NCBI RefSeq assembly: GCF_000422545.1
Contig: NZ_AULZ01000009.1
Span: 62,001 to 126,000, forward strand
DNA: 64,000 nucleotides
Reading direction: 5' to 3'
DNA from: Desulfocurvibacter africanus subsp. africanus DSM 2603
Lineage (GTDB): Bacteria; Desulfobacterota; Desulfovibrionia; Desulfovibrionales; Desulfovibrionaceae
In this document: positions 1 to 64,000 of the stretch, piece by piece
Layout: every line of letters starts with the position of its first letter
How positions within the stretch are numbered: the stretch's first letter is position 1
Made by a program: the position numbers and the translations under genes
The notes under the pieces: model-generated
The model's database searches: none
What the model was told of the DNA's origin: nothing
What the model saw: only the letters and a program-made list of their open reading frames with translations

Positions 1-579
1 AAGCAGAATCAGACCGAGCTCGACTTCCTTAGCCTGGGTGTAATCGCTTTTATGCTCATCATAATAGCGCAGAATCTCCTCGTCCGTCACAAGAACTTTC
101 CGGCGAACCATAAACGAGAGAACCCTGTGGCGCAGCATGCTCTCCCTGATGTTACGTTTGTACTCTTCGCGCGTCATGTTCTCGCGCTGCAGCTGCCGGC
201 CCAAATCCTCTTCCGTCATGCTGTTGGACTGCCTGAACTGGCGGATGTGATTCTCCACTTCCGTGTCGTTCACCTCTAAGTTCAGTCGTTTCGCTTCCAT
301 GAGCAGGAGGATGTCGTCCACGAGCCTGTCCAAAAGCTTCTTGCGTACTACGGTAAGCTGTTGCTCGTCCTGTGCGTTGAGCTTTCGGCCACTTAGCTGC
401 ATGAGGTAGGGTGCGAGTTCCCGGTCGAGATCATATGAAGTGATGACTTGGCCATTGACCACGGCGACGATCCTGTCCACGATCTCGGTCGCGCGCGCGG
501 GAAGGCAAGCCAGCATAAGGGCACAGGTGACAAGCAACACCTGGGCGGGAATCCCTCTCCAATAAAATGATGAGTTCAA
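1..579 (-). CDS. surA: SurA-type periplasmic chaperone/PPIase, N-terminal part (runs off window start)
   Basis: The minus-strand frame is open from 579 to the window edge, so only the N-terminal 193 codons are seen. A hydrophobic signal segment ending in ARA is followed by EIVDRIVAVVNGQVIT, the hallmark start of the SurA N-terminal chaperone domain; the helical region after it (MTEEDLGRQL, REEYKRNIRE) also fits SurA_N. SurA assists outer-membrane protein folding in the periplasm. The start is taken as TTG at 579, one base after the stop of the upstream PpiC-type gene, which suggests translational coupling. A GTG 13 codons further in, preceded by GGAGAGG, is an alternative. The parvulin domains lie outside the window. 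Confidence 0.85.
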   Translation of the reverse strand, partial: MNSSFYWRGIPAQVLLVTCALMLACLPARATEIVDRIVAVVNGQVITSYDLDRELAPYLMQLSGRKLNAQDEQQLTVVRKKLLDRLVDDILLLMEAKRLNLEVNDTEVENHIRQFRQSNSMTEEDLGRQLQRENMTREEYKRNIRESMLRHRVLSFMVRRKVLVTDEEILRYYDEHKSDYTQAKEVELGLILL

Positions 580-580
580 G

Positions 581-1705
581 TCAACTGCCGTTTTTTGCAG
601 GTACAGGTATGGATTCAAGATCATCGTCCTCATCCGCTGGTATCTGGTCCGGCACCATCTGATCTGGATACTCCTGCTCCTCGCCTACTATGGGCGCCTC
701 CGCAGGCATCTCGGCATCAGCCTCGAGGGGCTCACCCATGAATTCTCCCTCATCCTGGGAAGGCTGGTCGTCCTGCTCGTCCTCGACCTGCTCCAGCAAG
801 TGCTTGCTGATTGTGATGGTCGCGACCTCAAGCTTGCGCGCCAACCAAGCATTGAAGGCATCGCGCATCTTCTGGTCCAGCAGGACCTGCTCCACTAAGG
901 GATAGGCCTGCGTGGGATCCAGAACCTTGGCAGGGCTGCGCTCCACAAGAATGAGACGATGGAATTTGGATTCTTCGGTAAGCACGCTGGAAGCTTCGCC
1001 CGGCTCCAGGTTGGCCAGGGCGTTAAGCCAGCTGGCAGGCAGCCTGTCTTCGCGCATCCGTAGTTGGCGGACCTCAACTTCCTTGAGCTTGGCGGCAATG
1101 TCGGCCGCAGCCTCGCCCTTAGAGAAGAGTTGCGTGGCCTTGAGCACGAGTTCCCTGCTCGGCCCGGTGATGATCAGGAACTTGAGCCGCGAAGGCAGAT
1201 AGAAGTCCGACAAGTGACTCCTGTAATAGGAGTCCGCCTCGGTATAATCAATTTTGATGGAGGGCCGGAGCACCTGCTGCAAGAATTTCTCGATGGAGAT
1301 TCGTGCCTTGAATTCCTTACGCCAGAAGGAAATATCAATGTACTCCTCCACCAGGATCTCCTCGAAAGCACCCTCGGGATAATCCTTGCGCACCGAATCT
1401 TCGGCCTTGTTCAGCTCTTCATCGGTCACTTCCAGGCCCCGGTCGGCCAACTCCTGAATGATCAGCTCCTGAATAATCAGATCACTCAGGATGGTACCGT
1501 AATCAGTACGCAGCTGGTTGACCGTCGGATTCAGGTCATCGGTGGAGTCCAAGTACATGATGTCATACTTGTACTCCAACTGATTGAGATGGATAGGACG
1601 CCCGTTGACCATGGCGATGACGCCTGGCTCGCTACGGTCCGAAGAACAGGCCGTGACGATGATCGAAGCCAGAAGGGCCATCAAGAGGCGCGTGGCTCTG
1701 AGCAT
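581..1705 (-). CDS. PpiC/SurA-like peptidyl-prolyl isomerase lipoprotein
   Basis: This 374-aa protein starts with a lipoprotein signal peptide whose lipobox VTAC puts the lipidated Cys at residue 20. Residues about 30-150 resemble the SurA N-terminal chaperone domain (AMVNGRPIHLNQLEYK) and about 160-290 resemble a parvulin/PpiC domain. The last 65 residues are a strongly acidic, Pro-rich tail that probably has no fold. The likely role is periplasmic protein folding from the membrane surface. It lies between mfd and surA on the same strand and abuts surA by one base, so the two probably share an mRNA. Whether the isomerase domain is catalytically active cannot be judged by eye. Confidence 0.8.
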   Translation of the reverse strand: MLRATRLLMALLASIIVTACSSDRSEPGVIAMVNGRPIHLNQLEYKYDIMYLDSTDDLNPTVNQLRTDYGTILSDLIIQELIIQELADRGLEVTDEELNKAEDSVRKDYPEGAFEEILVEEYIDISFWRKEFKARISIEKFLQQVLRPSIKIDYTEADSYYRSHLSDFYLPSRLKFLIITGPSRELVLKATQLFSKGEAAADIAAKLKEVEVRQLRMREDRLPASWLNALANLEPGEASSVLTEESKFHRLILVERSPAKVLDPTQAYPLVEQVLLDQKMRDAFNAWLARKLEVATITISKHLLEQVEDEQDDQPSQDEGEFMGEPLEADAEMPAEAPIVGEEQEYPDQMVPDQIPADEDDDLESIPVPAKNGS

Positions 1706-1763
1706 GGCGGTTATTTACCTGCTTGACTGCTTGTCTGCTTAATTGCCGGCTGATGTGGCCTGT

Positions 1764-4700
1764 TCATGAACTCGCGGCGGCCGGTGCGCGGAGCCGCAGT
1801 TGCTCCAACTCCATTTTCAGGTACTCCAAGCCCCTGGCAATGGAATCCTTCTCTCCAAAACGCGCCTCAAGCTTATTGGGCGGCATGAGTTTCGCCCAGG
1901 ATTGCCGGCTTTGCAACCAAAACAAGAGCTGTTCCGGGGCTACGACCTGGTTGTCTTGGAGGAAGGTCAGCACGGCACGTCCCGGATAGAGGTCAGCGCG
2001 CACGACCTGCATCTGGGTGAGAGCGCGCTTGAGGGACAGCACAGCCAGAAAGCTTTCCAACTCCTGAGGAATATGGCCGAAGCGATCGCGCATCTCGCCC
2101 GCGATCTCGGCCATGGCATCATCCGAGCGTGCCGAGGACAGCGCCCGGTAATAACGCAGCCGCTCGCCGGGGTCGAGGATGAACTTCTCGGGAATATGCG
2201 CCGGGAAGACGAAATTGATCTCTGGCTCCACCAATTCGTGGCGGACCTCACCTTTGAGCCGCTGTACCTCTTCTTCCAGCATCTCCAGATAAAGGTCCAG
2301 GCCCACTCTGGCGATCTGCCCAGACTGCGCTTCGCCCAGGATGTTGCCGGCGCCGCGCAAGCGCAGATCCTCCATGGCGATGTGGAAACCGGCACCCAGA
2401 AAGTCCATGTCCAGGATGACCTGCAATCTTTTCTTGGCCAGGTCGCTCAATGAGTCCAGGGACGGCACGACGAAGTAGGCGTAGGCTTGACGGTCCGATC
2501 GGCCCACCCTGCCCCTAAGCTGATAGAGCTGGCCCAAGCCGAACATATGCGCCTGATCCACGACCATGGTATTGGCGTTAGGAAAATCAAGACCGGATTC
2601 AATGATGGCCGTGCAGACCAGAATGTCCAACTCGCCGTGCCAAAATTTGTGAATGGTTTCCTCAAGCTGGCGTTCAGGCATTTGACCGTGGGCATGGCCG
2701 ATGCGGGCGTCGGGCGCAAGCTTACGCACGTAGTCCTCGGCCTCGGCCAAGGAATGCACCCGGTTATGCACCCAAAAGATCTGTCCGCCGCGCTCCATCT
2801 CGCGGGCCAGGATGGTCTTGAGCATTTCCGCGTCGCGCTCCACCAGGGCCGTCTCAACCGGCTTGCGGTCCACGGGCGGAGTCTCGATGACGCTCAAGCC
2901 GCGGATGCCGGACAGAGAGAGCTGCAAGGTGCGCGGGATGGGCGTGGCCGTGAGCGTCAGACTATCAACGTTCTTCTTGAGTTCCTTGAGCTTCTCCTTG
3001 TGCTTGACCCCGAAGCGCTGCTCTTCATCCAGAATAAGCAAACCGATATTCGGCAAGGACACGTCGCTGGAGAGCATGCGGTGGGTGCCGATGAGGATGT
3101 CCACCTGCCCCCGTTCAGCGGCCTGAAGCACGGCCTTCTGCTTGGGTTTGGGCACGAAGCGGCTGAGCATGGCCACGGAGATGGGGAAACCCTGCATGCG
3201 GTTCTTGAAATTCAGGTAGTGCTGCTCGGCGAGTACCGTGGTCGGGCACAAGAGCGCCACCTGCTTGCCGTCCAGGACGGCGCGGAAGGCGGCGCGCATG
3301 GCCACTTCGGTCTTGCCGAAACCTACGTCGCCGCACACGAGCCGGTCCATGGGCTCCGCTCGCTCCATATCCTCGATGACGTCGCGGATAGCCCTGGCCT
3401 GATCAGGCGTTTCCTCGAAGCCAAAGGTGGCCTCGAACTCCGGATAGAGTTCGTTGATCGGGCCGTATGCGTATCCTTTGGCCACCTTGCGGTAGGCGTA
3501 CATCTCAACCAGCTCTTGAGCGATCTTCTCGATAGCCTTTTTCGCTCGCTCCGTGGTGTGCTTCCAACGAGTTCCGCGCAAGCTGTCGAGAGACGGGTCC
3601 TGGCCCTCGGGCCCTTGGTAGCGCTGCACCAGCCGAAGCCGGTCCACGGGCAGGAAGAGTTTATCCTCGCCGTCAAAGTGGATGAGCAGGTAGTCGTTGG
3701 CTACATCGCCGATGGTCAAGCGTTCCAGCCCCCCAAATCTGCCCAGGCCGTAATCGCGGTGCACGAGCAAATCGCCAGGCCGCAGCTCCGCATAGGTAGC
3801 CATGCCCTTGAAGGATTTGTCCGTGGCCACCACGGCCTTGTCCTTGGACGGCTGGAGAATATCCTCGGATAGAATGCGCACGCCGGCCCAGGGCAGTTCC
3901 ATGCCTTTCTTGAGCGGCGAGACCAGGGCGAAAAGGCCGGTGGAATCCAGGGAATGCTCGCAGGAAAAGAACAGGCCTTCCTGCTCGGCCAAGGTCAAAA
4001 ACTTCTTGCGGGTACGCTCGGTATGAAAGCTGAGGATCGTCTGCCGTGAGGACGTGCGCCAGTCCTGCAGGGCTTTGACCAAGGCGCTCCAGGGCCGGTT
4101 TCGCTGCTCGGGTTGCCAAAAGAGGTCCGTGAACTGCTCCAGGGACTTCTCCGGCAGATCCAGCCCGTCCTTTTTCTGGCCCAGCACCAAGTCTTCAAAC
4201 AAAACTTGGCGACTCTCGGTCCAGACCTTGCGCGCCTCGGCCTCGGGCCAAATCAAGGTCGAGCCGGCGACGACCTGGCGCTTGTCGCGCTTGCGGCCAT
4301 CCAGGAACTCCTGCCAGGCCCAGTGCGCCTCCTCGACGCGCGAACGAAGTTCCGTAGCTCCAGACAGCAGATAGATGCTATCCTCGGCGAAATAGGACTT
4401 CAGGTTCACGGCCTTGGGGTAATAGAGGCCGGGAAAAATAAAGCCGCTGTGGCCCTCAAGCTTGCGGCGTAGCTCATCGCGGACCAGCTCGTTAATCTGC
4501 CCTGTGGTCTTGAGATGGTCCCAGTAGCTCATGGCCTCGGCGGGATGAGCCCCAGCCAGAACAGCCGGCGCTACGGGCAGGACCGTGGCCTCCTTGAGGT
4601 CGGCTCGCGAACGCTGGGAGGACGGGTCGAAGAGCCTGATCTGCTCCAGGGTGTCGCCAAAAAACTCCAGGCGCAACGGCTGATCGTAGCCAGGGGCGAA

Positions 4701-5240
4701 GATGTCCAGGATGTCGCCGCGCATGGCCATCTCGCCTGGCGCGGTAACCATGCCTTCCCTGCGGTAGCCCCAGGCCGCGGCCTGTTCCAGGATCATCTCC
4801 GGAGAGATATCCTCTCCTTGACGCAGGGCCATGGTGGCCAGGTCGGCCACTTTGGGCGCCGGCCATTTGGCGAGAAGGTTGTCCACCGTAAGGATGACGC
4901 CCCTGCCCTTGCCGCCCAGAGCCAAGGCGTAAAGCGCCGGCCATATTGCCGCCCAAGCCGCAGCTTCGGGCTCCTTGGGCTCCATGGGCGGCAACCAGCA
5001 CCAAGAGCGCTCCCAGACGGGTCCAGTGGTCTGACCGGAGCGTTGTCCGGCCTGGGAAAGCAGGTGCAGCAGAGCGCGAACTTCGTGCAGCTCTCGCGGA
5101 CCGGGCACGAGCAAGACCACGTTCTCGCCTTTGGACACGAGGCTCTGCGCCAAGAGGGCCTGCGTTCCATGGCCGCTCTTGAACACGCGCAAATGGTCAG
5201 TCTTGCGTGCTAGGAAGTGATTTATTTCTTTGGGCAGCAA
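1764..5240 (-). CDS. mfd: Transcription-repair coupling factor
   Basis: This 1158-aa protein has the full Mfd layout. The N-terminal UvrB-like module is followed by the RNA-polymerase-interacting CarD-like domain near residues 490-560 (ELRPGDLLVHRDYGLGRFGG). The RecG-like translocase follows, with Walker A GDVGFGKTEVA, DEEQRFGVKHKE and TATPIPRTL, and then the C-terminal TRCF domain. Mfd uses ATP to push stalled RNA polymerase off lesions and recruits UvrA. The start is TTG at 5240 with GGAG about ten bases upstream; the nearby ATG belongs to another frame. The PpiC-type lipoprotein gene follows after 58 bp. Confidence 0.97.
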   Translation of the reverse strand: MLPKEINHFLARKTDHLRVFKSGHGTQALLAQSLVSKGENVVLLVPGPRELHEVRALLHLLSQAGQRSGQTTGPVWERSWCWLPPMEPKEPEAAAWAAIWPALYALALGGKGRGVILTVDNLLAKWPAPKVADLATMALRQGEDISPEMILEQAAAWGYRREGMVTAPGEMAMRGDILDIFAPGYDQPLRLEFFGDTLEQIRLFDPSSQRSRADLKEATVLPVAPAVLAGAHPAEAMSYWDHLKTTGQINELVRDELRRKLEGHSGFIFPGLYYPKAVNLKSYFAEDSIYLLSGATELRSRVEEAHWAWQEFLDGRKRDKRQVVAGSTLIWPEAEARKVWTESRQVLFEDLVLGQKKDGLDLPEKSLEQFTDLFWQPEQRNRPWSALVKALQDWRTSSRQTILSFHTERTRKKFLTLAEQEGLFFSCEHSLDSTGLFALVSPLKKGMELPWAGVRILSEDILQPSKDKAVVATDKSFKGMATYAELRPGDLLVHRDYGLGRFGGLERLTIGDVANDYLLIHFDGEDKLFLPVDRLRLVQRYQGPEGQDPSLDSLRGTRWKHTTERAKKAIEKIAQELVEMYAYRKVAKGYAYGPINELYPEFEATFGFEETPDQARAIRDVIEDMERAEPMDRLVCGDVGFGKTEVAMRAAFRAVLDGKQVALLCPTTVLAEQHYLNFKNRMQGFPISVAMLSRFVPKPKQKAVLQAAERGQVDILIGTHRMLSSDVSLPNIGLLILDEEQRFGVKHKEKLKELKKNVDSLTLTATPIPRTLQLSLSGIRGLSVIETPPVDRKPVETALVERDAEMLKTILAREMERGGQIFWVHNRVHSLAEAEDYVRKLAPDARIGHAHGQMPERQLEETIHKFWHGELDILVCTAIIESGLDFPNANTMVVDQAHMFGLGQLYQLRGRVGRSDRQAYAYFVVPSLDSLSDLAKKRLQVILDMDFLGAGFHIAMEDLRLRGAGNILGEAQSGQIARVGLDLYLEMLEEEVQRLKGEVRHELVEPEINFVFPAHIPEKFILDPGERLRYYRALSSARSDDAMAEIAGEMRDRFGHIPQELESFLAVLSLKRALTQMQVVRADLYPGRAVLTFLQDNQVVAPEQLLFWLQSRQSWAKLMPPNKLEARFGEKDSIARGLEYLKMELEQLRLRAPAAASS

Positions 5241-5385
5241 TCTCGCAGGGCTCCTGGCAGATACATGATCGGCACCGGATTAAGTATGTCCCGCGCCCGA
5301 AGTGGCAAGGCGTTGGAACACAAAAAGCCGCCCGCGGCAAGCGCCACGGGCGGCCAGAAAGCATTCTCCACGAACTCGCTACGGA

Positions 5386-5514
5386 TAGAGCATTTTGCTT
5401 TTGAAAATGCTCTGCAAGCCATGCGTCGGCATGGCTTGCCGCTAGCTTCGGCGTAGGCGCAATTCACTTGCGCCGTCAACGCCGGAGCGGGCGTCTTAAA
5501 AGCAATCTGCTCTA
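5386..5514 (+). repeat. Hairpin-rich 129-bp MITE-like repeat, copy A (forward)
   Basis: The copy runs from TAGAGCATTTTGC to AGCAATCTGCTCTA with imperfect terminal inverted repeats (TAGAGCA..TTGCTTTT) and a TA at each edge. It holds consecutive hairpins: AGAGCATTTT/AAAATGCTCT, GCAAGCCATGC/GCATGGCTTGC, GGCGCAA/TTGCGCC and ACGCC/GGCGT. It lies between mfd and cheW. The last three bases (5512-5514) are the TAG stop codon of cheW read on the minus strand. Five other copies occur in this window. Confidence 0.93.
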
Positions 5515-5988
5515 GACCTGCGACAGGACGCTACGTTCCTCACGGCTCAGCAGTCGGTTCAAGTCAAGGAGGATAAGCAGCCTGTCCTCAAGCTTGCCCA
5601 CACCGCTGATATACTCGGATTCGAGCCCCGCGACCATGGGCGGAGGCGGTTCCACCGTGCTTGCGGGTATGCGCAGGACCTCGGAGACTGAATCGACGAC
5701 AAAACCCACGATCATGTTGCTGATTTCGATAACGATGATGCGGGTGTTCTTGTCGTGGCCCCTGGCCTGCAACCCGAAACGCTTGCGCAAATCAATGATC
5801 GGAATGACCTTGCCGCGCAGGTTGATGACCCCTTCTACAAAGGCTGGAGCGCGGGGAACCCTGGTAATCTCCATGGTGCGGATGATCTCCTGCACCTTAA
5901 GGATATCCACCCCGAATTCCTCATCTCCAATACTGAAGGTCACGAGCTGCATCAGCTCGACATCTTGCCTTTTCTGCGTTGCTTCCAT
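5512..5988 (-). CDS. cheW: CheW-like chemotaxis coupling protein
   Basis: A single CheW domain fills this protein of about 158 aa: LVTFSIGDEEFGVDILKVQEI at the N-terminus, then VEGVINLRGKVIPIIDLRKRFG, then IVIEISNMIVGFVVDSVSEV. CheW couples chemoreceptors to the CheA kinase. I chose ATG at 5988 because GTGAGG sits at good spacing before it; a GTG at 6000 is also in frame. No other chemotaxis genes lie nearby, so it may serve an unlinked array. Its TAG stop is formed by the edge of repeat copy A. A TATAAT-like hexamer lies about 40 bp upstream but no good -35 was found. Confidence 0.92.
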   Translation of the reverse strand: MEATQKRQDVELMQLVTFSIGDEEFGVDILKVQEIIRTMEITRVPRAPAFVEGVINLRGKVIPIIDLRKRFGLQARGHDKNTRIIVIEISNMIVGFVVDSVSEVLRIPASTVEPPPPMVAGLESEYISGVGKLEDRLLILLDLNRLLSREERSVLSQV

Positions 5989-6290
5989 GACGGGCCTCAC
6001 AAAAATTGTCTGGCATGTCCCTGCGGTATGCCTAAATTATATGCAGTCGGTTAAGAAGCACCATAGCGGGTTGCAATTGTGAATGCAACTCCATTGAGCC
6101 TGGTTTCGCCTGCTGATATTTTGATCATATAGCGATGCGCAACTTGCGCAATATCAATCTTGACCGGACGCGCGAGTCATGTCCGCTCGCGTGCAAGGCA
6201 GTTGAGACAGTTGCCATTCGCCATGTCTTTCAGCATAATCGGACGACCGTATCAGGAAAGCCGCCTGACTACCCAAGGAGGACGCCGAGC

Positions 6291-6512
6291 ATGGGGCAAT
6301 TCATGGCGGAACATGATAGCTACCCGTTGGAAGAGCAAATCAAGACCCTCGGAGACGAGGAATTGCTCGATTTCTGGGAAGAAACGCAGCATCTGGACAG
6401 GTTCCTGGAGGAGGAAGCCGGTATCCAGGACGACTCGAATTTTGAATACGAACGCCTCATCCTCCAAGAACTCCAGCTTCGATCCTGCCTCAGATCCCTG
6501 ACTCGGAGCTGA
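6291..6512 (+). CDS. Small acidic protein of unknown function (73 aa)
   Basis: The start is ATG at 6291, preceded by a strong AAGGAGG at proper spacing. The frame is open further upstream, but no start there has a comparable ribosome site. The product is very acidic in the middle (LGDEELLDFWEETQHLDRFLEEEAG) and predicted helical, with no Cys cluster, signal peptide or membrane segment. I do not recognise a family. It stands alone between divergent neighbours. Confidence 0.6.
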   Translation: MGQFMAEHDSYPLEEQIKTLGDEELLDFWEETQHLDRFLEEEAGIQDDSNFEYERLILQELQLRSCLRSLTRS

Positions 6513-6754
6513 ACGCCGGGCTTCCACTCATACTTATCCTTGCCTTCCAGCCAGCAGGTTACCGCCACGAATGCTCCTGAACGACCTTAGGGCCTGTCAA
6601 TTGCGCGCCTTTGCAATGCTCCGGCAGACCGGAAAAATACCGATCAAAGCACATGTCGGCGGCGCTTATGCTGTTGAGAGCGCAGCCTTGCAGCCGACCT
6701 TGAGATGGTCCGTCATGGTTTTACGCACAGACGGACCATCGCCGGTCGCTATTC
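6513..6754. other. Non-coding gap before repeat copy B
   Basis: About 240 bp between the small acidic protein gene and repeat copy B. No supported ORF, RNA gene or clear terminator was seen. The longer plus-strand frame here runs through the repeat and does not look like a protein. Confidence 0.5.
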
Positions 6755-6883
6755 TAGAGCAGATTGCTTTTAAGACGTCCGCTCCGGCGCTGACGGCGCA
6801 AGTGAATTGCGCCTGCGCCGAAGCAAACGGCAAGCCATGCCGACGCATGGCTTGCCGAGCATTTTCAAAAGCAAAATGCTCTA
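6755..6883 (-). repeat. Hairpin-rich 129-bp MITE-like repeat, copy B (reverse)
   Basis: Same element as copy A in the opposite orientation: TAGAGCAGATTGC at the left edge and AAAATGCTCTA at the right. All hairpin arms are kept, with one small change where the Cys-rich-looking arm region reads CTTGCCGAGC. Positions 6881-6883 are the TAG stop of ugd on the minus strand, so the repeat edge again is a stop codon. Confidence 0.93.
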
Positions 6884-8224
6884 TGACGCCACGGGTTTCC
6901 GGCCGATGCCGAAATATGCGAAGCCATTGGCAGCCATGGTCTCGGGTTGATAGAGATTGCGGCCATCGAAAACAATGGGAGCCTTGAGCAGCTTCTTCAT
7001 GCGCCCGAAGTCCGGATTGCGGAACTGGTTCCATTCCGTGACCACGGCCAGGGCGTCAGCCCCTTCCAAGATCGCGTATTGATCCTTGCCATTGATCTCC
7101 AGGAGATCGTTCTCTCCCAACGCCTGACGCGCAGTGGCCCCAGCTACGGGGTCGAAAGCGCGCACGCGCATGCCCGCAGCGGTCAGAGCGCGGATCATGG
7201 CCAAGGCGGGAGCCTCGCGTACATCGTCGGTGCTGGCTTTGAAGGCCAGTCCCCACAAAGCCAGCGTCTTGCCTTCCACCCCGCCCTGCTCGGCGAAGTA
7301 GGCCCTGATCTTGCCAGGCAGCACGAGCTTTTGGCGGTCGTTGACCTCGTCGACGCTTTCCAGGAGTTGCGGCGTGAAATCGTGCTCCCTGGCCGTGCGG
7401 ATGAGCGCCTTGACGTCCTTGGGGAAGCACGATCCGCCGTAACCCACGCCGGGATAGATGAAGTGGTAGCCGATGCGGCTGTCCGAACCGATACCCATGC
7501 GCACGTCGCGCACGTCCGCCCCGACGCGCTCGCAGATGTTGGCGATCTCGTTGATGAAGGAAATCTTGGTGGCCAGCATGCAGTTGGCCGCATACTTGGT
7601 CATCTCGGCGCTACGCACGCCCATGACGACGAGCTTGTCGCGGCTCCTGGCAAAGGGCGCGTAGAGGGCCTCAAGAAGCTTGGCCGTGCGCACATTTTCG
7701 GTGCCCACCACGACCCGGTCGGGCTTCATGAAGTCGCTGACCGCATCGCCTTCCTTGAGGAACTCGGGGTTGGACACCACGTCGAACTCCAAATCCAGGC
7801 CTCGCCGTGCAAGCTCTTCGCCGATCAGAGCCTTGACTTGGTCAGCCGTACCCACGGGCACCGTGGATTTGTCCACCACGATCTTGTAGTCCTTCATGGC
7901 CTGGCCGACCTGCCTGGCGACCTGATGCACGTAGCTCAGGTCGCAGGAGCCGTCCGCCCTGGAAGGAGTTCCTACACAAACGAACACGAACAAAGCGTTT
8001 TCCAGACCCTCGGCGAGATCGGTGGTGAAGGTCAGCCGTCCTTCGGACGTATTGCGCTGCACGAGTTGCTCGAGTCCCGGCTCATAGATATGCACCTTAC
8101 CCTGGCGCAACATGTCCACGACCTTGGGGTTCACATCCACGCAGCAGACGGTATTGCCCATCTCGGCGAAGCAAGCGGCCGAAACCAGGCCGACATAGCC
8201 GGTTCCCACTATACATAAGTTCAT
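6881..8224 (-). CDS. ugd: UDP-glucose 6-dehydrogenase
   Basis: This 447-aa protein is full length for the family. It oxidises UDP-glucose to UDP-glucuronate with two NAD+, feeding polysaccharide and lipid A-type sugar synthesis. The N-terminal Rossmann motif is CIVGTGYVGLVSAACFAE. EFLKEGDAVSDF and the catalytic-loop GYGGSCFPKD (Cys266) are intact, as is the C-terminal WGLAFKASTDDVREAP. It is monocistronic here; a promoter-like pair lies upstream at 8281-8310. A GDP-mannose dehydrogenase is less likely because of the WGLAFK and loop sequences. Confidence 0.93.
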   Translation of the reverse strand: MNLCIVGTGYVGLVSAACFAEMGNTVCCVDVNPKVVDMLRQGKVHIYEPGLEQLVQRNTSEGRLTFTTDLAEGLENALFVFVCVGTPSRADGSCDLSYVHQVARQVGQAMKDYKIVVDKSTVPVGTADQVKALIGEELARRGLDLEFDVVSNPEFLKEGDAVSDFMKPDRVVVGTENVRTAKLLEALYAPFARSRDKLVVMGVRSAEMTKYAANCMLATKISFINEIANICERVGADVRDVRMGIGSDSRIGYHFIYPGVGYGGSCFPKDVKALIRTAREHDFTPQLLESVDEVNDRQKLVLPGKIRAYFAEQGGVEGKTLALWGLAFKASTDDVREAPALAMIRALTAAGMRVRAFDPVAGATARQALGENDLLEINGKDQYAILEGADALAVVTEWNQFRNPDFGRMKKLLKAPIVFDGRNLYQPETMAANGFAYFGIGRKPVAS

Positions 8225-8280
8225 GTGTATTCTGTCTCCTCAATGTTTTGGGCACCGCAAAGAACTGGCCCAAAAGAGGA

Positions 8281-8310
8281 CAAATACGTTGCAGCGCTTA
8301 TTCACGTCAA
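8281..8310 (-). promoter_or_regulatory. Candidate sigma70 promoter for ugd
   Basis: On the minus strand TTGACG (8310-8305) and TATTTG (8286-8281) are 18 bases apart, about 57 bp before the ugd start. The -35 is near consensus and the -10 is weak. Inferred by eye only. Confidence 0.4.
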
Positions 8311-8363
8311 CTGTTCGGATTGGGAGCGCGGGATCTCGATGAGGGCAAACCCAAGCCCATCGG

Positions 8364-8392
8364 TTTACTTACGCAGGGATAGGGATTATAAA
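8364..8392 (+). promoter_or_regulatory. Candidate sigma70 promoter for the pdxJ operon
   Basis: TTTACT (8364-8369) and TATAAA (8387-8392) are separated by 17 bases, about 90 bp before the pdxJ start. It would drive the pdxJ-acpS-nnr string. Inferred by eye. Confidence 0.45.
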
Positions 8393-8480
8393 ACATAGTT
8401 TACCGAACGGGGGCTTATATCCCATGGCGGCCGCCTTCACGCCCCCGGGGAACGCGAGCCCAAAGCGTCAAGGAGCACCA

Positions 8481-9203
8481 ATGCCCGTCCTCGCCGTCAA
8501 TATCGATCATGTGGCCACCCTGCGTCAGGCGCGCAAAGGCATCGAGCCCGAGCCGGTCACGGCTGCGGCCTTGGCCGAACTGGCTGGAGCCCAGGGCATC
8601 ATCGTCCACCTGCGCGAGGACCGGCGGCACATACAGGACCGGGACGTACAATTGCTGCGGCAAACGGTACAAACAAAATTCAATCTTGAGATGGCTGCGA
8701 CTCGGGAGATGCAAGGCATCGCCCTCGCCACTCGACCTGATACGGTCTGCCTCGTGCCCGAGAAGCGCGAAGAGCTGACCACCGAGGGCGGGCTGAACCT
8801 CCTGGGCCGCGAGAAAGAGCTTGCGGAGTACATCGCCCCTTTGCGTGATGCCGGCATCCTCATCAGCTTGTTCATCGATGCGGATCAGGCCCAGATCGAC
8901 GCAGCCGGAGCCATTGCGCCAGAATTCATCGAGATTCATACCGGACACTATGCCGACGCAAAAGGCCGCAAACGCGCGCTTGAGCTTGAGCGCATCATCT
9001 CCGGCATAGTTCGGGCCCAGGGGCTGGGGATCAAGGTCAATTTGGGCCACGGACTGAACTATAACAATGTGCAGGCCTTCCGCAGCGTATCCGGCATCAG
9101 TGAGTACTCCATCGGCCACAGCATCATGTCCAGGGCTGTGCTCGTGGGCCTGGAGCGAGCCGTGCGCGAAATGGCCGCCATAGTGGAGGGGTTCGCCGAA
9201 TAG
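8481..9203 (+). CDS. pdxJ: Pyridoxine 5'-phosphate synthase
   Basis: This 240-aa protein condenses 1-deoxyxylulose 5-phosphate with 3-amino-1-hydroxyacetone 1-phosphate in DXP-dependent vitamin B6 synthesis. The family start [17 protein letters not shown] is intact, followed by [26 protein letters not shown] and the C-terminal [13 protein letters not shown] and [15 protein letters not shown] at 8481 is chosen because it matches the family start and follows AAGGAG; the frame is open 19 codons upstream. It is first in a tight operon, with acpS 16 bp downstream. Confidence 0.96.
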
Positions 9204-9219
9204 GCGAGCCGAAGCGCGC

Positions 9220-9591
9220 ATGATTCTTGGCCTGGGCCTGGACGTGGTGGAACTGGATCGCATCCAGCGGGGCATGGAACGCCATGGCGAGCGTTTCCTG
9301 CGGCGTATCCTGACTGCGGCCGAAATCCAGACCATGCCGCAGAATGCAGTACCCTATGTGGCAGCCCGCTTCGCGGCCAAGGAAGCCGCCTCGAAGGCTT
9401 TGGGAACAGGTTTCCGGCAGGGCGTGACCCTGCATTGCTTCGAAATTTCAGCGTTGCCAAGCGGCAAGCCCGAGATTCGCTTCACGGGGCCGGCCCTGGA
9501 GCTTGCCGCCGCCCGCGGCGTAAGCACGTATCATATAAGTTTGACGCACGGACGGGATATAGCTTCGGCCGTGGTCATCCTTGAAGGCTAG
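9220..9591 (+). CDS. acpS: Holo-[acyl-carrier-protein] synthase
   Basis: This 123-aa protein is the usual size. It transfers phosphopantetheine from CoA to acyl carrier protein. Mg2+-binding GLDVVELDRI (Asp8) and FAAKEAASKAL are intact, and the C-terminal ISLTHGRDIASAVVI fits the family. It sits between pdxJ and nnr; the pdxJ-acpS pair is a common bacterial arrangement. Confidence 0.96.
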   Translation: MILGLGLDVVELDRIQRGMERHGERFLRRILTAAEIQTMPQNAVPYVAARFAAKEAASKALGTGFRQGVTLHCFEISALPSGKPEIRFTGPALELAAARGVSTYHISLTHGRDIASAVVILEG

Positions 9592-9606
9592 CCAAGCGGG
9601 GAAACC

Positions 9607-11169
9607 ATGTTCGCACCCCTGCCCACACCGCACGAGATGGCCGGCTGGGACCGACTGAGCGCACGCGACTTCGGCATCATGCCCGAGATGCTCATGGAAA
9701 ACGCCAGTCGCGCGGCCCTGCAGGCCCTTTTCGACGCGCTCGGCGTAAAAGCCCATAGCCCGGCAAACAAGCGTGTGCTGCTCTTGGCAGGCCCCGGCAA
9801 CAACGGCGGCGATGCCACCGCCCTATCCAGACATCTGCATGATCTTGGCCACGAGGTACTGCTGCTGCACACCAGACCTCGTCAGGACTACAAAAACGAA
9901 GCAGCCTACCATTTAGAGCTGGCCCTGAAGGCCGGTGTGCCGACCCGGCTGGCGACCGATCTCGACGCCCGCGACCTGGGCGGCTATGATGTGGTGGTGG
10001 ACGGCTTGCTGGGTACGGGCCTGAGCGGCGAGTTGCGGCCGGACATGCTCAACCTCGTGCGTCTGACCAACGATCTTGGCCGCAAGGCCTTTGTGCTGGC
10101 CCTGGACATACCATCGGGACTGTCGGGATTCACGGGCCGACCTTTGCCTGAAGCGGTCCGCGCCAATCTGACCGTGACCTTCGAAGCCGCCAAGATCGGG
10201 ATTGCCCAGCCCGAGGCAGCTCCGTACATCGGCCAGCTGGACGTGCGGCCCATAGGCATACCCCGAGCGCTGCGCAAGGCACATGCCCCCGCCCACGTGC
10301 TCATGACCGCCGGGCTGACGGATCTCATTGAGAAACCAGGGCCGGGCCTGCACAAGGGAACCGCCGGGCACGTGCTCATCATCGGCGGTTCCGCCGGCCT
10401 GACCGGCGCGCCCATGCTCGCGGCAGTGGCGGCCATGCGCGCAGGTGCCGGACTGGCCACCATCGCCTGCCCGGCAGGCATTGCCGATGCGGTAAAGGCC
10501 TCCCGTCCCGAAGTCATGATTCTGCCTTTGGGCAGCGGCACGGAGTGGACGCCGAACATGATGGCTGCGCTGGAGCCGGAGTTGGCGCGCTTTGATGCCG
10601 CCGTGGTCGGCCCTGGATTGGGACGGGCCGGCGACACGGCGAACTTTTTACGCGCCTGGTTGTCCGCCGCGGCTCTGCCCACTGTCTACGACGCCGACGC
10701 ACTGAATCTTTTGGCATCCCAAAAGGAACTCTTGAAAAAAATTGGAGAGTCGGCAATTGTCACTCCCCATCCCGGCGAGATGGCGCGCCTGCTCGATCTG
10801 GATATCGCTGAAGTCCAGGCTCGGCGCAGTGAATGCTGCCGGCGACTCGCGGAGAACACCGGCGCAGTGAGCGTGCTCAAGGGCGCGGCCAGCCTGGTGG
10901 CCGGCGCCAACGGTCCACAGGCCGTATCGCCATATTGCGAACCGAACCTGGCCGTGGCCGGCTCCGGCGACGTGCTCTCCGGGATTTTGGGCCGCCTGCT
11001 GGCCGGGGGGCTCGACGCGTATCATGCCGCCTGCCTTGGCATACTATGGCACGGGCAGGCCGGCAGCATCCTGGCCAGAGATTTCCCCTACCGGGGCAAC
11101 ATGCCGCTGGAAATCGCGCATGTCTTACCGCAAGCCATCAAGGAGCTGAAAGGTCATGTTCAGCGCTAA
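9607..11169 (+). CDS. nnr: Bifunctional NAD(P)H-hydrate epimerase / ADP-dependent dehydratase
   Basis: This 520-aa fusion repairs hydrated NAD(P)H. Residues 1 to about 215 are the YjeF-N epimerase domain (LLAGPGNNGGDATALSRHL, LDIPSGLSG). About 230-515 are the ribokinase-fold dehydratase domain (HVLIIGGSAGLTGAPMLA, TPHPGEMARLL, VAGSGDVLSGILG). Both active regions look complete. It starts 15 bp after acpS and overlaps the following CBS-domain gene by 14 bp, so the two are probably co-translated. Confidence 0.95.
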   Translation: MFAPLPTPHEMAGWDRLSARDFGIMPEMLMENASRAALQALFDALGVKAHSPANKRVLLLAGPGNNGGDATALSRHLHDLGHEVLLLHTRPRQDYKNEAAYHLELALKAGVPTRLATDLDARDLGGYDVVVDGLLGTGLSGELRPDMLNLVRLTNDLGRKAFVLALDIPSGLSGFTGRPLPEAVRANLTVTFEAAKIGIAQPEAAPYIGQLDVRPIGIPRALRKAHAPAHVLMTAGLTDLIEKPGPGLHKGTAGHVLIIGGSAGLTGAPMLAAVAAMRAGAGLATIACPAGIADAVKASRPEVMILPLGSGTEWTPNMMAALEPELARFDAAVVGPGLGRAGDTANFLRAWLSAAALPTVYDADALNLLASQKELLKKIGESAIVTPHPGEMARLLDLDIAEVQARRSECCRRLAENTGAVSVLKGAASLVAGANGPQAVSPYCEPNLAVAGSGDVLSGILGRLLAGGLDAYHAACLGILWHGQAGSILARDFPYRGNMPLEIAHVLPQAIKELKGHVQR

Positions 11170-11614
11170 AGACATCATGAGCACCCAGGTCATCACCTTC
11201 ACGCCCGACACGGAAATCGTCGCCGCGGCCAGGGTACTCCTGGAAAAAAGGATCAACGGCGCACCCGTGGTCGAGGGTGACCGACTGGTGGGCATCCTGA
11301 GCCAGACGGACTTGGTGGCGCAGCAGAAAACCTTGACCATGCCGACCCTGTTCACTCTCTTGGACGGCTTCATCCCCTTGCGTTCCTACGAAAAGCTGGA
11401 CGAAGACATGCGCAAGATCTCGGCCATGACCGTGGGCGAGGCCATGACAGTCAAGCCAGTCACCGTGCGGCCCGACACGACCATAACCGATATCGCGCAG
11501 ATCATGGTGGAAAAGAAGATCCACACCCTGCCCGTGGTCGAGGGCGACAGGCTCGTGGGCGTCATCGGCAAGGAAGACGTCCTGCGCACTCTGCTCGACA
11601 GCGGAGGACGCTAG
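11156..11614 (+). CDS. Tandem CBS-domain protein
   Basis: This 152-aa protein is little more than two CBS motifs, at about residues 5-60 (TPDTEIVAAARVLLEKRINGAPVV) and 90-147 (DTTITDIAQIMVEKKIHTLPVV), joined by a helical linker. Such modules bind adenosyl ligands and usually act as regulatory subunits; the target is unknown. The start overlaps the nnr stop by 14 bp, and tsaE begins 5 bp after its end. Confidence 0.88.
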   Translation: MFSAKDIMSTQVITFTPDTEIVAAARVLLEKRINGAPVVEGDRLVGILSQTDLVAQQKTLTMPTLFTLLDGFIPLRSYEKLDEDMRKISAMTVGEAMTVKPVTVRPDTTITDIAQIMVEKKIHTLPVVEGDRLVGVIGKEDVLRTLLDSGGR

Positions 11615-11619
11615 GACTC

Positions 11620-12111
11620 ATGTCGATGCTGCTGCGACTGGCCGATGCCGAGGAGACCCTGGAATTCGGGAGCATCCTGGCCAAAGGCCTGCCCGCGGAG
11701 CCCGGCTTCGCCATATTGCTGGAAGGGGATCTTGGCGCCGGCAAGACAACGCTGGTGCGCGGCTTGGTTTCCGCCCTGCCGGGCAGTGAACAGGCCGAAG
11801 TTTCCAGCCCGAGCTTCACCATCTGCAACCTGTACCCGACCCGGCCTCAGGTGGCTCACTTCGATCTGTACAGGCAGCAGGGCTCGGCGCCCGACGACCA
11901 GTATTGCGAGAGCCTGGAATCGCCCTTTACTCTCGTTGTAGTGGAATGGGCACAGTATCTGGCTCCTGCTGACTTGCCAGAAGACGTGCTGCGACTGACT
12001 TGGCAACCGGCCGAGGCTGGTCGACTGGTCAAGCTGGAGGCACGGGGGCAGGCCACCGAAAGATACTTGCACGGGATTTACGGGAAGCTGCGTCGGTTCG
12101 CGGCATCCTGA
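11620..12111 (+). CDS. tsaE: tRNA threonylcarbamoyladenosine synthesis ATPase
   Basis: This 163-aa protein has the TsaE P-loop GDLGAGKTTLVRGL at residues 36-49, then SPSFTICNLY and the HFDLYR motif and VVEWAQYL, all typical. It works with TsaB and TsaD to make t6A37 on ANN-decoding tRNAs. Its C-terminus is family-sized. It is the last gene of the pdxJ string, followed by a 61-bp gap before lysC. Confidence 0.93.
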   Translation: MSMLLRLADAEETLEFGSILAKGLPAEPGFAILLEGDLGAGKTTLVRGLVSALPGSEQAEVSSPSFTICNLYPTRPQVAHFDLYRQQGSAPDDQYCESLESPFTLVVVEWAQYLAPADLPEDVLRLTWQPAEAGRLVKLEARGQATERYLHGIYGKLRRFAAS

Positions 12112-12172
12112 TCAGCCGATAAATAGATCATAGCATATATTCTCGCACACATGTGGGAGGCGTGACAGCTTC

Positions 12173-13405
12173 ATGAACATTGTCGTACAAAAATTCGGCG
12201 GCACCTCAGTGGCCAGCCTGGAACGCATGCAGCAGGTCATGAAAAAGGTCCTGGCTGCGCGCGCTCATGGCAACAAGCTCGTGGTGGTGCTCTCGGCCAT
12301 GTCCGGAGAGACCAACAAGCTCATCGCCCTGGCCAACCAGTTCTCCGAGGAACCCGATCCTGCGGAGCTGGACGTGCTTGTCACCACCGGCGAGCAGGTT
12401 TCGGTGGCTCTTTTCACCATGCTGCTCAAGGACGCCGGGGTCAAGGCCCGTTCGCTGCTCGGTTATCAAGTGCCCATCGAGACGGACAGCGATTTCTGCC
12501 GGGCACGTATCGTGAACATCGACACGGATCGCATCCGCGCCATGCTTGAGGAGTACGACGTGCTCGTCATGGCCGGCTTTCAGGGCTGCGACTGCCACGG
12601 CCGCATAACCACTCTGGGCCGCGGCGGATCGGACACCTCGGGCGTGGCTATCGCCGCGGCGCTCAAGGCCGACACGTGCGAGATATATACCGACGTGGAC
12701 GGCGTCTACACCACGGACCCGAACATCTGTTCCCAGGCGCGCAAGCTGTCCAGAGTGACCTATGACGAGATGCTGGAAATGGCCAGCATGGGCGCCAAGG
12801 TGCTCCAGATACGCTCCGTGGAGTTCGCCAAGAAGTACAATGTGCCGGTGCACGTGCGCTCGACCTTCTCCGACGAGCCGGGCACCATGGTCATCCAGGA
12901 GGACAAGAGTATGGAAGCCGTTCTCGTTTCCGGTATCGCATACGACAAGGATCAGGCTCGCGTCACGGTCTATGACGTCATCGATCAGCCCGGCGTGGCC
13001 GCGGCCATCTTCGGCCCTCTTGCCGAGGATGGCATCCTGGTGGACATGATCATCCAGAATACGAGCCGCGAGGGCCGCACGGACATGACCTTCACCATCC
13101 CGCGCGCGGACCTCAAAAAGACCATGCGCATCCTGGAAGGCACCAAGGCCCAAATCGGCGCCAAGGATATCCAGTATGACACGGGCGTATGCAAGGTCTC
13201 GGTCATCGGCGTGGGCATGCGCAACCACTCTGGCGTAGCCGCCAAGGCCTTCGCGGCCCTGAGCAAGGAGAACGTCAATATACTCATGATCTCCACCTCC
13301 GAGATCAAGATCACCTGTCTCATCGAGGAAAAATACATGGCCCTGGCCGTGCACACCCTCCATGAGGCCTTCGAGCTGGGCAAGAATGGAACAAATGCGT
13401 GCTGA
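12173..13405 (+). CDS. lysC: Aspartate kinase
   Basis: This 410-aa enzyme makes aspartyl phosphate, the first step to Lys, Thr, Met and Ile. The kinase domain carries VQKFGGTSVAS, TTLGRGGSDTS and EIYTDVDGVYTTDP. Two ACT regulatory domains follow from about residue 265 (DQPGVAAAIFGPLAEDGI and GMRNHSGVAAKAFAALS). Length and ACT layout match monofunctional, feedback-controlled aspartokinases. It is followed directly by cimA, which links the aspartate family to isoleucine supply. Confidence 0.96.
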   Translation: MNIVVQKFGGTSVASLERMQQVMKKVLAARAHGNKLVVVLSAMSGETNKLIALANQFSEEPDPAELDVLVTTGEQVSVALFTMLLKDAGVKARSLLGYQVPIETDSDFCRARIVNIDTDRIRAMLEEYDVLVMAGFQGCDCHGRITTLGRGGSDTSGVAIAAALKADTCEIYTDVDGVYTTDPNICSQARKLSRVTYDEMLEMASMGAKVLQIRSVEFAKKYNVPVHVRSTFSDEPGTMVIQEDKSMEAVLVSGIAYDKDQARVTVYDVIDQPGVAAAIFGPLAEDGILVDMIIQNTSREGRTDMTFTIPRADLKKTMRILEGTKAQIGAKDIQYDTGVCKVSVIGVGMRNHSGVAAKAFAALSKENVNILMISTSEIKITCLIEEKYMALAVHTLHEAFELGKNGTNAC

Positions 13406-13406
13406 C

Positions 13407-15014
13407 ATGAAACGTGTCGCCATCTACGACACCACCTTGCGGGACGGGACCCAGGCCGAGGAGATCAACCTCACCCTGGACGACAAGATTCGTATTGCGG
13501 TCAAGCTCGATGAGCTGGGCATCGATTATATCGAGGGCGGCTGGCCGGGATCCAACCCCGTGGACAAGCAGTTCTTCCAGGAGATCAGCAACTACTCCTT
13601 GAAGCACGCGCGCATCGCCGCCTTCGGCAGCACCCACAACCCCAAGAGTACGGCGGACGGCGACTCGAATCTTCAGGCTCTGGTTGAAGCCGCGCCCCAG
13701 GTCATGACCGTATTCGGCAAGACTTGGGACCTGCACGCCAAGGAAGCCTTGCGCATTCCCCTTGAGCGCAACCTGGAAATCATCAGCGCCAGTTTGGCCT
13801 TTCTGCGGCCGCATGCACCCGAGCTTTTCTTTGACGCCGAGCACTTCTTCGACGGCTACAAAGCCAACCCGGAATACGCCCTGCGCTGCCTGGATGCGGC
13901 TCTACAGGGCGGTGCCGAGGTGCTTGTGCTGTGCGACACCAACGGCGGCACCATGCCCACGGAGTTGCGGGAGATCATGACCGCCGTAAAGGCGCGGTTT
14001 CCGCAAGCCAGACTCGGCATCCACGCGCACAACGACTCGGAGCTGGCCGTGGCCAACTCCCTGGAAGCCGTGGCCCAGGGAGCGGAACACATTCAGGGCA
14101 CCATGAACGGCTACGGCGAGCGCTGCGGCAATGCCAACCTCTGCTCCATCATTCCCAACCTGATGCTGAAGATGGGCTGCGCCTGCCTGCCCGAGGACAA
14201 TCTGGCCCTGCTCACGCCGATTTCGCACTTCGTCTCCGAGGTGGCCAACCTGAGACCCTTCCTGCGCCAGCCTTTCGTGGGCCGCTCGGCATTCGCCCAC
14301 AAGGGCGGCATCCATGTCAGCGCCGTGATCCGCAATCCCGAAACGTATGAGCACATCAGGCCTGAACTGGTTGGCAACAAGCAGCGCGTGCTGCTCTCTG
14401 ACCTGGCCGGACGCAGCAACATCCTGGTCAAGGCCAAGAACTACGGCTACGAACTGGACAAGAACGATCCGTGCGTGCAGGACCTGCTCCACGAAATCAA
14501 GGACCGCGAGGCTCTGGGCTACGAATACTCCGCTGCCGAGGCCTCCTTCGAGCTGCTGTTCTTCCGCACCATGGGCTGGTCCAAGCGTTACTTCCAGCTC
14601 ATGAACTTCCGGGTCCTGGACTCGCACGAGCAGAACGGAGAGCCGTTCTCCGAAGCCACGGTGCTGCTCAAGGTCCGCGGCCAAGACCATCACACGGCCG
14701 CCACAGGGCATGGTCCTGTCAACGCCTTGGACAACGCACTGCGCAAGGCCCTGTGCGAGGCCTATCCCGCCCTGAACGAAATGCGCCTGCTGGATTTCAA
14801 GGTGCGCGTCATGACCGGCTATGTTCGCGACGACGGCGGCACGGCCTCCAATGTCCGGGTGCTCATCGAGTCCGGGGACAAACTCGCGCGCTGGATCACC
14901 GTGGGCGTGTCGCACAACATCATCGAGGCGAGCTGGCAGGCGCTGGTGGATTCCTTTACTTACAAGCTGTTCAAGGACGATCCGCAGAAATGGCCCACCA
15001 CGCTGGAAAAATAG
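13407..15014 (+). CDS. cimA: (R)-citramalate synthase
   Basis: This protein of about 535 aa joins pyruvate and acetyl-CoA to citramalate, a threonine-independent route to 2-ketobutyrate and isoleucine. The catalytic barrel starts IYDTTLRDGTQAEEINLTL and has the metal-binding GIHAHNDSELAVANS; LVGNKQRVLLSDLAGRSN follows. The C-terminal LeuA-type allosteric domain (LLDFKVRVMTG, RWITVGVSHNIIEASW) is complete. GTQAEEIN favours CimA over 2-isopropylmalate synthase. The start is uncertain: ATG at 13407 (one base after lysC), 13395 and 13386 are all in frame, none with a strong ribosome site. Confidence 0.92.
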   Translation: MKRVAIYDTTLRDGTQAEEINLTLDDKIRIAVKLDELGIDYIEGGWPGSNPVDKQFFQEISNYSLKHARIAAFGSTHNPKSTADGDSNLQALVEAAPQVMTVFGKTWDLHAKEALRIPLERNLEIISASLAFLRPHAPELFFDAEHFFDGYKANPEYALRCLDAALQGGAEVLVLCDTNGGTMPTELREIMTAVKARFPQARLGIHAHNDSELAVANSLEAVAQGAEHIQGTMNGYGERCGNANLCSIIPNLMLKMGCACLPEDNLALLTPISHFVSEVANLRPFLRQPFVGRSAFAHKGGIHVSAVIRNPETYEHIRPELVGNKQRVLLSDLAGRSNILVKAKNYGYELDKNDPCVQDLLHEIKDREALGYEYSAAEASFELLFFRTMGWSKRYFQLMNFRVLDSHEQNGEPFSEATVLLKVRGQDHHTAATGHGPVNALDNALRKALCEAYPALNEMRLLDFKVRVMTGYVRDDGGTASNVRVLIESGDKLARWITVGVSHNIIEASWQALVDSFTYKLFKDDPQKWPTTLEK

Positions 15015-15019
15015 TCACC

Positions 15020-15844
15020 TTGCAAGAACCAGGGTTTGTAGTTCTGGTGGACAACCGCTCCGGCGGGCAAGGCCTGGGCAGCGAATGGGGCCTTAGCCTG
15101 CTGGTGGCGGCCGGTGGGCAAAAATGGTTATGGGACACCGGAAAGTCTGGCCTTTTCCTGGACAATTCCAGGCGCCTGGGCCTGGACCTGTCGCATATCG
15201 ACGGCTTGGCCCTTAGCCACGGCCATTACGACCATGTGGGCGGATTGGCCGCGCTCGTGAATGCCGGGTTCACCGGCCCCATTGCGGCCCATCCCGCCCT
15301 GACGCGGCAGCGCTTCAGTATTAAGGCCTCGGAGCATAAGGAAATCGGCATGGAGGCAGGCCTCCGCGCCCTGCTCCCCGGCCGCCTGCAGCCTGTATCG
15401 AACAACTGCTCCCTGGCTCCCGGCTTGCGTTTCGTCACGGACATTCCCCGCCGACCCGGCCGCTTCACGGCCACCGCGCACTTTTACCTCGACCAAGAGG
15501 CGAGCAAACCCGACAGCGTGCCGGACGATGCTTTCCTGCTCATGGACACGCTTCGCGGAGCCGTGGTCGTGCTCGGCTGCTGTCACAGCGGCTTGGCCAA
15601 CAGCCTGCTGCACGCGGCCGAACTGGCGAATGTGAATAAGCTCCACGCCGTCGTCGGTGGGATGCATCTGTACTCGGCTGGTCAGGATGCGCAAGAAGAG
15701 GCTGCGGAGGTATTAGAGACTCTGGAATGCGAGATCATCTTCCCAGGGCACTGCGCGGGCGACGCTTCCATTTCCTTTCTGGAACAACGCCTTCCAGGCC
15801 GTGTGCGCCCTCTGCATACGGGCCTGTTTTTCGCCTTTTCCTGA
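15020..15844 (+). CDS. Metallo-beta-lactamase-fold hydrolase
   Basis: This protein of about 274 aa carries the metal-binding SHGHYDHVGG and a late GMHLYSA and FPGHCAG, typical of the MBL superfamily. It resembles the group annotated as dihydropterin-6-ribofuranosylaminobenzene-phosphate synthase-like, but substrate cannot be told. The start is taken as TTG at 15020, five bases after the cimA stop; there is no ATG near the start of the conserved region, and the frame upstream is only the cimA shadow. It faces ktrA tail to tail with 5 bp between. Confidence 0.85.
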   Translation: MQEPGFVVLVDNRSGGQGLGSEWGLSLLVAAGGQKWLWDTGKSGLFLDNSRRLGLDLSHIDGLALSHGHYDHVGGLAALVNAGFTGPIAAHPALTRQRFSIKASEHKEIGMEAGLRALLPGRLQPVSNNCSLAPGLRFVTDIPRRPGRFTATAHFYLDQEASKPDSVPDDAFLLMDTLRGAVVVLGCCHSGLANSLLHAAELANVNKLHAVVGGMHLYSAGQDAQEEAAEVLETLECEIIFPGHCAGDASISFLEQRLPGRVRPLHTGLFFAFS

Positions 15845-15849
15845 TCTAT

Positions 15850-16506
15850 TTACGACTTTAGGTCAGTAAACGAACTGCGCTGGCCGATGACGACGAGCGC
15901 ATCACCTTTGCGCAACGGCTCGTCAGCCTTGGGAATGAACCCGAAGCGCTCTTCACCCGCCTTGCGCACGGCAATGATCTGCACGCCGTATTTACTGGTC
16001 AGCGCCAGTTCCCGCAAAGTCTTGCCGTCCCAGCGGCTCACCGTCAACTCTATCAGCGCCACGTCCTGGCCGAAAGGCAGATACTCTATGAGGCCGGGCA
16101 CAGCCAGCTTGTTGGCCAGTTGATTGGCGGCATATCGCTCGGGGAAAATGACCTCGGTGACGCCGATCTTGCGCAGCAGCTTCTCATGATCAGCACTAAT
16201 AGCCTTGACCCAGACGTTGGCCACGTCCAGCTCCTTGAGATATAGACTGATCATGGCGCTGGCCTCGATGGACCCCCCCACGCTGACCATGACGTGAGTC
16301 ATGTCGCTGAAGCCGAGCTGTTCCAGGGCCTTCTTCTCCGCGCCATCGGCCTGGTAGACCTGCGTAAGGATGTCTTGAGCCCGACGCACGTTGTCCATGT
16401 CCGAATCTATGCCCATGACCTCCTGCCCGAGATCGACCAGGGCCTTGCCGAAAGCCAATCCAAACTTGCCGAGCCCTATGATGCCGACCTGAATTCTTGC
16501 CGCCAT
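15850..16506 (-). CDS. ktrA: KtrA/TrkA-type potassium-channel regulatory subunit
   Basis: This 218-aa protein has a Rossmann RCK-N domain (VGIIGLGKFGLAFGKALVDLG, MGIDSDMDNVRRA) and an RCK-C domain from about residue 135 (FIPKADEPLRKGDALVVIG). Such cytosolic rings bind nucleotides and gate a membrane potassium transporter. The partner is the gene just upstream on the same strand (16528-17883), 21 bp away. The single-RCK length fits KtrA rather than the double TrkA. Confidence 0.9.
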   Translation of the reverse strand: MAARIQVGIIGLGKFGLAFGKALVDLGQEVMGIDSDMDNVRRAQDILTQVYQADGAEKKALEQLGFSDMTHVMVSVGGSIEASAMISLYLKELDVANVWVKAISADHEKLLRKIGVTEVIFPERYAANQLANKLAVPGLIEYLPFGQDVALIELTVSRWDGKTLRELALTSKYGVQIIAVRKAGEERFGFIPKADEPLRKGDALVVIGQRSSFTDLKS

Positions 16507-16527
16507 GCCGGGTTTTCCTCCTTGGCG

Positions 16528-17883
16528 TCAGCCGATGAGCATGTTTCGCTCGGGCCATGCGTAATACGGTTCCTCACGCAGGCTTTGCAGCGCACTCAGA
16601 AAAACTATGGGGCCGATGCGGCCAATGAACATGAGCAGCGAGATGACTATCTTGCCCTGCGTGGACAGCTTGGGTGTAATGCCCGTACTCAAGCCTACTG
16701 TGGCGAAAGCCGAGATGGTCTCGAAAAGAATGTCCATGAAGATGTTGCCCGAGGCCTGAGCATGGGACGTGTCCCCGCCCTCGGTGATGGTCAGGATGAG
16801 CATGGACGTGCCGATGATGGTCACTGCAAAAATGACCAGAGTGAGGGCCTTGTTCACCGTGACCAAGTCCACGGCGTGCTTGCCGATGACCGTCTGCCGG
16901 CGATCCTTGATCTGCGAGATGGCGAAGGCCAGCAGCGTCCTGAAAGTCGTGGTTTTGATGCCGCCCGCGGTGGAGCCTGGCGAGCCGCCGATGATCATGA
17001 GCATCATCATGAACAGCAGCGATGCATTGGTCATCTGGCCGATGTCCAAAGTATTGAAGCCGGCGGTGCGGCAGGTCACAGACTGGAACAAGGATGACAG
17101 GATCTTGCTCAGGGGATCGAGCAGGCTGCGCTCGCCCAGGAACTCGGTGATATAGATGAAGATCCAGCCTATGACGATAAGCCACAGGCTGGTCTGAAGC
17201 ACTATGCGCGTATACCAGCTCAGCCTGCGTTTTCCGCCTCTGGCCAGCCGTTGATGGACAACCCCTTCCAGCTCCACGAGCACCGAGAAGCCCAAGCCGC
17301 CCAAAATGATGAGGGACATGATCACCATGTTGACGCCAACATTATCCTGAAAGCGCACGAGGCTATCGGCGTGCAGGGCGAACCCGGCGTTGCAAAAGGC
17401 CGAGATGGAATGGAACAGGGCCGAGTAGAGAGTGAATCCCTCGGGATCAGAAAAATGCAGGAGCAGCGCGCCCGAGACCTCGATCATTAGAGTCCACAGG
17501 ACCATATGAGTCAGGAAGCGTCCCAGGTGAAACGCCGGGTTGTGCAGCAGGTTCTGACCCACGGCTATACGGTCGGCCAGGGAGACGCGGCGGCGCCAAA
17601 GATAGAAAAAAAGGCTGGCGAAGGTCATAATGCCCAGGCCGCCGACCTGGATGAGCGCGAGGATGATGCTCTGGCCCACACGGGAAAATGCCGTGCCCGT
17701 GTCCACCACCGCCAGCCCTGTGACGCAGGTGGCTGAAGTGGCGGTGAACAACGCGTCTATCCAGGAGATGTTCCCGGCAGCCAAACTGAACGGCTGGTTC
17801 AGCAGGATTGCCCCGATGGCGATGGCCAGCCCGAAGAAGTAGATGGGCAGCGTGAATGGGGAAAAAAGGTTCTTGAAGAACAT
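16528..17883 (-). CDS. ktrB: KtrB/TrkH-type potassium transporter
   Basis: This 451-aa membrane protein is built from four repeated M1-P-M2 units. Selectivity-loop glycines are visible (ATCVTGLAVVDTG, ISAFCNAGFALHADS, TCRTAGFNTLDIGQM, ISAFATVGLSTG). It opens with two hydrophobic segments (FTLPIYFFGLAIAIGAILL) and forms the channel-like subunit of sodium- or nucleotide-controlled K+ uptake. ktrA follows 21 bp downstream. Confidence 0.93.
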   Translation of the reverse strand: MFFKNLFSPFTLPIYFFGLAIAIGAILLNQPFSLAAGNISWIDALFTATSATCVTGLAVVDTGTAFSRVGQSIILALIQVGGLGIMTFASLFFYLWRRRVSLADRIAVGQNLLHNPAFHLGRFLTHMVLWTLMIEVSGALLLHFSDPEGFTLYSALFHSISAFCNAGFALHADSLVRFQDNVGVNMVIMSLIILGGLGFSVLVELEGVVHQRLARGGKRRLSWYTRIVLQTSLWLIVIGWIFIYITEFLGERSLLDPLSKILSSLFQSVTCRTAGFNTLDIGQMTNASLLFMMMLMIIGGSPGSTAGGIKTTTFRTLLAFAISQIKDRRQTVIGKHAVDLVTVNKALTLVIFAVTIIGTSMLILTITEGGDTSHAQASGNIFMDILFETISAFATVGLSTGITPKLSTQGKIVISLLMFIGRIGPIVFLSALQSLREEPYYAWPERNMLIG

Positions 17884-17901
17884 GAGCCGCTTAATACCGG
17901 C

Positions 17902-18705
17902 TTAGACCTGTTGACCACAAGCGCAAAATCCGGCGGGTGAATTACATTCCAGGCTCATGACGAACTCCTCCACCAGTTCACAGACCTGCGCGCGAGTCTC
18001 CCGGTGTGTAGTCAGCACGTGGCGGCTGGTGATGCGCTCCTGGATGGGCAGAAACTCCAGTCTACGCCGTGACGAACCAACGCGGCGCAATATCTCCCAG
18101 GCGTTTCCCACCGGCACGATCCTGTCGCCGGGCGCATGCAGCACGAGCAGGGGGGCGCGCACCGCTCCCAAATCGTGGCGGATAGGCTTGAGCCCTTGCA
18201 TGAGGCTGTGCAAAGGCTCCAGGCACATGACCTCGCCGATGCCCTGCCAGGGCGCGATGGCCCTGGATTCGGGACTAGGCGGCCGCGTCTTGACCATAGG
18301 CGTGACGCGGCGCAGCATGCCGACCAAGGGCAGACGCCAGTCGCAAACCTCGGGGGGAAACCAGCGGTAAATGTAGACGGGCGCCGCCATGGTCACGATG
18401 CCGGCGGGCTGATGGCGCTGTCCGATGCGCAGGGCCAAACTGCCGCCCATGGACAGGCCGACCACAGCCACGGCCGCAAAACGTGCGCGCAACTCCAGAT
18501 AGGCTTGTTCCGAGGCTTCGGCCCACTCGGAGAAGGAGCTTGTGGCGAATGCCGCCACCCCCTTCCCATGGCCCGGCAGCAATGGCGCTTCGGCGTGGAT
18601 GCCCCTGGCAAGCAGGTGCTCCAGCAGGGGCTCCATCTCGAACGGCTCGCCGGTAAACCCGTGCAGCAGAAGACAAGCGATGTCCTCGCGCGTCCCAATA
18701 TCCAT
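17902..18705 (-). CDS. Alpha/beta hydrolase (carboxylesterase/monoglyceride-lipase type)
   Basis: This 267-aa protein has the nucleophile elbow GLSMGG (Ser85), an early LLLHGFTGEP oxyanion-type motif, HAPGDRIVP carrying a plausible acid, and SRHVLTTH carrying a plausible His. It resembles EstA/monoglyceride-lipase-like carboxylesterases with a lid between about residues 115 and 170. No signal peptide is visible. It is 18 bp before the ktrB start on the same strand, perhaps only by chance. Substrate unknown. Confidence 0.85.
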   Translation of the reverse strand: MDIGTREDIACLLLHGFTGEPFEMEPLLEHLLARGIHAEAPLLPGHGKGVAAFATSSFSEWAEASEQAYLELRARFAAVAVVGLSMGGSLALRIGQRHQPAGIVTMAAPVYIYRWFPPEVCDWRLPLVGMLRRVTPMVKTRPPSPESRAIAPWQGIGEVMCLEPLHSLMQGLKPIRHDLGAVRAPLLVLHAPGDRIVPVGNAWEILRRVGSSRRRLEFLPIQERITSRHVLTTHRETRAQVCELVEEFVMSLECNSPAGFCACGQQV

Positions 18706-18809
18706 AAAGGGCTCCTTGCCCTGGCTTTCGGTTTCGTCTATTTCCCGAGTGGCAACGCAGCCATCAGCCGCTCTCTACGATACTTCGCCGCAAAGACCAA
18801 GGATGGGCC

Positions 18810-20141
18810 ATGAGCATTTCCCGTTGCGACCTGCTGCTTCGAGCGGACATCATCGTTACCCAGGACGCCCAAAGACGTATCGTCGAGGGCGGAGCCGTGG
18901 CTATCGACGGCGGCACGATCATCGAGGTCGGCCCCCAAGCCGAACTGGATGCCCGCTGGCAGGCCGAGCGCAGCCTGGATCTCGGCCGGAAGCTGGTCAT
19001 GCCGGGACTCGTCAACGCCCACACGCATGCGAGCATGACCGTGTTCCGCGGCGTGGCCGACGACCTGCCGCTCATGACCTGGCTTACCGAGAACATCTGG
19101 CCGGTGGAGAAAGCGCTCAGCAAGGAGATCATCCACTTTGGCGCTTTGCTGGCCTGCGCCGAGATGATCCGCACCGGCACGACCTGCTTCTGCGACATGT
19201 ACCTGATGGAGGCCGAGACCGCCCGAGCCGTGGACGAAGCCGGCATCAGAGCCGTCCTCGGAGAGGGCATTTTCGCCTTTCCCTCGCCCGCCTACGCCAA
19301 GACCGAAGACGCTTGGCCGATCATTGAGGATCTGCACGCCCGCTACAAGGGTCACGGACACATCCGCACGGCCATCATGCCCCACGCTGTTTACACCACC
19401 ACTCCCGAAATCCTGAAGCGGAGCTGGGAGTTGGCTCAGGCCCACGGCTGCATCTGGAAGACGCACCTCTCGGAATCCGAAACCGAAACCAGGACATCCC
19501 TGGAGCAGTTTGGCCGCCGCCCGCTGGACTACCTGGAAAGCCTGGGCATATCCGGCTCCAAGTGCGTGTTCGCCCATTGCGTGGACCTTACGCCCGAAGA
19601 GATGGCCCGCATGGCCGAAACCGGGGCGCACGTGGTGCACTGCCCGCAAAGCAATATGAAGCTCACCAGCGGCATGGCCCGCATCGAGGACCTGCGCAGA
19701 GCCGGCGTCAACGTCTGCCTGGGTACCGACGGCGCGGCGAGCAACAACGACCTGAACATGTTCCTGGAAATGAACAGCGCGGCCCTGCTGCAGAAGGTGC
19801 GCACCATGGATCCCACGGCTCTGAACGCCCAGGCCGCGCTGGACATGGCCACGGTGAACGGAGCCAAGGCACTGGGATGGGAAGAGTTGGGCTGTCTGGA
19901 GGCGGGCAAGGCCGCGGACCTGATTGCCCTGGATCTGAACCAGCCCAACATGCTGCCCCTGTACAACCCGGTTTCGCACCTGGCCTATGCCGCCAGCGGT
20001 ATGGAGGTCTGCCTGACCATGGTCAACGGCAAAGTGCTTTATGAACACGGCCGCTACGCAACCATGGATATGGACGGGCTGGCACGCGAGGCTGTCAAGG
20101 TTGCCCGTTGGGTCAAGGCCAGGGCGCACAAGACCAATTAA
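18810..20141 (+). CDS. mtaD: 5-methylthioadenosine/S-adenosylhomocysteine deaminase family amidohydrolase
   Basis: This 443-aa amidohydrolase has the metal-binding MPGLVNAHTHASMTVFRGVADD, the ETHLSES-like KTHLSESE, FAHCVDLTPEE and LGTDGAASNN. This is the MtaD/SsnA branch, which deaminates methylthioadenosine or adenosylhomocysteine to inosyl compounds. The start ATG at 18810 fits the family. Its TAA stop (20139-20141) is the left edge of repeat copy C. Confidence 0.9.
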   Translation: MSISRCDLLLRADIIVTQDAQRRIVEGGAVAIDGGTIIEVGPQAELDARWQAERSLDLGRKLVMPGLVNAHTHASMTVFRGVADDLPLMTWLTENIWPVEKALSKEIIHFGALLACAEMIRTGTTCFCDMYLMEAETARAVDEAGIRAVLGEGIFAFPSPAYAKTEDAWPIIEDLHARYKGHGHIRTAIMPHAVYTTTPEILKRSWELAQAHGCIWKTHLSESETETRTSLEQFGRRPLDYLESLGISGSKCVFAHCVDLTPEEMARMAETGAHVVHCPQSNMKLTSGMARIEDLRRAGVNVCLGTDGAASNNDLNMFLEMNSAALLQKVRTMDPTALNAQAALDMATVNGAKALGWEELGCLEAGKAADLIALDLNQPNMLPLYNPVSHLAYAASGMEVCLTMVNGKVLYEHGRYATMDMDGLAREAVKVARWVKARAHKTN

Positions 20142-20266
20142 AGCAGATTGCCTTTAAGACGCCCGCTCCGGCGTTGACGGCGCAAGTGAATTGCGCCTAC
20201 GCCTACGCGGCTGCAAGCCATGCCGACGCACGGCTTGCAGAGCATTTTCAAAAGCAAAATGCCCTG
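20139..20266 (-). repeat. Hairpin-rich 128-bp MITE-like repeat, copy C (reverse, more diverged)
   Basis: The copy begins TAAAGCAGATTGCC, whose first three bases are the TAA stop of the upstream deaminase gene, and ends AAAATGCCCTG in place of AAAATGCTCTA. The GCAAGCCATGC arm pairs with a mutated GCACGGCTTGC. It is the most diverged of the six copies, which suggests an older insertion. Confidence 0.9.
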
Positions 20267-20496
20267 CAACTTGTTGGAAAGCAGGCTGCGGGCCGGGCTG
20301 GCACGCCGGTTGTGAAGCATTCGTCCGCAGCAAATCGCAATTTGCGCAACTGGCGCGGGAAAGCCCCAGCTTGTTTTTCAGAATCCGCCAAGGATTAATG
20401 GCCTTGACAAAGGCCCGGTTGTGATCCATTTACTCCTGTTTTCGAGACTCTGAAGTCAATTCATACGCCGCCTAGGCGGCGAGGAAGGAGGATACG
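20267..20496. other. Upstream region of the PxxKW gene
   Basis: 230 bp without a supported gene. A TTGACA (20404-20409) lies 17 bases before CATTTA (20427-20432), a weak promoter candidate for the next gene. No RNA gene or terminator was seen. Confidence 0.4.
20404..20432 (+). promoter_or_regulatory. Weak candidate promoter for the PxxKW protein gene
   Basis: A perfect TTGACA -35 is followed after 17 bases by CATTTA, a poor -10. It is about 65 bp before the start codon. Read by eye only. Confidence 0.3.
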
Positions 20497-20787
20497 ATGG
20501 CCAAGGCGAAGAAGACTCAGGCCCATATTGACGGTGCCGTGATGACTGACGAGGGCCTCAGCTACAAGGGCTTCATCATGGATCCCATTGTGGAGAAGTG
20601 TGAAGGCTGTGAACGTGCCGTCGCGCACGATGACAAAAAGTACTGCCCAACCTATGCCAAGCCGGCCCAGAAGTGGAACCAAGGCGTGTGCAATTTCGCC
20701 ACCCACGTTCGCGCCGAGGTGACCAAGGAAGGCAAGGTCAAGGTCAACCCCCTCAAGGCCTCCAAGCGCGCGGCCCGCGGCAGGTAG
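20497..20787 (+). CDS. PxxKW family small cysteine-rich protein
   Basis: This 96-aa soluble protein holds four Cys (35, 38, 50, 65) in CEGC..C..C spacing, which probably bind a metal. The name-giving motif PAQKW is at residues 56-60, and a Lys/Arg-rich tail follows. The family is known from sulfate-reducing and related anaerobes; its function is not known to me. A strong GAGGAAGGAGG precedes the ATG, and a good intrinsic terminator follows at 20802, so it is likely a well-expressed single-gene unit. Confidence 0.88.
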   Translation: MAKAKKTQAHIDGAVMTDEGLSYKGFIMDPIVEKCEGCERAVAHDDKKYCPTYAKPAQKWNQGVCNFATHVRAEVTKEGKVKVNPLKASKRAARGR

Positions 20788-20801
20788 ACAACCAGTCTTT
20801 C

Positions 20802-20831
20802 AAGGCGGGTCCGCCAGGGCCCGCCTTTTTC
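20802..20831 (+). terminator. Intrinsic terminator after the PxxKW gene
   Basis: GGCGGG (20804-20809) pairs with CCCGCC (20820-20825), followed by TTTTTC. It lies 17 bp after the stop codon. Confidence 0.85.
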
Positions 20832-20917
20832 ATTGTCCTCGGGGATCTCACCCCTTATCTTGAAGCTAGTTTTTCCTTATCCATTGCCCATGAACTTATC
20901 CCCCAAGGGAGAAACGC

Positions 20918-22147
20918 ATGCTCGATTCGCTCCTTCGCAGGCTTGAGGGCAAGCGCCAGACAGTAATCGAACTGCAGCGCCGCCTGGTGGCCGTTCCCGC
21001 ACTGGGCCCGGATAACGAAGGCCAAGGGGAATGGGCCAAGGCCCAGCTGACCAAGGCCATGCTCGCGGAAATGGGCCTAGGCGTGGACAAGGACATGCAC
21101 GCTCCCGATTCGCGGGTGCCGGACGGCCTGCGCCCGAATTTCACCTGTGTCATTCCCGGCAAGGACAGGAGCAAAACCCTTTGGGTCATCTCGCACCTGG
21201 ACATCGTGCCGCCAGGCGATCTCTCCCTGTGGGAGGGAGATCCCTATGTGTTGCGCGTTGAGGGCGACCAGCTCTACGGACGCGGCACCGAGGACAACAA
21301 TCAGGCCGCGGTTTCCTCACTTATTTTGGCCCAGAGCATCCTGGAGGAGCGGCTCACGCCGCCTATCAACCTGGGTATGCTCTTCGTTGCCGACGAGGAG
21401 ACAGCCAGCAAGTTCGGTCTGGAATACGTCATCAAGCAATATGCGGACTATTTCCACCCCGGCGACCTGTTCCTGGTGCCAGACTTCGGCGGCCCGGATT
21501 CTAGCATGATGGAAGTGGCCGAGAAGAGCATCTTCTGGCTCAAGATTACGGTGTTCGGCAAGCAGTGCCATGCCTCCACGCCCGAGCAGGGCAACAACAC
21601 CCTGGTGGCGGCATCCGACCTCGTGCTGCGCATCCGTGAACTGTACAATATTTTCGATGCGCGCGACGAGATGTTCAATCCGCCTTTCTCCACCTTCGAG
21701 CCCACCAAGAAGGAGGCCAATGTGGAGAACGTGAACACCGTGCCGGGCAAGGATGTTTTCTACGTGGATTGCCGCGTGCTGCCCTGCTATCCCCTGGCGC
21801 AGGTCATGGACAAAATCCGCGAGCTTGGCCGGCAGGTGGAGGCCAAGTACGGCGTGCGCATCGAATACCAGGATGTGCAGCGCGAAGATGCCGCGCCGCC
21901 CACTTCGCCAGAAAGCGAAGTAGTCACGCGCCTGGCCGCGGCCATCCGCAGGATCTACGACGTGGAGCCCAAGCCCACGGGAATCGGAGGAGGCACAGTG
22001 GCCGCCGTGCTGCGTCGCGCCGGCCATCCGGCCGTGGTCTGGTCCACCCTGAACCACAATGCCCATCAGCCCAATGAACACAGTTCCATCACCTTCACCA
22101 TCGGTGACGCCAAAGTCATGGCCGCCATGCTCTGGCCCGAGGGATAG
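20918..22147 (+). CDS. M20 family metallopeptidase / deacylase
   Basis: This 409-aa protein has the M20 metal ligands in SHLDIVPPGD, LYGRGTEDNNQA and ADEETASKFG, and a dimerisation domain near residues 195-310 with KQCHASTPEQGNN. The C-terminal GIGGGTVAAVLRRAGHPAV completes the catalytic half. It belongs to the ArgE/DapE/ACY1 superfamily. The natural substrate (acyl-amino acid or dipeptide) cannot be assigned. The stop is 13 bp before mnmG. Confidence 0.88.
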   Translation: MLDSLLRRLEGKRQTVIELQRRLVAVPALGPDNEGQGEWAKAQLTKAMLAEMGLGVDKDMHAPDSRVPDGLRPNFTCVIPGKDRSKTLWVISHLDIVPPGDLSLWEGDPYVLRVEGDQLYGRGTEDNNQAAVSSLILAQSILEERLTPPINLGMLFVADEETASKFGLEYVIKQYADYFHPGDLFLVPDFGGPDSSMMEVAEKSIFWLKITVFGKQCHASTPEQGNNTLVAASDLVLRIRELYNIFDARDEMFNPPFSTFEPTKKEANVENVNTVPGKDVFYVDCRVLPCYPLAQVMDKIRELGRQVEAKYGVRIEYQDVQREDAAPPTSPESEVVTRLAAAIRRIYDVEPKPTGIGGGTVAAVLRRAGHPAVVWSTLNHNAHQPNEHSSITFTIGDAKVMAAMLWPEG

Positions 22148-22160
22148 CCGCAAGCACGAT

Positions 22161-24053
<1,893 letters not shown>

Positions 24054-24366
24054 TCGGCCGGCATGGATATACCGCGACGAGACGAACAGGAGCTTGTCAC
24101 GCAAGATGGGACGGCCCTGCGGGGAAGCAGGCAAGGCATGCATGGGCAACCTTGATCTTCTCTGTCTTAAGGCTATATTGCCGACAAACATGACTAGTAG
24201 AAATAAATACATAGAGGACTGCGGAACAGAACCGATACGGTCAGGCGGCGGATACAGCCAATCCACAGTACCTTCTCCACGGGTCCTTTCGGGCATCCGC
24301 CACCCGAAAGCCACGCGAATACAATCGCATGGACCTGCCCGACCACCCACAACAAGGAGTACTGGG
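24054..24366. other. Leader region of the CorC-like gene
   Basis: 313 bp without a supported gene. It holds a promoter candidate at 24152-24179 and then about 190 bp of leader. A frame is open across part of it, but the ribosome site at 24352-24359 argues that translation starts at 24367. Confidence 0.45.
24152..24179 (+). promoter_or_regulatory. Candidate promoter upstream of the CorC-like/lnt/prfB string
   Basis: TTGATC (24152-24157) and TATATT (24174-24179) are 16 bases apart. It would give a leader of roughly 180 nt. By eye only. Confidence 0.35.
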
Positions 24367-25218
24367 TTGGACGACAACCAATCAGACAGTATTTGGGTTC
24401 ATATTAAAAACCTCTTCCGCGGCAAGGATGATGAGATGCCGTTGGAAAAGGCGATCCTCGAAGCCAAGGAGGAAGGCGACCTGGCAGCCGAGGACACGAC
24501 CATGCTCCTCAACGTTCTGCGCTTGAGCCGCCTGTCCGTGCACGAAATCATGATCCCGCGCACGGACATGGTTTGCGCCGAAGTGACCGATTCCATCCAG
24601 CAGCTGGGACAGCTTATTGTCGAGCATGGCCATTCCCGCATTCCCATTTATGAGGACGACAAGGACAATATAGTTGGTCTGATCTACACCAAGGACCTTC
24701 TGCCAGCCATGCTGGGCAACAGCAAAGCCGAGTTGACCATCCGTGATATCCTGCGACCGGCCATGTTTGTTCCGGAGAACAAGAACGCGCGCGACATGCT
24801 GCGCGAGTTCCTGGCTCGGCGCATGCACATGGCCATTGCCCTGGATGAATACGGCGGCACCTCCGGCCTGGTAACCCTCGAAGACGTTATCGAGCAGATC
24901 GTGGGTGACATAGAGGACGAGCACGATATCCAGGAGCCGGAGGAAATCCTGTTTCTGGACAACGGCCAGCTACGCGTATCCGGCCGCATGGCTCTCGAGG
25001 ACCTCAACGAGGAAAGCGGCATGCGCTTGTCCTCGGATCAGGTTGAAACCATCGGCGGGTACCTGTGCGAACTCACGGGTCGCGTGCCCCGCAGCGGCGA
25101 TTCCTTCGTCGTGCAAGGACGTAAGATCACCGTGGCGGAAGCAGACAAGAAGCAGGTCAAATGGATCACCATCTCCGCTCCCGAGGCCCTGCCGGCGGGA
25201 GGAACAGACTCACGATGA
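24367..25218 (+). CDS. corC: CorC/HlyC-type CBS-domain protein
   Basis: This protein of about 283 aa has an N-terminal helical region, a CBS pair (IMIPRTDMVCAEVTDSIQQL at about 60-80 and RDILRPAMFVPENKNARDML) and a C-terminal CorC_HlyC domain (LDEYGGTSGLVTLEDVIEQI, QVETIGGYLCELTGRVP). No membrane domain is present, as in E. coli CorC/YbeX, whose gene also neighbours lnt. The start is TTG at 24367, chosen because a perfect AAGGAG lies seven bases before it. The stop overlaps the lnt start as ATGA. Confidence 0.9.
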   Translation: MDDNQSDSIWVHIKNLFRGKDDEMPLEKAILEAKEEGDLAAEDTTMLLNVLRLSRLSVHEIMIPRTDMVCAEVTDSIQQLGQLIVEHGHSRIPIYEDDKDNIVGLIYTKDLLPAMLGNSKAELTIRDILRPAMFVPENKNARDMLREFLARRMHMAIALDEYGGTSGLVTLEDVIEQIVGDIEDEHDIQEPEEILFLDNGQLRVSGRMALEDLNEESGMRLSSDQVETIGGYLCELTGRVPRSGDSFVVQGRKITVAEADKKQVKWITISAPEALPAGGTDSR

Positions 25219-26756
25219 TAACCTGGGCCATGGCTATAGTGGCGGCGTTCGGCGCCTGGGTCGGTTGGGCCAACCCCGTATACCAGGAACCCTTCTTCGC
25301 GCTGCTCTTTCCGGCTGGTCTGGCATGGCTGGCCATCACGGCCGCAAGTCCCCGGCAGGCCCTCAAGCGCGGTTTTCTGACGGCGCTCCTGGCATATAGC
25401 GGATGCCTGTATTGGGTGTTCGTTCCCGTGCATCGCTACGGCAATATCCCGATGGTGTTGGCACTACCCTGCCCGGTGCTCCTGGCCATGTATCTGGCCG
25501 TCTATCCGGCCGTTTTTTGCGGGATGCTGCATTGGGCGAAGTCCAAGCTGTCGCCCCTGGCCCTGGGTCTGTTCGCGGGTCTGCTCTGGGCCAGTCTGGA
25601 ATTGGCCGTGGGCGTCGTCTTCACCGGCTTCCCCTGGCTGCCGCTTGCCGCAGCCATGACCGCACGTCCCTTCGCCATTCAAGCCGCAGCCCTTATCGGC
25701 GGAACAGGTTTGGCGGCTTTACTGGTCACGGCCACGACTTGGTTCGTGCTGCCCGGACGGCGTTTGCCCATCACCTTACCCCGAATTCTGGCCATTCTGT
25801 TGGTGGCAGGGTGGGCAGTCATAGGCATGACACGGCTTGACGATCCGTTGCCCCAAGGCCGCTGGGCCAGAGTTGGCATTGTCCAGGGCAACATCGACCA
25901 GTCCTTGAAATGGGATCCAGGCTATCAGACAGATACGGTCAGCCGGTACATTGATTTGAGTGAGAAACTGGTCAGGCAAAATCCCGTAGATCTGTTGGTA
26001 TGGCCCGAAACGGCCTTGCCATTCTTCCTTCAGGAACTGACTCACGAAGGTGCCCGTGTGCGCAACTTGGCGAGGACGCAGGAGATTCTACTGTTGACCG
26101 GTTCGCCAGCCTACGAATTCGACCTGGCTAACAATCGGTACATCATGTATAATCGTACGTTCTTGCTCGGCCCTCAGGGCGGCACAATGGGCCAGTACGA
26201 CAAGATGCACCTGGTGCCTTTCGGCGAATACGTCCCTTTGGGAGAAATTCTGCCATTGACTAAGCTCGTGCAGGCTGTCGGTGACTTCCGTGAAGGCACG
26301 GACGGACAGCCTCTTGCGGGTGGCAATCTTGCCTTGGGTGTACTCATTTGTTATGAAACGATTTTTCCGGCCCTGGCGCAGGAGCGCGTGACCAAAGGCG
26401 CCAGCGTTCTGGTAAACATGAGCAATGATGCCTGGTTCGGCCAGACCTCGGCGCCACGCCAGCACCTGCAACTGGCCGCTTTGCGGGCGGTGGAGCAAGG
26501 TCGCTACATGATCCGCTCCACAAATACCGGCATCTCCGCCATCATCGACCCACGCGGTCGTATCGTGCAGGAGACCGAGTTGTTCAAGACTGCTAGTTTG
26601 TCTGGAAATATTTCAGCCATATACGAAACCACGGTGTACCATGACCTAGCGTGGCTTTTGCAAAGTGTGATCATCGGCCTGACGCTGCTTCTGGTCGTAT
26701 GGGCCATTTTGCGCGCCAGGCAGGCACAGACGCCCACCGTGACGAGAAATACCTAA
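25215..26756 (+). CDS. lnt: Apolipoprotein N-acyltransferase
   Basis: This 513-aa inner-membrane enzyme N-acylates the lipidated Cys of lipoproteins. Six or so membrane segments fill residues 1-200. The nitrilase-fold domain carries the triad regions WPETALPFF (Glu), YDKMHLVPFGEYVPLG (Lys) and GVLICYETIFP (Cys), then NMSNDAWFG. ATG at 25215 overlaps the corC stop by four bases with GGGAGGAA upstream; a longer in-frame start is not supported. prfB starts one base after its stop. Confidence 0.95.
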   Translation: MITWAMAIVAAFGAWVGWANPVYQEPFFALLFPAGLAWLAITAASPRQALKRGFLTALLAYSGCLYWVFVPVHRYGNIPMVLALPCPVLLAMYLAVYPAVFCGMLHWAKSKLSPLALGLFAGLLWASLELAVGVVFTGFPWLPLAAAMTARPFAIQAAALIGGTGLAALLVTATTWFVLPGRRLPITLPRILAILLVAGWAVIGMTRLDDPLPQGRWARVGIVQGNIDQSLKWDPGYQTDTVSRYIDLSEKLVRQNPVDLLVWPETALPFFLQELTHEGARVRNLARTQEILLLTGSPAYEFDLANNRYIMYNRTFLLGPQGGTMGQYDKMHLVPFGEYVPLGEILPLTKLVQAVGDFREGTDGQPLAGGNLALGVLICYETIFPALAQERVTKGASVLVNMSNDAWFGQTSAPRQHLQLAALRAVEQGRYMIRSTNTGISAIIDPRGRIVQETELFKTASLSGNISAIYETTVYHDLAWLLQSVIIGLTLLLVVWAILRARQAQTPTVTRNT

Positions 26757-26757
26757 C

Positions 26758-27865
26758 ATGTTGCATTATAACGATTTGAAGGCGCGCGGCGCGCAACTGC
26801 TGGACAGCTACGAATCCCTCTGGGGGCGCCTTTGACCATGACCGCGACAATGAGCGCCTGCGCCAGATAGAGGACGCGCTGTCCAAGCCTGGCGCCTGGG
26901 ACAAGCCGGATCGTCTGACGCCCATGCTCCAGGAGAAACGGCAGATCTCCGAAAAGCTGGAGCGTCTGACCGTACTGCACAAGACCAGGCAGGAGGTTGA
27001 GGAGTGGCTTGATCTGGCCCGCGAGGACCAAGCCCAGGAAGTGCTCGCGATCCTGTCCGAACAACTGGATGTCCTCCAGGAGCGGCTCAAGGATGTCGAG
27101 TTGCGAGAGATGCTCGCTGGTCCAGAAGACCAGAACTCGGCCATCATGGAAATCCATTCCGGCGCTGGCGGAACCGAGGCTCAGGACTGGGCCGAAATGC
27201 TCCTGCGCATGTACCGGCGCTGGTCCGAGAGACAGGGCTACAAGGTCAGCATCCTGGACTTTCTGGAAGGCGAAGAGGCTGGGTTCAAAAGCGTGACGGT
27301 GCAGGTCGAAGGCCTATACGCCTACGGAATGCTCAAGGGGGAAAGCGGTATCCACCGGCTCATCCGCATATCGCCTTTCGACACCTCGGGACGCAGGCAT
27401 ACGTCCTTTGCCTCCGTGGCCGTATATCCGGACGTGGGCACGGACATCGATATCGATGTTCGTGAAGAGGACTTACGCATCGATGTCTTCCGCGCTTCCG
27501 GAGCTGGCGGCCAGCACGTGAACAAGACCGAATCTGCGGTGCGTATCACCCATCTGCCGACGGGCGTTGTGGCGCAGTGCCAAAACGAGAAATCCCAGCT
27601 TCGCAACAAGGAAACGGCGCTCAAGATCCTCAAGGCCAGGCTGTATGAGCTTGAGCTCAAGAAGATCGCGGCTGCGCGCCAAGCCGAATACGAATCAAAG
27701 GATACTATCGCCTGGGGCAGCCAGATACGCACGTACACGCTGCAACCTTACAGACTGGTAAAGGATCACAGGACCGGCATGGAGATCGGCGACGTCGAAG
27801 CCGTTCTTAATGGCGAGATAGACCCACTGATACGCAACTTTCTGTTAGAGTTCCATGTCCGCTAG
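26758..27865 (+). CDS. prfB: Peptide chain release factor 2, with programmed +1 frameshift
   Basis: Frame 0 runs from ATG 26758 (MLHYNDLKARG) for 25 codons to an in-frame TGA at 26833. A Shine-Dalgarno-like GGGGG just before CGC CTT TGA C is the classical RF2 frameshift signal. Slipping +1 at CTT skips T26833 and continues from GAC 26834 to the stop at 27863, giving about 368 aa. The shifted frame holds the GGQ region SGAGGQHVNKTESAVRI and the SPF stop-codon-reading motif (ISPFDTSGRRHTSFAS). RF2 reads UGA and UAA, and the slip lets it regulate its own level. The gene overlaps the next one by 11 bp. Confidence 0.96.
26824..26836 (+). promoter_or_regulatory. prfB autoregulatory frameshift site
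   Basis: The sequence is TGGGGGCGCCTTTGAC. A G-run that can pair with the anti-Shine-Dalgarno sits a few bases before CTT-TGA-C, as in most bacterial prfB genes. CGC replaces the usual TAT codon between the G-run and CTT. Confidence 0.9.
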
Positions 27866-28676
27866 CGCATACAGGGAAAAACTGCTCCAGGAACTCGCGG
27901 TGCTTCGCGATGTCGCCGCTACTGCCCTGGGAGAGAGACATGGCCGGGACAGTACGGCCGTGTTCAAGGTGTTCAGCGGTCTATCTCTTGATGTCTGGAC
28001 CCGGTTGGCTTCGGAAGTTGACTCTGGCCCTCTCCTTGCACTTCCGCTTGAGGGCGATATCTACCCGTTCGTTATGCACCTGGTCAGAACCATGGAGGAT
28101 CTCGCCGCTCAGGCGGATTTTGACTCGACGACCGGACTGCCGGGCCGCATAAGTTTCGCCTGGGCGCTGGAAAACGAAGTTGAGCGGGCAGTGCGCAATC
28201 AGACTTCATTAAGTGTGGCTCTCCTCGACATAGATTGGACAGACCGGACAACCGGCATATCCATTCCTGCCGGCGAAGGTCTGGAAGAACTCGTGGCCCA
28301 AGTTGCCGCGATCATAACCGCCGGCCGGCGGAGGTACGATTTTATCGCACGCATGTCCGACAACAGATTCGCACTTTCCTTTCCGGGCATCGGTCTTCAG
28401 CGCACCACGAGCACTCTGGAGAGGCTACAGAACGATGTTTGCACCATGAACGCCCAGGCAGAGCATGTCGCCTGCAACGTGGGCATCGCCAGTATAAAGG
28501 GACGCATCCCCATGACGGGCAAGGAATTTATCGCCCTGGCGGAGAACGCCTTGGCCGAGGCCAAGACAAAGGGAGACAACGCCCTCGTTGCGGCAGCCAT
28601 TCCCGATATCGCCGTGACGCCCAAGTCCACTCTGGTGCATTCGCGGGAAAAGCAGTTCCTCTTTACCGGTTGTTAA
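27855..28676 (+). CDS. Degenerate GGDEF-domain protein
   Basis: This 273-aa protein has a helical N-terminal half (1-110) and a C-terminal GGDEF-like fold starting DFDSTTGLPGRISF and VALLDIDW. The catalytic GGDEF stretch is replaced: the usual RxGGDEF position reads RMSDNRFALSFPG, and the FKxIND helix is lost. It is therefore unlikely to make cyclic di-GMP and may act as a sensor or partner. It starts inside the end of prfB (11-bp overlap) and is 13 bp before the MinD-like ATPase gene. Confidence 0.78.
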   Translation: MSASAYREKLLQELAVLRDVAATALGERHGRDSTAVFKVFSGLSLDVWTRLASEVDSGPLLALPLEGDIYPFVMHLVRTMEDLAAQADFDSTTGLPGRISFAWALENEVERAVRNQTSLSVALLDIDWTDRTTGISIPAGEGLEELVAQVAAIITAGRRRYDFIARMSDNRFALSFPGIGLQRTTSTLERLQNDVCTMNAQAEHVACNVGIASIKGRIPMTGKEFIALAENALAEAKTKGDNALVAAAIPDIAVTPKSTLVHSREKQFLFTGC

Positions 28677-28689
28677 GGAAGCTCTGACC

Positions 28690-29511
28690 ATGGACAACGT
28701 GAACTGCACCTTGAGCATGTCCGTCATGAGCGGCAAGGGAGGCGTCGGGAAGACCAACCTGGCCCTCAACTTGGGGTATGCGCTCTTCAAATCCGGCCAT
28801 CCCCTTATGCTCATGGACTGCGACTTGGGACTGGCCAATCTGGACGTGCTGCTCGGCCTCTCTCCTGACATGAACCTGCAGGATCTGCTCATGCCAGGCG
28901 TGAACATCGCGGATGTGCTCGTGCGCGTGGAGTCAGGCGGTTTCGACTTCTTGCCGGCCACTTCGGGCGTACCTGAACTGGTGGAAATGGACGAAGATCT
29001 CCAGGCCTTGCTCTTCGACAAACTCAAGGCCCTGGCCAAGGGCTACGAGTACATTATCCTTGATCTTGGAGCCGGCATCAGCAAGACGGTCCTGTCCTTC
29101 GCGGCCATGACCCACATGCAAATCGTGGTTATCACGCCCGAGCCCACGTCGCTCACCGACAGCTACGCCATGATGAAAGTGCTCCAGAAGCAGCATGGCA
29201 TCACGGACTTCTATGTGGTCGTTAACCAGATGGCCTCCCCCGAAGAAGGCAAGCTTACCTTCGACCGGCTCAAGGCCGCCTGCAAGCGTTTCCTGTCCAT
29301 CGATATCAAGTATCTTGGCGGCGTCCACCACGACAATGCCATAGTCGAGGCAGTCCGGCGCCAAACGCCCCTGCTCAAACTTACCACCAAGGCGCAGGCC
29401 AGCCAGGACATCAGCGCCCTGGCCAAGCGGATACAAACTCTGCGGGGCGAGAACCTCGTCACGATCTCAAAGACTCCGGCCCTGAGAGACGTCTCCATTG
29501 CTGGGAAATAA
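28690..29511 (+). CDS. MinD/ParA/FlhG family ATPase
   Basis: This 273-aa protein has the deviant Walker A SGKGGVGKTNLALNLG, the switch region MDCDLGLANLDVLLG and IILDLGAGIS, and FVVVNQM-type YVVVNQMASPEEG. The overall form is closest to FlhG/MinD2, which set flagellum number or place cell-pole structures. No flhF, min or flagellar genes are adjacent, so the exact role is open. The conserved part starts at residue 12, so a shorter start at an internal ATG is possible. No C-terminal amphipathic membrane helix is obvious. Confidence 0.85.
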   Translation: MDNVNCTLSMSVMSGKGGVGKTNLALNLGYALFKSGHPLMLMDCDLGLANLDVLLGLSPDMNLQDLLMPGVNIADVLVRVESGGFDFLPATSGVPELVEMDEDLQALLFDKLKALAKGYEYIILDLGAGISKTVLSFAAMTHMQIVVITPEPTSLTDSYAMMKVLQKQHGITDFYVVVNQMASPEEGKLTFDRLKAACKRFLSIDIKYLGGVHHDNAIVEAVRRQTPLLKLTTKAQASQDISALAKRIQTLRGENLVTISKTPALRDVSIAGK

Positions 29512-29638
29512 TAAATACTTGACGAAATTAGCTTCTTTTCGGCATGTACGCATATGATATGGGGCTACGCCCAATAATTCGCCTCAGGCTGACCCTAGGC
29601 GGCACACCTCAAGCAAGCCATAAGCGAGGGCAAGAGCC

Positions 29639-29914
29639 ATGAACAAAAGCGAACTGATCAAGACGCTTGCCGAAGACAAGGATATTCATGTCGATGAGGC
29701 CTCCAAAATCGTCAATGCCTTCGTGGACTCCATCAAGGACTCCTTGCTCCAAGGCGAGCGGGTGGAGATTCGCGGTTTCGGCAGTTTCAAGATTAAGGAA
29801 TATAAAGGCTATACAGGACGCAACCCCAAGACCGGCGACATCGTCGATGTTGAGCCCAAGCGGCTGCCCTTCTTTCGACCTGGTAAGGAATTGAAGGAGT
29901 TCCTGAATAGCTGA
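29639..29914 (+). CDS. HU/IHF family DNA-binding protein
   Basis: This 91-aa protein is typical in size and has the helical start MNKSELIKTLAEDKD, GERVEIRGFGSFKIKEY and the DNA-binding arm GRNPKTGDIVDVEPKRLPFFRPGK. The arm sequence is between HU and IHF types; the subunit type cannot be decided from sequence. It starts after a 127-bp gap and ends one base before the UshA-like selenoprotein gene. Confidence 0.92.
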   Translation: MNKSELIKTLAEDKDIHVDEASKIVNAFVDSIKDSLLQGERVEIRGFGSFKIKEYKGYTGRNPKTGDIVDVEPKRLPFFRPGKELKEFLNS

Positions 29915-29915
29915 T

Positions 29916-30809
29916 ATGCCACGCTTCATTGCGACGATTGTCCTGGCTTTCCTTCTTTTACCGATCCTGATGAACAATGCCTGGGCCGCTCCCGTCCTGG
30001 GCATTGTTTTCTCTGGCAATGAGTATGGCGAGTATCGCCCATGTCCCACCTGAGGCGACAAAACCATTGGCGGCTTGGCCCGGAGGGCTACCGCACTTCA
30101 GGATTATCGCGCGGCAGCCTCAGGCTACCCGCTTTTTCTTCTCGCAAGCGGCCACTCTTTTCTGCCTCTGGATGGGCCGGCGCCGGATGCGCGCCAGACA
30201 GCCGCCTTGTCCAAGGTCTATTCCCTTTTGGCTTACGATATCGGGCTGCTGACGCCGGCAGAGGCCGCGCACCTTCGAACGCTGAATGTTCCACCGCCCA
30301 CCAACTGGGTCGTGCAGAGTTCCCAGATCGAAACAGTCCTGCGCAGCAAAGGCTCCATTACTCTGGGCATTGTCATCCTGCCCGCGCTTGCCAAGGAAGC
30401 GCAGGTGAATCCGCCGGAGGCGCTACGCGAAGAGATTGCCGCAGCAGCCAACCGCCTGCGCGAGAAGGCCGATCTTGTCGTGGCGTTGAGCCCATGGGGA
30501 ATACGAGCGGAGCAAAACTTGCTGGAGACGTCTCCGCCGAGTTTCGATTTGCTCTTGGGGACAGGCCAGGGCATCGGTAATACAGGTCGGCTCATGAACA
30601 AGGATGCCCTTTTGTGGATGCGGGCTTATGATAAGGGCAAGGCCTTGCAGCGCGTCGATATTTTCACTTTACCCGAAAAGGGCGCGAGCAGCTTCGCCTG
30701 GCAGCAGGGTAAAAGCATTTCCTGGACCACTATTCCATTAAGTGAAAAGATATATTCTGATCCTGGCATACTTGAGATTTTCAATTCACTAGACAAGACC
30801 AAGAAATAA
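29916..30809 (+). CDS. UshA-like selenoprotein (Sec at codon 46, in-frame UGA)
   Basis: From ATG 29916 the frame encodes a signal peptide (MPRFIATIVLAFLLLPI... ending AWA), then VLGIVFSGNEYGEYRPCPT, an in-frame TGA at 30051-30053, and then GDKTIGGLARRATAL and the rest without another stop: 296 sense codons plus UGA. In UshA/5'-nucleotidase-like relatives I know, a Cys pair precedes a GGLxRRAT motif, and UGA sits at the second Cys position (CPTU). A hairpin compatible with a bacterial SECIS follows at 30070-30094. The protein is likely periplasmic, with unknown substrate. A simple nonsense mutation is possible but less likely, given the conserved sequence kept on both sides. Confidence 0.82.
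30070..30094 (+). promoter_or_regulatory. Candidate bacterial SECIS hairpin in the UshA-like gene
   Basis: GCGG pairs with CCGC and GCCC with GGGC, leaving a GGA apical loop at 30082-30084. The loop begins 28 nt after the UGA and opens with G, inside the usual bacterial SECIS window (about 16-37 nt, G among the first two loop bases). Confidence 0.7.
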
Positions 30810-30848
30810 TTTTTAGCTTTCCCGGCCCACGCTAGCGAGGAGGATACT

Positions 30849-31724
30849 ATGTTTCGTGGCGCGTTCACGGCTTTGGTCACTCCGTTCAAGAACGATTCAA
30901 TCGACGAAGATGCCTACCGGGCTCTCGTGGAATGGCAACTTGAGCAGGGCATTCACGGCCTCGTACCCTGCGGCACCACAGGCGAATCCGCCACGCTGTC
31001 CCATGCCGAGCATAAACGGGTCATCTCCATCTGCGTGGATCAGGTCAAGGGCCGTGTGCCCGTCCTGGCTGGAGCTGGCTCGAACAATACGAGCGAGGCC
31101 ATTGAGCTGACTCGCTTCGCGAAGGAATCCAAAGCAGACGGGGCCCTGCTCATCACGCCCTACTACAATAAGCCTACCCAGGAAGGCCTTATCGCGCATT
31201 TCAAGGCTATTGCGGCTGAGGTCTCCATGCCTTTCATCGTCTACAACGTCCCAGGCCGGACCGCGACGAACCTGCTCCCTGAGACCCTGGCGGAGATGCG
31301 CCGAACAATATCCGAAGTCATCGGCGTCAAAGAAGCAACCGCCGACTTGACTCAGATATCCAAAGTCCTCGAATTGTGCGGCAGGGACTTCCTGGTCCTC
31401 TCGGGCGACGACTTCACTGTGCTGCCGACGCTGGCCATTGGCGGCGTGGGCGCTATCTCGGTTGTGTCGAACATCAAGCCAGCCGCCATGTCCGGCCTCG
31501 TCAACGCCTTCAATCAAGGTGATCTGGACAAGGCCAGGGATCTGCACTTTCAGCTAGCTCCCCTGTGCAGGGCCATGTTCATGCGCACCAACCCAATTCC
31601 GGTCAAAGCCGCCCTATACCTTATGGGCCGTCTCAGTCCGGAGCTGCGTTTGCCGCTCCTGCGCATGGATGCCAAGCTGGAATCGGAACTCAAGTCAGTG
31701 CTCGCTACGGATGGCCTAGTCTAG
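30849..31724 (+). CDS. dapA: 4-hydroxy-tetrahydrodipicolinate synthase
   Basis: This 291-aa barrel enzyme condenses pyruvate and aspartate semialdehyde in lysine and diaminopimelate synthesis. CGTTGESATL (Thr43-Thr44), YNVPGRTATNL (Tyr132) and the Schiff-base Lys161 in VIGVKEATADL are intact, as is GGVGAISVVSN. A GAGGAGG ribosome site precedes the ATG. Its TAG stop (31722-31724) is the edge of repeat copy D. Confidence 0.96.
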   Translation: MFRGAFTALVTPFKNDSIDEDAYRALVEWQLEQGIHGLVPCGTTGESATLSHAEHKRVISICVDQVKGRVPVLAGAGSNNTSEAIELTRFAKESKADGALLITPYYNKPTQEGLIAHFKAIAAEVSMPFIVYNVPGRTATNLLPETLAEMRRTISEVIGVKEATADLTQISKVLELCGRDFLVLSGDDFTVLPTLAIGGVGAISVVSNIKPAAMSGLVNAFNQGDLDKARDLHFQLAPLCRAMFMRTNPIPVKAALYLMGRLSPELRLPLLRMDAKLESELKSVLATDGLV

Positions 31725-31849
31725 AGCAGATCGCTTTTAAGACGCCCGCTCCGGCGTTGACTGCGCAAGTGAATTGCGCCTACGCCCACGCGGCGGCAAG
31801 CCATCCCGACGCATGGCTTGCAGAGCATTTTCAAAAGCAAAGTGCTCTA
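31722..31849 (-). repeat. Hairpin-rich 128-bp MITE-like repeat, copy D (reverse)
   Basis: TAGAGCAGATCGC at the left, whose TAG is the dapA stop codon, and AAAGTGCTCTA at the right. Two arms carry point changes (GCCATCCCGAC, AAAGTGC). It is followed within 10 bp by a terminator-like stem at 31856. Confidence 0.92.
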
Positions 31850-31855
31850 AATAGG

Positions 31856-31925
31856 ATGTTGGCCTCCTTGGACGGGGTGGTTGTGCCTGACTAGCCCTAC
31901 TCCTTTGAGGCCAACATGTTTTTTA
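31856..31925 (+). terminator. Terminator-like stem after dapA and repeat D
   Basis: ATGTTGGCCTC (31856-31866) pairs perfectly with GAGGCCAACAT (31907-31917), followed by GTTTTTTAG. The 40-nt loop is long for an intrinsic terminator, so the structure may have another origin. Confidence 0.5.
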
Positions 31926-32099
31926 GACTTGCAGGCTCCATATGGCTCCTCCTGGAGGCCCAGAGCACGGTTTGTCTGCCAGTCATAGTCCTGGCCCTTC
32001 TCAGGAGCTGACACGGGCTTAGCGATTGTCCTCAGTAAGTACCACGATGGTATCGCCGCAAATGACTGTGATGATCTTACCGGACCAGCCCCACGCAAC
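31926..32099. other. Unassigned stretch beside the integrase remnant
   Basis: No supported gene. A short minus-strand frame covers it but runs through the stem at 31856-31917 and resembles nothing I know. Probably debris of the former integrated element. Confidence 0.4.
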
Positions 32100-32423
32100 T
32101 ATCAACATGGCTCAGCATCCTTACAGCAATAAGCCTCGAAGGTGTCCGGTTGCTCTACCTTCTTGCCCTTCTTGGCCTGGCTCGAGTTTTCAGCATTGGC
32201 GAGCAGCTTTCTGGCTTTGTCCCGACACTTGCGGGCTTTCTTAAGCTAACGTCAGCGTACGCGCCAAGGGCGAGCAGCTTTTCCTTACCCCGAAGCGATA
32301 CTTCAAACGCCACAACTTACCCCCTTCGTGGGTAACAAGCAGGTACATACCCCAACTGTCAGACAGCTTGCGGGGCTTGGCTTCGGGCTTTGCGTTGCGA
32401 ATGGACGTATCGGATAGTGGCAT
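32100..32423 (-). pseudogene. Decayed P4-type tyrosine integrase, N-terminal fragment
   Basis: From ATG 32423 the minus strand reads MPLSDTSIRNAKPEAKPRKL and GGKLWRLKYRFG, the typical N-terminal domain of P4/IntS-type integrases. A first frame change near 32290 leads to GKEKLLALGAYADVSL, and a second near 32245 leads to KCRDKARKLLANAENSSQAKKGKK, in the order of the intact family. The catalytic domain is absent. It lies just past the 3' end of tRNA-Arg on the same strand, the usual position for such integrases. Confidence 0.85.
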
Positions 32424-32604
32424 GGCGGGGGGCTTCAGCGCGTGGGGTACTTTCGGCGCGTTTTCGCGTTCCGCAGTTCGCCCATTCCCAGCCATACCCT
32501 CGGATGCCAACGGAGGATGCAGGACATACTCGGACTATTTCTAGCCGGTTTGCCCTTGAATTTCTGTCTGTTTAGACCTTTTCGGTTTTAGCTGGATTCA
32601 ATTG

Positions 32605-32681
32605 TGGTGGCCCCGACAGGATTCGAACCTGTGGCCTTCCGCTTAGGAGGCGGACGCTCTATCCACCTGAGCTACGGGGCC
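32605..32681 (-). tRNA. tRNA-Arg (anticodon CCT)
   Basis: The 77-nt minus-strand sequence folds as a cloverleaf: acceptor GGCCCCG/CGGGGCC, D-arm GCTCAGGTGGATAGAGC, anticodon arm CCGCCTCCTAAGCGG (loop CTCCTAA, anticodon CCT) and T-arm CAGGTTCGAATCCTG. The 3' CCA is encoded. It reads AGG codons. The integrase remnant lies directly downstream. Confidence 0.95.
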
Positions 32682-32716
32682 GATAATTGAAAAACATTCC
32701 AAAACCGAGGCGAGTA

Positions 32717-32744
32717 TATATAGTAAAAGCGCTCCGTTTGGCAA
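32717..32744 (-). promoter_or_regulatory. Candidate promoter of tRNA-Arg
   Basis: TTGCCA (32744-32739) and TATATA (32722-32717) are 16 bases apart on the minus strand, about 35 bp before the tRNA 5' end. Good match by eye. Confidence 0.55.
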
Positions 32745-32879
32745 CACGGATATGCGCTTCCAATTGGAGCCCGGTTGCTTCCACAGTGGCAAGGCCTGCA
32801 TTGACGCGGACTGGTTCTTGCCTTAGCAAGACTTCGGACATAAATTGAGCATTCAAACAGTCTTTTACGGGCAGAGATT

Positions 32880-33494
32880 ATGACCAAGAAAGAGATGCTC
32901 ATCGAGGCCGCCAAGGAGGTCTTCGGTGAGTATGGGTATGCCGATACGACTTTCAAGAAGATTTCCGAACGCGCTGGAGTCGCGTTCGGTCTGCTCACAC
33001 ACCATTTCGGCACCAAGGAAAATCTGTTCCTGCTCACTGGCCTGGAGGTGCTGACCGACCTGAGTTCGCGGGTCAACAAGGCCATGGCCGACGGAGATAC
33101 AGGGCTAGCCTCGATTTTGAATTTTTGTCGCGAGTATCTGGCCTTCTCCATGGATACAAAATCACACTTCATGGTTCTCGTGCGCTGTTCGCCATATAGC
33201 GATCTGAAAACCCGCGAGAGCAAGGAATCAATCCAAAGCGGCTTTCGAGCCCTGCTACACGACCTGGAAGCCAGCCTGTGGCGCGGCATTGAGGATGGAA
33301 CCGTACGCGAGGTTCCGGTTGCTGAGACAGCCGCGGCCTTGCTCGGCATTCTCGTGGGCACCGTACGCACGCAGCTGCTCACAGGCTATGCCCCGCCCAA
33401 TCTTTATCCCGAAGTCCTGACCTTTATCGAGCGCAGCCTCAAACGCACCAGGGATTGCCAAGGGCCGGACCTCTGTGCGCATGCAATTTATTGA
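32880..33494 (+). CDS. TetR family transcriptional regulator
   Basis: This 204-aa protein has the N-terminal TetR helix-turn-helix at residues 5-50 (IEAAKEVFGEYGYADTTFKKISERAGVAFGLLTHHFGTKENLF) and a C-terminal ligand domain with no recognisable specificity. The adjacent genes are tRNA-Arg (divergent) and degP (292 bp downstream). The target is unknown; degP regulation is possible but unproven. Confidence 0.88.
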   Translation: MTKKEMLIEAAKEVFGEYGYADTTFKKISERAGVAFGLLTHHFGTKENLFLLTGLEVLTDLSSRVNKAMADGDTGLASILNFCREYLAFSMDTKSHFMVLVRCSPYSDLKTRESKESIQSGFRALLHDLEASLWRGIEDGTVREVPVAETAAALLGILVGTVRTQLLTGYAPPNLYPEVLTFIERSLKRTRDCQGPDLCAHAIY

Positions 33495-33786
33495 TGCGCG
33501 CCTCGCTTAACGACGTCAATCCATGTGCCTATATGCACTAACATGGCTCATGCGGCATGCAGAGTGCGCTTTATGACGACACGTTAAATGCAATACCTCA
33601 TACTTTCCGACCAATAAATAAAAATTTGATTTCCCAATGCCTCACGCATTGCCTGTAGTCCGCCCTTGCGGAGGCTCTTCCGCTAATGATCTTTATTCTA
33701 GGGTTTACAATGCCCTACAAGCCGTTTAGGAGTTTGTTTTGAGGTGTCATCTCCAGGCTTGATTTGCTGTTTTCCAGGAGCTTTCC
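33495..33786. other. Gap before degP
   Basis: 292 bp, rather A+T-rich, without supported gene. CCGCCCTTGCGGAGG could form a small hairpin. No clear promoter pair was fixed. Confidence 0.4.
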
Positions 33787-35196
33787 ATGATCCTCCGGAC
33801 CATTCAGCTGCTCTTTGTCTGCATGTGCATGCTCTATCCGGTATGGTCAGAGGGAAAATCAATTCAAGCCAATCTTACGTCATTGGCCGAGGAGTCCGGC
33901 AAGGCTGTTGTCAATATCAGCGCAGTGCGCAAAGTAGATTCCAGAGAACGCTTGAGAGAACTCTTCAGACTTGAGCGTCAAGCCCCCCCTTTTGAAGAAT
34001 TCCTGGATCGTTTTCAAAGCCATCTCAATCCAGAGATGGGGGCGCTCCAGCGCTCCATGGGATCTGGCTTCCTGATCTCCACCGATGGGTATATTGTCAC
34101 CAACAACCACCTCGTCGCCGGGGCGGAAGAAATCACTGTGCTTCTGCATAATGATGATAATCCCCGTCAGGCGGCCATCGTCGGATATGACACCGAAACC
34201 GATCTGGCCCTCCTCAAGATTGATGCGCCAAGTATGCTTTCCACCCTGGCTTTCGCCAATTCCGACCAGGCGAGGGTCGGCGAATGGGTTTTAGCCATTG
34301 GCAATCCCTTCGGTCTCGATCACTCCGTGACACTGGGCATCATCAGCGCCAAAGGTCGGGCGTTGGGCGCAGGCCTCTTCGACGACTTCATCCAAACCGA
34401 CACCTCCATCAACCCCGGCAATTCCGGGGGACCGCTTATTAATCTTTCGGGGGGCGTCGTGGGGATCAACACGGCCATTATGGCCCATGGCCAAGGCATC
34501 AGCTTTGCTGTTTCCAGCAACTTAGCCAAACAAATCATCCACGAACTAAGAACACGTGGCAGAGTTATGCGCGGCTGGTTGGGTGTTTCGGTACAGGATG
34601 TCGATTCTCTTATGGCCAAAGCCCTCGCCCTGCCCTCCCCTGGCGGCGCTCTCATCTCTGGCCTTACCCCGAATGCTGCGGCAGACAAGGCTGGCATGCA
34701 CGTTGGTGACGTCATCCTGCGCTTAGGCTATCGGGTTATCGAGGACTCCACGGATCTGTTGCGTACAGTGGCCGCGAAGCAGCCTGGGCAAGAAGCCATT
34801 ATTGTCGTGTGGCGCAAGGGTCTGGAGCAACATTTGACTGTCACCGTGGGCAACAAGGATGATATGTTCCTTGAACAGGCTACACGTAGTGAGCAGGCAG
34901 AAACAGCTTCCACCTTGGAAGGTCTCATCATAAGGCCGATCACGGAGACCGAGGGCAAGCGGCTGGGCCTTAACTCCCCGCAGGGCCTTCTGGTGCTGGA
35001 CGTAAGGCCGGGTTCCGCCGCCGAACACGCTGGAGTCCAGCCAGGCGACCTTATCATGCAGGCAACTCGCCGGGCCGTACGCTCCTTAAAAGAATTCAGG
35101 AGCATCGTGGACCATGCGCGTAAGGAAACAGGTACGGTCATGTTGCTCATCAGACGTGGCAGCAAGGACTTTTTCGTAACCCTGGCCCTTCGTTGA
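33787..35196 (+). CDS. degP: DegP/HtrA (Do) family periplasmic serine protease
   Basis: This 469-aa protein has a short signal peptide, a trypsin-like domain with the triad His108 (IVTNNHLV), Asp139 (TETDLALLKID) and Ser213 (NPGNSGGPL), and two PDZ domains (about 265-360 and 380-469). It degrades or holds misfolded envelope proteins. It is followed 28 bp later by ispE. Confidence 0.95.
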   Translation: MILRTIQLLFVCMCMLYPVWSEGKSIQANLTSLAEESGKAVVNISAVRKVDSRERLRELFRLERQAPPFEEFLDRFQSHLNPEMGALQRSMGSGFLISTDGYIVTNNHLVAGAEEITVLLHNDDNPRQAAIVGYDTETDLALLKIDAPSMLSTLAFANSDQARVGEWVLAIGNPFGLDHSVTLGIISAKGRALGAGLFDDFIQTDTSINPGNSGGPLINLSGGVVGINTAIMAHGQGISFAVSSNLAKQIIHELRTRGRVMRGWLGVSVQDVDSLMAKALALPSPGGALISGLTPNAAADKAGMHVGDVILRLGYRVIEDSTDLLRTVAAKQPGQEAIIVVWRKGLEQHLTVTVGNKDDMFLEQATRSEQAETASTLEGLIIRPITETEGKRLGLNSPQGLLVLDVRPGSAAEHAGVQPGDLIMQATRRAVRSLKEFRSIVDHARKETGTVMLLIRRGSKDFFVTLALR

Positions 35197-35224
35197 GCGC
35201 CAAGAAGGAAGAATCGAGATATTC

Positions 35225-36151
35225 ATGGCAGCACCTACGGAAACTTCTGTCACGCTAAACGCTTGCTGCAAGGTTAATCTCTTCCTGCGCATCATCTGTC
35301 GAAGGCCTGATGGATATCACGACATTAAGACTCTCTTCTATCCATTGCCAGAACCGCACGATTCCCTGCTGGTCACCCCATTGACCGCAGGCTCAGGGCT
35401 CCATCTAACGTGCTCTCGCAAGGAGCTGGAGACGGGTTCCAATCTTGTGGCTAAGACGTACGCCGCCTTTGCCAGCCGCACGGGCTTTTCGCCCGGGCTG
35501 TCGATTCATCTGGAGAAACGTATCCCCACAGGCGCAGGGCTGGGCGGTGGCAGTTCCGATGCTGCGGTACTGCTGGCATATCTTAACGATCTGGCTGGCG
35601 AACAAGCTCTGTCTACCACGGATATGACAGCTCTGGCTGCAAGCCTTGGAGCGGATGTGCCATATTTTCTGCTGCACGGCCGGCATGGCAAGCCTGCACT
35701 GGCCACAGGTATTGGCGAATCGCTCTCTCCCATCCAAGTTGACCTGGATGGGTACTGGCTGGTCTTGGTTTGCCCGCCAGAACATGTTTCCACCCCCTGG
35801 GCCTATGGAGCTTGGGATCGGCTGTACCCGGAAAAAACATGTTCCGAAGAAGATCTGGCCATATTGACAGCAACGAATCAAGAGGCTAGTAACCTTTTTT
35901 GCCCTGAGACTACTGCGCTAGGGAATGATTTTGAGGCAGCGGTTTTCCCTGCTTTCCCTGAGTTGGCAAAAGTCAAGGACGAGTTGCTCGATAGGAGTGC
36001 GGCCCACGCTGTCATGAGCGGCAGCGGAGCCGCAATTTTTGCCTTATATCGAGACGCGGACATAGCTAAAAGTGCTCAGTTAGCCTTTTCAGGCCGCTCA
36101 GTACCCGCGTATGCATTTCCTCTTCCGTGCTGGGGTGTCGCCAAGTGGTAA
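35225..36151 (+). CDS. ispE: 4-diphosphocytidyl-2-C-methyl-D-erythritol kinase
   Basis: This 308-aa GHMP kinase acts in the MEP isoprenoid pathway. It has [19 protein letters not shown] at the start, the ATP-binding [17 protein letters not shown] and the late [11 protein letters not shown]. The last six codons and the stop lie inside the tRNA-Gln gene: the CDS ends at 36151 and the tRNA begins at 36131 on the same strand. The terminal residues CWGVAKW are thus encoded by tRNA sequence and may be dispensable. Confidence 0.94.
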
Positions 36152-36205
36152 GGCATCGGGTTTTGGTCCCGACATCCGAGGGTTCGAATCCTTCCGCCCC
36201 AGCCA
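36131..36205 (+). tRNA. tRNA-Gln (anticodon TTG)
   Basis: The 75-nt sequence starts TGGGGTG, pairing with CGCCCCA, and has the D-arm GCCAAGTGGTAAGGC, anticodon arm CGGGTTTTGGTCCCG (anticodon TTG) and T-arm GAGGGTTCGAATCCTTC. CCA is encoded. Its first 21 nt overlap the 3' end of ispE, and prs starts 26 bp after it. Confidence 0.95.
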
Positions 36206-36231
36206 ACCTATTTCTCGAGGATGTTGATGCG

Positions 36232-37182
36232 ATGGCTGTGCATAGAGAACTCCGAATCCTGAGCGGATCGGCCAATCCTGAATTAGCGGAGGCCATCTGC
36301 GACCATCTGGGCTGCAAGTTGCTTCCCACCATCGCCGAGACCTTCAGTGATGGCGAAATTCGCGTTGAGATCAACGCCAATGTTCGTGGTGCCGACGTAT
36401 TTGTCGTGCAGCCGACCTGCGCGCCGGTCAATTTTAATCTCATGCAGCTGGGGCTCATCCTTGATGCGCTCAAGCGCGCCAGCGCCGGCAGGGTCACTGC
36501 GGTGGTGCCGTATTACGGCTATGCCCGCCAGGACCGCAAGGTTTTCCCCCGGGCGCCAATCAGCGCCAAGCTCGTTGCCGATTTTCTCTCCGTCGCGGGC
36601 ATGGACCGTCTGCTCACCGTGGACTTGCATGCCGGGCAGATCCAGGGATTCTTCAACCTGCCTGTGGACAACCTTTATGCCGCGCCCGTTCTGCTGCAGT
36701 ATCTCAAGGAGTACAAGCAGGAAAGGGAAGTGGTCATCGTTTCGCCCGATGCAGGCGGCGTGGAGCGCGCCCGCGCCTATGCCAAGCGCATGGAAGCCAG
36801 CCTGGCCATCATCGATAAGCGCCGCGACGCGCCTAACCAAGCCAAAGCCATGAATGTTATCGGCAACGTTGAAGGCAAGGTTGCCGTGGTGCTGGACGAT
36901 ATGATCGACACGGCCGGAACCATCTGCTCCGCAGCCGAAGTACTTTTGGACAATGGCGCCCAGGACGTTTTGGCCTGCGCTACGCATCCCATCTTGTCTG
37001 GGCCTGCTATTGAGCGCCTGGAGCAGTCTGCATTTACCAAGATCATCGTCACCGACACCATTCCGCTCAGCCCCAGAGCCAGGGAGTGTGGAAAGATCGT
37101 GGTCAAATCGGTGGCTGGCCTGCTGGCCAAGGCTATTCACAACATCCATACGGAATCCTCTGTCAGCGTTCTGTTCGTCTAG
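36232..37182 (+). CDS. prs: Ribose-phosphate pyrophosphokinase
   Basis: This 316-aa enzyme makes PRPP from ribose 5-phosphate and ATP. The start [21 protein letters not shown], the ATP-flexible-loop [42 protein letters not shown] and the PRPP loop [12 protein letters not shown] are all intact. ATG at 36232 fits the family start; the frame is open upstream through the tRNA without meaning. Confidence 0.96.
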
Positions 37183-37247
37183 CGCTTAACCGCCAGGTCT
37201 CAGGGCTAGCCAGATCGTTCAGGATCCGGGAACAAGGAGAAGGATCA

Positions 37248-37871
37248 ATGTCCAACGAAAATCAGCTCAGCGTTGAAAAGCGTGTCAGAGTCGGCAAGGG
37301 TCCTGTGCGCGACGTGCGCGCCGAAGGCTTTGTGCCCGGTATCTATTATGATGCCAAGGGCGAGAACATCCCGGTCAAGGTTCGGGAAGTTCCTCTGACC
37401 AAGCTTTATGAAAAGGTCGGCAAGGCGCACGTGTTTACCCTCAAGATCGAGTCCGAGGGCCAAATCGCGGAGAAGCCCGTATTCATTTGGCAGATTTCCC
37501 GCCATGCCTACAAGAAGCAGATCATGCACGTTGACTTCTATGGCGTGGACCTGAATAAGCCCATCCGGGTCATGGTTCCCGTCAATGTCACGGGCAAAGC
37601 CCCTGGCTTGATACTTGGCGGCGTGGTGCAGATCTTCCGTGACAAGATCGAACTCGAATGCCTGCCGCTCGAGATTCCGGAAACCGTCACCGTCGACGTT
37701 TCCAGCATGAACATCAACGATACGGTGCACATCTCCAGCCTGCCCTTGCCCCAGGGTGTCAAGGCCGTATACGGCGATGACAACTTCGCCGTGGTCGGTG
37801 TCGTGCCTCCCGCAAGCGAAACCGAAGCAGAAGCCGCCACTGGCGAAGCCGCTTCTGCGGCTGGCGCCTAG
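37248..37871 (+). CDS. rplY: 50S ribosomal protein L25 (CTC type)
   Basis: This 207-aa protein is the long L25/CTC form. The N-terminal 5S-rRNA-binding domain (RVRVGKGPVRDVRAEGFVPGIYY) is followed by the TL5-like C-terminal domain (GGVVQIFRDKIELECLPLEIPE) and an Ala/Glu-rich tail. AAGGAGAAGG precedes ATG 37248; an in-frame open region upstream lacks support. The prs-rplY-pth order is common in Desulfobacterota. Confidence 0.94.
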   Translation: MSNENQLSVEKRVRVGKGPVRDVRAEGFVPGIYYDAKGENIPVKVREVPLTKLYEKVGKAHVFTLKIESEGQIAEKPVFIWQISRHAYKKQIMHVDFYGVDLNKPIRVMVPVNVTGKAPGLILGGVVQIFRDKIELECLPLEIPETVTVDVSSMNINDTVHISSLPLPQGVKAVYGDDNFAVVGVVPPASETEAEAATGEAASAAGA

Positions 37872-37894
37872 CGTTACTTTTGCTATTCTTCCTC

Positions 37895-37920
37895 GTGAGG
37901 CTCCGGCAACGGAGCCTCAC
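37895..37920 (+). terminator. Perfect GNRA-type hairpin after rplY
   Basis: GTGAGGCTCCG (37895-37905) pairs perfectly with CGGAGCCTCAC (37910-37920) around a GCAA tetraloop. No T-run follows (ATTCTC), so it may be an RNA-stabilising stem or a weak terminator. Confidence 0.5.
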
Positions 37921-38008
37921 ATTCTCAAGGCCAATCGGACGACAAGGCCTTTACATGCCGCTCCACCGTCCTATCTTGTGCCTTGGCTAACTTCCGGACT
38001 ATCAAGCC

Positions 38009-38632
38009 ATGGACCTCAAAGGCCTCATTGTCGGCCTTGGCAACCCAGGCCCGGAATACGAGCAGACCAGACACAATATCGGCTTCATGCTCGTGGATGC
38101 CGTCCTGGAAGAAATCGCTGCCAAGCCCTACCGGCGAATGGAACAACTGCCCGCCACGGATCTTTACCGTCTCTGGCGAATCTCACTGCCCCGAGTAAAA
38201 GGCGATTTTCTCCTTGCCAAGCCGCTGACGTACATGAATCTAAGCGGCATAGCTGTGGCGCGTATTTGCCGGGAGAATGGCATTCAACCCCGTAATACCC
38301 TCATCGCCCATGACGAAATCGATCTGCCTCTAGGCAGAATGAAATTCAAGGTCGGAGGCGGAGCGGCAGGTCATAACGGGGTGACGTCCATTGTCAACGA
38401 ATTAGGCACCGGCGATTTTCCCAGGTTGCGCCTGGGCATCGGCAGGCCAGCTGGCGCTTTAGTGCGGGAGCATGTGCTTACCGACTTCACCCCTGCGGAA
38501 CTGCTGCTGGTCAACTTGGTTCTCGCCGCAGCGCGAGACGCCCTGCCGGTCTACTTCGGTAAGGGCTTGACCGCGGCCATGCAGACCGTGAATTCCTTCA
38601 ATGCGGTGCAGCAGTCTCCAAGTCAGGGCTAG
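38009..38632 (+). CDS. pth: Peptidyl-tRNA hydrolase
   Basis: This 207-aa enzyme frees tRNAs from dropped peptides. LIVGLGNPGPEYEQTRHNIGF (Asn12, His22), KPLTYMNLSG and HDEIDLPLGRMKFKVGGGAAGHNG are intact. It lies between rplY and carD with the same orientation. Confidence 0.95.
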   Translation: MDLKGLIVGLGNPGPEYEQTRHNIGFMLVDAVLEEIAAKPYRRMEQLPATDLYRLWRISLPRVKGDFLLAKPLTYMNLSGIAVARICRENGIQPRNTLIAHDEIDLPLGRMKFKVGGGAAGHNGVTSIVNELGTGDFPRLRLGIGRPAGALVREHVLTDFTPAELLLVNLVLAAARDALPVYFGKGLTAAMQTVNSFNAVQQSPSQG

Positions 38633-38711
38633 ACGGTACAGCCGAACGCCTATTGATGAGGAACTCTCCTGATCGCGATGCCCTATAGCGCATGGAGGAA
38701 ATAGGGCCAGG

Positions 38712-39296
38712 ATGGACTTGCTTGGGTATTTAGGTTATTTAACTCCAATTGAGTCTGCCAGCCTGCGGGAGGGAACTAGGCCCGTGTTTTCCCCAAACGA
38801 TTTGGTGGTGTATCCTGCCCAGGGCGTGGGCCGGGTCGAACGAATCCAACGCCAGGAAATCGGCGGCGCCAGCACCGAGTTCTACATCGTGCGCATCCTG
38901 AGCAATAATGTCACGCTCATGGTGCCCGTTCCTAATGCGCGTAACGTGGGATTGCGACCCGTTTGTTCTGCCACGAGTGGCGAGGCCATCCTGGAATCCC
39001 TCAAGGATCGTTCCGATTTTACCGGCTATACTGGACAAAACTGGAATAGACGTTATCGGGAGTATTCCGAGAAACTCAAAAGCGGTGCCCTGGAAGATGT
39101 GGCCTATGTGCTCAAGGAGCTTCTGCTCATAGGCAACGACAAGGAACTGTCATTTGGCGAGCGCCGCCTCCTTGAACAAGCTATGAATTTGATTACCCTT
39201 GAGTTGTCTTTTTGTCTGGAAAAGCCTCAGAAAGAGATCCAGGAGCGCATTAATTCCCTCTTCGAGGATGTTTTAAATAAAGATCGGGATGAGTAG
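38712..39296 (+). CDS. carD: CarD family transcriptional regulator
   Basis: This 194-aa protein has the RNA-polymerase-interacting domain (residues about 25-90: FSPNDLVVYPAQGVGRVERIQ) and an all-helical C-terminal DNA-binding domain rich in Leu and Glu (LEDVAYVLKELLLIGNDKELSFGERRLL). CarD/CdnL proteins steady the open complex at promoters, often rRNA ones. The first 20 residues precede the conserved part, so a later start is possible. Neighbouring rho adds a transcription-control theme. Confidence 0.92.
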   Translation: MDLLGYLGYLTPIESASLREGTRPVFSPNDLVVYPAQGVGRVERIQRQEIGGASTEFYIVRILSNNVTLMVPVPNARNVGLRPVCSATSGEAILESLKDRSDFTGYTGQNWNRRYREYSEKLKSGALEDVAYVLKELLLIGNDKELSFGERRLLEQAMNLITLELSFCLEKPQKEIQERINSLFEDVLNKDRDE

Positions 39297-39607
39297 AAAT
39301 CACTTGTCATCTTTCCCGGTGCTTTGTATAAACTAGCTTACATAATTTTGGCTTGTTGATGGCCATGCGTTCACTGCAACGATGGCCCGTACCTGTTACG
39401 AGTCATTGCACCATTAATCCCCTCTTTCTCAACTAGTTAGACAGCAAGAGAAATCCTGAATAAATACCTCGGGCGCAGTCGAGCCAAATTGCTTCTCTAC
39501 AGCTTGCTGTCAGTGCTCTTTATCCGGATTCGTCCGTTTCATGCTCATGTTTAGGTGCAAACCTAATAGCGGAATAATTGCCAGTCTGAACCAGTCATGG
39601 AGAGTGT
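39297..39607. other. Long rho leader
   Basis: 311 bp without a supported gene. A good promoter lies at its start (39304-39332), so rho mRNA would carry a leader of roughly 270 nt. No ORF in it has a credible ribosome site. Confidence 0.5.
39304..39332 (+). promoter_or_regulatory. Candidate sigma70 promoter for rho
   Basis: TTGTCA (39304-39309) and TATAAA (39327-39332) are 17 bases apart. This is among the best promoter matches in the window. Confidence 0.6.
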
Positions 39608-40855
39608 ATGAACCTGTCCGAACTAAAACGTAAAAGCATGCCCGAGTTGATGGAACTCGCGAGCGAGTACAAAACTGAAAACCCAGGTAACATGCGCAAG
39701 CAGGAGCTCATATTTGCGCTTCTGCAGAGCTGCGCATCCCAGAACGGATCCATATACGGCGAGGGCGTTCTTGAGATTCTCCCTGATGGTTTCGGCTTCT
39801 TGCGCTCGCCAATGTACAGCTACATGCCCGGCCCCGACGATATATATGTCTCCCCCTCTCAAATCAGACGCTTCGGTCTGCGCACAGGTGATGTAGTATC
39901 GGGCCAGATTCGTCCTCCCAAGGAGGGCGAGCGCTATTTCGCCTTGCTGCGTGTGGAAGAGATTGACTTCGCCAAGCCCGAGGAAACCAAGCAAGTCGTA
40001 CTTTTCGACAACCTCACCCCACTCTATCCCAACAAGCGTTACGGCATGGAAAATGGGGACAAGAACTACTCGTCCAGGATCATTGACATCCTGGCGCCCA
40101 TCGGCCGCGGGCAGCGCGGCTTGATCGTCGCCCCGCCGCGCACCGGCAAGACCATGCTGCTGCAGACCATCGCCAATTCCCTCAATGCCAACCATCCGGA
40201 CGTTTACCTCATCGTGTTGCTGATCGACGAGCGGCCCGAAGAAGTCACGGACATGGAACGTTCGGTCAGGGCCGAAGTGGTCAGCTCCACTTTCGACGAA
40301 CCACCCCACAGGCACGTACAGGTGGCCGAGATGGTCCTGGAAAAGGCCAAGCGCCTGGTTGAACGCAAACGCGACGTGGTTATCCTGTTGGATTCCATCA
40401 CTCGCCTCGGCCGGGCCTACAACGCCGTGACCCCTTCTTCGGGACGCGTGCTTTCGGGCGGTCTGGACGCCAATGCCCTGCAAAGGCCCAAGAGATTCTT
40501 CGGCGCCGCACGCAATATCGAAGAAGGCGGCAGCCTGACCATCATCGCCACAGCTCTTATAGATACCGGCTCGCGCATGGATGAAGTCATCTTCGAGGAA
40601 TTCAAGGGCACCGGCAATATGGAGATCTACTTGGACCGCCACCTGTCCGAGAAGCGCGTTTATCCCGCCATCGACATCAACCGTTCCGGTACGCGCAAAG
40701 AGGAACTGCTCTTGCCCGAAGAGGTGCTTAACCGCGTCTGGATTCTGCGCAAGGTGCTCGCGCCCATGAACCAGATCGACAGCATGGAATTCCTGCTCGA
40801 TAAGATGCGGGGGACAAAGAATAATAACGAATTCATGAACATCATGAACAAATAG
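39608..40855 (+). CDS. rho: Transcription termination factor Rho
   Basis: This 415-aa hexameric RNA helicase has the Rho-N region ([18 protein letters not shown]), the RNA-binding OB fold with GFGFLRSP, Walker [29 protein letters not shown] and the R-loop [20 protein letters not shown]. There is no large N-terminal insertion. The long leader leaves room for Rho-dependent self-attenuation, as known in E. coli. Confidence 0.97.
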
Positions 40856-40867
40856 AACCCGGATCTA

Positions 40868-40898
40868 GCCTTCCGGATCTGCCTTGGATCCGGAAGGC
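40868..40898 (+). terminator. Perfect hairpin after rho
   Basis: GCCTTCCGGATC (40868-40879) pairs perfectly with GATCCGGAAGGC (40887-40898) around a 7-nt loop, 12 bp after the rho stop. No T-run follows. Confidence 0.5.
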
Positions 40899-40963
40899 GC
40901 CTGACCTGCCGCCTTATTGCGCCTCATGCTGTTTCTGGTATCCTGCCGTTGAGGAATGTCACC

Positions 40964-42385
40964 ATGATCCCGCAAGCCAGTTCATCGAGCGGGGTAATCG
41001 CTCGCCAAATCACCGTTATCGTCCTGACGGCAATTCTCATCGCTGGAACGGCCTTGCCCGGAATGGCACAGTTGTTCGGCGGTTTTGATGTCAAAAAAGA
41101 GCGCGAACTTGGAGATCAATTCGACCACCTCGTGCGCTCCAGGATGGCCGTTGTCGAGGACCCTGAAATAGTAGGCTATATCACCACCCTGGTGAGTGAC
41201 ATAGCTCGGCAGATGCCGCCTCAGCCTTGGCCCATCAAGGTCGGCGTACTTCGGCAGAACGCCCTCAACGCCTTTGCCGGCCCCGCGGGCCACATGTTCG
41301 TATTCACGGGCCTTATCGCCAACATGGAAAACGAGGACGAGTTGGCCGCTGTCATCGCCCATGAACTTGCGCACGTATCCCAACGTCACATCGCCCAAAA
41401 AATTGAAAAAGCTCAGCTGGTCGGTTTGGCCGCAATGCTGGGTACGCTGGCCGGCGTCTTTCTAGGTAGTGAAGGCGGCCAGGCCTTGGCTTATGGGTCC
41501 CAAGCCGCCAGCCAGGCGGCCATGCTCAATTACAGCCGCGAGGACGAACGCGAGGCGGATGACGTTGGTTTTCAATACCTCAGTGCTGCCGGTTACAGCC
41601 CACAGGGCATGGTCAGATCCTTCGAGATCCTCAAGCGCAAGCAGTGGATCATGGGCTCGAGCTTCCCTGGTTACCTGAGCACCCACCCCGCGCTTACCGA
41701 ACGCATCGGCTATCTGGAAGACCGTATCGCCACGCTCAAGGGTAAGCCTCTCCCCAAAACGGATAACAGCCGTTTTCTGCGCATAAGAACCCTGGTGCGG
41801 GCGGGGCTTATGGACGAGCAGATATCCCTGGCCTTTTATGACGGCGAACAGGCGGGCAAATCCTGTCTGGACAAGTTGGGACGCGGAATTGCCCTGGGCC
41901 GGCTCAACCGCGTTGCCGAGGCGCGCCAATCCTTCGAGCAGGCCCTTGCATGCGGCGGCGATGATTCGCTCATCCTGCGCGAGGCTGGCCGCTTCCTGTT
42001 CGGCGTGGGCGATTTCGACGCCTCGGCCAAGTACCTCCAGAAAGTCATCCTGCTCCATCCAAGCGACATGGTCGCCACGTTCTTTTATGCGCGCATCCTG
42101 GCCGAAAAGGGCGATTTGCGCCATGGTATCGAATACCTGGAGCGAGTCTCCACCTCTCTGCCCGAGGACAGTGAAGTCCGTCTGACTCTGGGACGCATGT
42201 ACGGTCAGGCTGGGGACTACTTCAAGGCCCACCTGAACCTGGCCTACGGCGCCCTATACTCCAATAACGCCGACCAGGCCAAATTCCACCAGGATAAAGC
42301 CCGCGCTCTTGCTTCCAGCGAGAGCGACCGCCGCGAATTGGACCTGTTCGAGGCCAGCCTCAAGCAACGCTCGCGTTTCTGGTAA
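40964..42385 (+). CDS. M48 family metalloprotease with TPR repeats (BepA-like)
   Basis: This protein of about 473 aa has a signal peptide, an M48 domain with HEXXH (IAHELAHVSQRH) and a third ligand in SREDEREADDVG, and a C-terminal TPR-like helical half (about 290-470). This is the layout of BepA/YfgC, a periplasmic protease and chaperone for outer-membrane assembly. ATG at 40964 follows GAGGAA; a TTG five codons upstream is in frame but not preferred. It is likely co-transcribed with the M16 gene. Confidence 0.9.
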   Translation: MIPQASSSSGVIARQITVIVLTAILIAGTALPGMAQLFGGFDVKKERELGDQFDHLVRSRMAVVEDPEIVGYITTLVSDIARQMPPQPWPIKVGVLRQNALNAFAGPAGHMFVFTGLIANMENEDELAAVIAHELAHVSQRHIAQKIEKAQLVGLAAMLGTLAGVFLGSEGGQALAYGSQAASQAAMLNYSREDEREADDVGFQYLSAAGYSPQGMVRSFEILKRKQWIMGSSFPGYLSTHPALTERIGYLEDRIATLKGKPLPKTDNSRFLRIRTLVRAGLMDEQISLAFYDGEQAGKSCLDKLGRGIALGRLNRVAEARQSFEQALACGGDDSLILREAGRFLFGVGDFDASAKYLQKVILLHPSDMVATFFYARILAEKGDLRHGIEYLERVSTSLPEDSEVRLTLGRMYGQAGDYFKAHLNLAYGALYSNNADQAKFHQDKARALASSESDRRELDLFEASLKQRSRFW

Positions 42386-42448
42386 GCGACTTGGGCAGCA
42401 TTGCCGGCACCGGCCTGATTCCGGCTTCACATCCACCCCACTATAAGC

Positions 42449-43717
42449 ATGAACACAGACAGCATCGTTTGCGCCTCTCAATTGGACAACGGCATCCGCG
42501 TGGTGACCGAGCGCATTCCAGCTACGCGCTCGGCAAGCCTGGGAATCTGGATCGAAGCCGGCTCCCTGGATGAACAACCGAATCAAGAAGGCATAGCCCA
42601 CTTCTGGGAGCACATGGCTTTCAAAGGCACGCTCACCCGAACGGCCTTGGATATAGCCAAAGATCTCGATCGCCTGGGTGGTTTTTCCAACGCCTTTACC
42701 GGTCGCGAGCATACCTGCTTCCATGCCCGCATGGTGGATACCGGCTTGGCGGACGCCATGGATATCCTCTCGGACATCGTGTTGCGCCCGCGGCTGGATC
42801 CAAGCGATATTCTTCTGGAGCAGGACGTCGTGCTCCAGGAGATAGCCATGGTCAACGACACGCCCGAGGATTATCTTTTCGAGCACTTCTGGTCCGTGTA
42901 CTGGACCGAGCCGGCCATGGCTCACTCGATTCTGGGCAATGACAACACGGTTCAAGGCTTTGTTCCCACCATGCTGGACGCTTGGCGACAGGAACATTAC
43001 AAGCCGGGCAGGATGCTTGTGGCAGCCGCGGGTGCCGTGGATCACGAGAAGTTGGTGAATCTTGCCTCGCGCACATTCGGCTCGTTGCCTCCAGCGAGCG
43101 ATGCGCGGCAACAAAGCTTATCCGGCGTGCAGTCGCGCCGCCAAGCCATCGACCGGGACATGGAGCAGACGCACGTCCTGTTCGGCTTCCCCGGCGTAGC
43201 CCTGACAGACGAGCGCCGCTTCGCCCTCGCCTATCTTAACAGCCTTCTGGGCGGTCAGATGTCCTCGCGGCTGTTCCAGGAAGTGCGCGAGCGGCGAGGT
43301 TTGGCCTACTCCGTGTACTCCTCGCACCAGGCGCTGGCGAACCAGGGCGTACTGCAGGTCTATGCCGCGACCCAGCCTGGAAAATGCCGCGAGATGCTCT
43401 CAGTCATCCTGCAGGAGTTGCACGAACTGGCTCAGGGAAAGGTGGATGAAGCCGAAATAGCCCATTGCCGAGACCACTTGCTCGGAATGCTCTACCTGGG
43501 TACCGAATCCTCCGAGGACCGCATGTTGCGTTTGGCTAAAAACCATTTCCTGTTCGGCAGACATGTGCCCGTGGAAGAAACCGCGGCTGAACTGAACGCA
43601 GTGAACCTGGACGACATACGCGCCGTGGCCCGGGATTTCCTTGCCCCGGACCAGGCCTGCCTGTGCATCTTGGGGCCGGATGTGGACGAATCCCTCTGGA
43701 AGGGCTTATGGGACTGA
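42449..43717 (+). CDS. M16 family zinc protease
   Basis: This 422-aa protein carries the inverted zinc motif HFWEH (in [15 protein letters not shown]) and the partner Glu region in the next helix, then the second M16 half ([13 protein letters not shown]). It is a single-chain processing-peptidase-like protease. No signal peptide is seen. No clear ribosome site precedes ATG 42449, although the family start fits. It lies between the M48 protease and hslV. Confidence 0.88.
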
Positions 43718-43752
43718 TTTGCGGTGTTTCTCCACAAGCAAAGGAAGATCAC

Positions 43753-44289
43753 ATGCACGCAACGACCATTCTCGCCGTCCTGGATGACCGCGGGGTAGCC
43801 ATGGCCGGCGACGGCCAGGTCACCCTGGGCCAGCAGACGGTTATGAAGCATACGGCCCGCAAAGTACGCCGCATCTACAAAGAAAGCATTCTCGTGGGCT
43901 TCGCCGGTTCCACGGCCGACGCCTTCACCTTGCTGGAGCGTTTCGAAGCCAAGCTAGAGCAATTCAAGGGCAACCTTCCACGAGCCAGCGTCGAGTTGGC
44001 CAAGGAATGGCGCACGGATAAGTATCTGCGACGCTTGGAAGCCATGCTGCTAGCCAGCGACGGCACGCAGATCCTGCTCCTGTCGGGCAACGGCGATGTC
44101 ATTGAGCCCGACGACGGCATGGCGGCCATTGGCTCGGGCGGCTCCTACGCCCTGGCCGCAGCCCGCGCGCTCAAGCGCCACACCGGCATGGCAGCCCGCG
44201 AGATCTGCGAGAGATCCATGGCCATTGCCGCGGAGATCTGCGTGTTTACCAACGACAAACTGGTCGTGGAGACCATCGATAAGGGGTAA
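43753..44289 (+). CDS. hslV: ATP-dependent protease HslVU, peptidase subunit
   Basis: This 178-aa N-terminal-nucleophile hydrolase starts MHATTILAV; the catalytic Thr is in the TT pair, so a few residues must be removed. [32 protein letters not shown] and [16 protein letters not shown] are typical. ATG at 43753 follows AAGGAAG; a longer frame is open but has no homology. hslU follows after 5 bp. Confidence 0.95.
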
Positions 44290-44294
44290 TTGAC

Positions 44295-45689
44295 ATGCCG
44301 CTCCCAGCCGTTGCCCCCAAGTCCCTAACTTCCGCAAGCAATCTCACGCCACGCGAGATTGTTTCCGAGCTGGACCGCTACATAGTAAGCCAGAAGGACG
44401 CCAAGCGCATGGTGGCGATTGCCATGCGCAACCGTTGGCGTCGGCAACAGCTCGACCCGGCCCTGCGCGACGAGATAGCTCCCAAGAACATCATCATGAT
44501 GGGCCCCACCGGCGTGGGTAAAACTGAAATCGCCCGCAGGCTGGCCAAACTGGCCGGCTCGCCATTCCATAAAGTCGAAGCCACGAAATTCACGGAGGTC
44601 GGCTACGTGGGACGCGACGTCGAATCCATGATCCGCGAGCTCATGGACATCGGCGTGAGCCTGGTCAAGGAAGAGGAGCTTGCCAGGGTGCGTGTGCAGG
44701 CCGAAAAGCGTGCCGAGGAAGCCCTCCTGGACCTGCTGCTTCCCGGACCGAGCCAACCCAACGTGTTCGCCGCCGCACCAGGCGGGGAAACCGCAGGGCC
44801 GGACAAGGATTCAACAAGGGAGAAGCTGCGCACGCTTTGGCGTCAGGGCCAGCTCGACGAACGCGAAGTTGAGATGCAGGTCACGGCCAAGACCGGGCCG
44901 CAGATCGAGGTCATGTCCATCCCCGGCATGGAGGAGATGGGCTCCCAGTTTCGTGACATGTTCAGCAAGGTTTTTCCTTCCAAGAAGAAAACGCGCAAAA
45001 TCAAGATCAAGGACGCCCACGGCCTGCTTGTGCAGGAAGAGAGCGACAAGCTCGTGGACATGGACAAGGTCGTGGAGCAGGCCAAGGAGCGCGTGGAGCA
45101 GACCGGCATCCTGTTTATCGACGAGATCGACAAAATTTGCGGTTCCGATGCTCGCCGAGGCGGGCCCGACGTGTCTCGCGAGGGCGTGCAGCGGGATCTG
45201 CTGCCTGTTGTGGAAGGCAGTACCGTGAATACCAAGTACGGCATGGTCAAGACCGACCACATTCTGTTCATTGCCGCCGGTGCCTTCCACATCTCCAAGC
45301 CCTCGGACCTCATTCCCGAGCTGCAGGGCCGCTTTCCTTTACGCGTGGAACTCAAGGATCTGGGACAGGAAGAATTCTATCGCATCCTGACCGAGCCTGC
45401 CAACGCCCTGACCAAGCAATACAGTGCCCTACTGAGCACCGAAGATATCGAATTGAGCTTTGGAGATGATGCGCTGCGCGAGATCGCTGCCTTTGCCGAA
45501 CAGATCAACCAGGAAACCGAGAATATCGGCGCGCGCAGGCTATACACCATCATGGAGCGCATCCTGTCGGATCTTTCCTTCGAAGCGCCCGACCGACCGG
45601 GCCAGAAGGTCGCCGTGGACCGTGTATACGTGCGCGAACACCTCAAGGACGTGCAACAGGATCACGACCTGTCGCGCTACATCCTCTAA
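44295..45689 (+). CDS. hslU: ATP-dependent protease HslVU, ATPase subunit
   Basis: This 464-aa AAA+ unfoldase has [21 protein letters not shown], Walker [16 protein letters not shown] (about 70-84), [12 protein letters not shown], Walker [11 protein letters not shown] and the C-terminal ISRYIL-type DLSRYIL tail that docks into HslV. The I-domain insertion lies at about 110-240. It forms a complex with the adjacent HslV. argB starts 32 bp downstream. Confidence 0.97.
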
Positions 45690-45721
45690 CCCGTGCTGCA
45701 ACCCGAACGCGAGAACACCCC

Positions 45722-46645
45722 ATGTCCGAACTGACAAGCAAGACCTGCGCAAGCGCAGACTCCATGCACGAGGCAGCTCTTAAGGCCAAGGTCGTCCTGG
45801 AGGCCCTACCCTACATTCGCCAGTTTCACGGCCAGACCATCGTCATCAAGTACGGCGGTCACGCCATGGTGGACGAAACGCTCAAGCGCCAATTCGCCCT
45901 GAACGTCATCCTGCTCAAATACATCGGGCTAAACCCGGTCATAGTGCACGGCGGTGGGCCGCAAATCGGCGACATGCTCAAGAAGCTGAACATCGTCAGC
46001 CAGTTTCGCGACGGGCTGCGCATAACCGACGAAGCCACCATGGACGTGGTGGAGATGGTCCTGGTGGGCAAGGTCAACAAGCAGATCGTCAACCAGCTCA
46101 ATCTGCAAGGGGCCAAGGCTGTTGGTCTGTCGGGCAAGGATGGACAGCTTATCAAGGCTCGCAAGCTGGAGATGGTCCTGGAACGCAAGGACATGCCGCC
46201 GGAGATCATCGACCTGGGCAAGGTGGGCGAGGTGCTGGAAATCAACACCAAACTCATCGCGTCCCTGGAGCGCGAAGGCTTCATCCCGGTCATCGCACCC
46301 GTAGGCGTGGATGACGAAGGCGAGACCTACAATATCAACGCCGACTCCGTGGCCGGCGCCGTGGCCGGCGCTCTCAAGGCCAAGAGGCTCATCCTGCTCA
46401 CGGATGTGGCCGGCATCCTGGACAAGGACAAGCGGCTCATTTCTTCCATGAACGAGCGCCAGGCCATGCAGGCCATCGAAAACGGCACGGTCACCGGCGG
46501 CATGATCCCCAAGATCAAATGCTGCCTGGAGGCCATCCACTCCGGCGTGGAGAAAGCCCACATCCTGGACGGCAGGTTGGAGAATTCGCTTGTGCTGGAG
46601 CTGTTCACCATGGGCGGCATCGGCTCGGAGATCGTTGCCGGCTAG
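45722..46645 (+). CDS. argB: Acetylglutamate kinase
   Basis: This 307-aa enzyme phosphorylates N-acetylglutamate in arginine synthesis. [51 protein letters not shown] and [10 protein letters not shown] are intact. The roughly 35-residue N-terminal helix preceding the kinase is typical of arginine-inhibited hexameric forms. No other arg genes are nearby. Confidence 0.95.
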
Positions 46646-46667
46646 GGGCTCATAAGAATCTACGAGT

Positions 46668-47588
46668 TCAACTTTTTTGAAATCCCGGTTCGGCGTGTTC
46701 GGACCGGGATTTCTTGCGCGTGTGGCCAAGCACCATGGTTGCGGCCACGATGAGCAGAGTGCCCAGCATGCTCCAGACATCGGGCAAATCGCCGAAGATC
46801 AGACCACTCCAGACAGCGGCAAGCGGAATCTGAAAATACGTGGCGGCTGAAGCCCGCCCTGCGGGTTCAAGGGAATAGCCTTTGGTCATGAATACCTGCG
46901 CCGCCTGGGTCGCCAGGCCAATACCGAGCAGAAGCAACCACTCCCGGCTGCTTGGCCATATCCATGTCGCGGCAGCAGGTACACCGGAGCAGCAGAAGGC
47001 CACTCCCGACAGATAGAGTACTTGAGTCAAGGGTTGCTCGGTGGCTCCGAGCTTGCGTACCAGAATATACGTGCAGCCGGCCATGAATGCTCCACCAAGG
47101 GCTGCCAGCGTACCCAGGACATCCAAGGCCTGGCCGTGGCCGAAGAGAAAAGGCGGCTTGGCGATGAGCAGCGCGCCGCCCAAACCAGCCAGAACGCACA
47201 ACACGCTGTCTCGATTCAGGCGTTCTCCGAGAAACACTGCCGCCAGAACAGCCACGAACACGGGATTGAGAAAGAAGAGCACCGTGGCCTCGCCCAAAGG
47301 CAAGCGCATGTAGCCATAAAAAGACATGGCCATGGCCGAGAACCCGAACAGGCCTCGGGCCAGCAGCAGTCCTCGCCTGTTTCCCGGCGACCTGATCCCG
47401 GCCCGGTGCAGCAGCCAGAGGGTGAACACCAAGCCAAAGGCCGCGCGCACCCAGACGACCTCCATAAACGGCAATCTTGCGCCGGCAAGCTTGGTGAATG
47501 CGCTGCCGATGCTGAACCAAAAGGCCGCGATGATCATGCAGCGTATGCCGGGCGAGAGAGATCCAAATGCCACAAGAGCGATCTGCAT
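46668..47588 (-). CDS. EamA/DMT family permease
   Basis: This 306-aa membrane protein has about ten hydrophobic helices in two EamA repeats (for example MIIAAFWFSIGSAFTKLAG and LGTLAALGGAFMAGCTYILVRK). The substrate is unknown. It is convergent with argB, and the hairpin at 46680-46712 lies within its last codons. pyrR on the same strand ends 3 bp before its start. Confidence 0.85.
   Translation of the reverse strand: MQIALVAFGSLSPGIRCMIIAAFWFSIGSAFTKLAGARLPFMEVVWVRAAFGLVFTLWLLHRAGIRSPGNRRGLLLARGLFGFSAMAMSFYGYMRLPLGEATVLFFLNPVFVAVLAAVFLGERLNRDSVLCVLAGLGGALLIAKPPFLFGHGQALDVLGTLAALGGAFMAGCTYILVRKLGATEQPLTQVLYLSGVAFCCSGVPAAATWIWPSSREWLLLLGIGLATQAAQVFMTKGYSLEPAGRASAATYFQIPLAAVWSGLIFGDLPDVWSMLGTLLIVAATMVLGHTRKKSRSEHAEPGFQKS
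46680..46715 (+). terminator. Hairpin terminator after argB, inside the end of the DMT gene
   Basis: AAATCCCGGT (46680-46689) pairs with ACCGGGATTT (46703-46712), followed by CTTG. On the minus strand the same bases encode the last residues of the DMT permease. The T-run is weak. Confidence 0.55.
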
Positions 47589-47591
47589 GCA

Positions 47592-48143
47592 TCAACAAGC
47601 GGTCTGCGCTGTACGAGTCACGCAGACTTTGTCCTCATCATCCCTCTCCCGGACCAGCACGTTGACATGATCCGTAAGCTCCGTATCGATCTTCATGCCT
47701 ATGTAATCTGGTTGGATAGGCAGTTCGCGATGGCCGCGATCCACCAGGCACATGAGTTCCACGCGCTTGGGGCGACCGTAGTCCAGAATGGCTTCAAGGG
47801 CGGCGCGCACTGTGCGCCCGGTGAACAGCACGTCGTCCACCAGGATGATCTTGTGCCTGGTGATTTCGAAAGGAATCTCGGTGCAGTTGATGAGTGGCTG
47901 GACCGTCAGGTCGCTCCAGTCGTCGCGATAGAGATTGATATCCAGCTTGCCAAGGGGGATGCGCCGGCCAAGCCGTTCATCAAGAATGGCCTTGAGTCGC
48001 TCGGCCAAATCCGCCCCGCGGCGCTGAATGCCGATGATAGCCAAATCCTCGCACTCGCCATGCCTGGTCAGAACCTGTGCGGCCAGAGCTTCCATAAGCC
48101 GGGATATCTCTTCCGCTGAAATGATCATGCTCGCCTTGTCCAT
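47592..48143 (-). CDS. pyrR: PyrR bifunctional pyrimidine regulator / uracil phosphoribosyltransferase
   Basis: This protein of about 183 aa has the phosphoribosyltransferase fold with PRPP loop IILVDDVLFTGRTVRAALEAIL, IGIQRRGADLAERL and LMCLVDRGHRELPIQPDYIG. It may sense UMP and regulate pyr mRNAs by attenuation, or salvage uracil. ATG at 48143 follows AGGAG; a 46-residue in-frame extension covers the promoter region and is rejected. No pyr biosynthesis genes are adjacent. Confidence 0.92.
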   Translation of the reverse strand: MDKASMIISAEEISRLMEALAAQVLTRHGECEDLAIIGIQRRGADLAERLKAILDERLGRRIPLGKLDINLYRDDWSDLTVQPLINCTEIPFEITRHKIILVDDVLFTGRTVRAALEAILDYGRPKRVELMCLVDRGHRELPIQPDYIGMKIDTELTDHVNVLVRERDDEDKVCVTRTAQTAC

Positions 48144-48173
48144 GAGAACTCCTGTGCGCTGGCTGTAGCAGTC

Positions 48174-48203
48174 ACTATAGCGGATCACGCCGTGATATGG
48201 CAA
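48174..48203 (-). promoter_or_regulatory. Candidate pyrR promoter with palindrome between -35 and -10
   Basis: TTGCCA (48203-48198) and TATAGT (48179-48174) are 18 bases apart on the minus strand. Between them lies the perfect 13-bp palindrome ATCACG-C-CGTGAT (48184-48196), and a further CGTGATC half-site follows at 48212. The placement suits a repressor site; the protein is unknown. Confidence 0.5.
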
Positions 48204-48447
48204 ACCCCGGCCGTGATCGGAAACACGGGGTGAGTTTGCGAGTCGTCGGCACAATCCAACATTCAAGTGCTTTCGTTTCATTTCAATCAGTTAAACTTTG
48301 CCTTGTCTGCATTATTTATCAATTAATATAATTCACAATGTGCTGACGCACCCTATTTTACAATAATTTATCCTTTACAGATAATCTTGAATGCAATCAA
48401 TGCGGCTCAGGCTTATATCAAGCTCTCACATAGGACTTGAGCGCAAT
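48204..48447. other. A+T-rich divergent region
   Basis: About 240 bp between pyrR and the HesB-like gene, clearly richer in A+T than its surroundings. Apart from the two promoter candidates flanking it, I see no gene or RNA. Confidence 0.4.
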
Positions 48448-48476
48448 TTGACAGGCATTAAATGGCAGAGTATTTG
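48448..48476 (+). promoter_or_regulatory. Candidate promoter for the HesB-like selenoprotein gene
   Basis: TTGACA (48448-48453, perfect -35) and TATTTG (48471-48476) are 17 bases apart, 30 bp before the start codon. Confidence 0.55.
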
Positions 48477-48506
48477 ATTTGAATTCAATGGAGCAGGAGG
48501 ATGTGC

Positions 48507-48812
48507 ATGGTCGAACTGACCGAGTCCGCCAGGGCTCAGCTACAGAAATACTTTGAAGATAGACGGATCTCGGCTATTCGGATCTATCTTGCCTCGGGAG
48601 GCTGAGCGGGGCCACGATTGTCAATGGCTCTGGATGAGCCAAACGATACCGACGAGACTATCGATGCCCAAGGGTTCACCTTTGTCGTGGAGCGGGAGTT
48701 GTACACCCGAGCCAAACCCATCAAGGTGGATATGACTTATTTGGGCTTTCATATTACCTCGGCCATGCCCTTGAGCGACAAAGGCGGATGCGGCGGAACT
48801 TGCAGTTGTTGA
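48507..48812 (+). CDS. HesB/IscA-like selenoprotein (Sec at codon 33, in-frame UGA)
   Basis: ATG 48507 follows AGGAGG at good spacing. The frame reads MVELTESARAQLQKYFEDRR and IRIYLASGG, then TGA at 48603-48605, then AGPRLSMALDEPNDTDETI and on to a C-terminal GGCGGTCSC, 101 codons in all. In HesB/IscA-like proteins the residue after GG is the first cluster-ligand Cys, so UGA sits where Cys belongs. HesB-like selenoproteins are known in bacteria. A SECIS-type hairpin follows at 48625-48641. A promoter lies upstream and a terminator downstream, so it is a complete one-gene unit. It probably binds Fe-S clusters or iron; the exact role is unknown. Confidence 0.87.
48625..48641 (+). promoter_or_regulatory. 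Candidate bacterial SECIS hairpin in the HesB-like gene
   Basis: TGGCTC (48625-48630) pairs perfectly with GAGCCA (48636-48641) around the loop TGGAT. The loop begins 25 nt after the UGA and has G as second base, which fits the bacterial SECIS pattern. Confidence 0.7.
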
Positions 48813-48865
48813 AACTGCCCATCGACTTGCTTCCAGGCTAATCGACACTTTCCCTTAATAATGGC

Positions 48866-48903
48866 AAACCCCGCCTGGCATCGCCTAGCGGGGTTTGTTT
48901 TAT
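48866..48903 (+). terminator. Intrinsic terminator after the HesB-like gene
   Basis: AAACCCCGC (48866-48874) pairs with GCGGGGTTT (48888-48896), followed by GTTTTATT. Since moaC converges from the other side, it may serve both. Confidence 0.85.
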
Positions 48904-48938
48904 TCGCTACTGCGAGGGCTAGCTGCACAGGTCAGCTC

Positions 48939-49424
48939 CTACTCGTCGGCAGCCTCGTAGATGCCGCTCTTGCCGCCGCTTTTGTACAGGAGCTTCACGC
49001 CCTCGATAATCATGTCCTTCTGCACAGCCTTACACATGTCGTAGATCGTCAGTGCGGCGATATTGGCGGCAGTCAGCGCCTCCATCTCCACTCCGGTCTG
49101 CGAGGTAGTGCGCGCCTCGGCGCGGATGACAATGCGCGAGCTCGCCTCGTCAACTTCGAAAACAACATCTACAAAGGACAAAGGAAGCGGATGACAGAGG
49201 GGGATGAGCTGATGAGTGGATTTGGCGGCCAATATGCCGGCGATCTTGGCCGTTGACAGGGCATCGCCCTTGGGCAGGGCCTTGTCGCGCAGGAGTGCCA
49301 GGGTTTCGGGCGCCATGCGCACAACGGCCTGGGCCACGGCCACGCGCCGGGTCGCATCCTTGTGGCCCACGTCCACCATACGGGAATTGCCATGCTCGTC
49401 GATATGGGAGAGCGTGCGACTCAT
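48939..49424 (-). CDS. moaC: Cyclic pyranopterin monophosphate synthase
   Basis: This 161-aa enzyme works with MoaA in the first stage of molybdenum cofactor synthesis. [56 protein letters not shown] and [11 protein letters not shown] are intact. It lies alone, without moaA or other moa genes in view. Confidence 0.96.
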
Positions 49425-49454
49425 AGCCCAGCCTCCTGGCTGTAAGGGTGAAAC

Positions 49455-49481
49455 AAAAAAGGGGAAGCTTCGCCCCCCCTT
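49455..49481 (-). terminator. Intrinsic terminator after dnaJ
   Basis: On the minus strand GGGG pairs with CCCC around CGAAGCTT, and the stem is followed by TTTTTTG. It lies about 20 bp after the dnaJ stop. Confidence 0.8.
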
Positions 49482-49501
49482 GGATTCTGTGTTGGCAGTA
49501 C

Positions 49502-50620
49502 CTACTCGCCTGTAGCTACCTTCTTGGCCTTATCGAAAAAGCGCTTGACTTTCTTGAGGGGCTTCTCTTCCTCCAGGCGGGCGAACTCGCGCAGGAGGTC
49601 CTCCTGCTTCTTGGACAAGTTGGTGGGAGTCTTGACGATGACCTCCACCAGCAGGTCGCCCCTGCGGGTGCCGCCAGGTTGCGGCAGGCCCAAACCGGCG
49701 AGCTGAAAAACCCGGCCGCTCTGCGTGCCTTTGGGAATCTCCATGCTGACCGGCTCATCCAGGGTCTCCACCTCGATCTTGTCGCCAAGGGTGGCCTGAA
49801 CCATGCCGATCTCCTTGGTCACGACGAGTTCCTGGCCCTGACGACGGAAGATCTTGTCCGGCTGCACGGAGATGACCACATACAGGTCGCCCGGAGGGCC
49901 GCCGTAACCACCCGCCTCGCCTTCTCCGCGCAGGCGCAGGCGGCTGCCGTCATCCACGCCTGCCGGCACGCGCACCTTGATCTCCCGCTCACGCACCACC
50001 CGTCCGCGGCCCCGACATTCGGAGCAAGGCGAGCGAATGATCCTGCCTTCGCCGCGGCAGACCGGGCACGTAATGGCCACCCGGAAAAATCCTTGGGCTT
50101 GGTAGACCTGGCCCGCGCCCTGGCACTGCTGGCAAGTTTCCGCCGAAGTGCCGGGTGATGCTCCGCTTCCGTCGCACTCGGGGCAAACTTCCTGTTTGGG
50201 CAGGCGCAGGGTAACTTCTGTACCCTTGGCCGCTTCACGGAAATTGATGGTCAGGTTGTAACGCAGGTCCGCGCCGGCGTGTGGCCGGGGACCACGGCGG
50301 CCAGCGCCGCCGAAGCCGAAAAATTCGCTGAAGATGTCGCCGAACGCTCCGAAGATGTCCTCGGGGCTGGAGAAACCTTGCGAACCAAACTCCCCCATGC
50401 CTTCGTGGCCGAAGCGGTCATAGCGTGTCCGCTTATCCTGATCACGCAAGACCTCGTAAGCTTCCGCTGCTTCCTTGAATTTGCTTTCGGCTTCGGGATC
50501 ATCCGGATTTTGATCCGGATGGTACTTGAAGGCCAGCTTGCGATAAGCCCGCTTGATCTCATCCTCGCCGGCGCTACGCTCCACGCCGAGGATTTCGTAG
50601 TAATCTCGCTTTGGTGCCAT
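49502..50620 (-). CDS. dnaJ: Chaperone protein DnaJ
   Basis: This 372-aa protein is a class I J-protein: J domain with HPD ([10 protein letters not shown]), Gly/Phe-rich linker (residues about 75-110), four CxxCxGxG zinc modules ([32 protein letters not shown]) and C-terminal substrate-binding domains. It stimulates DnaK. rpoZ lies 6 bp upstream on the same strand, so the two are probably co-transcribed; dnaK is not nearby. Confidence 0.97.
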
Positions 50621-50626
50621 GTCTAA

Positions 50627-50848
50627 CTATTGCTGTTCAATGAAAACGCCGGCCTCTTCGATGGACTCGGCAGGCTTGACCTTGCCTGCGGCGATTTCGC
50701 GCAGGGAAGTGACGACTTCCTTGTTGTCGGACTGCACGAGGGGCCTGTAGCCCTCGCGGTACTGCTTGATGCGCTTGATGGACATCTGCACGATGAGAAA
50801 CCGGTTGTCCACTTGCTCAAGGCAATCTTCAACGGTAATGCGAGCCAT
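50627..50848 (-). CDS. rpoZ: RNA polymerase omega subunit
   Basis: This 73-aa protein starts [20 protein letters not shown] and has [16 protein letters not shown], both typical of omega. It helps assemble and stabilise RNA polymerase. Its stop is 6 bp before dnaJ. Confidence 0.94.
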
Positions 50849-51017
50849 ATAGCACTCCTACGAGCGTATGCTGATGTGTCATGGTTGGCGCCAGCCGAGG
50901 CTTGGCCTTTGATGAAAGGCTGCCGACTCCTTGCAGGCGCTTGTCAATAATCATGCCCGGAGTACGCAGCTCCGCCGTCATGAAAAGAATGATTGCTACT
51001 GCATGCGTAAGCTCAGG

Positions 51018-51341
51018 TCAAGGGTTGGCATCCAGGCTGCCACGCGCCCGGCTAGCTGTCGGAATGGCCAAGGCCGCATCAATGTATTTTCTCAGTTCTT
51101 CCGGGCTTAGGCCGGGGATGAGAATGGCCTCCTTGGGGCATGTGGCTTGGCACACACCGCAGCCTCGGCAGGCCTCGCCATCGAGAAGGGCTATACGCCG
51201 GCCGGGACGTTTGGGACTGGCACCCAAGGCAAGTGCCCCCACAGGGCAGACATCCACACAGAAGGCGCAGCCATCGCACCTGTCATCGCGCACAAGCGCT
51301 TTGGCCTGCTCGCCAGGAAAAGCCTTGTTGATGAAGGCCAT
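51018..51341 (-). CDS. 2[4Fe-4S] ferredoxin-type protein
   Basis: This protein of about 107 aa has two cluster motifs, CDGCAFCVDVCP and CRGCGVCQATCP, in a bacterial ferredoxin arrangement, with a helical C-terminal tail (LSPEELRKYIDAALAI). It is probably an electron carrier in the cytoplasm. ATG at 51341 follows AAGGAG; an upstream extension in frame is not supported. The TtcA-like gene is divergent. Confidence 0.88.
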   Translation of the reverse strand: MAFINKAFPGEQAKALVRDDRCDGCAFCVDVCPVGALALGASPKRPGRRIALLDGEACRGCGVCQATCPKEAILIPGLSPEELRKYIDAALAIPTASRARGSLDANP

Positions 51342-51450
51342 GTTCGGTACTCCTTGCGGCTCGTTGCTGTTGGCTCCCATTGTAAGACCAAATGAAAAAA
51401 AGAAAAGCACCGGGCGATCCAGGACATCCAGCGCCCGGCGGAGGCGCCAG

Positions 51451-52200
51451 ATGAAACGCTGGGGCAAGCTGAATTACGCCCAAAAGACTTGCGTCGCCAG
51501 GGCTGGAATGCTCATGCAGCAGACGCACATGCTATCGCCGGGAGCTCGCATAGGAGTGGCAGTATCCGGCGGAGTGGATTCATTTGTCATGATCCAGACT
51601 CTACTCATCCGTAAAAGCATCGTGCCCTTCCCCATTGAGCTCATGGTATTCCATATCAATCCTGGTTTCGATAGCACAAATCATGTGCCGGTAGCCGATT
51701 GGTGCCAGGACAATGGCCTGGCGGCCCACTTCGAGGTTACGAACTTCGGACCACGGGCCTTCAGTGAAGAAAACAGGGAAAAGTCTGCATGCTTCTTTTG
51801 CAGCATGCACCGCAGAAGACGTCTGTTTGAGCTTTGCCGAAACTATAATGTCACGCATCTTGCATTAGGACATACCAAAGACGATTTGGTCACGACCTTC
51901 TTCATGAACATGATGCAAGGGGGAAAGGTCGATGGCTTGCACAGCCGTGATGAATACTTCGGGGGTGAGCTGATGCTAATCCGACCGATGCTGCTCATCG
52001 AAAAGGACATGATCCGCCGGGCGGCCAAGGCTTGGAGACTGCCGATCGTAACCAACCCGTGTCCGGCAAGCGAGAACAGCAGAAGATCTCAGATCGGTGG
52101 ATGGCTCTCGGAATTGTGGAGTCATTCACCTGAAATCAAGAGGAATGTGCATAATGCCATCGGCAAGTGGCAGCTTGACTTGGATAAATCCCTATCTTAA
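51451..52200 (+). CDS. TtcA-like PP-loop tRNA thiolase family protein
   Basis: This protein of about 249 aa has the ATP PP-loop IGVAVSGGVDSFVMIQ, a CxxC (ACFFCSMHRRRRLFELC) and LALGHTKDDLVTTFFMNM, as in TtcA-type enzymes that thiolate cytidine or related tRNA bases. It is shorter and more diverged than E. coli TtcA, so the exact target is uncertain. ATG at 51451 follows GGAGG. The frame extends upstream through the ferredoxin gene on the other strand without support. Confidence 0.83.
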   Translation: MKRWGKLNYAQKTCVARAGMLMQQTHMLSPGARIGVAVSGGVDSFVMIQTLLIRKSIVPFPIELMVFHINPGFDSTNHVPVADWCQDNGLAAHFEVTNFGPRAFSEENREKSACFFCSMHRRRRLFELCRNYNVTHLALGHTKDDLVTTFFMNMMQGGKVDGLHSRDEYFGGELMLIRPMLLIEKDMIRRAAKAWRLPIVTNPCPASENSRRSQIGGWLSELWSHSPEIKRNVHNAIGKWQLDLDKSLS

Positions 52201-52267
52201 ACGACTTGGGCTAAATCCTTAAATCAAGTCGTCAGCTCTGAACCGGCAAGCCAAGGACGCAAGAGCC

Positions 52268-53173
52268 ATGCTACTGCGGAAATTCCATATCGTTGTATTC
52301 AAAGACAGCAGCGGCCAATGCTATAAGCTCCGCTTGCATGGCTGGATGGTCTTTTCTCTTCTCCTGCTGCTTGCCGGCCTTATAGGCGGTAACGTCTATT
52401 TATGGCGTTATTTCCATGAGTATGGCGTCGTGGAAGGACGGCTGGGTATAGCTGAAAAGACGGTTCAAGAGCAGAAGACGCAGATGCTCAGTTTGGCCAG
52501 CAAGATGAAGAACCTGGAGAAGGACCTTTATCGCGTGCGGGACTTCGATTCCAAACTGCGCATCATGATCAACTTGGATCACCAGCAGGCCCAATTGCCT
52601 ACGCCCGTGGGCGGTCCAGAGACCCGCGATTTCTCCAAGAACTACCTGACCATGTACCGGCAGGAGCTTCTCGCGCGCAAGATGCACAATTTCCTGTACC
52701 AGCTCTCCACCGACGCCAGGCTGGAGGAGGCCCGCCAGCAGGAACTTATCCAGACCTTGCGTGAGCGCGAGGATATGCTTGCCGCAACGCCGTCAATATG
52801 GCCCGTCGAAGGCTGGATATCCTCATCCTTCGGCTACCGGACCTCGCCCTTCACAGGCAAGCGCGAGTTCCACAAAGGCTTGGATATCAGCTGCCCGCTC
52901 GGCACCCCCATCTACTCCCCGGCAAAGGGCGTTGTAGTCAACGCAGGCCGTCGCGGAGCCTACGGCTTGCGAGTGTCCATCGACCATGGCGCAGGCACCA
53001 TCACCCGTTACGGCCACATGCACCGCATTTCGGTCAAACCCGGTCAGACCGTGACTCGCGGTGAGCTTGTCGGCTACGTGGGCACCACAGGCCGCAGCAC
53101 GGGCCCGCACCTGCACTATGAAGTGCGCCTGAACGGCTTACCCGTGGATCCCATGCGCTACATCTTGAATTAA
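52268..53173 (+). CDS. M23 family peptidoglycan DD-metallopeptidase
   Basis: This 301-aa protein has one N-terminal membrane anchor (residues about 25-48: WMVFSLLLLLAGLIGG), a coiled-coil stretch and a LytM/M23 domain from about 180 (ISSSFGYRTSPFTGKREFHKGLDI, YGHMHRISVKPGQTV, STGPHLHYEVRLNG) with the zinc ligands intact. It likely cuts peptide crosslinks in the periplasm or activates amidases. A very strong stem follows at 53188. Confidence 0.92.
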   Translation: MLLRKFHIVVFKDSSGQCYKLRLHGWMVFSLLLLLAGLIGGNVYLWRYFHEYGVVEGRLGIAEKTVQEQKTQMLSLASKMKNLEKDLYRVRDFDSKLRIMINLDHQQAQLPTPVGGPETRDFSKNYLTMYRQELLARKMHNFLYQLSTDARLEEARQQELIQTLREREDMLAATPSIWPVEGWISSSFGYRTSPFTGKREFHKGLDISCPLGTPIYSPAKGVVVNAGRRGAYGLRVSIDHGAGTITRYGHMHRISVKPGQTVTRGELVGYVGTTGRSTGPHLHYEVRLNGLPVDPMRYILN

Positions 53174-53187
53174 AACAGTCCGTTCAT

Positions 53188-53240
53188 AAAATGCATGAGA
53201 TCCGGGAAGGGCAAAGCCCTTCCCGGATCTCATGCATTTT
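53188..53240 (+). terminator. Perfect 25-bp stem after the M23 peptidase gene
   Basis: Positions 53188-53212 and 53216-53240 are exact inverted complements with a 3-nt AAA loop, ending CATTTT. It lies 15 bp after the stop and is much longer than needed for termination. Confidence 0.7.
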
Positions 53241-53561
53241 GCTCGAGCTAGTCCCAACCGATTCATTGTCCTCCCATCCGCGCTCTTAGCTGGCCGTTGA
53301 CGGCCAGTGCCTCTTGATATCTTTAACCTGCCCAACTTACTTGGCGGCATGCGGCCCTAGCGACCATTCTCGGCAAACGGCATGGCCCCGACGTTCAATC
53401 CCATAATTGGTCGGAGCGAAACAGGCCTTAACCTGAACTCCTCCTGCTGGTGCTTCTTGCCGTAACCCAACCAACCTCTTTTCGTCGTTGGATATTTTCT
53501 CCTTTTATGCCACTATCCCGCCAAACAGGCATAGAGCTTCCCGCAGCTAAGGAGGAAAAAC
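53241..53561. other. Upstream region of the E1 alpha/beta genes
   Basis: About 320 bp without a supported gene. It has a small inverted repeat, CTGGCCGT (53290-53297) with ACGGCCAG (53300-53307), which may be regulatory. No confident promoter. Confidence 0.4.
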
Positions 53562-54554
53562 ATGCCGACCTCAAGGCCCGGCGGCGAGATACGCCGGCAG
53601 ATGCTTGCCAGCATGATCTTAGTGCGTGCCTTCGAGAACCGCTTGTCCAAGTTGGTCGCCGACAAGGAAGACGTCCTTGGCATGCAGATCCTGGCCACAG
53701 GCCAAGAGGCCGCGTCCGTGGCATCCGTACAGGCCCTGACACCCGAGGACGTCATCGTCTCCAACCATCGCAGCCATGGCCATCTCCTCGCGCGCAACGC
53801 AGACATCAAGACGATCATGGCCGAGATCATGGGCAAGGCGACAGGCGTGAACAAGGGCAAATCCGGCACCCTGCACCTCATCGTGCCCGAGGTGAACGCA
53901 CTCATGACCAGCACCGTGGTCGGCGCAGGACCGTCCATGGCCGCCGGAGCAGCTTTCGCCCAACAGTACCGGGACGAGCGAGCCATCACGGCCGTTTTCT
54001 TCGGCGACGGCGCGGCGGCCGAGGGCAACGTGCACGAGGCCATGAACTTGGCCGGCGTATGGAAGCTCCCGCTGCTCTTCATATGTGAAAACAACTGCTG
54101 GGCCGGGGCCCAGGCCCTCAAGGAGCACTGCGCGGTAGGCAATATCGCCGTGCGCGCGAGCTCCTATGGCATGCCCGGCAAGCTGGTGGACGGCAATGAC
54201 GCCGACGAGGTGCACTCCGCAGTTTCCGAGCTGGCCGAGCACTGCCGCAGCGGCAAAGGCCCTGCCCTGCTGGAGGCCTATACCTACCGCATGCGCGGCC
54301 ACGGCGAGCATGACCATCAGCATTATGTGGACAAGGAAGAGCTGGAGTTGTGGGCCGCCAAGGACCCCATACGCATATATCGCGCGCGCTTGGTCCAGGA
54401 AGGTTTGCTGACCGAGGAAGACGTTCGTGGCATGGAGCGGGACGCCTCCGCCCGCGTGGAAGAGGCTGTGCGCTTCGCCGCCGAGAGCCCGTTCCCCGCG
54501 CCCGAGGCGGCTGTGGAGGATGTTTGGGTTCAAAGCCCCTGGGCTGGGCGCTAA
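53562..54554 (+). CDS. Thiamine-pyrophosphate-dependent dehydrogenase E1, alpha subunit
   Basis: This 330-aa protein resembles pyruvate/acetoin dehydrogenase E1 alpha (AcoA/PdhA). ATGQEAASVASVQAL and NHRSHGHLLA are near the N-terminus; the TPP motif runs GDGAAAEGNVHEAMNLAGVWKLP with ICENNCWA. It decarboxylates a 2-oxo acid with the following beta subunit. AAGGAGG precedes the ATG. Acetoin or pyruvate as substrate cannot be told apart by eye. Confidence 0.88.
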   Translation: MPTSRPGGEIRRQMLASMILVRAFENRLSKLVADKEDVLGMQILATGQEAASVASVQALTPEDVIVSNHRSHGHLLARNADIKTIMAEIMGKATGVNKGKSGTLHLIVPEVNALMTSTVVGAGPSMAAGAAFAQQYRDERAITAVFFGDGAAAEGNVHEAMNLAGVWKLPLLFICENNCWAGAQALKEHCAVGNIAVRASSYGMPGKLVDGNDADEVHSAVSELAEHCRSGKGPALLEAYTYRMRGHGEHDHQHYVDKEELELWAAKDPIRIYRARLVQEGLLTEEDVRGMERDASARVEEAVRFAAESPFPAPEAAVEDVWVQSPWAGR

Positions 54555-54566
54555 AGGAGGTCGCAT

Positions 54567-55547
54567 ATGCTTGAAATGCATACCGGAGTCGCGGTCCGCG
54601 AAGCCCTGACCTTGGCAATGGAGCAGGACGAGCGCATTTTCATAGCCGGCGAAGGCGTGGGCGTGTCCATACACGACAGCCCGCTTATGCCCACGTATGG
54701 ACTATTACAGAAATTCGGACCCAGGCGGGTCAAGGATACGCCCGTGAGCGAGGCGGCCATTGCCGGCCTGGCCGTAGGCGCGGCGAATCTTGGCCTGCTG
54801 CCTGTGGTCGAGATCATGTTCTTCCCCTTCATCACTCTAGCCTCGGACATGCTCGTGAACCACGCCGCCAAGCTGCGCTACCTAAGCGGCGGCAAGAGCA
54901 GCTTCCCGCTCACGGTGCGCGTCAAGACTGGCATCGGCTTCCAGGCCGGCTGTCAGCACTGTCACCCGCTGGAGGCCTGGATGGCGCACATTCCAGGCCT
55001 GAAGGTCGTGTACGCCTCCACTCCCGCCGACGCCAAGGGGCTGCTCCTGTCGGCCATTTTCGATCCGGACCCGGTCATCGTTATCGAGGAAATGGGCCTG
55101 TACTGGATGAAAGGCGACGTGCCCGAGGGCGACGTGCGAGTGCCGCTCGGCAAGGCGCGGCTGGTCAAGCCGGGAAGAGACGTGACAATCGTGGCCTACG
55201 GCAGCGCTGTGTACACGGCGCTGCAGGCCGCGGGGCAGCTTGAGGCCGAAGGTATCTCGGCGGAAGTCATCGATCTGCGCAGCCTTGTGCCGCTGGACAA
55301 GCAGGCGGTGCTTGAGTCCGTGAAAAAGACGGGCCGATTTGTGACCGTGCACGACGCCAACAAGTTTTGCGGATTCGGCGCGGAGCTGGCGGCCATGGTC
55401 GCGGAAGAGGCCTTCGATAGCCTGAAAGCTCCGGTGCGCAGAGTCGCCGCGCCCGAGGCGCCCGTGCCTTTTTGCCCGCCGCAGGAGAAGTTCTATAAGC
55501 CTGATGCGGGAAAAGTGAACGCAGCGGTGAAGGGAATTATGAAATGA
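54567..55547 (+). CDS. Thiamine-pyrophosphate-dependent dehydrogenase E1, beta subunit
   Basis: This 326-aa E1 beta has FIAGEGVGV, the beta-subunit KDTPVSEAAIAGLAVGAA, QAGCQHCHPLEAWMAHIPGLKVVYAS and the transketolase C-terminal domain (VTIVAYGSAVYTALQAAGQLEAEGISAEVIDLRSL). It starts 12 bp after the alpha gene. No E2 or E3 gene follows in the 8 kb to the window end, so it must borrow these subunits, or else works without them. Confidence 0.9.
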   Translation: MLEMHTGVAVREALTLAMEQDERIFIAGEGVGVSIHDSPLMPTYGLLQKFGPRRVKDTPVSEAAIAGLAVGAANLGLLPVVEIMFFPFITLASDMLVNHAAKLRYLSGGKSSFPLTVRVKTGIGFQAGCQHCHPLEAWMAHIPGLKVVYASTPADAKGLLLSAIFDPDPVIVIEEMGLYWMKGDVPEGDVRVPLGKARLVKPGRDVTIVAYGSAVYTALQAAGQLEAEGISAEVIDLRSLVPLDKQAVLESVKKTGRFVTVHDANKFCGFGAELAAMVAEEAFDSLKAPVRRVAAPEAPVPFCPPQEKFYKPDAGKVNAAVKGIMK

Positions 55548-55677
55548 TGGAACACTGGGGAGGGCGCAAGCTCTCCCCAGCATCACTCCAGCGGTTGCCC
55601 ATTCAGCTGCCCTGAAGAGCAACTCGGCCAAGGTGATGGTATCCGGATCGGAGCAATATCTTGTGGGGGCTATGATA

Positions 55678-56334
55678 ATGGGGCAGAGTTTAAGCAAAAT
55701 AGAAAAAGTGTATGATACAGTAGCAAAAGAATATGCCGAGACGTTCTTTTATGAGCACGAAAAGAAACCTAAAGACCAGGACATACTTTGCAGGTTCTCA
55801 CAAGAAATTGGAAACAGAAGACCTGTTTGGGATTTCGGTTGTGGTCCCGGTCATACTGCAAGCTACCTGACAAAGCTTGGACTTGAAACTTCGGGATTGG
55901 ATCTGTCAGAAAAAATACTGGAGCAAGCCAGAGCAATTCATCCGGCGATGCACTTTAGAAGAGGAAACATCCTAGAGCTCGAATTCGAAGACAACTTAAT
56001 AGCTGGCATTGTGTCTTTCTACTCCATAGTTCACTTCACAGAAGATCAGGTTAAACTGGCTTTCCGGGAAGCATTTCGCGTATTACAACCTGGCGGCATA
56101 TTTCTTTTTACCTTTCACATTGGTGAGAACACAATCCACCTGGATCAATTTCTGAATAAAGAAATCGATGTAGATTTCATGTTTTTTACTAATGATTTCA
56201 TATGGAAAAGCCTCAAGGACAGTGGCTTTGCAAAGATAGAGATGATCGCGAGAGAACCATATCCCGCAGTGGAGTACCAAAGCCGAAGATCGTATGTTTT
56301 CGCAATAAAACCTGTCGCTCGAAAATCGCCCTGA
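55678..56334 (+). CDS. Class I SAM-dependent methyltransferase
   Basis: This protein of about 218 aa has the SAM-binding WDFGCGPGHTASYLTKLGLETSGLDLS and the later post-motif VLQPGGIFLFTFHIGEN. The target is unknown. ATG 55678 is preferred because GGGGG lies eight bases before it; two upstream starts (55672, 55636) are in frame. The gene is clearly A+T-richer than its neighbours, which suggests lateral acquisition. Confidence 0.82.
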   Translation: MGQSLSKIEKVYDTVAKEYAETFFYEHEKKPKDQDILCRFSQEIGNRRPVWDFGCGPGHTASYLTKLGLETSGLDLSEKILEQARAIHPAMHFRRGNILELEFEDNLIAGIVSFYSIVHFTEDQVKLAFREAFRVLQPGGIFLFTFHIGENTIHLDQFLNKEIDVDFMFFTNDFIWKSLKDSGFAKIEMIAREPYPAVEYQSRRSYVFAIKPVARKSP

Positions 56335-56566
56335 CAAGGCGCTGAAACGGATGCCATCGTAGGGGCCGGATTACCAGCATCGTGGCCAGTCTCGCCCCTT
56401 CGTCCTTGCTGGCCGAGCGGTCTGAGCACGCCCCTGGAGGACCGTCGCCCTGATGCCGGCAGTTTGTAGCGGTCGGGAGCATCTTGGCCGAGGTCATCGA
56501 TCTCCTCCAACTCACCATGGGCAGCCCGAACGAACCGCGTCCAAAGTTAATAATTGTCATGAAGCT
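56335..56566. other. Gap after the methyltransferase
   Basis: 232 bp in which I see no supported gene. Minus-strand frames are open and could be transposase debris, but nothing recognisable was found. Confidence 0.35.
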
Positions 56567-56761
56567 ATGCTTTTGTATTTACAAGGCATGCAAACGGTCC
56601 TTAAGCCAATCACGTGTAATCAGTGTGCCCACTGGACTCCCGTGAACTGGTCTCTTGGGCACTGCAGTCATCAGTGTTGCCCCATGCCGGGCGTAGCCGG
56701 AGCCTGCTCGGCGTACAAGCCGTCTTCATTCAGGCGTCCCAACGAAGGTAAGCGCCCGTAA
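56567..56761 (+). CDS. Small cysteine-rich protein (about 64 aa)
   Basis: The frame reads MLLYLQGMQTVLKPITCNQCAHW and then HCSHQCCPMPGVAGACSAY, with six Cys that could bind a zinc or cluster. It resembles small zinc-ribbon-like proteins found in phage and accessory DNA. The start is uncertain (56567 or 56588) and no strong ribosome site is seen. Function unknown. Confidence 0.45.
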   Translation: MLLYLQGMQTVLKPITCNQCAHWTPVNWSLGHCSHQCCPMPGVAGACSAYKPSSFRRPNEGKRP

Positions 56762-57133
56762 CGATCTCCCAGCCCACCCTCTGCAATTACCTGATCGAAC
56801 AGCACCGGATTCAGATTCCGGTGCGCCAGGTTCCCGGCCCGCGCTCAAAGTGCTCGTGGGTCACGGACGTGCCCTGCCGCCTGCGCACTTACCCATGTCG
56901 CACTCGTACCGGTGCCGTTCAATCTCGGCTCCTTACTTGCGGCACATACATAGCCAACGCAAGGTGTTGTCCATGCGCGTATGTCTCGTCCACGACCACG
57001 CCTCGGCACGACCGGCCCGAGTGCCGCGACTGGCAAAGATTGCATAAGAAGGCTAGATAAACCATCTTTGGATTACGGTGGTGGATCGAAACGGCCGAAA
57101 AGTCGCCCTGATGAAAGTCAAATGGCCGAGGTT
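56762..57133. other. Accessory stretch without a confident gene
   Basis: Nearly 400 bp before repeat copy E. A plus-strand frame from 56821 and a short one from 56981 (ending exactly at the TAG of repeat E) are open, but neither has a ribosome site or recognisable sequence. Probably decayed DNA. Confidence 0.35.
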
Positions 57134-57261
57134 TAGAGCATTTTGCTTTTGAAAATGCTCTGCAAGCCATGCGTCGGCATGGCTTGCCGCCGCGTAGGCG
57201 TAGGCGCAATTCACTTGCGCCGTCAACGCCGGAGCGGGCGTCTTAAAAGCAATCTGCTCTA
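57134..57261 (+). repeat. Hairpin-rich 128-bp MITE-like repeat, copy E (forward)
   Basis: TAGAGCATTTTGC to TCTGCTCTA, with all hairpin arms intact. It is nearly identical to copy F at 59485, in the same orientation, and the two bracket the YwbE-like and carotenoid oxygenase genes. Confidence 0.94.
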
Positions 57262-57457
57262 AAAAGCGCTCATTCGGGCCAAGCGCACCTGGGTCTATGC
57301 CAAGTACTGCACGCGAAAAGAGTGCAACGCCTTAAGAGAACCGGATAAAAACTGGGCAGAAGGCTTGTCTTTGTACGGGAGGCAAGCCGGCGCCGCCTTG
57401 GAAATGATGCAGGAGCATGTGAAACCGTACAGGTGTTATTCAAGGCCAACGAAGGAT
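57262..57457. other. Short open stretch before the YwbE-like gene
   Basis: The YwbE frame is open upstream to the repeat edge, reading RTWVYAKYCTRKECNAL and then KNWAEGLSLYGRQAG. No start with a ribosome site is present, so it may be the remnant of a coding region cut by repeat E. Confidence 0.35.
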
Positions 57458-57691
57458 ATGAAAGTGGCATTCGACAATCGCAAACGTGATGATTGCAAGC
57501 CTGGGCGGCGCGTTCAGATCATCCTCAAGCAGGACCAAAGGACTGGCAAGACCGTGGCTGGAATAATCGGCCAGGTGCTGACTAGTTCGCCCTACCACTC
57601 CCGAGGTATCAAGGTCCGCCTCACTGATGGAAGAGTTGGGCGCGTTGCGCATTTCGAGGAAGATGATGCTGCGAAAAGCCACTCTTCATAA
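57458..57691 (+). CDS. ywbE: YwbE-like (DUF2196) small protein
   Basis: This 77-aa protein holds GRRVQIILKQDQRTGKTVAG and HSRGIKVRLTDGRVGRV, the signature of the YwbE family, whose function is not established. ATG at 57458 follows GAAGGA. The frame is open further up to repeat E, but the family starts near this ATG. Confidence 0.82.
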   Translation: MKVAFDNRKRDDCKPGRRVQIILKQDQRTGKTVAGIIGQVLTSSPYHSRGIKVRLTDGRVGRVAHFEEDDAAKSHSS

Positions 57692-57892
57692 GGGTGGCAA
57701 AACGGCCAAGAGCCGCTATTTCAGTTCTTCAATAGCATATCCGCTCCTGCCTGGCCATTTGCAGGGCTAATACAGCTCTGCCTGACTGAAAGCGTGAGGC
57801 CTATGCAACGAGGATTTGGGCCGATTTACCAGGATTTGCATTGCAAAATCCACCTGGAGACAGCCCCCCTACTTCTCATTCCATGCGGCAGG
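57692..57892. other. Gap between the YwbE-like gene and the carotenoid oxygenase gene
   Basis: About 200 bp between convergent genes. No clear terminator, RNA or ORF seen. Confidence 0.35.
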
Positions 57893-59362
57893 CTAACGGT
57901 GCAGGCCCAGGAAAGATTCCGCACCGCTTGCAGCAGGAAGAAAGTTCCCGTGGAAGCCGAATGGAATATGATGCGGTACTTCCGCGCGCGTCAGCTCCTC
58001 CCAGTTCGAGGCGTCCAGGACGAGCAGGAAAGATCGGCCCACTTGTACATTTAGGACCACCGAAAGAATCAGTCCATCGTCCTCTTCCCGTGCATCTGGA
58101 GCGGCAACAAACACCGGCTCACCAGGATAGCACCCTGCCTCGCACCAGGTCCGAACGGCACCCACATGGAGATCGATCTTTACGAGATTATCCATGAAGT
58201 CCGCCTTGCCGCCACTCACCGCATTGCCCGCGCCAAAGACAAAGCGGTACGGCTGTCCCGTCCGATGTCGGTAGTTGATCCGAGGCAGTTCCAGACGAGC
58301 TTCCGACAGCAACTGCTCGCTAACCTCCCCCCGGCCGCGAGAGTTTATGCGAAAGCGCGTGAGCTTCCCCGTCGCTATCACGGGTTCGTCGGATTGCAGG
58401 TGCCGGAGATACAGATGGTCGATGATCGTTGGGTCCGGGTAGGTTACGATGTCGACGACGATGGTGTCGTCCTCTTCGAAAGCATTCACGTGGTGAAAGG
58501 CGAAACATGTGTCGCCGCGGGTCTCCTTGACCACCCGCCCCGTCTCCTTGTCCACAACGTGGAACCGTACGCCACGCTCAGGCTTCCACTGGTAGTTGCG
58601 GATGAACGGCTTACCACTGAACCGTAGCCGTAGCGGGTTTACCACGAGCGGGAACTCCGTAAGCACAAGGTAATGCTCGGTCATCGCGAACGAGTGCATG
58701 TACGCTGGTCGCTCCACGGGAATCTTCGTCAGCACCTTCTGTTGCCGTGTCTTGGCCTCAATGCTGAAGATGCGGTAGGTGCTCTGTTGGCCGAAGTCGA
58801 GCATGTAGCTGTAGTGGCAGCCGCGCTGAAAGTCGAAGTGAGGATGGGCGATGGAGATCGGCCCAGGAAGGCGGTCTCCGGGGCCATCGTCATAGTCATA
58901 GATGCCGAGCGTTTCCAGCGTCATTGGGTCGAATTGGACCGGAAGGCGGGTCTCGGTGAAGGCAACAATCTTGTCGGCGAGCTTATTGATACTGACGTTG
59001 CAGTTGTCCGTCAGCTTTGGAGCGAAGAAGGCCGCCACGCGTTCAAAGAGCGTTCGACTCGGATTGGTTGCGAACTCGCCCCGGCTGATCCTGCCCTTCT
59101 TCATCGCCTCCAGATATGATTGACTCTGAAGGAAGCGATTGGCGTAGGAAACACGACCGTCGGCGAATGTGAATGAGTGGAGCATGGCAAGGCCGTCGAA
59201 CCAGTGGTTGTAGCTCTGGTTGCCGACCTCGAATCTGGCTGGGGCCGTTCGCATGAGAATACCGCTAAGCCAGGAGGGCAGTATGCCCTGGATCGGCAAG
59301 TCCTCCACTCTGGTCTCTCGGTCAAGCGTCGTGAATCCGAGGTGGTAGGGTGATTGGTTCAT
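57893..59362 (-). CDS. Carotenoid oxygenase family protein
   Basis: This 489-aa protein is full length for the carotenoid cleavage oxygenase/RPE65 family. Candidate iron-ligand histidines lie in AHPHFD (about 173), YMHSFAMTEHY (about 223), FHHVNAFEEDD (about 290) and FGFHGNF (about 471), in family order. The start region LPIQGILPSWLSGILMRTAPARFEVG also fits. Such enzymes use O2 to cut alkene bonds in carotenoids or stilbene-like aromatics. The substrate is unknown. It sits between two copies of the MITE-like repeat, far from any carotenoid genes. Confidence 0.93.
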   Translation of the reverse strand: MNQSPYHLGFTTLDRETRVEDLPIQGILPSWLSGILMRTAPARFEVGNQSYNHWFDGLAMLHSFTFADGRVSYANRFLQSQSYLEAMKKGRISRGEFATNPSRTLFERVAAFFAPKLTDNCNVSINKLADKIVAFTETRLPVQFDPMTLETLGIYDYDDGPGDRLPGPISIAHPHFDFQRGCHYSYMLDFGQQSTYRIFSIEAKTRQQKVLTKIPVERPAYMHSFAMTEHYLVLTEFPLVVNPLRLRFSGKPFIRNYQWKPERGVRFHVVDKETGRVVKETRGDTCFAFHHVNAFEEDDTIVVDIVTYPDPTIIDHLYLRHLQSDEPVIATGKLTRFRINSRGRGEVSEQLLSEARLELPRINYRHRTGQPYRFVFGAGNAVSGGKADFMDNLVKIDLHVGAVRTWCEAGCYPGEPVFVAAPDAREEDDGLILSVVLNVQVGRSFLLVLDASNWEELTRAEVPHHIPFGFHGNFLPAASGAESFLGLHR

Positions 59363-59484
59363 TATTACCCCGGTCGGATGCTACCCTTCTTTACGCTTGC
59401 CCCTTCCCAATAGAGTTGGTCATTTCAAGGCGGCTCATTATATGTACTCTATTCCATGCTATTGAACCAACGATCAAACTTGTT

Positions 59485-59612
59485 TAGAGCATTTTGCTTT
59501 TGAAAATGCTCTGCAAGCCATGCGTCGGCATGGCTTGTCGCCGCGTAGGCGTAGGCGCAATTCACTTGCGCCGTCAACGCCGGAGCGGGCGTCTTATAAG
59601 CAATCTGCCCTA
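59485..59612 (+). repeat. Hairpin-rich 128-bp MITE-like repeat, copy F (forward)
   Basis: TAGAGCATTTTGC to TCTGCCCTA, differing from copy E by only a few bases. It lies 122 bp upstream of the carotenoid oxygenase start and directly beside a terminator at 59617. Confidence 0.94.
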
Positions 59613-59616
59613 GAGC

Positions 59617-59643
59617 CCAAAAAAAAGAGCCCCGAAGGGCTCT
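59617..59643 (-). terminator. Intrinsic terminator (minus strand)
   Basis: GAGCCC and GGGCTC flank a TTCG tetraloop on the minus strand, followed by eight T. It is about 125 bp past the ssb stop and follows another terminator at 59704, so it is either a second stop for ssb or the end of an unseen short transcript. Confidence 0.8.
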
Positions 59644-59703
59644 CGTAATAGTCATTACTTTTTGATGAAAGCTGCTGCCCCCATCCCCGAAAGCGTCAAC
59701 AAC

Positions 59704-59731
59704 AAAAAACTGAAGTCATATCAATGACTTC
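59704..59731 (-). terminator. Intrinsic terminator after ssb
   Basis: GAAGTCAT and ATGACTTC pair around a 4-nt loop on the minus strand, followed by AGTTTTTTG, 35 bp after the ssb stop. Confidence 0.75.
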
Positions 59732-59765
59732 GCCCCATCTGTTAACAAATTATGTTTGGTATTCC

Positions 59766-60275
59766 CTAGAATGGCACATCATCCATGCCGCCGGCCTCGG
59801 ACGGAAAAGCCGGTCCTAGGTCGTCATCCTGATATTGGGGAGCCTGCTGGGGTGCTGGGCGTTGACCTCCGCGAGGCTGCTGCTGATTCTGATAGCCCTG
59901 ATTCTGATAACCCTGCTGGGGAGCAGCGTCGCCCTGGTTATCGCGACGGGAATCAAGCCCCTGCACGCGCTGGGCGATGACCTCCGTGACATAATGCTTC
60001 TGGCCTTCCTTCTCATAATTGCGCGTGCGCAGACTGCCTTCGATCATGATCAGGCTGCCCTTGTGCAGATAGTTGGCCACGAATTCGGCCTGCTTTCCGT
60101 AGACCGTGATATTATGCCATTCGGTTCGGTCCACGCGCTGTCCGGACTGATCCTTGTAGCTTTCGTCCGTGGCTATCCGCGCGTTGACCACGGCCTGCCC
60201 CGAAGGGAGATAGGCCAGCTTCGGGTCTTGCCCGAGACGGCCGATGAGAATGACTTTGTTCATGCTTCCGGCCAT
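59766..60275 (-). CDS. ssb: Single-stranded DNA-binding protein
   Basis: This 169-aa protein has the OB-fold (MNKVILIGRLGQDPKLAYLPSGQAV, WHNITVYGKQAEFVANYLHKG), a Gln/Gly-rich linker with a repeated YQNQ motif and the acidic tip MDDVPF that binds partner proteins. ATG at 60275 follows GGAGAG; the frame is open upstream across tandem repeats and is rejected there. It lies in the accessory part of the window and could be the chromosomal or an element-borne copy. Confidence 0.94.
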   Translation of the reverse strand: MAGSMNKVILIGRLGQDPKLAYLPSGQAVVNARIATDESYKDQSGQRVDRTEWHNITVYGKQAEFVANYLHKGSLIMIEGSLRTRNYEKEGQKHYVTEVIAQRVQGLDSRRDNQGDAAPQQGYQNQGYQNQQQPRGGQRPAPQQAPQYQDDDLGPAFPSEAGGMDDVPF

Positions 60276-60297
60276 GCGCTCTCCTTCCTTGTGAAAA

Positions 60298-60377
60298 GAC
60301 AAAAGTAATTGTCCCTCGACAAAAGTAAGTGTCCCTCGACAAAAGAAATTGTCCCAAGACAAAAGTAAGTGTCCCAA
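60298..60377. repeat. Four tandem 20-bp repeats with GACA-N8-TGTC dyads upstream of ssb
   Basis: Units start at 60298, 60318, 60338 and 60358, for example GACAAAAGTAAGTGTCCCTC. Each holds the dyad GACA-N8-TGTC; units differ at a few central and end bases. They sit 23 bp upstream of the ssb start, which suits an operator or regulatory RNA role. Confidence 0.85.
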
Positions 60378-60634
60378 GTACGAACTAATTTCAAATCGGC
60401 TCCATCTACTCGCATGAGACAGTCATGCCTAAGCTGAAAGCCCCAGCACCCTCAAAAGTTAATTTAGTCCATTTGCACTCTAAGTCATGGATTAACCCGC
60501 ACCCTCTGGCACGGCAACCCATACTTATTCTGGGCAAATTTTTCTTTTATATTAAACATATAGACCGTGTCAAGCGCAATATTAAACCGTTTCCGCTCCT
60601 CACCAAGTGAATGGGAAATCTTTTTGTATATTAA
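60378..60634. other. A+T-rich stretch upstream of the ssb repeats
   Basis: About 255 bp between the ssb repeats and the decayed phosphoesterase. No gene is supported. It may hold the ssb promoter. Confidence 0.35.
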
Positions 60635-61176
60635 TTACAGTGATAGCCCCCCCATGCTCCTTGCCAGGTCACCGATGACAGCAAAGCCATATGGATGTGA
60701 CTCGGGAGCCTCATATGTCACGAGGATGTCTGCTCTTTGACCTCTAAGCACCTCGACATCCTCCGGAAAGATCGTACTCCAGTGGGTAAGCGGCACTCCA
60801 TCAAGGAACCGCTGAGCCGGCTGCACATGCTCACGCATCTTGGCCCTAGTCCTGAATCGTGGTTCCTCCTTCGGGTACCAGACTCTTCTTCGGAAGACAC
60901 CGCCAAGTCCCGCCACACGCAGGTCGTCCAGGACCTGCACACGGGCATGCAGATTGTGCTTCAACATTTCTTCCCTGTGGCAGATGGGTATTCCGGGGCA
61001 TCGGTGTCATGGTTGCCTAGAATGAACCACGTCCTTTGCCACCAATCACCCAGGATGACCTTAAGCGGCCTATCCGGCGCTTGATCCCCAAGAAGCACGA
61101 TATGCTCCGGCCTTACCTGCTCAACTCTGGACAGGCATGGAGCAAATTGCCCGTGTGGATCACCGCAGAAGAGGAT
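60635..61176 (-). pseudogene. Decayed calcineurin-like metallophosphoesterase
   Basis: On the minus strand one frame gives ILFCGDPHGQF, LLGDQAPD and FILGNHDTDAPEYP, and then stops at 60987. Another frame, from 60967, continues NLHARVQVLDDLRVAGLGGVF and DILVTYEAPESHPYGF to the stop. Together they form one phosphoesterase, broken by a frameshift near 60970. The first frame has no start codon before ILFCGD, so the 5' end is damaged too. It is downstream of a short helical gene with an in-frame TAG. Confidence 0.75.
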
Positions 61177-61259
61177 TACTTGTCGCCCACCTGGAAAGCT
61201 GGAATGATCAGAACCTGCTTACCATCTCGCATTTCGTAGCGTGGCGCATTCTCCGGATC

Positions 61260-61646
61260 CTACTTGCGTGCCTCCCCCTTTCTCCCTTGTTCATCCTCGT
61301 TGCTAGGCTCAGCATGATTCACCAAGGGCAGACCGTACCTGAAGCCGAATGCATCCTGAAGACGAGTTTCGATCTCACGCCTCAGATGGGGTTGTTTTGG
61401 CCATGGCATGTCCTGAAAGCCCTTCGGAATACGTCCTTCGAAATCGTCCATGACATGCATTTGGGCCGCCTCCCTGGCGCGTTCTCCAAAAACTTCTACG
61501 GCCAGCTCGATGCCTTGGACGTGATGGAGAATAATGCGGTGCCAGCCGCAGTATTCGCCAGAATACTGGTCGAACCAGCGGTGCAGATCGGCCCAGTCGG
61601 AACCAAGAGCAGCCTTGGTTCGTTCGCAGTGCTCCCTGAAGTGCAT
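61260..61646 (-). CDS. Small helical protein of unknown function (possibly truncated by a TAG)
   Basis: This 128-aa protein starts MHFREHCERTKAALGSDWAD and contains YSGEYCGWHRIILHHVQGIEL, rich in His and aromatic residues. It may belong to the uncharacterised DUF6915 group, which I could not verify. After the TAG at 61262-61260 the same frame stays open for 27 codons (DPENAPRYEMRDGKQVLIIP then AFQVGDK), which look like protein. The ancestral gene may have ended at 61176. ATG at 61646 follows GAAAGAG. Confidence 0.6.
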   Translation of the reverse strand: MHFREHCERTKAALGSDWADLHRWFDQYSGEYCGWHRIILHHVQGIELAVEVFGERAREAAQMHVMDDFEGRIPKGFQDMPWPKQPHLRREIETRLQDAFGFRYGLPLVNHAEPSNEDEQGRKGEARK

Positions 61647-61677
61647 CGCTCTTTCCCTTCCTCCCACGTGGGCGAAA

Positions 61678-62415
61678 TTACGGAAGCCAAATCCACCAGT
61701 TCGGGTTTGGCGCCATATTAAGCACTGTCCACCTGCAACCTCTGCACTCCCCCTGGATGAAGGTATGCCAGTGCGCAGCATACCAAAGGTTGGGCCTGCA
61801 GTGCTCCAGAACGCGGGAGAGCAGAGGCCTGGATGGATCCGGGCTCATGTCCCAGCCCCACTGTTTTTCGAGCGCGTCAGACGTCATGCCTCCCCAGTTT
61901 GGGACTTTGAATTCCAGGGGTACGGTGTGACTAATAACAATGTCGGCTCTCTCAGGTAAATTTGCAAGATCCGCTTCGGTGAGGACCTCGTCCGGAAACC
62001 AATCCACTTCTGGCTCATTTAGCTTCCAGTCCGTACTTTTGGCCCCGCCCATAAAGAGCACTAACCGCCCATCCGGAAGCCTGAAGGTTGAACCGCGCGG
62101 CTGCCAGTAGACGCCGGGGGCGACCTCATAATCCTCTTTCTTCCTGCGTTCCTGCAAGGAGTGGTAATCCTCGTGATTACCCTCTGCCCAGTGAATCGGC
62201 ACCCGCTTGCCGCCCGGCGCATTTTTGATGCGGCCCTGCGGATCATACTTTCGCATTGCGACCATTCGGCCTGAATAGTCGCGCACCTCTTTCTTCTCAC
62301 GCGGGAAATATCCGAAGTCGCCGCATTGAAGGATCATGTCTGGTCGCTTGCGATTAATTAGCGCATTGAGCCAACCCCAACCTCCATGCACATCGCCACA
62401 AACAATAATCCGCAT
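61678..62415 (-). CDS. Metallophosphoesterase
   Basis: This 245-aa protein has the calcineurin-type motifs in order: CGDVHGGW (residues 6-13), ILQCGDFGYF, WAEGNHEDYH, ADIVISHTVP and WYAAHWHTF. It is a cytosolic two-metal phosphatase or nuclease of unknown substrate. The start ATG at 62415 overlaps the stop of the small upstream frame as TGATG. It leads a minus-strand cassette with the small helical gene and the decayed second phosphoesterase. Confidence 0.87.
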   Translation of the reverse strand: MRIIVCGDVHGGWGWLNALINRKRPDMILQCGDFGYFPREKKEVRDYSGRMVAMRKYDPQGRIKNAPGGKRVPIHWAEGNHEDYHSLQERRKKEDYEVAPGVYWQPRGSTFRLPDGRLVLFMGGAKSTDWKLNEPEVDWFPDEVLTEADLANLPERADIVISHTVPLEFKVPNWGGMTSDALEKQWGWDMSPDPSRPLLSRVLEHCRPNLWYAAHWHTFIQGECRGCRWTVLNMAPNPNWWIWLP

Positions 62416-62612
62416 CAGCTCTCTCTACCCTCCCCCAGGCCCCCCACCGAGGAAAATAACCGCTCGCAACTACTCTCGATCATGGCGTTGACCCGAGAGT
62501 GGATAGTTTCGCCAGCCCGGCGTAAGTCCGTGCATATGTCCCACCACACCGATTCCCTGGGCATAGGCATATTAAATCTCCCACGCCGTTTCATCATCCA
62601 ACTGAGTTCCAT
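62415..62612 (-). CDS. Small protein upstream of the metallophosphoesterase
   Basis: A short frame (about 65 aa) contains RESVWWDICTDLRRAGETI and ends in TGATG, sharing bases with the phosphoesterase start, a typical coupled arrangement. The start is unclear (ATG 62612 or 62597) and no strong ribosome site is seen. Not a recognised family. Confidence 0.45.
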   Translation of the reverse strand: MELSWMMKRRGRFNMPMPRESVWWDICTDLRRAGETIHSRVNAMIESSCERLFSSVGGLGEGRES

Positions 62613-62708
62613 CAATGAGAGCTACAACCAAATCTGAGGAAGTGAGGCGCTTCTTACTGAAGAATCTAGAACCTTATCTTGGGGAATCGCTTCGAGCTGG
62701 CGATCAGA

Positions 62709-63263
62709 CTACGAGGCAATAGCCGAATAGAGCGTAGGTCTACTTATCCCGTACTCACGGGCAAGGCTGGCCTTCCGCTCGCCCTTGTTTAGCCTTTCGC
62801 GGATTTCATTGACTTGTGCCCCCGTGAGGGCCTTCCTTCTGCCCCTGTACTTTCCCGCCTTCTTAGCAATCTCAATTCCTTCTCTCTGCCGCTCCCGAAT
62901 AAGCGCTCGCTCGAATTGTGCGACGGCCCCAATGATCTGAAGCTGGAGAAGCTGGAAAGGGCTCGACTCGCCAGTGAAGTGAAGGTTCTCTTTGTGAAAC
63001 TTCACGGACACACCGCGCCCAATTAGCCCCTCAAGGAGGCTAAGAAGATCTTGGAGATTTCTGGCTAGTCGGTCGATGCTATGAACATGGAGGATATCTC
63101 CTTCTCGAAGATAAGCAAGACAGGACGTAAGCTGCGGCCTTTGAGCGTCCTTCGCACTTGCCTTATCCTCAAAAACACGATCAAGCTCATGTCCTTCAAG
63201 CTGTCGTGCGGTGTTCTGATCTGTTGTGCTGACACGGATGTAACCAACATGCTGTCCGGTCAT
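62709..63263 (-). CDS. Serine recombinase (resolvase/invertase family)
   Basis: This 184-aa protein has the catalytic Ser12 in GYIRVSTTDQNTARQ, LHVHSIDRLARNLQDL with the typical Arg residues, GAVAQFERALIRERQREGIE and a C-terminal Hin-like helix-turn-helix (SLAREYGISRPTLYSAIA). It is full length for a small resolvase or invertase. ATG at 63263 follows AAGGGGG; ten further in-frame codons upstream are not needed. It marks an accessory element. Confidence 0.92.
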   Translation of the reverse strand: MTGQHVGYIRVSTTDQNTARQLEGHELDRVFEDKASAKDAQRPQLTSCLAYLREGDILHVHSIDRLARNLQDLLSLLEGLIGRGVSVKFHKENLHFTGESSPFQLLQLQIIGAVAQFERALIRERQREGIEIAKKAGKYRGRRKALTGAQVNEIRERLNKGERKASLAREYGISRPTLYSAIAS

Positions 63264-63403
63264 ATCGTGTGCCCCCTTGATTTCTGTAAGCACATCTTTC
63301 AGACCATCCTTGACGAGATGTCAAAAAAAGCCATAACTGATCCCATCGTTACGGCTGACTAGCGCTTTCCCACGTGTAAAGCGAAGTACACTACACTTGA
63401 CCT

Positions 63404-64000
63404 ATGAATATCACCAGCTCTATCCCTCCACTAAGTTTCATTGGCGTATGTTATGGCATTAAAACGGGAGCGAATCCCTTTCCCCTAGGGTCAGTATCCT
63501 TGTTCGATTTAACCCTCGCTCCAAAGCATATAATATACCCGACAGGAATAGATCATTTGATCTGGGTATTTAGCCTCCATTCTTCTTATTTAGAAAACCC
63601 ACATGAGTTTGAGATTAAGTTTATCAAGCCCGATGGCAAAGCGTACATCGGCTTCAAGTTGCTGCTAGATGAAGACTCTGCTGCAAGCAATTCTTCTCTC
63701 AGTAGAGGTGAACTTCATGCATCTTATCGCTCTGGCGATATCACAATCTCCGCGCTAAATTCATTCCTCGTTAATAGCTCCGGCTGGAGCAGTTTATTGT
63801 TACAAATTTCAAACATGGTAATTGATGAGCCTTCGGATTATAAAATAATTCTCGAAGGTGCAGGCCACTCATGGGAAATTGGACGATTCCGCTTTTGCTA
63901 CAGCCGTTATCCCGATTTTGAGCCAGAGGAATTAAGAGCAATGCAAGCCAATCCCGATATTCCTCGATCAGCTGTAATCAATTTAAGCTGTAAAGAATGC
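63404..64000 (+). CDS. Hypothetical protein, A+T-rich, partial at the window end
   Basis: The frame from ATG 63404 stays open for 199 codons to the edge. It begins MNITSSIPPLSFIGVCYGIK and has a beta-rich look, with LISNMV-type hydrophobic stretches and a late SCKEC that may start a zinc motif. Base composition is much A+T-richer than the core genes, which suggests foreign origin. No family recognised; no strong ribosome site was found. Confidence 0.6.
   Translation, partial: MNITSSIPPLSFIGVCYGIKTGANPFPLGSVSLFDLTLAPKHIIYPTGIDHLIWVFSLHSSYLENPHEFEIKFIKPDGKAYIGFKLLLDEDSAASNSSLSRGELHASYRSGDITISALNSFLVNSSGWSSLLLQISNMVIDEPSDYKIILEGAGHSWEIGRFRFCYSRYPDFEPEELRAMQANPDIPRSAVINLSCKEC

Follow-up and report, generated by a model that had tools for sequence, protein, structure and literature searches.

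Results

Gene content of the locus

In a 64,000-nt window of the genome of Desulfocurvibacter africanus subsp. africanus DSM 2603 (contig NZ_AULZ01000009.1, positions 62,001 to 126,000 of the forward strand; "the window" denotes this whole stretch), a gene of the UshA-like (seleno)protein family 2 lies between a gene for an HU DNA-binding protein and a dapA-like gene (Table 1). The sole internal stop of its frame is the TGA of codon 46, and the frame is otherwise open to the TAA. When the frame is translated through the TGA, the protein has the order MPRFIATIVLAFLLLPILMNNAWA-AP...YRPCPT-TGA-GDKTIGGLARRAT..., in which MPRFIATIVLAFLLLPILMNNAWA resembles an N-terminal signal peptide of the cleavable type. 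The list of open reading frames gives only the part from the internal TTG, without the signal peptide and the redox motif.

The sequence-only reading of this DNA had described a periplasmic UshA-like selenoprotein that is truncated by standard annotation, and this overall description was right. Translation confirmed to the base that an in-frame UGA splits the frame, and the list of open reading frames bears out the warning that annotation from an internal TTG would drop the signal peptide and the redox motif. The proposal that UGA replaces a Cys in a CPxC-like motif agrees with Cys43-Pro-Thr-Sec46 and with the Sec or Cys of the relatives, and the kinship with UshA-like proteins was upheld by the profile score given below.

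Table 1. Features of the selenoprotein locus, in window coordinates.
Feature	Position	Strand	Details and basis
HU DNA-binding protein gene	29639..29914	+	PF00216; 1-base gap upstream; near 57/68 family copies
UshA-like (seleno)protein family 2 gene	29916..30809	+	297 codons including Sec46; stop TAA 30807-30809; translation with TGA as U and NF049981 score
Putative signal peptide, residues 1-24	29916..29987	+	Cleavage likely after AWA; judged by eye; helix 2-19 in the model
CxxU redox motif Cys43-Pro-Thr-Sec46	30042..30053	+	Translation; conserved in alignment
Putative Sec UGA codon	30051..30053	+	TGA 59/68, Cys 9/68 copies, window gene counted
Bacterial SECIS-like hairpin	30070..30094	+	GGA apical loop 30082-30084; upper stem 30076-30081 with 30085-30090; fold, comparative tests, literature criteria
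Truncated 244-aa frame, internal TTG start	30075..30809	+	Output of standard ORF finder
dapA-like gene	30849..31724	+	PF00701; downstream; near 47/68 family copies

Family membership

In a profile search, the read-through protein scored 280.4 bits against NF049981, "UshA-like (seleno)protein family 2", for which the curated cut-off is 140, and the match spans positions 1-261 of the 262 in the profile and residues 28-289 of the protein. Its score against NF041198 was 46.7 bits, far under the curated cut-off of 275, so it does not belong to that family, and a profile search of the source genome gave no NF041198 match over the cut-off. No Pfam family came over its cut-off for the read-through protein, a PDB sequence search with the single protein returned nothing at E <= 1, and the family was matched neither in plasmids nor in viral contigs. 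According to the available text of a 2026 review (PMC13188914), NF049981 is listed with the motif CxxU and is credited to GenBank annotation only; Cys43-Pro-Thr-Sec46 has this form. The window gene is an additional member of a selenoprotein family that is already named and listed, and for that reason the find is not new. In the available text of the literature on NF049981 and UshA-like selenoproteins, no function is given for family 2, and among titles retrieved for metallophosphoesterase, pseudoenzyme and selenocysteine none was on the subject.

Conservation of codon 46

The survey set consisted of 99 genomes, including the window's own; the family was found at E <= 0.001 in 64 of them and over the cut-off in 63. 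Seventy matches were taken, namely all 69 over the cut-off and G081 (21 bits). G081 and G010x, which have TGA at the expected codon and a frame that is broken afterwards, were left out of the counts, which left 68 full copies, window gene included, spread over 63 genomes of the order. These copies are related, and counts among them are not independent. Aligned codon 46 is TGA in 59 of the 68 copies, a Cys codon in 9 and any other codon in none; the Sec or Cys that the sequence-only reading expected at this place is thus found in every full copy. In addition, the reading of TGA as another amino acid was rejected because Cys is the sole other residue at the codon.

Alignment A1 has 54 sequences, the window protein plus 53 from the remaining 67 copies, with U shown as C; Cys43 is present in 52 and Sec/Cys46 in all 54. 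In L090 (G001; PEAGU) and L121 (G061; PIKAU), the Sec is kept and the partner Cys is gone. As 2 of 54 sequences have Sec without Cys43, the Cys-Sec pair is evidently not indispensable.

Of the Cys copies, those of G057 and G024 stand beside a Sec copy, those of G002, G043 and G044 lie elsewhere in a genome that also has a Sec copy, and those of G008, G027, G048 and G055 occupy the usual place by themselves. The Cys and Sec copies of G057 and G024 adjoin (L054 and L055), and the Cys copy of G024 retains the hairpin stem, which may reflect a recent Sec-to-Cys change or an exchange with the neighbour copy.

A separate search of genome contigs, made with a pattern 3' of the UGA, yielded 16 loci, 7 of which are from genomes already in the 68-copy count, and TGA was present in 16 of 16. 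Thirteen of these loci are in bins assigned to Desulfovibrio or to Desulfo- families or orders, two in Proteobacteria and one in Salidesulfovibrio brasiliensis JCM 12178. At the S. brasiliensis locus (L135:3872-4165), the TGA and the hairpin are present and the frame stops after 98 residues in the draft record, through either true decay or a sequencing error.

The hairpin

The window hairpin, GCGG-CU-UGGCCC-GGA-GGGCUA-CCGC, has a folding energy of -13.5 kcal/mol and begins 17 nt after the TGA; the fold of this segment matches the GGA-loop hairpin that the sequence-only reading had placed at this distance. According to the available text of PMC13188914, a bacterial SECIS has an apical loop of 3-9 nt with a G in the first two places, a stem of 4-16 bp, a distance of 16-37 nt from the UGA and a minimum free energy of at most -7.5 kcal/mol. 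With its GGA loop, 6-bp upper stem, distance of 28 nt and energy of -13.5 kcal/mol, the window hairpin lies within these limits. By itself, the hairpin is not exceptional. Compared with dinucleotide shuffles, 30070-30094 had a z of -1.70 (14 of 200 shuffles as good) and a 60-nt stretch of the gene a z of -0.85 (37 of 200); compared with synonymous shuffles, a 51-nt stretch had a z of -0.04.

The hairpin stands above chance because it is conserved in relatives. A stem of at least 5 continuous pairs with a GG[C/A] loop occurs in 50 of the 59 Sec copies compared with 1 of the 9 Cys copies (Fisher p 2.6e-5), and 1000 synonymous shuffles using each gene's own codons gave the stem in 9.0 +/- 2.7 of the 59, with a maximum of 20. 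The distance from the UGA to the loop is 28 nt in 58 of the 59 Sec copies and 34 nt in the remaining one. The stem of at least 5 pairs is missing in 9 of the 59, some of which fold in another register. Moreover, within the GGLARRA segment of the Sec copies, the first Arg is encoded by CGG in 52 of 59 and the second by CGG or AGG in 50 of 59; in the rest of these genes, the commonest Arg codon is CGC (259 of 734), with CGG at 190 of 734. The energy of the 51-nt stretch compared with synonymous shuffles had a mean z of -0.53 over the 59 Sec copies (negative in 49, below -1 in 15).

Covariation across relatives, which the sequence-only reading had proposed as a check of the hairpin, gave modest support. 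In a DNA alignment of 58 of the 59 Sec copies, from which G032 was excluded because of an insertion between the UGA and the hairpin, the covariation score was 0.153 compared with 0.142 in shuffles (35 of 500 as high), paired cells amounted to 85.7% compared with 84.7% (42 of 500 as high), and there were 12 further pair types compared with 9.0 (0 of 500 as high). The support is modest because the stem overlies the strongly conserved codons of GGLARRA. We consider the synonymous-codon and Sec-versus-Cys comparisons more telling than the covariation counts.

Selenocysteine machinery

Absence of the Sec machinery, which the sequence-only reading had named as evidence against itself, is not the situation in the source genome: selA (620.6 bits), selB (390.4), selD (333.3) and tRNA-Sec (86.1) are all over their cut-offs. 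Among 14 control genomes, matches over the cut-off numbered 1 for SelA, 2 for SelB, 2 for SelD and 5 for tRNA-Sec. Four weaker tRNA-Sec matches in the source genome (49-53 bits) are probably other tRNAs. The selD of the source genome (G000:C2:245108-246025, L138) has one in-frame TGA, and its product is probably a selenoprotein too.

In genomes at least 90% complete, selA was found in 48 of 49 with a Sec copy compared with 1 of 3 with a Cys copy only (Fisher p 0.007), and in all genomes, in 52 of 59 compared with 1 of 4 (p 0.011). A selA match is missing from 7 of the 59 genomes with a Sec copy, and 6 of these 7 are less than 90% complete.

Fold and metal site

An AlphaFold2 model was built from alignment A5, in which the window protein is joined by 15 genome-contig loci; the sixteenth, L135, was excluded for its short frame of 98 residues. 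The model has a pLDDT of 88.9 and a pTM of 0.85, and its least certain part is the loop of residues 41-50 (mean pLDDT 56). The predicted model has the metallophosphoesterase fold of UshA and 5'-nucleotidase: it matches SoxB with Z 22.4 (rmsd 3.4, 248 aligned residues) and E. coli 5'-nucleotidase with Z 19.9. A Foldseek search agreed, with 2ush_B as its best match (E 1.9e-11, TM 0.60 by query length), and the two structure comparisons together gave fold matches to UshA, CD73 and SoxB. The protein has 297 aa, and the part of the approximately 520-aa E. coli 5'-nucleotidase chains to which the model aligns is confined to about residues 31-359. Against 5'-nucleotidases and SoxB, HMMER profile alignments gave weak matches (E 9e-5 to 2e-3) that are nonetheless in register and pair GGLARRAT with GGVARRA, SPWG with SHxG, GSGPG with SGHTH and LLTPAE with ALGNHE.

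In UshA and 5'-nucleotidase, the dimetal ligands are, we presume, D, H, D, N, H, H and H/Q, and the C-terminal domain is substrate-binding. According to the weak HMMER mapping, the seven ligand positions are occupied in the window protein by N35, Y37, H80, P114, P193, Q218 and I220; by the same mapping, none of the seven ligands is kept in 42 of 54 sequences, and at most two are kept in any. The C-terminal substrate-binding domain is absent from the 297-aa window protein. Conserved instead in alignment A1 are Ser192 (51 of 54), Trp194 (50), Gly195 (53) and Glu199 (52), as well as Gly217 (54), Trp234 (52) and Arg236 (53). The hydrolytic centre of the ancestral phosphoesterase appears to have been lost.

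Neighbourhood and spread

The selenoprotein gene ends 39 bases before the dapA-like gene. A gene order of GGDEF, ParA/MinD-like, HU, selenoprotein gene, a gap gene in some genomes, and dapA is widely kept, with ParA/MinD near 58 and GGDEF near 56 of the 68 copies (some loci are cut by contig ends). The gap gene precedes dapA in many relatives, and in the one sequence tested it encodes a DAP epimerase (PF01678). Elsewhere in the window, an 89-aa frame at 32241-32510(-) has an integrase arm-type DNA-binding domain (PF13356, 37.2 bits) and lies beside a tRNA gene at 32608-32681(-); it is apparently a 5' remnant of an integrase whose mobile element has been lost.

Of 247 genomes drawn from across the phylum, 102 had a match at E <= 0.001 and only 3, all of the window's own family, were over the cut-off; among the genomes searched, the cut-off was passed only within the window's own order. 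Many of the weaker phylum matches, among the matches listed, have one in-frame TGA. Fourteen weaker matches from the top of the list were read; 2 lack the UGA, and in the other 12 it forms part of PCPxU, PCGU or a similar motif ahead of GGLARR-like motifs. Because 12 of 14 weaker relatives have the UGA, the narrow NF049981 family seems to sit inside a wider UGA-bearing superfamily. Among the UGA-bearing phylum relatives below the cut-off (L144-L155), some have DAGD or DSGD, which resembles part of the metal site and suggests that the site was lost stepwise.

Discussion

We are highly confident of the explanation as a whole, namely that the window gene encodes an exported NF049981 selenoprotein with a hairpin-directed Sec, a phosphoesterase-like fold and a Cys-Sec redox role. 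Judged from the sequence comparisons, the UGA at 30051 is almost certainly decoded as selenocysteine through SelB, Sec-tRNA and the hairpin at 30070-30094. In this process, SelB carrying Sec-tRNA would bind the hairpin, and the ribosome would decode the UGA as selenocysteine. The protein would then be exported and its signal peptide removed, and the mature protein is predicted to fold like the N-terminal metallophosphoesterase-like domain of the UshA/SoxB group, with Cys43 and Sec46 expected in the loop after the first strand, near the former first metal ligands.

Two readings dispense with selenocysteine. According to the first, a codon that once specified Cys has become TGA by nonsense mutation in a pseudogene, or reads as TGA through a sequencing error; a single TGA in an otherwise open frame, together with the 9 copies of 68 that encode Cys here, is what it would lead one to expect. 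However, 59 of the 68 copies, from many genera, have their TGA at this very position, TAA and TAG do not occur there, and a matching hairpin follows, which makes this reading extraordinarily improbable. The other takes the UGA as a true stop followed by a second protein that starts at TTG 30075, where the ORF finder does report a 244-aa frame. However, the conserved residues before and across the UGA fall in one family model (residues 28-289), the TTG lies inside both the conserved GGLARRAT and the hairpin, and strand 28-33 of the predicted model, ahead of the UGA, is part of the fold; we consider this reading highly improbable as well. Both were rejected because the codon is conserved as TGA or Cys only.

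A third reading accepts the selenoprotein and differs in function: the protein would be a working phosphoesterase or nucleotidase, with the Sec near the metal site. The fold matches to UshA, CD73 and SoxB and the name UshA-like that these families bear speak for it. However, the seven dimetal ligand positions are mostly replaced, with 0 of 7 kept in 42 of 54 sequences, the C-terminal substrate domain is absent, and the model covers only the N-terminal part of 5'-nucleotidases. We therefore regard this reading as unlikely. Because the dimetal ligands are replaced, nucleotide hydrolysis is most likely absent, and the protein probably serves in periplasmic Cys-Sec redox chemistry, with a phosphoesterase fold as its scaffold, rather than as a nucleotidase.

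As far as the motif can tell, it is reasonably likely that Cys43-Sec46 works as a periplasmic selenol/thiol redox couple. Electrons would pass between a selenenylsulfide/selenol couple made up of Cys43 and Sec46 and a partner in the periplasm, either a thiol or a reactive sulfur compound. According to the available text of a 2008 paper (PMC2398784), UshA-like selenoproteins of the CxU kind are an exception to the families with conserved Cys-based redox motifs, and this exception counts against the redox reading. More tentatively, we suggest a replacement of the active site, in which the two-metal centre was lost and a Cys-x-x-Sec centre gained in the same loop; the product might be a periplasmic selenol oxidoreductase of the Desulfovibrio group without a thioredoxin fold, perhaps acting on sulfane sulfur or persulfides. 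Such substrates would parallel those of the fold relative SoxB, which acts on carrier-bound sulfur.

The locus is a clean example of how ordinary ORF calling truncates a gene at its Sec codon, with the loss of the signal peptide and the redox motif. Moreover, the evidence for the SECIS from comparison of relatives, together with the erasure of the metal site, makes "UshA-like" a testable claim. As used by the sequence-only reading, the term holds for fold and ancestry and fails for the UshA metal ligands and C-terminal domain, both of which are missing. What may be novel is a phosphoesterase fold turned redox protein rather than the family itself.

Among known systems, NF049981, with its CxxU motif, is the one from which no difference of the window protein was found. 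NF041198 (PCGU) shares the N-terminal motif region with the window protein and differs in having CxU instead of CxxU and a profile of 519 positions, approximately twice the length. UshA, the 5'-nucleotidases and SoxB (COG0737 type) share the fold of the N-terminal metallophosphoesterase domain, with Z 20-22 over approximately 250 residues; compared with them, the window protein has its ligands replaced, its C-terminal domain gone and a CxxU motif added.
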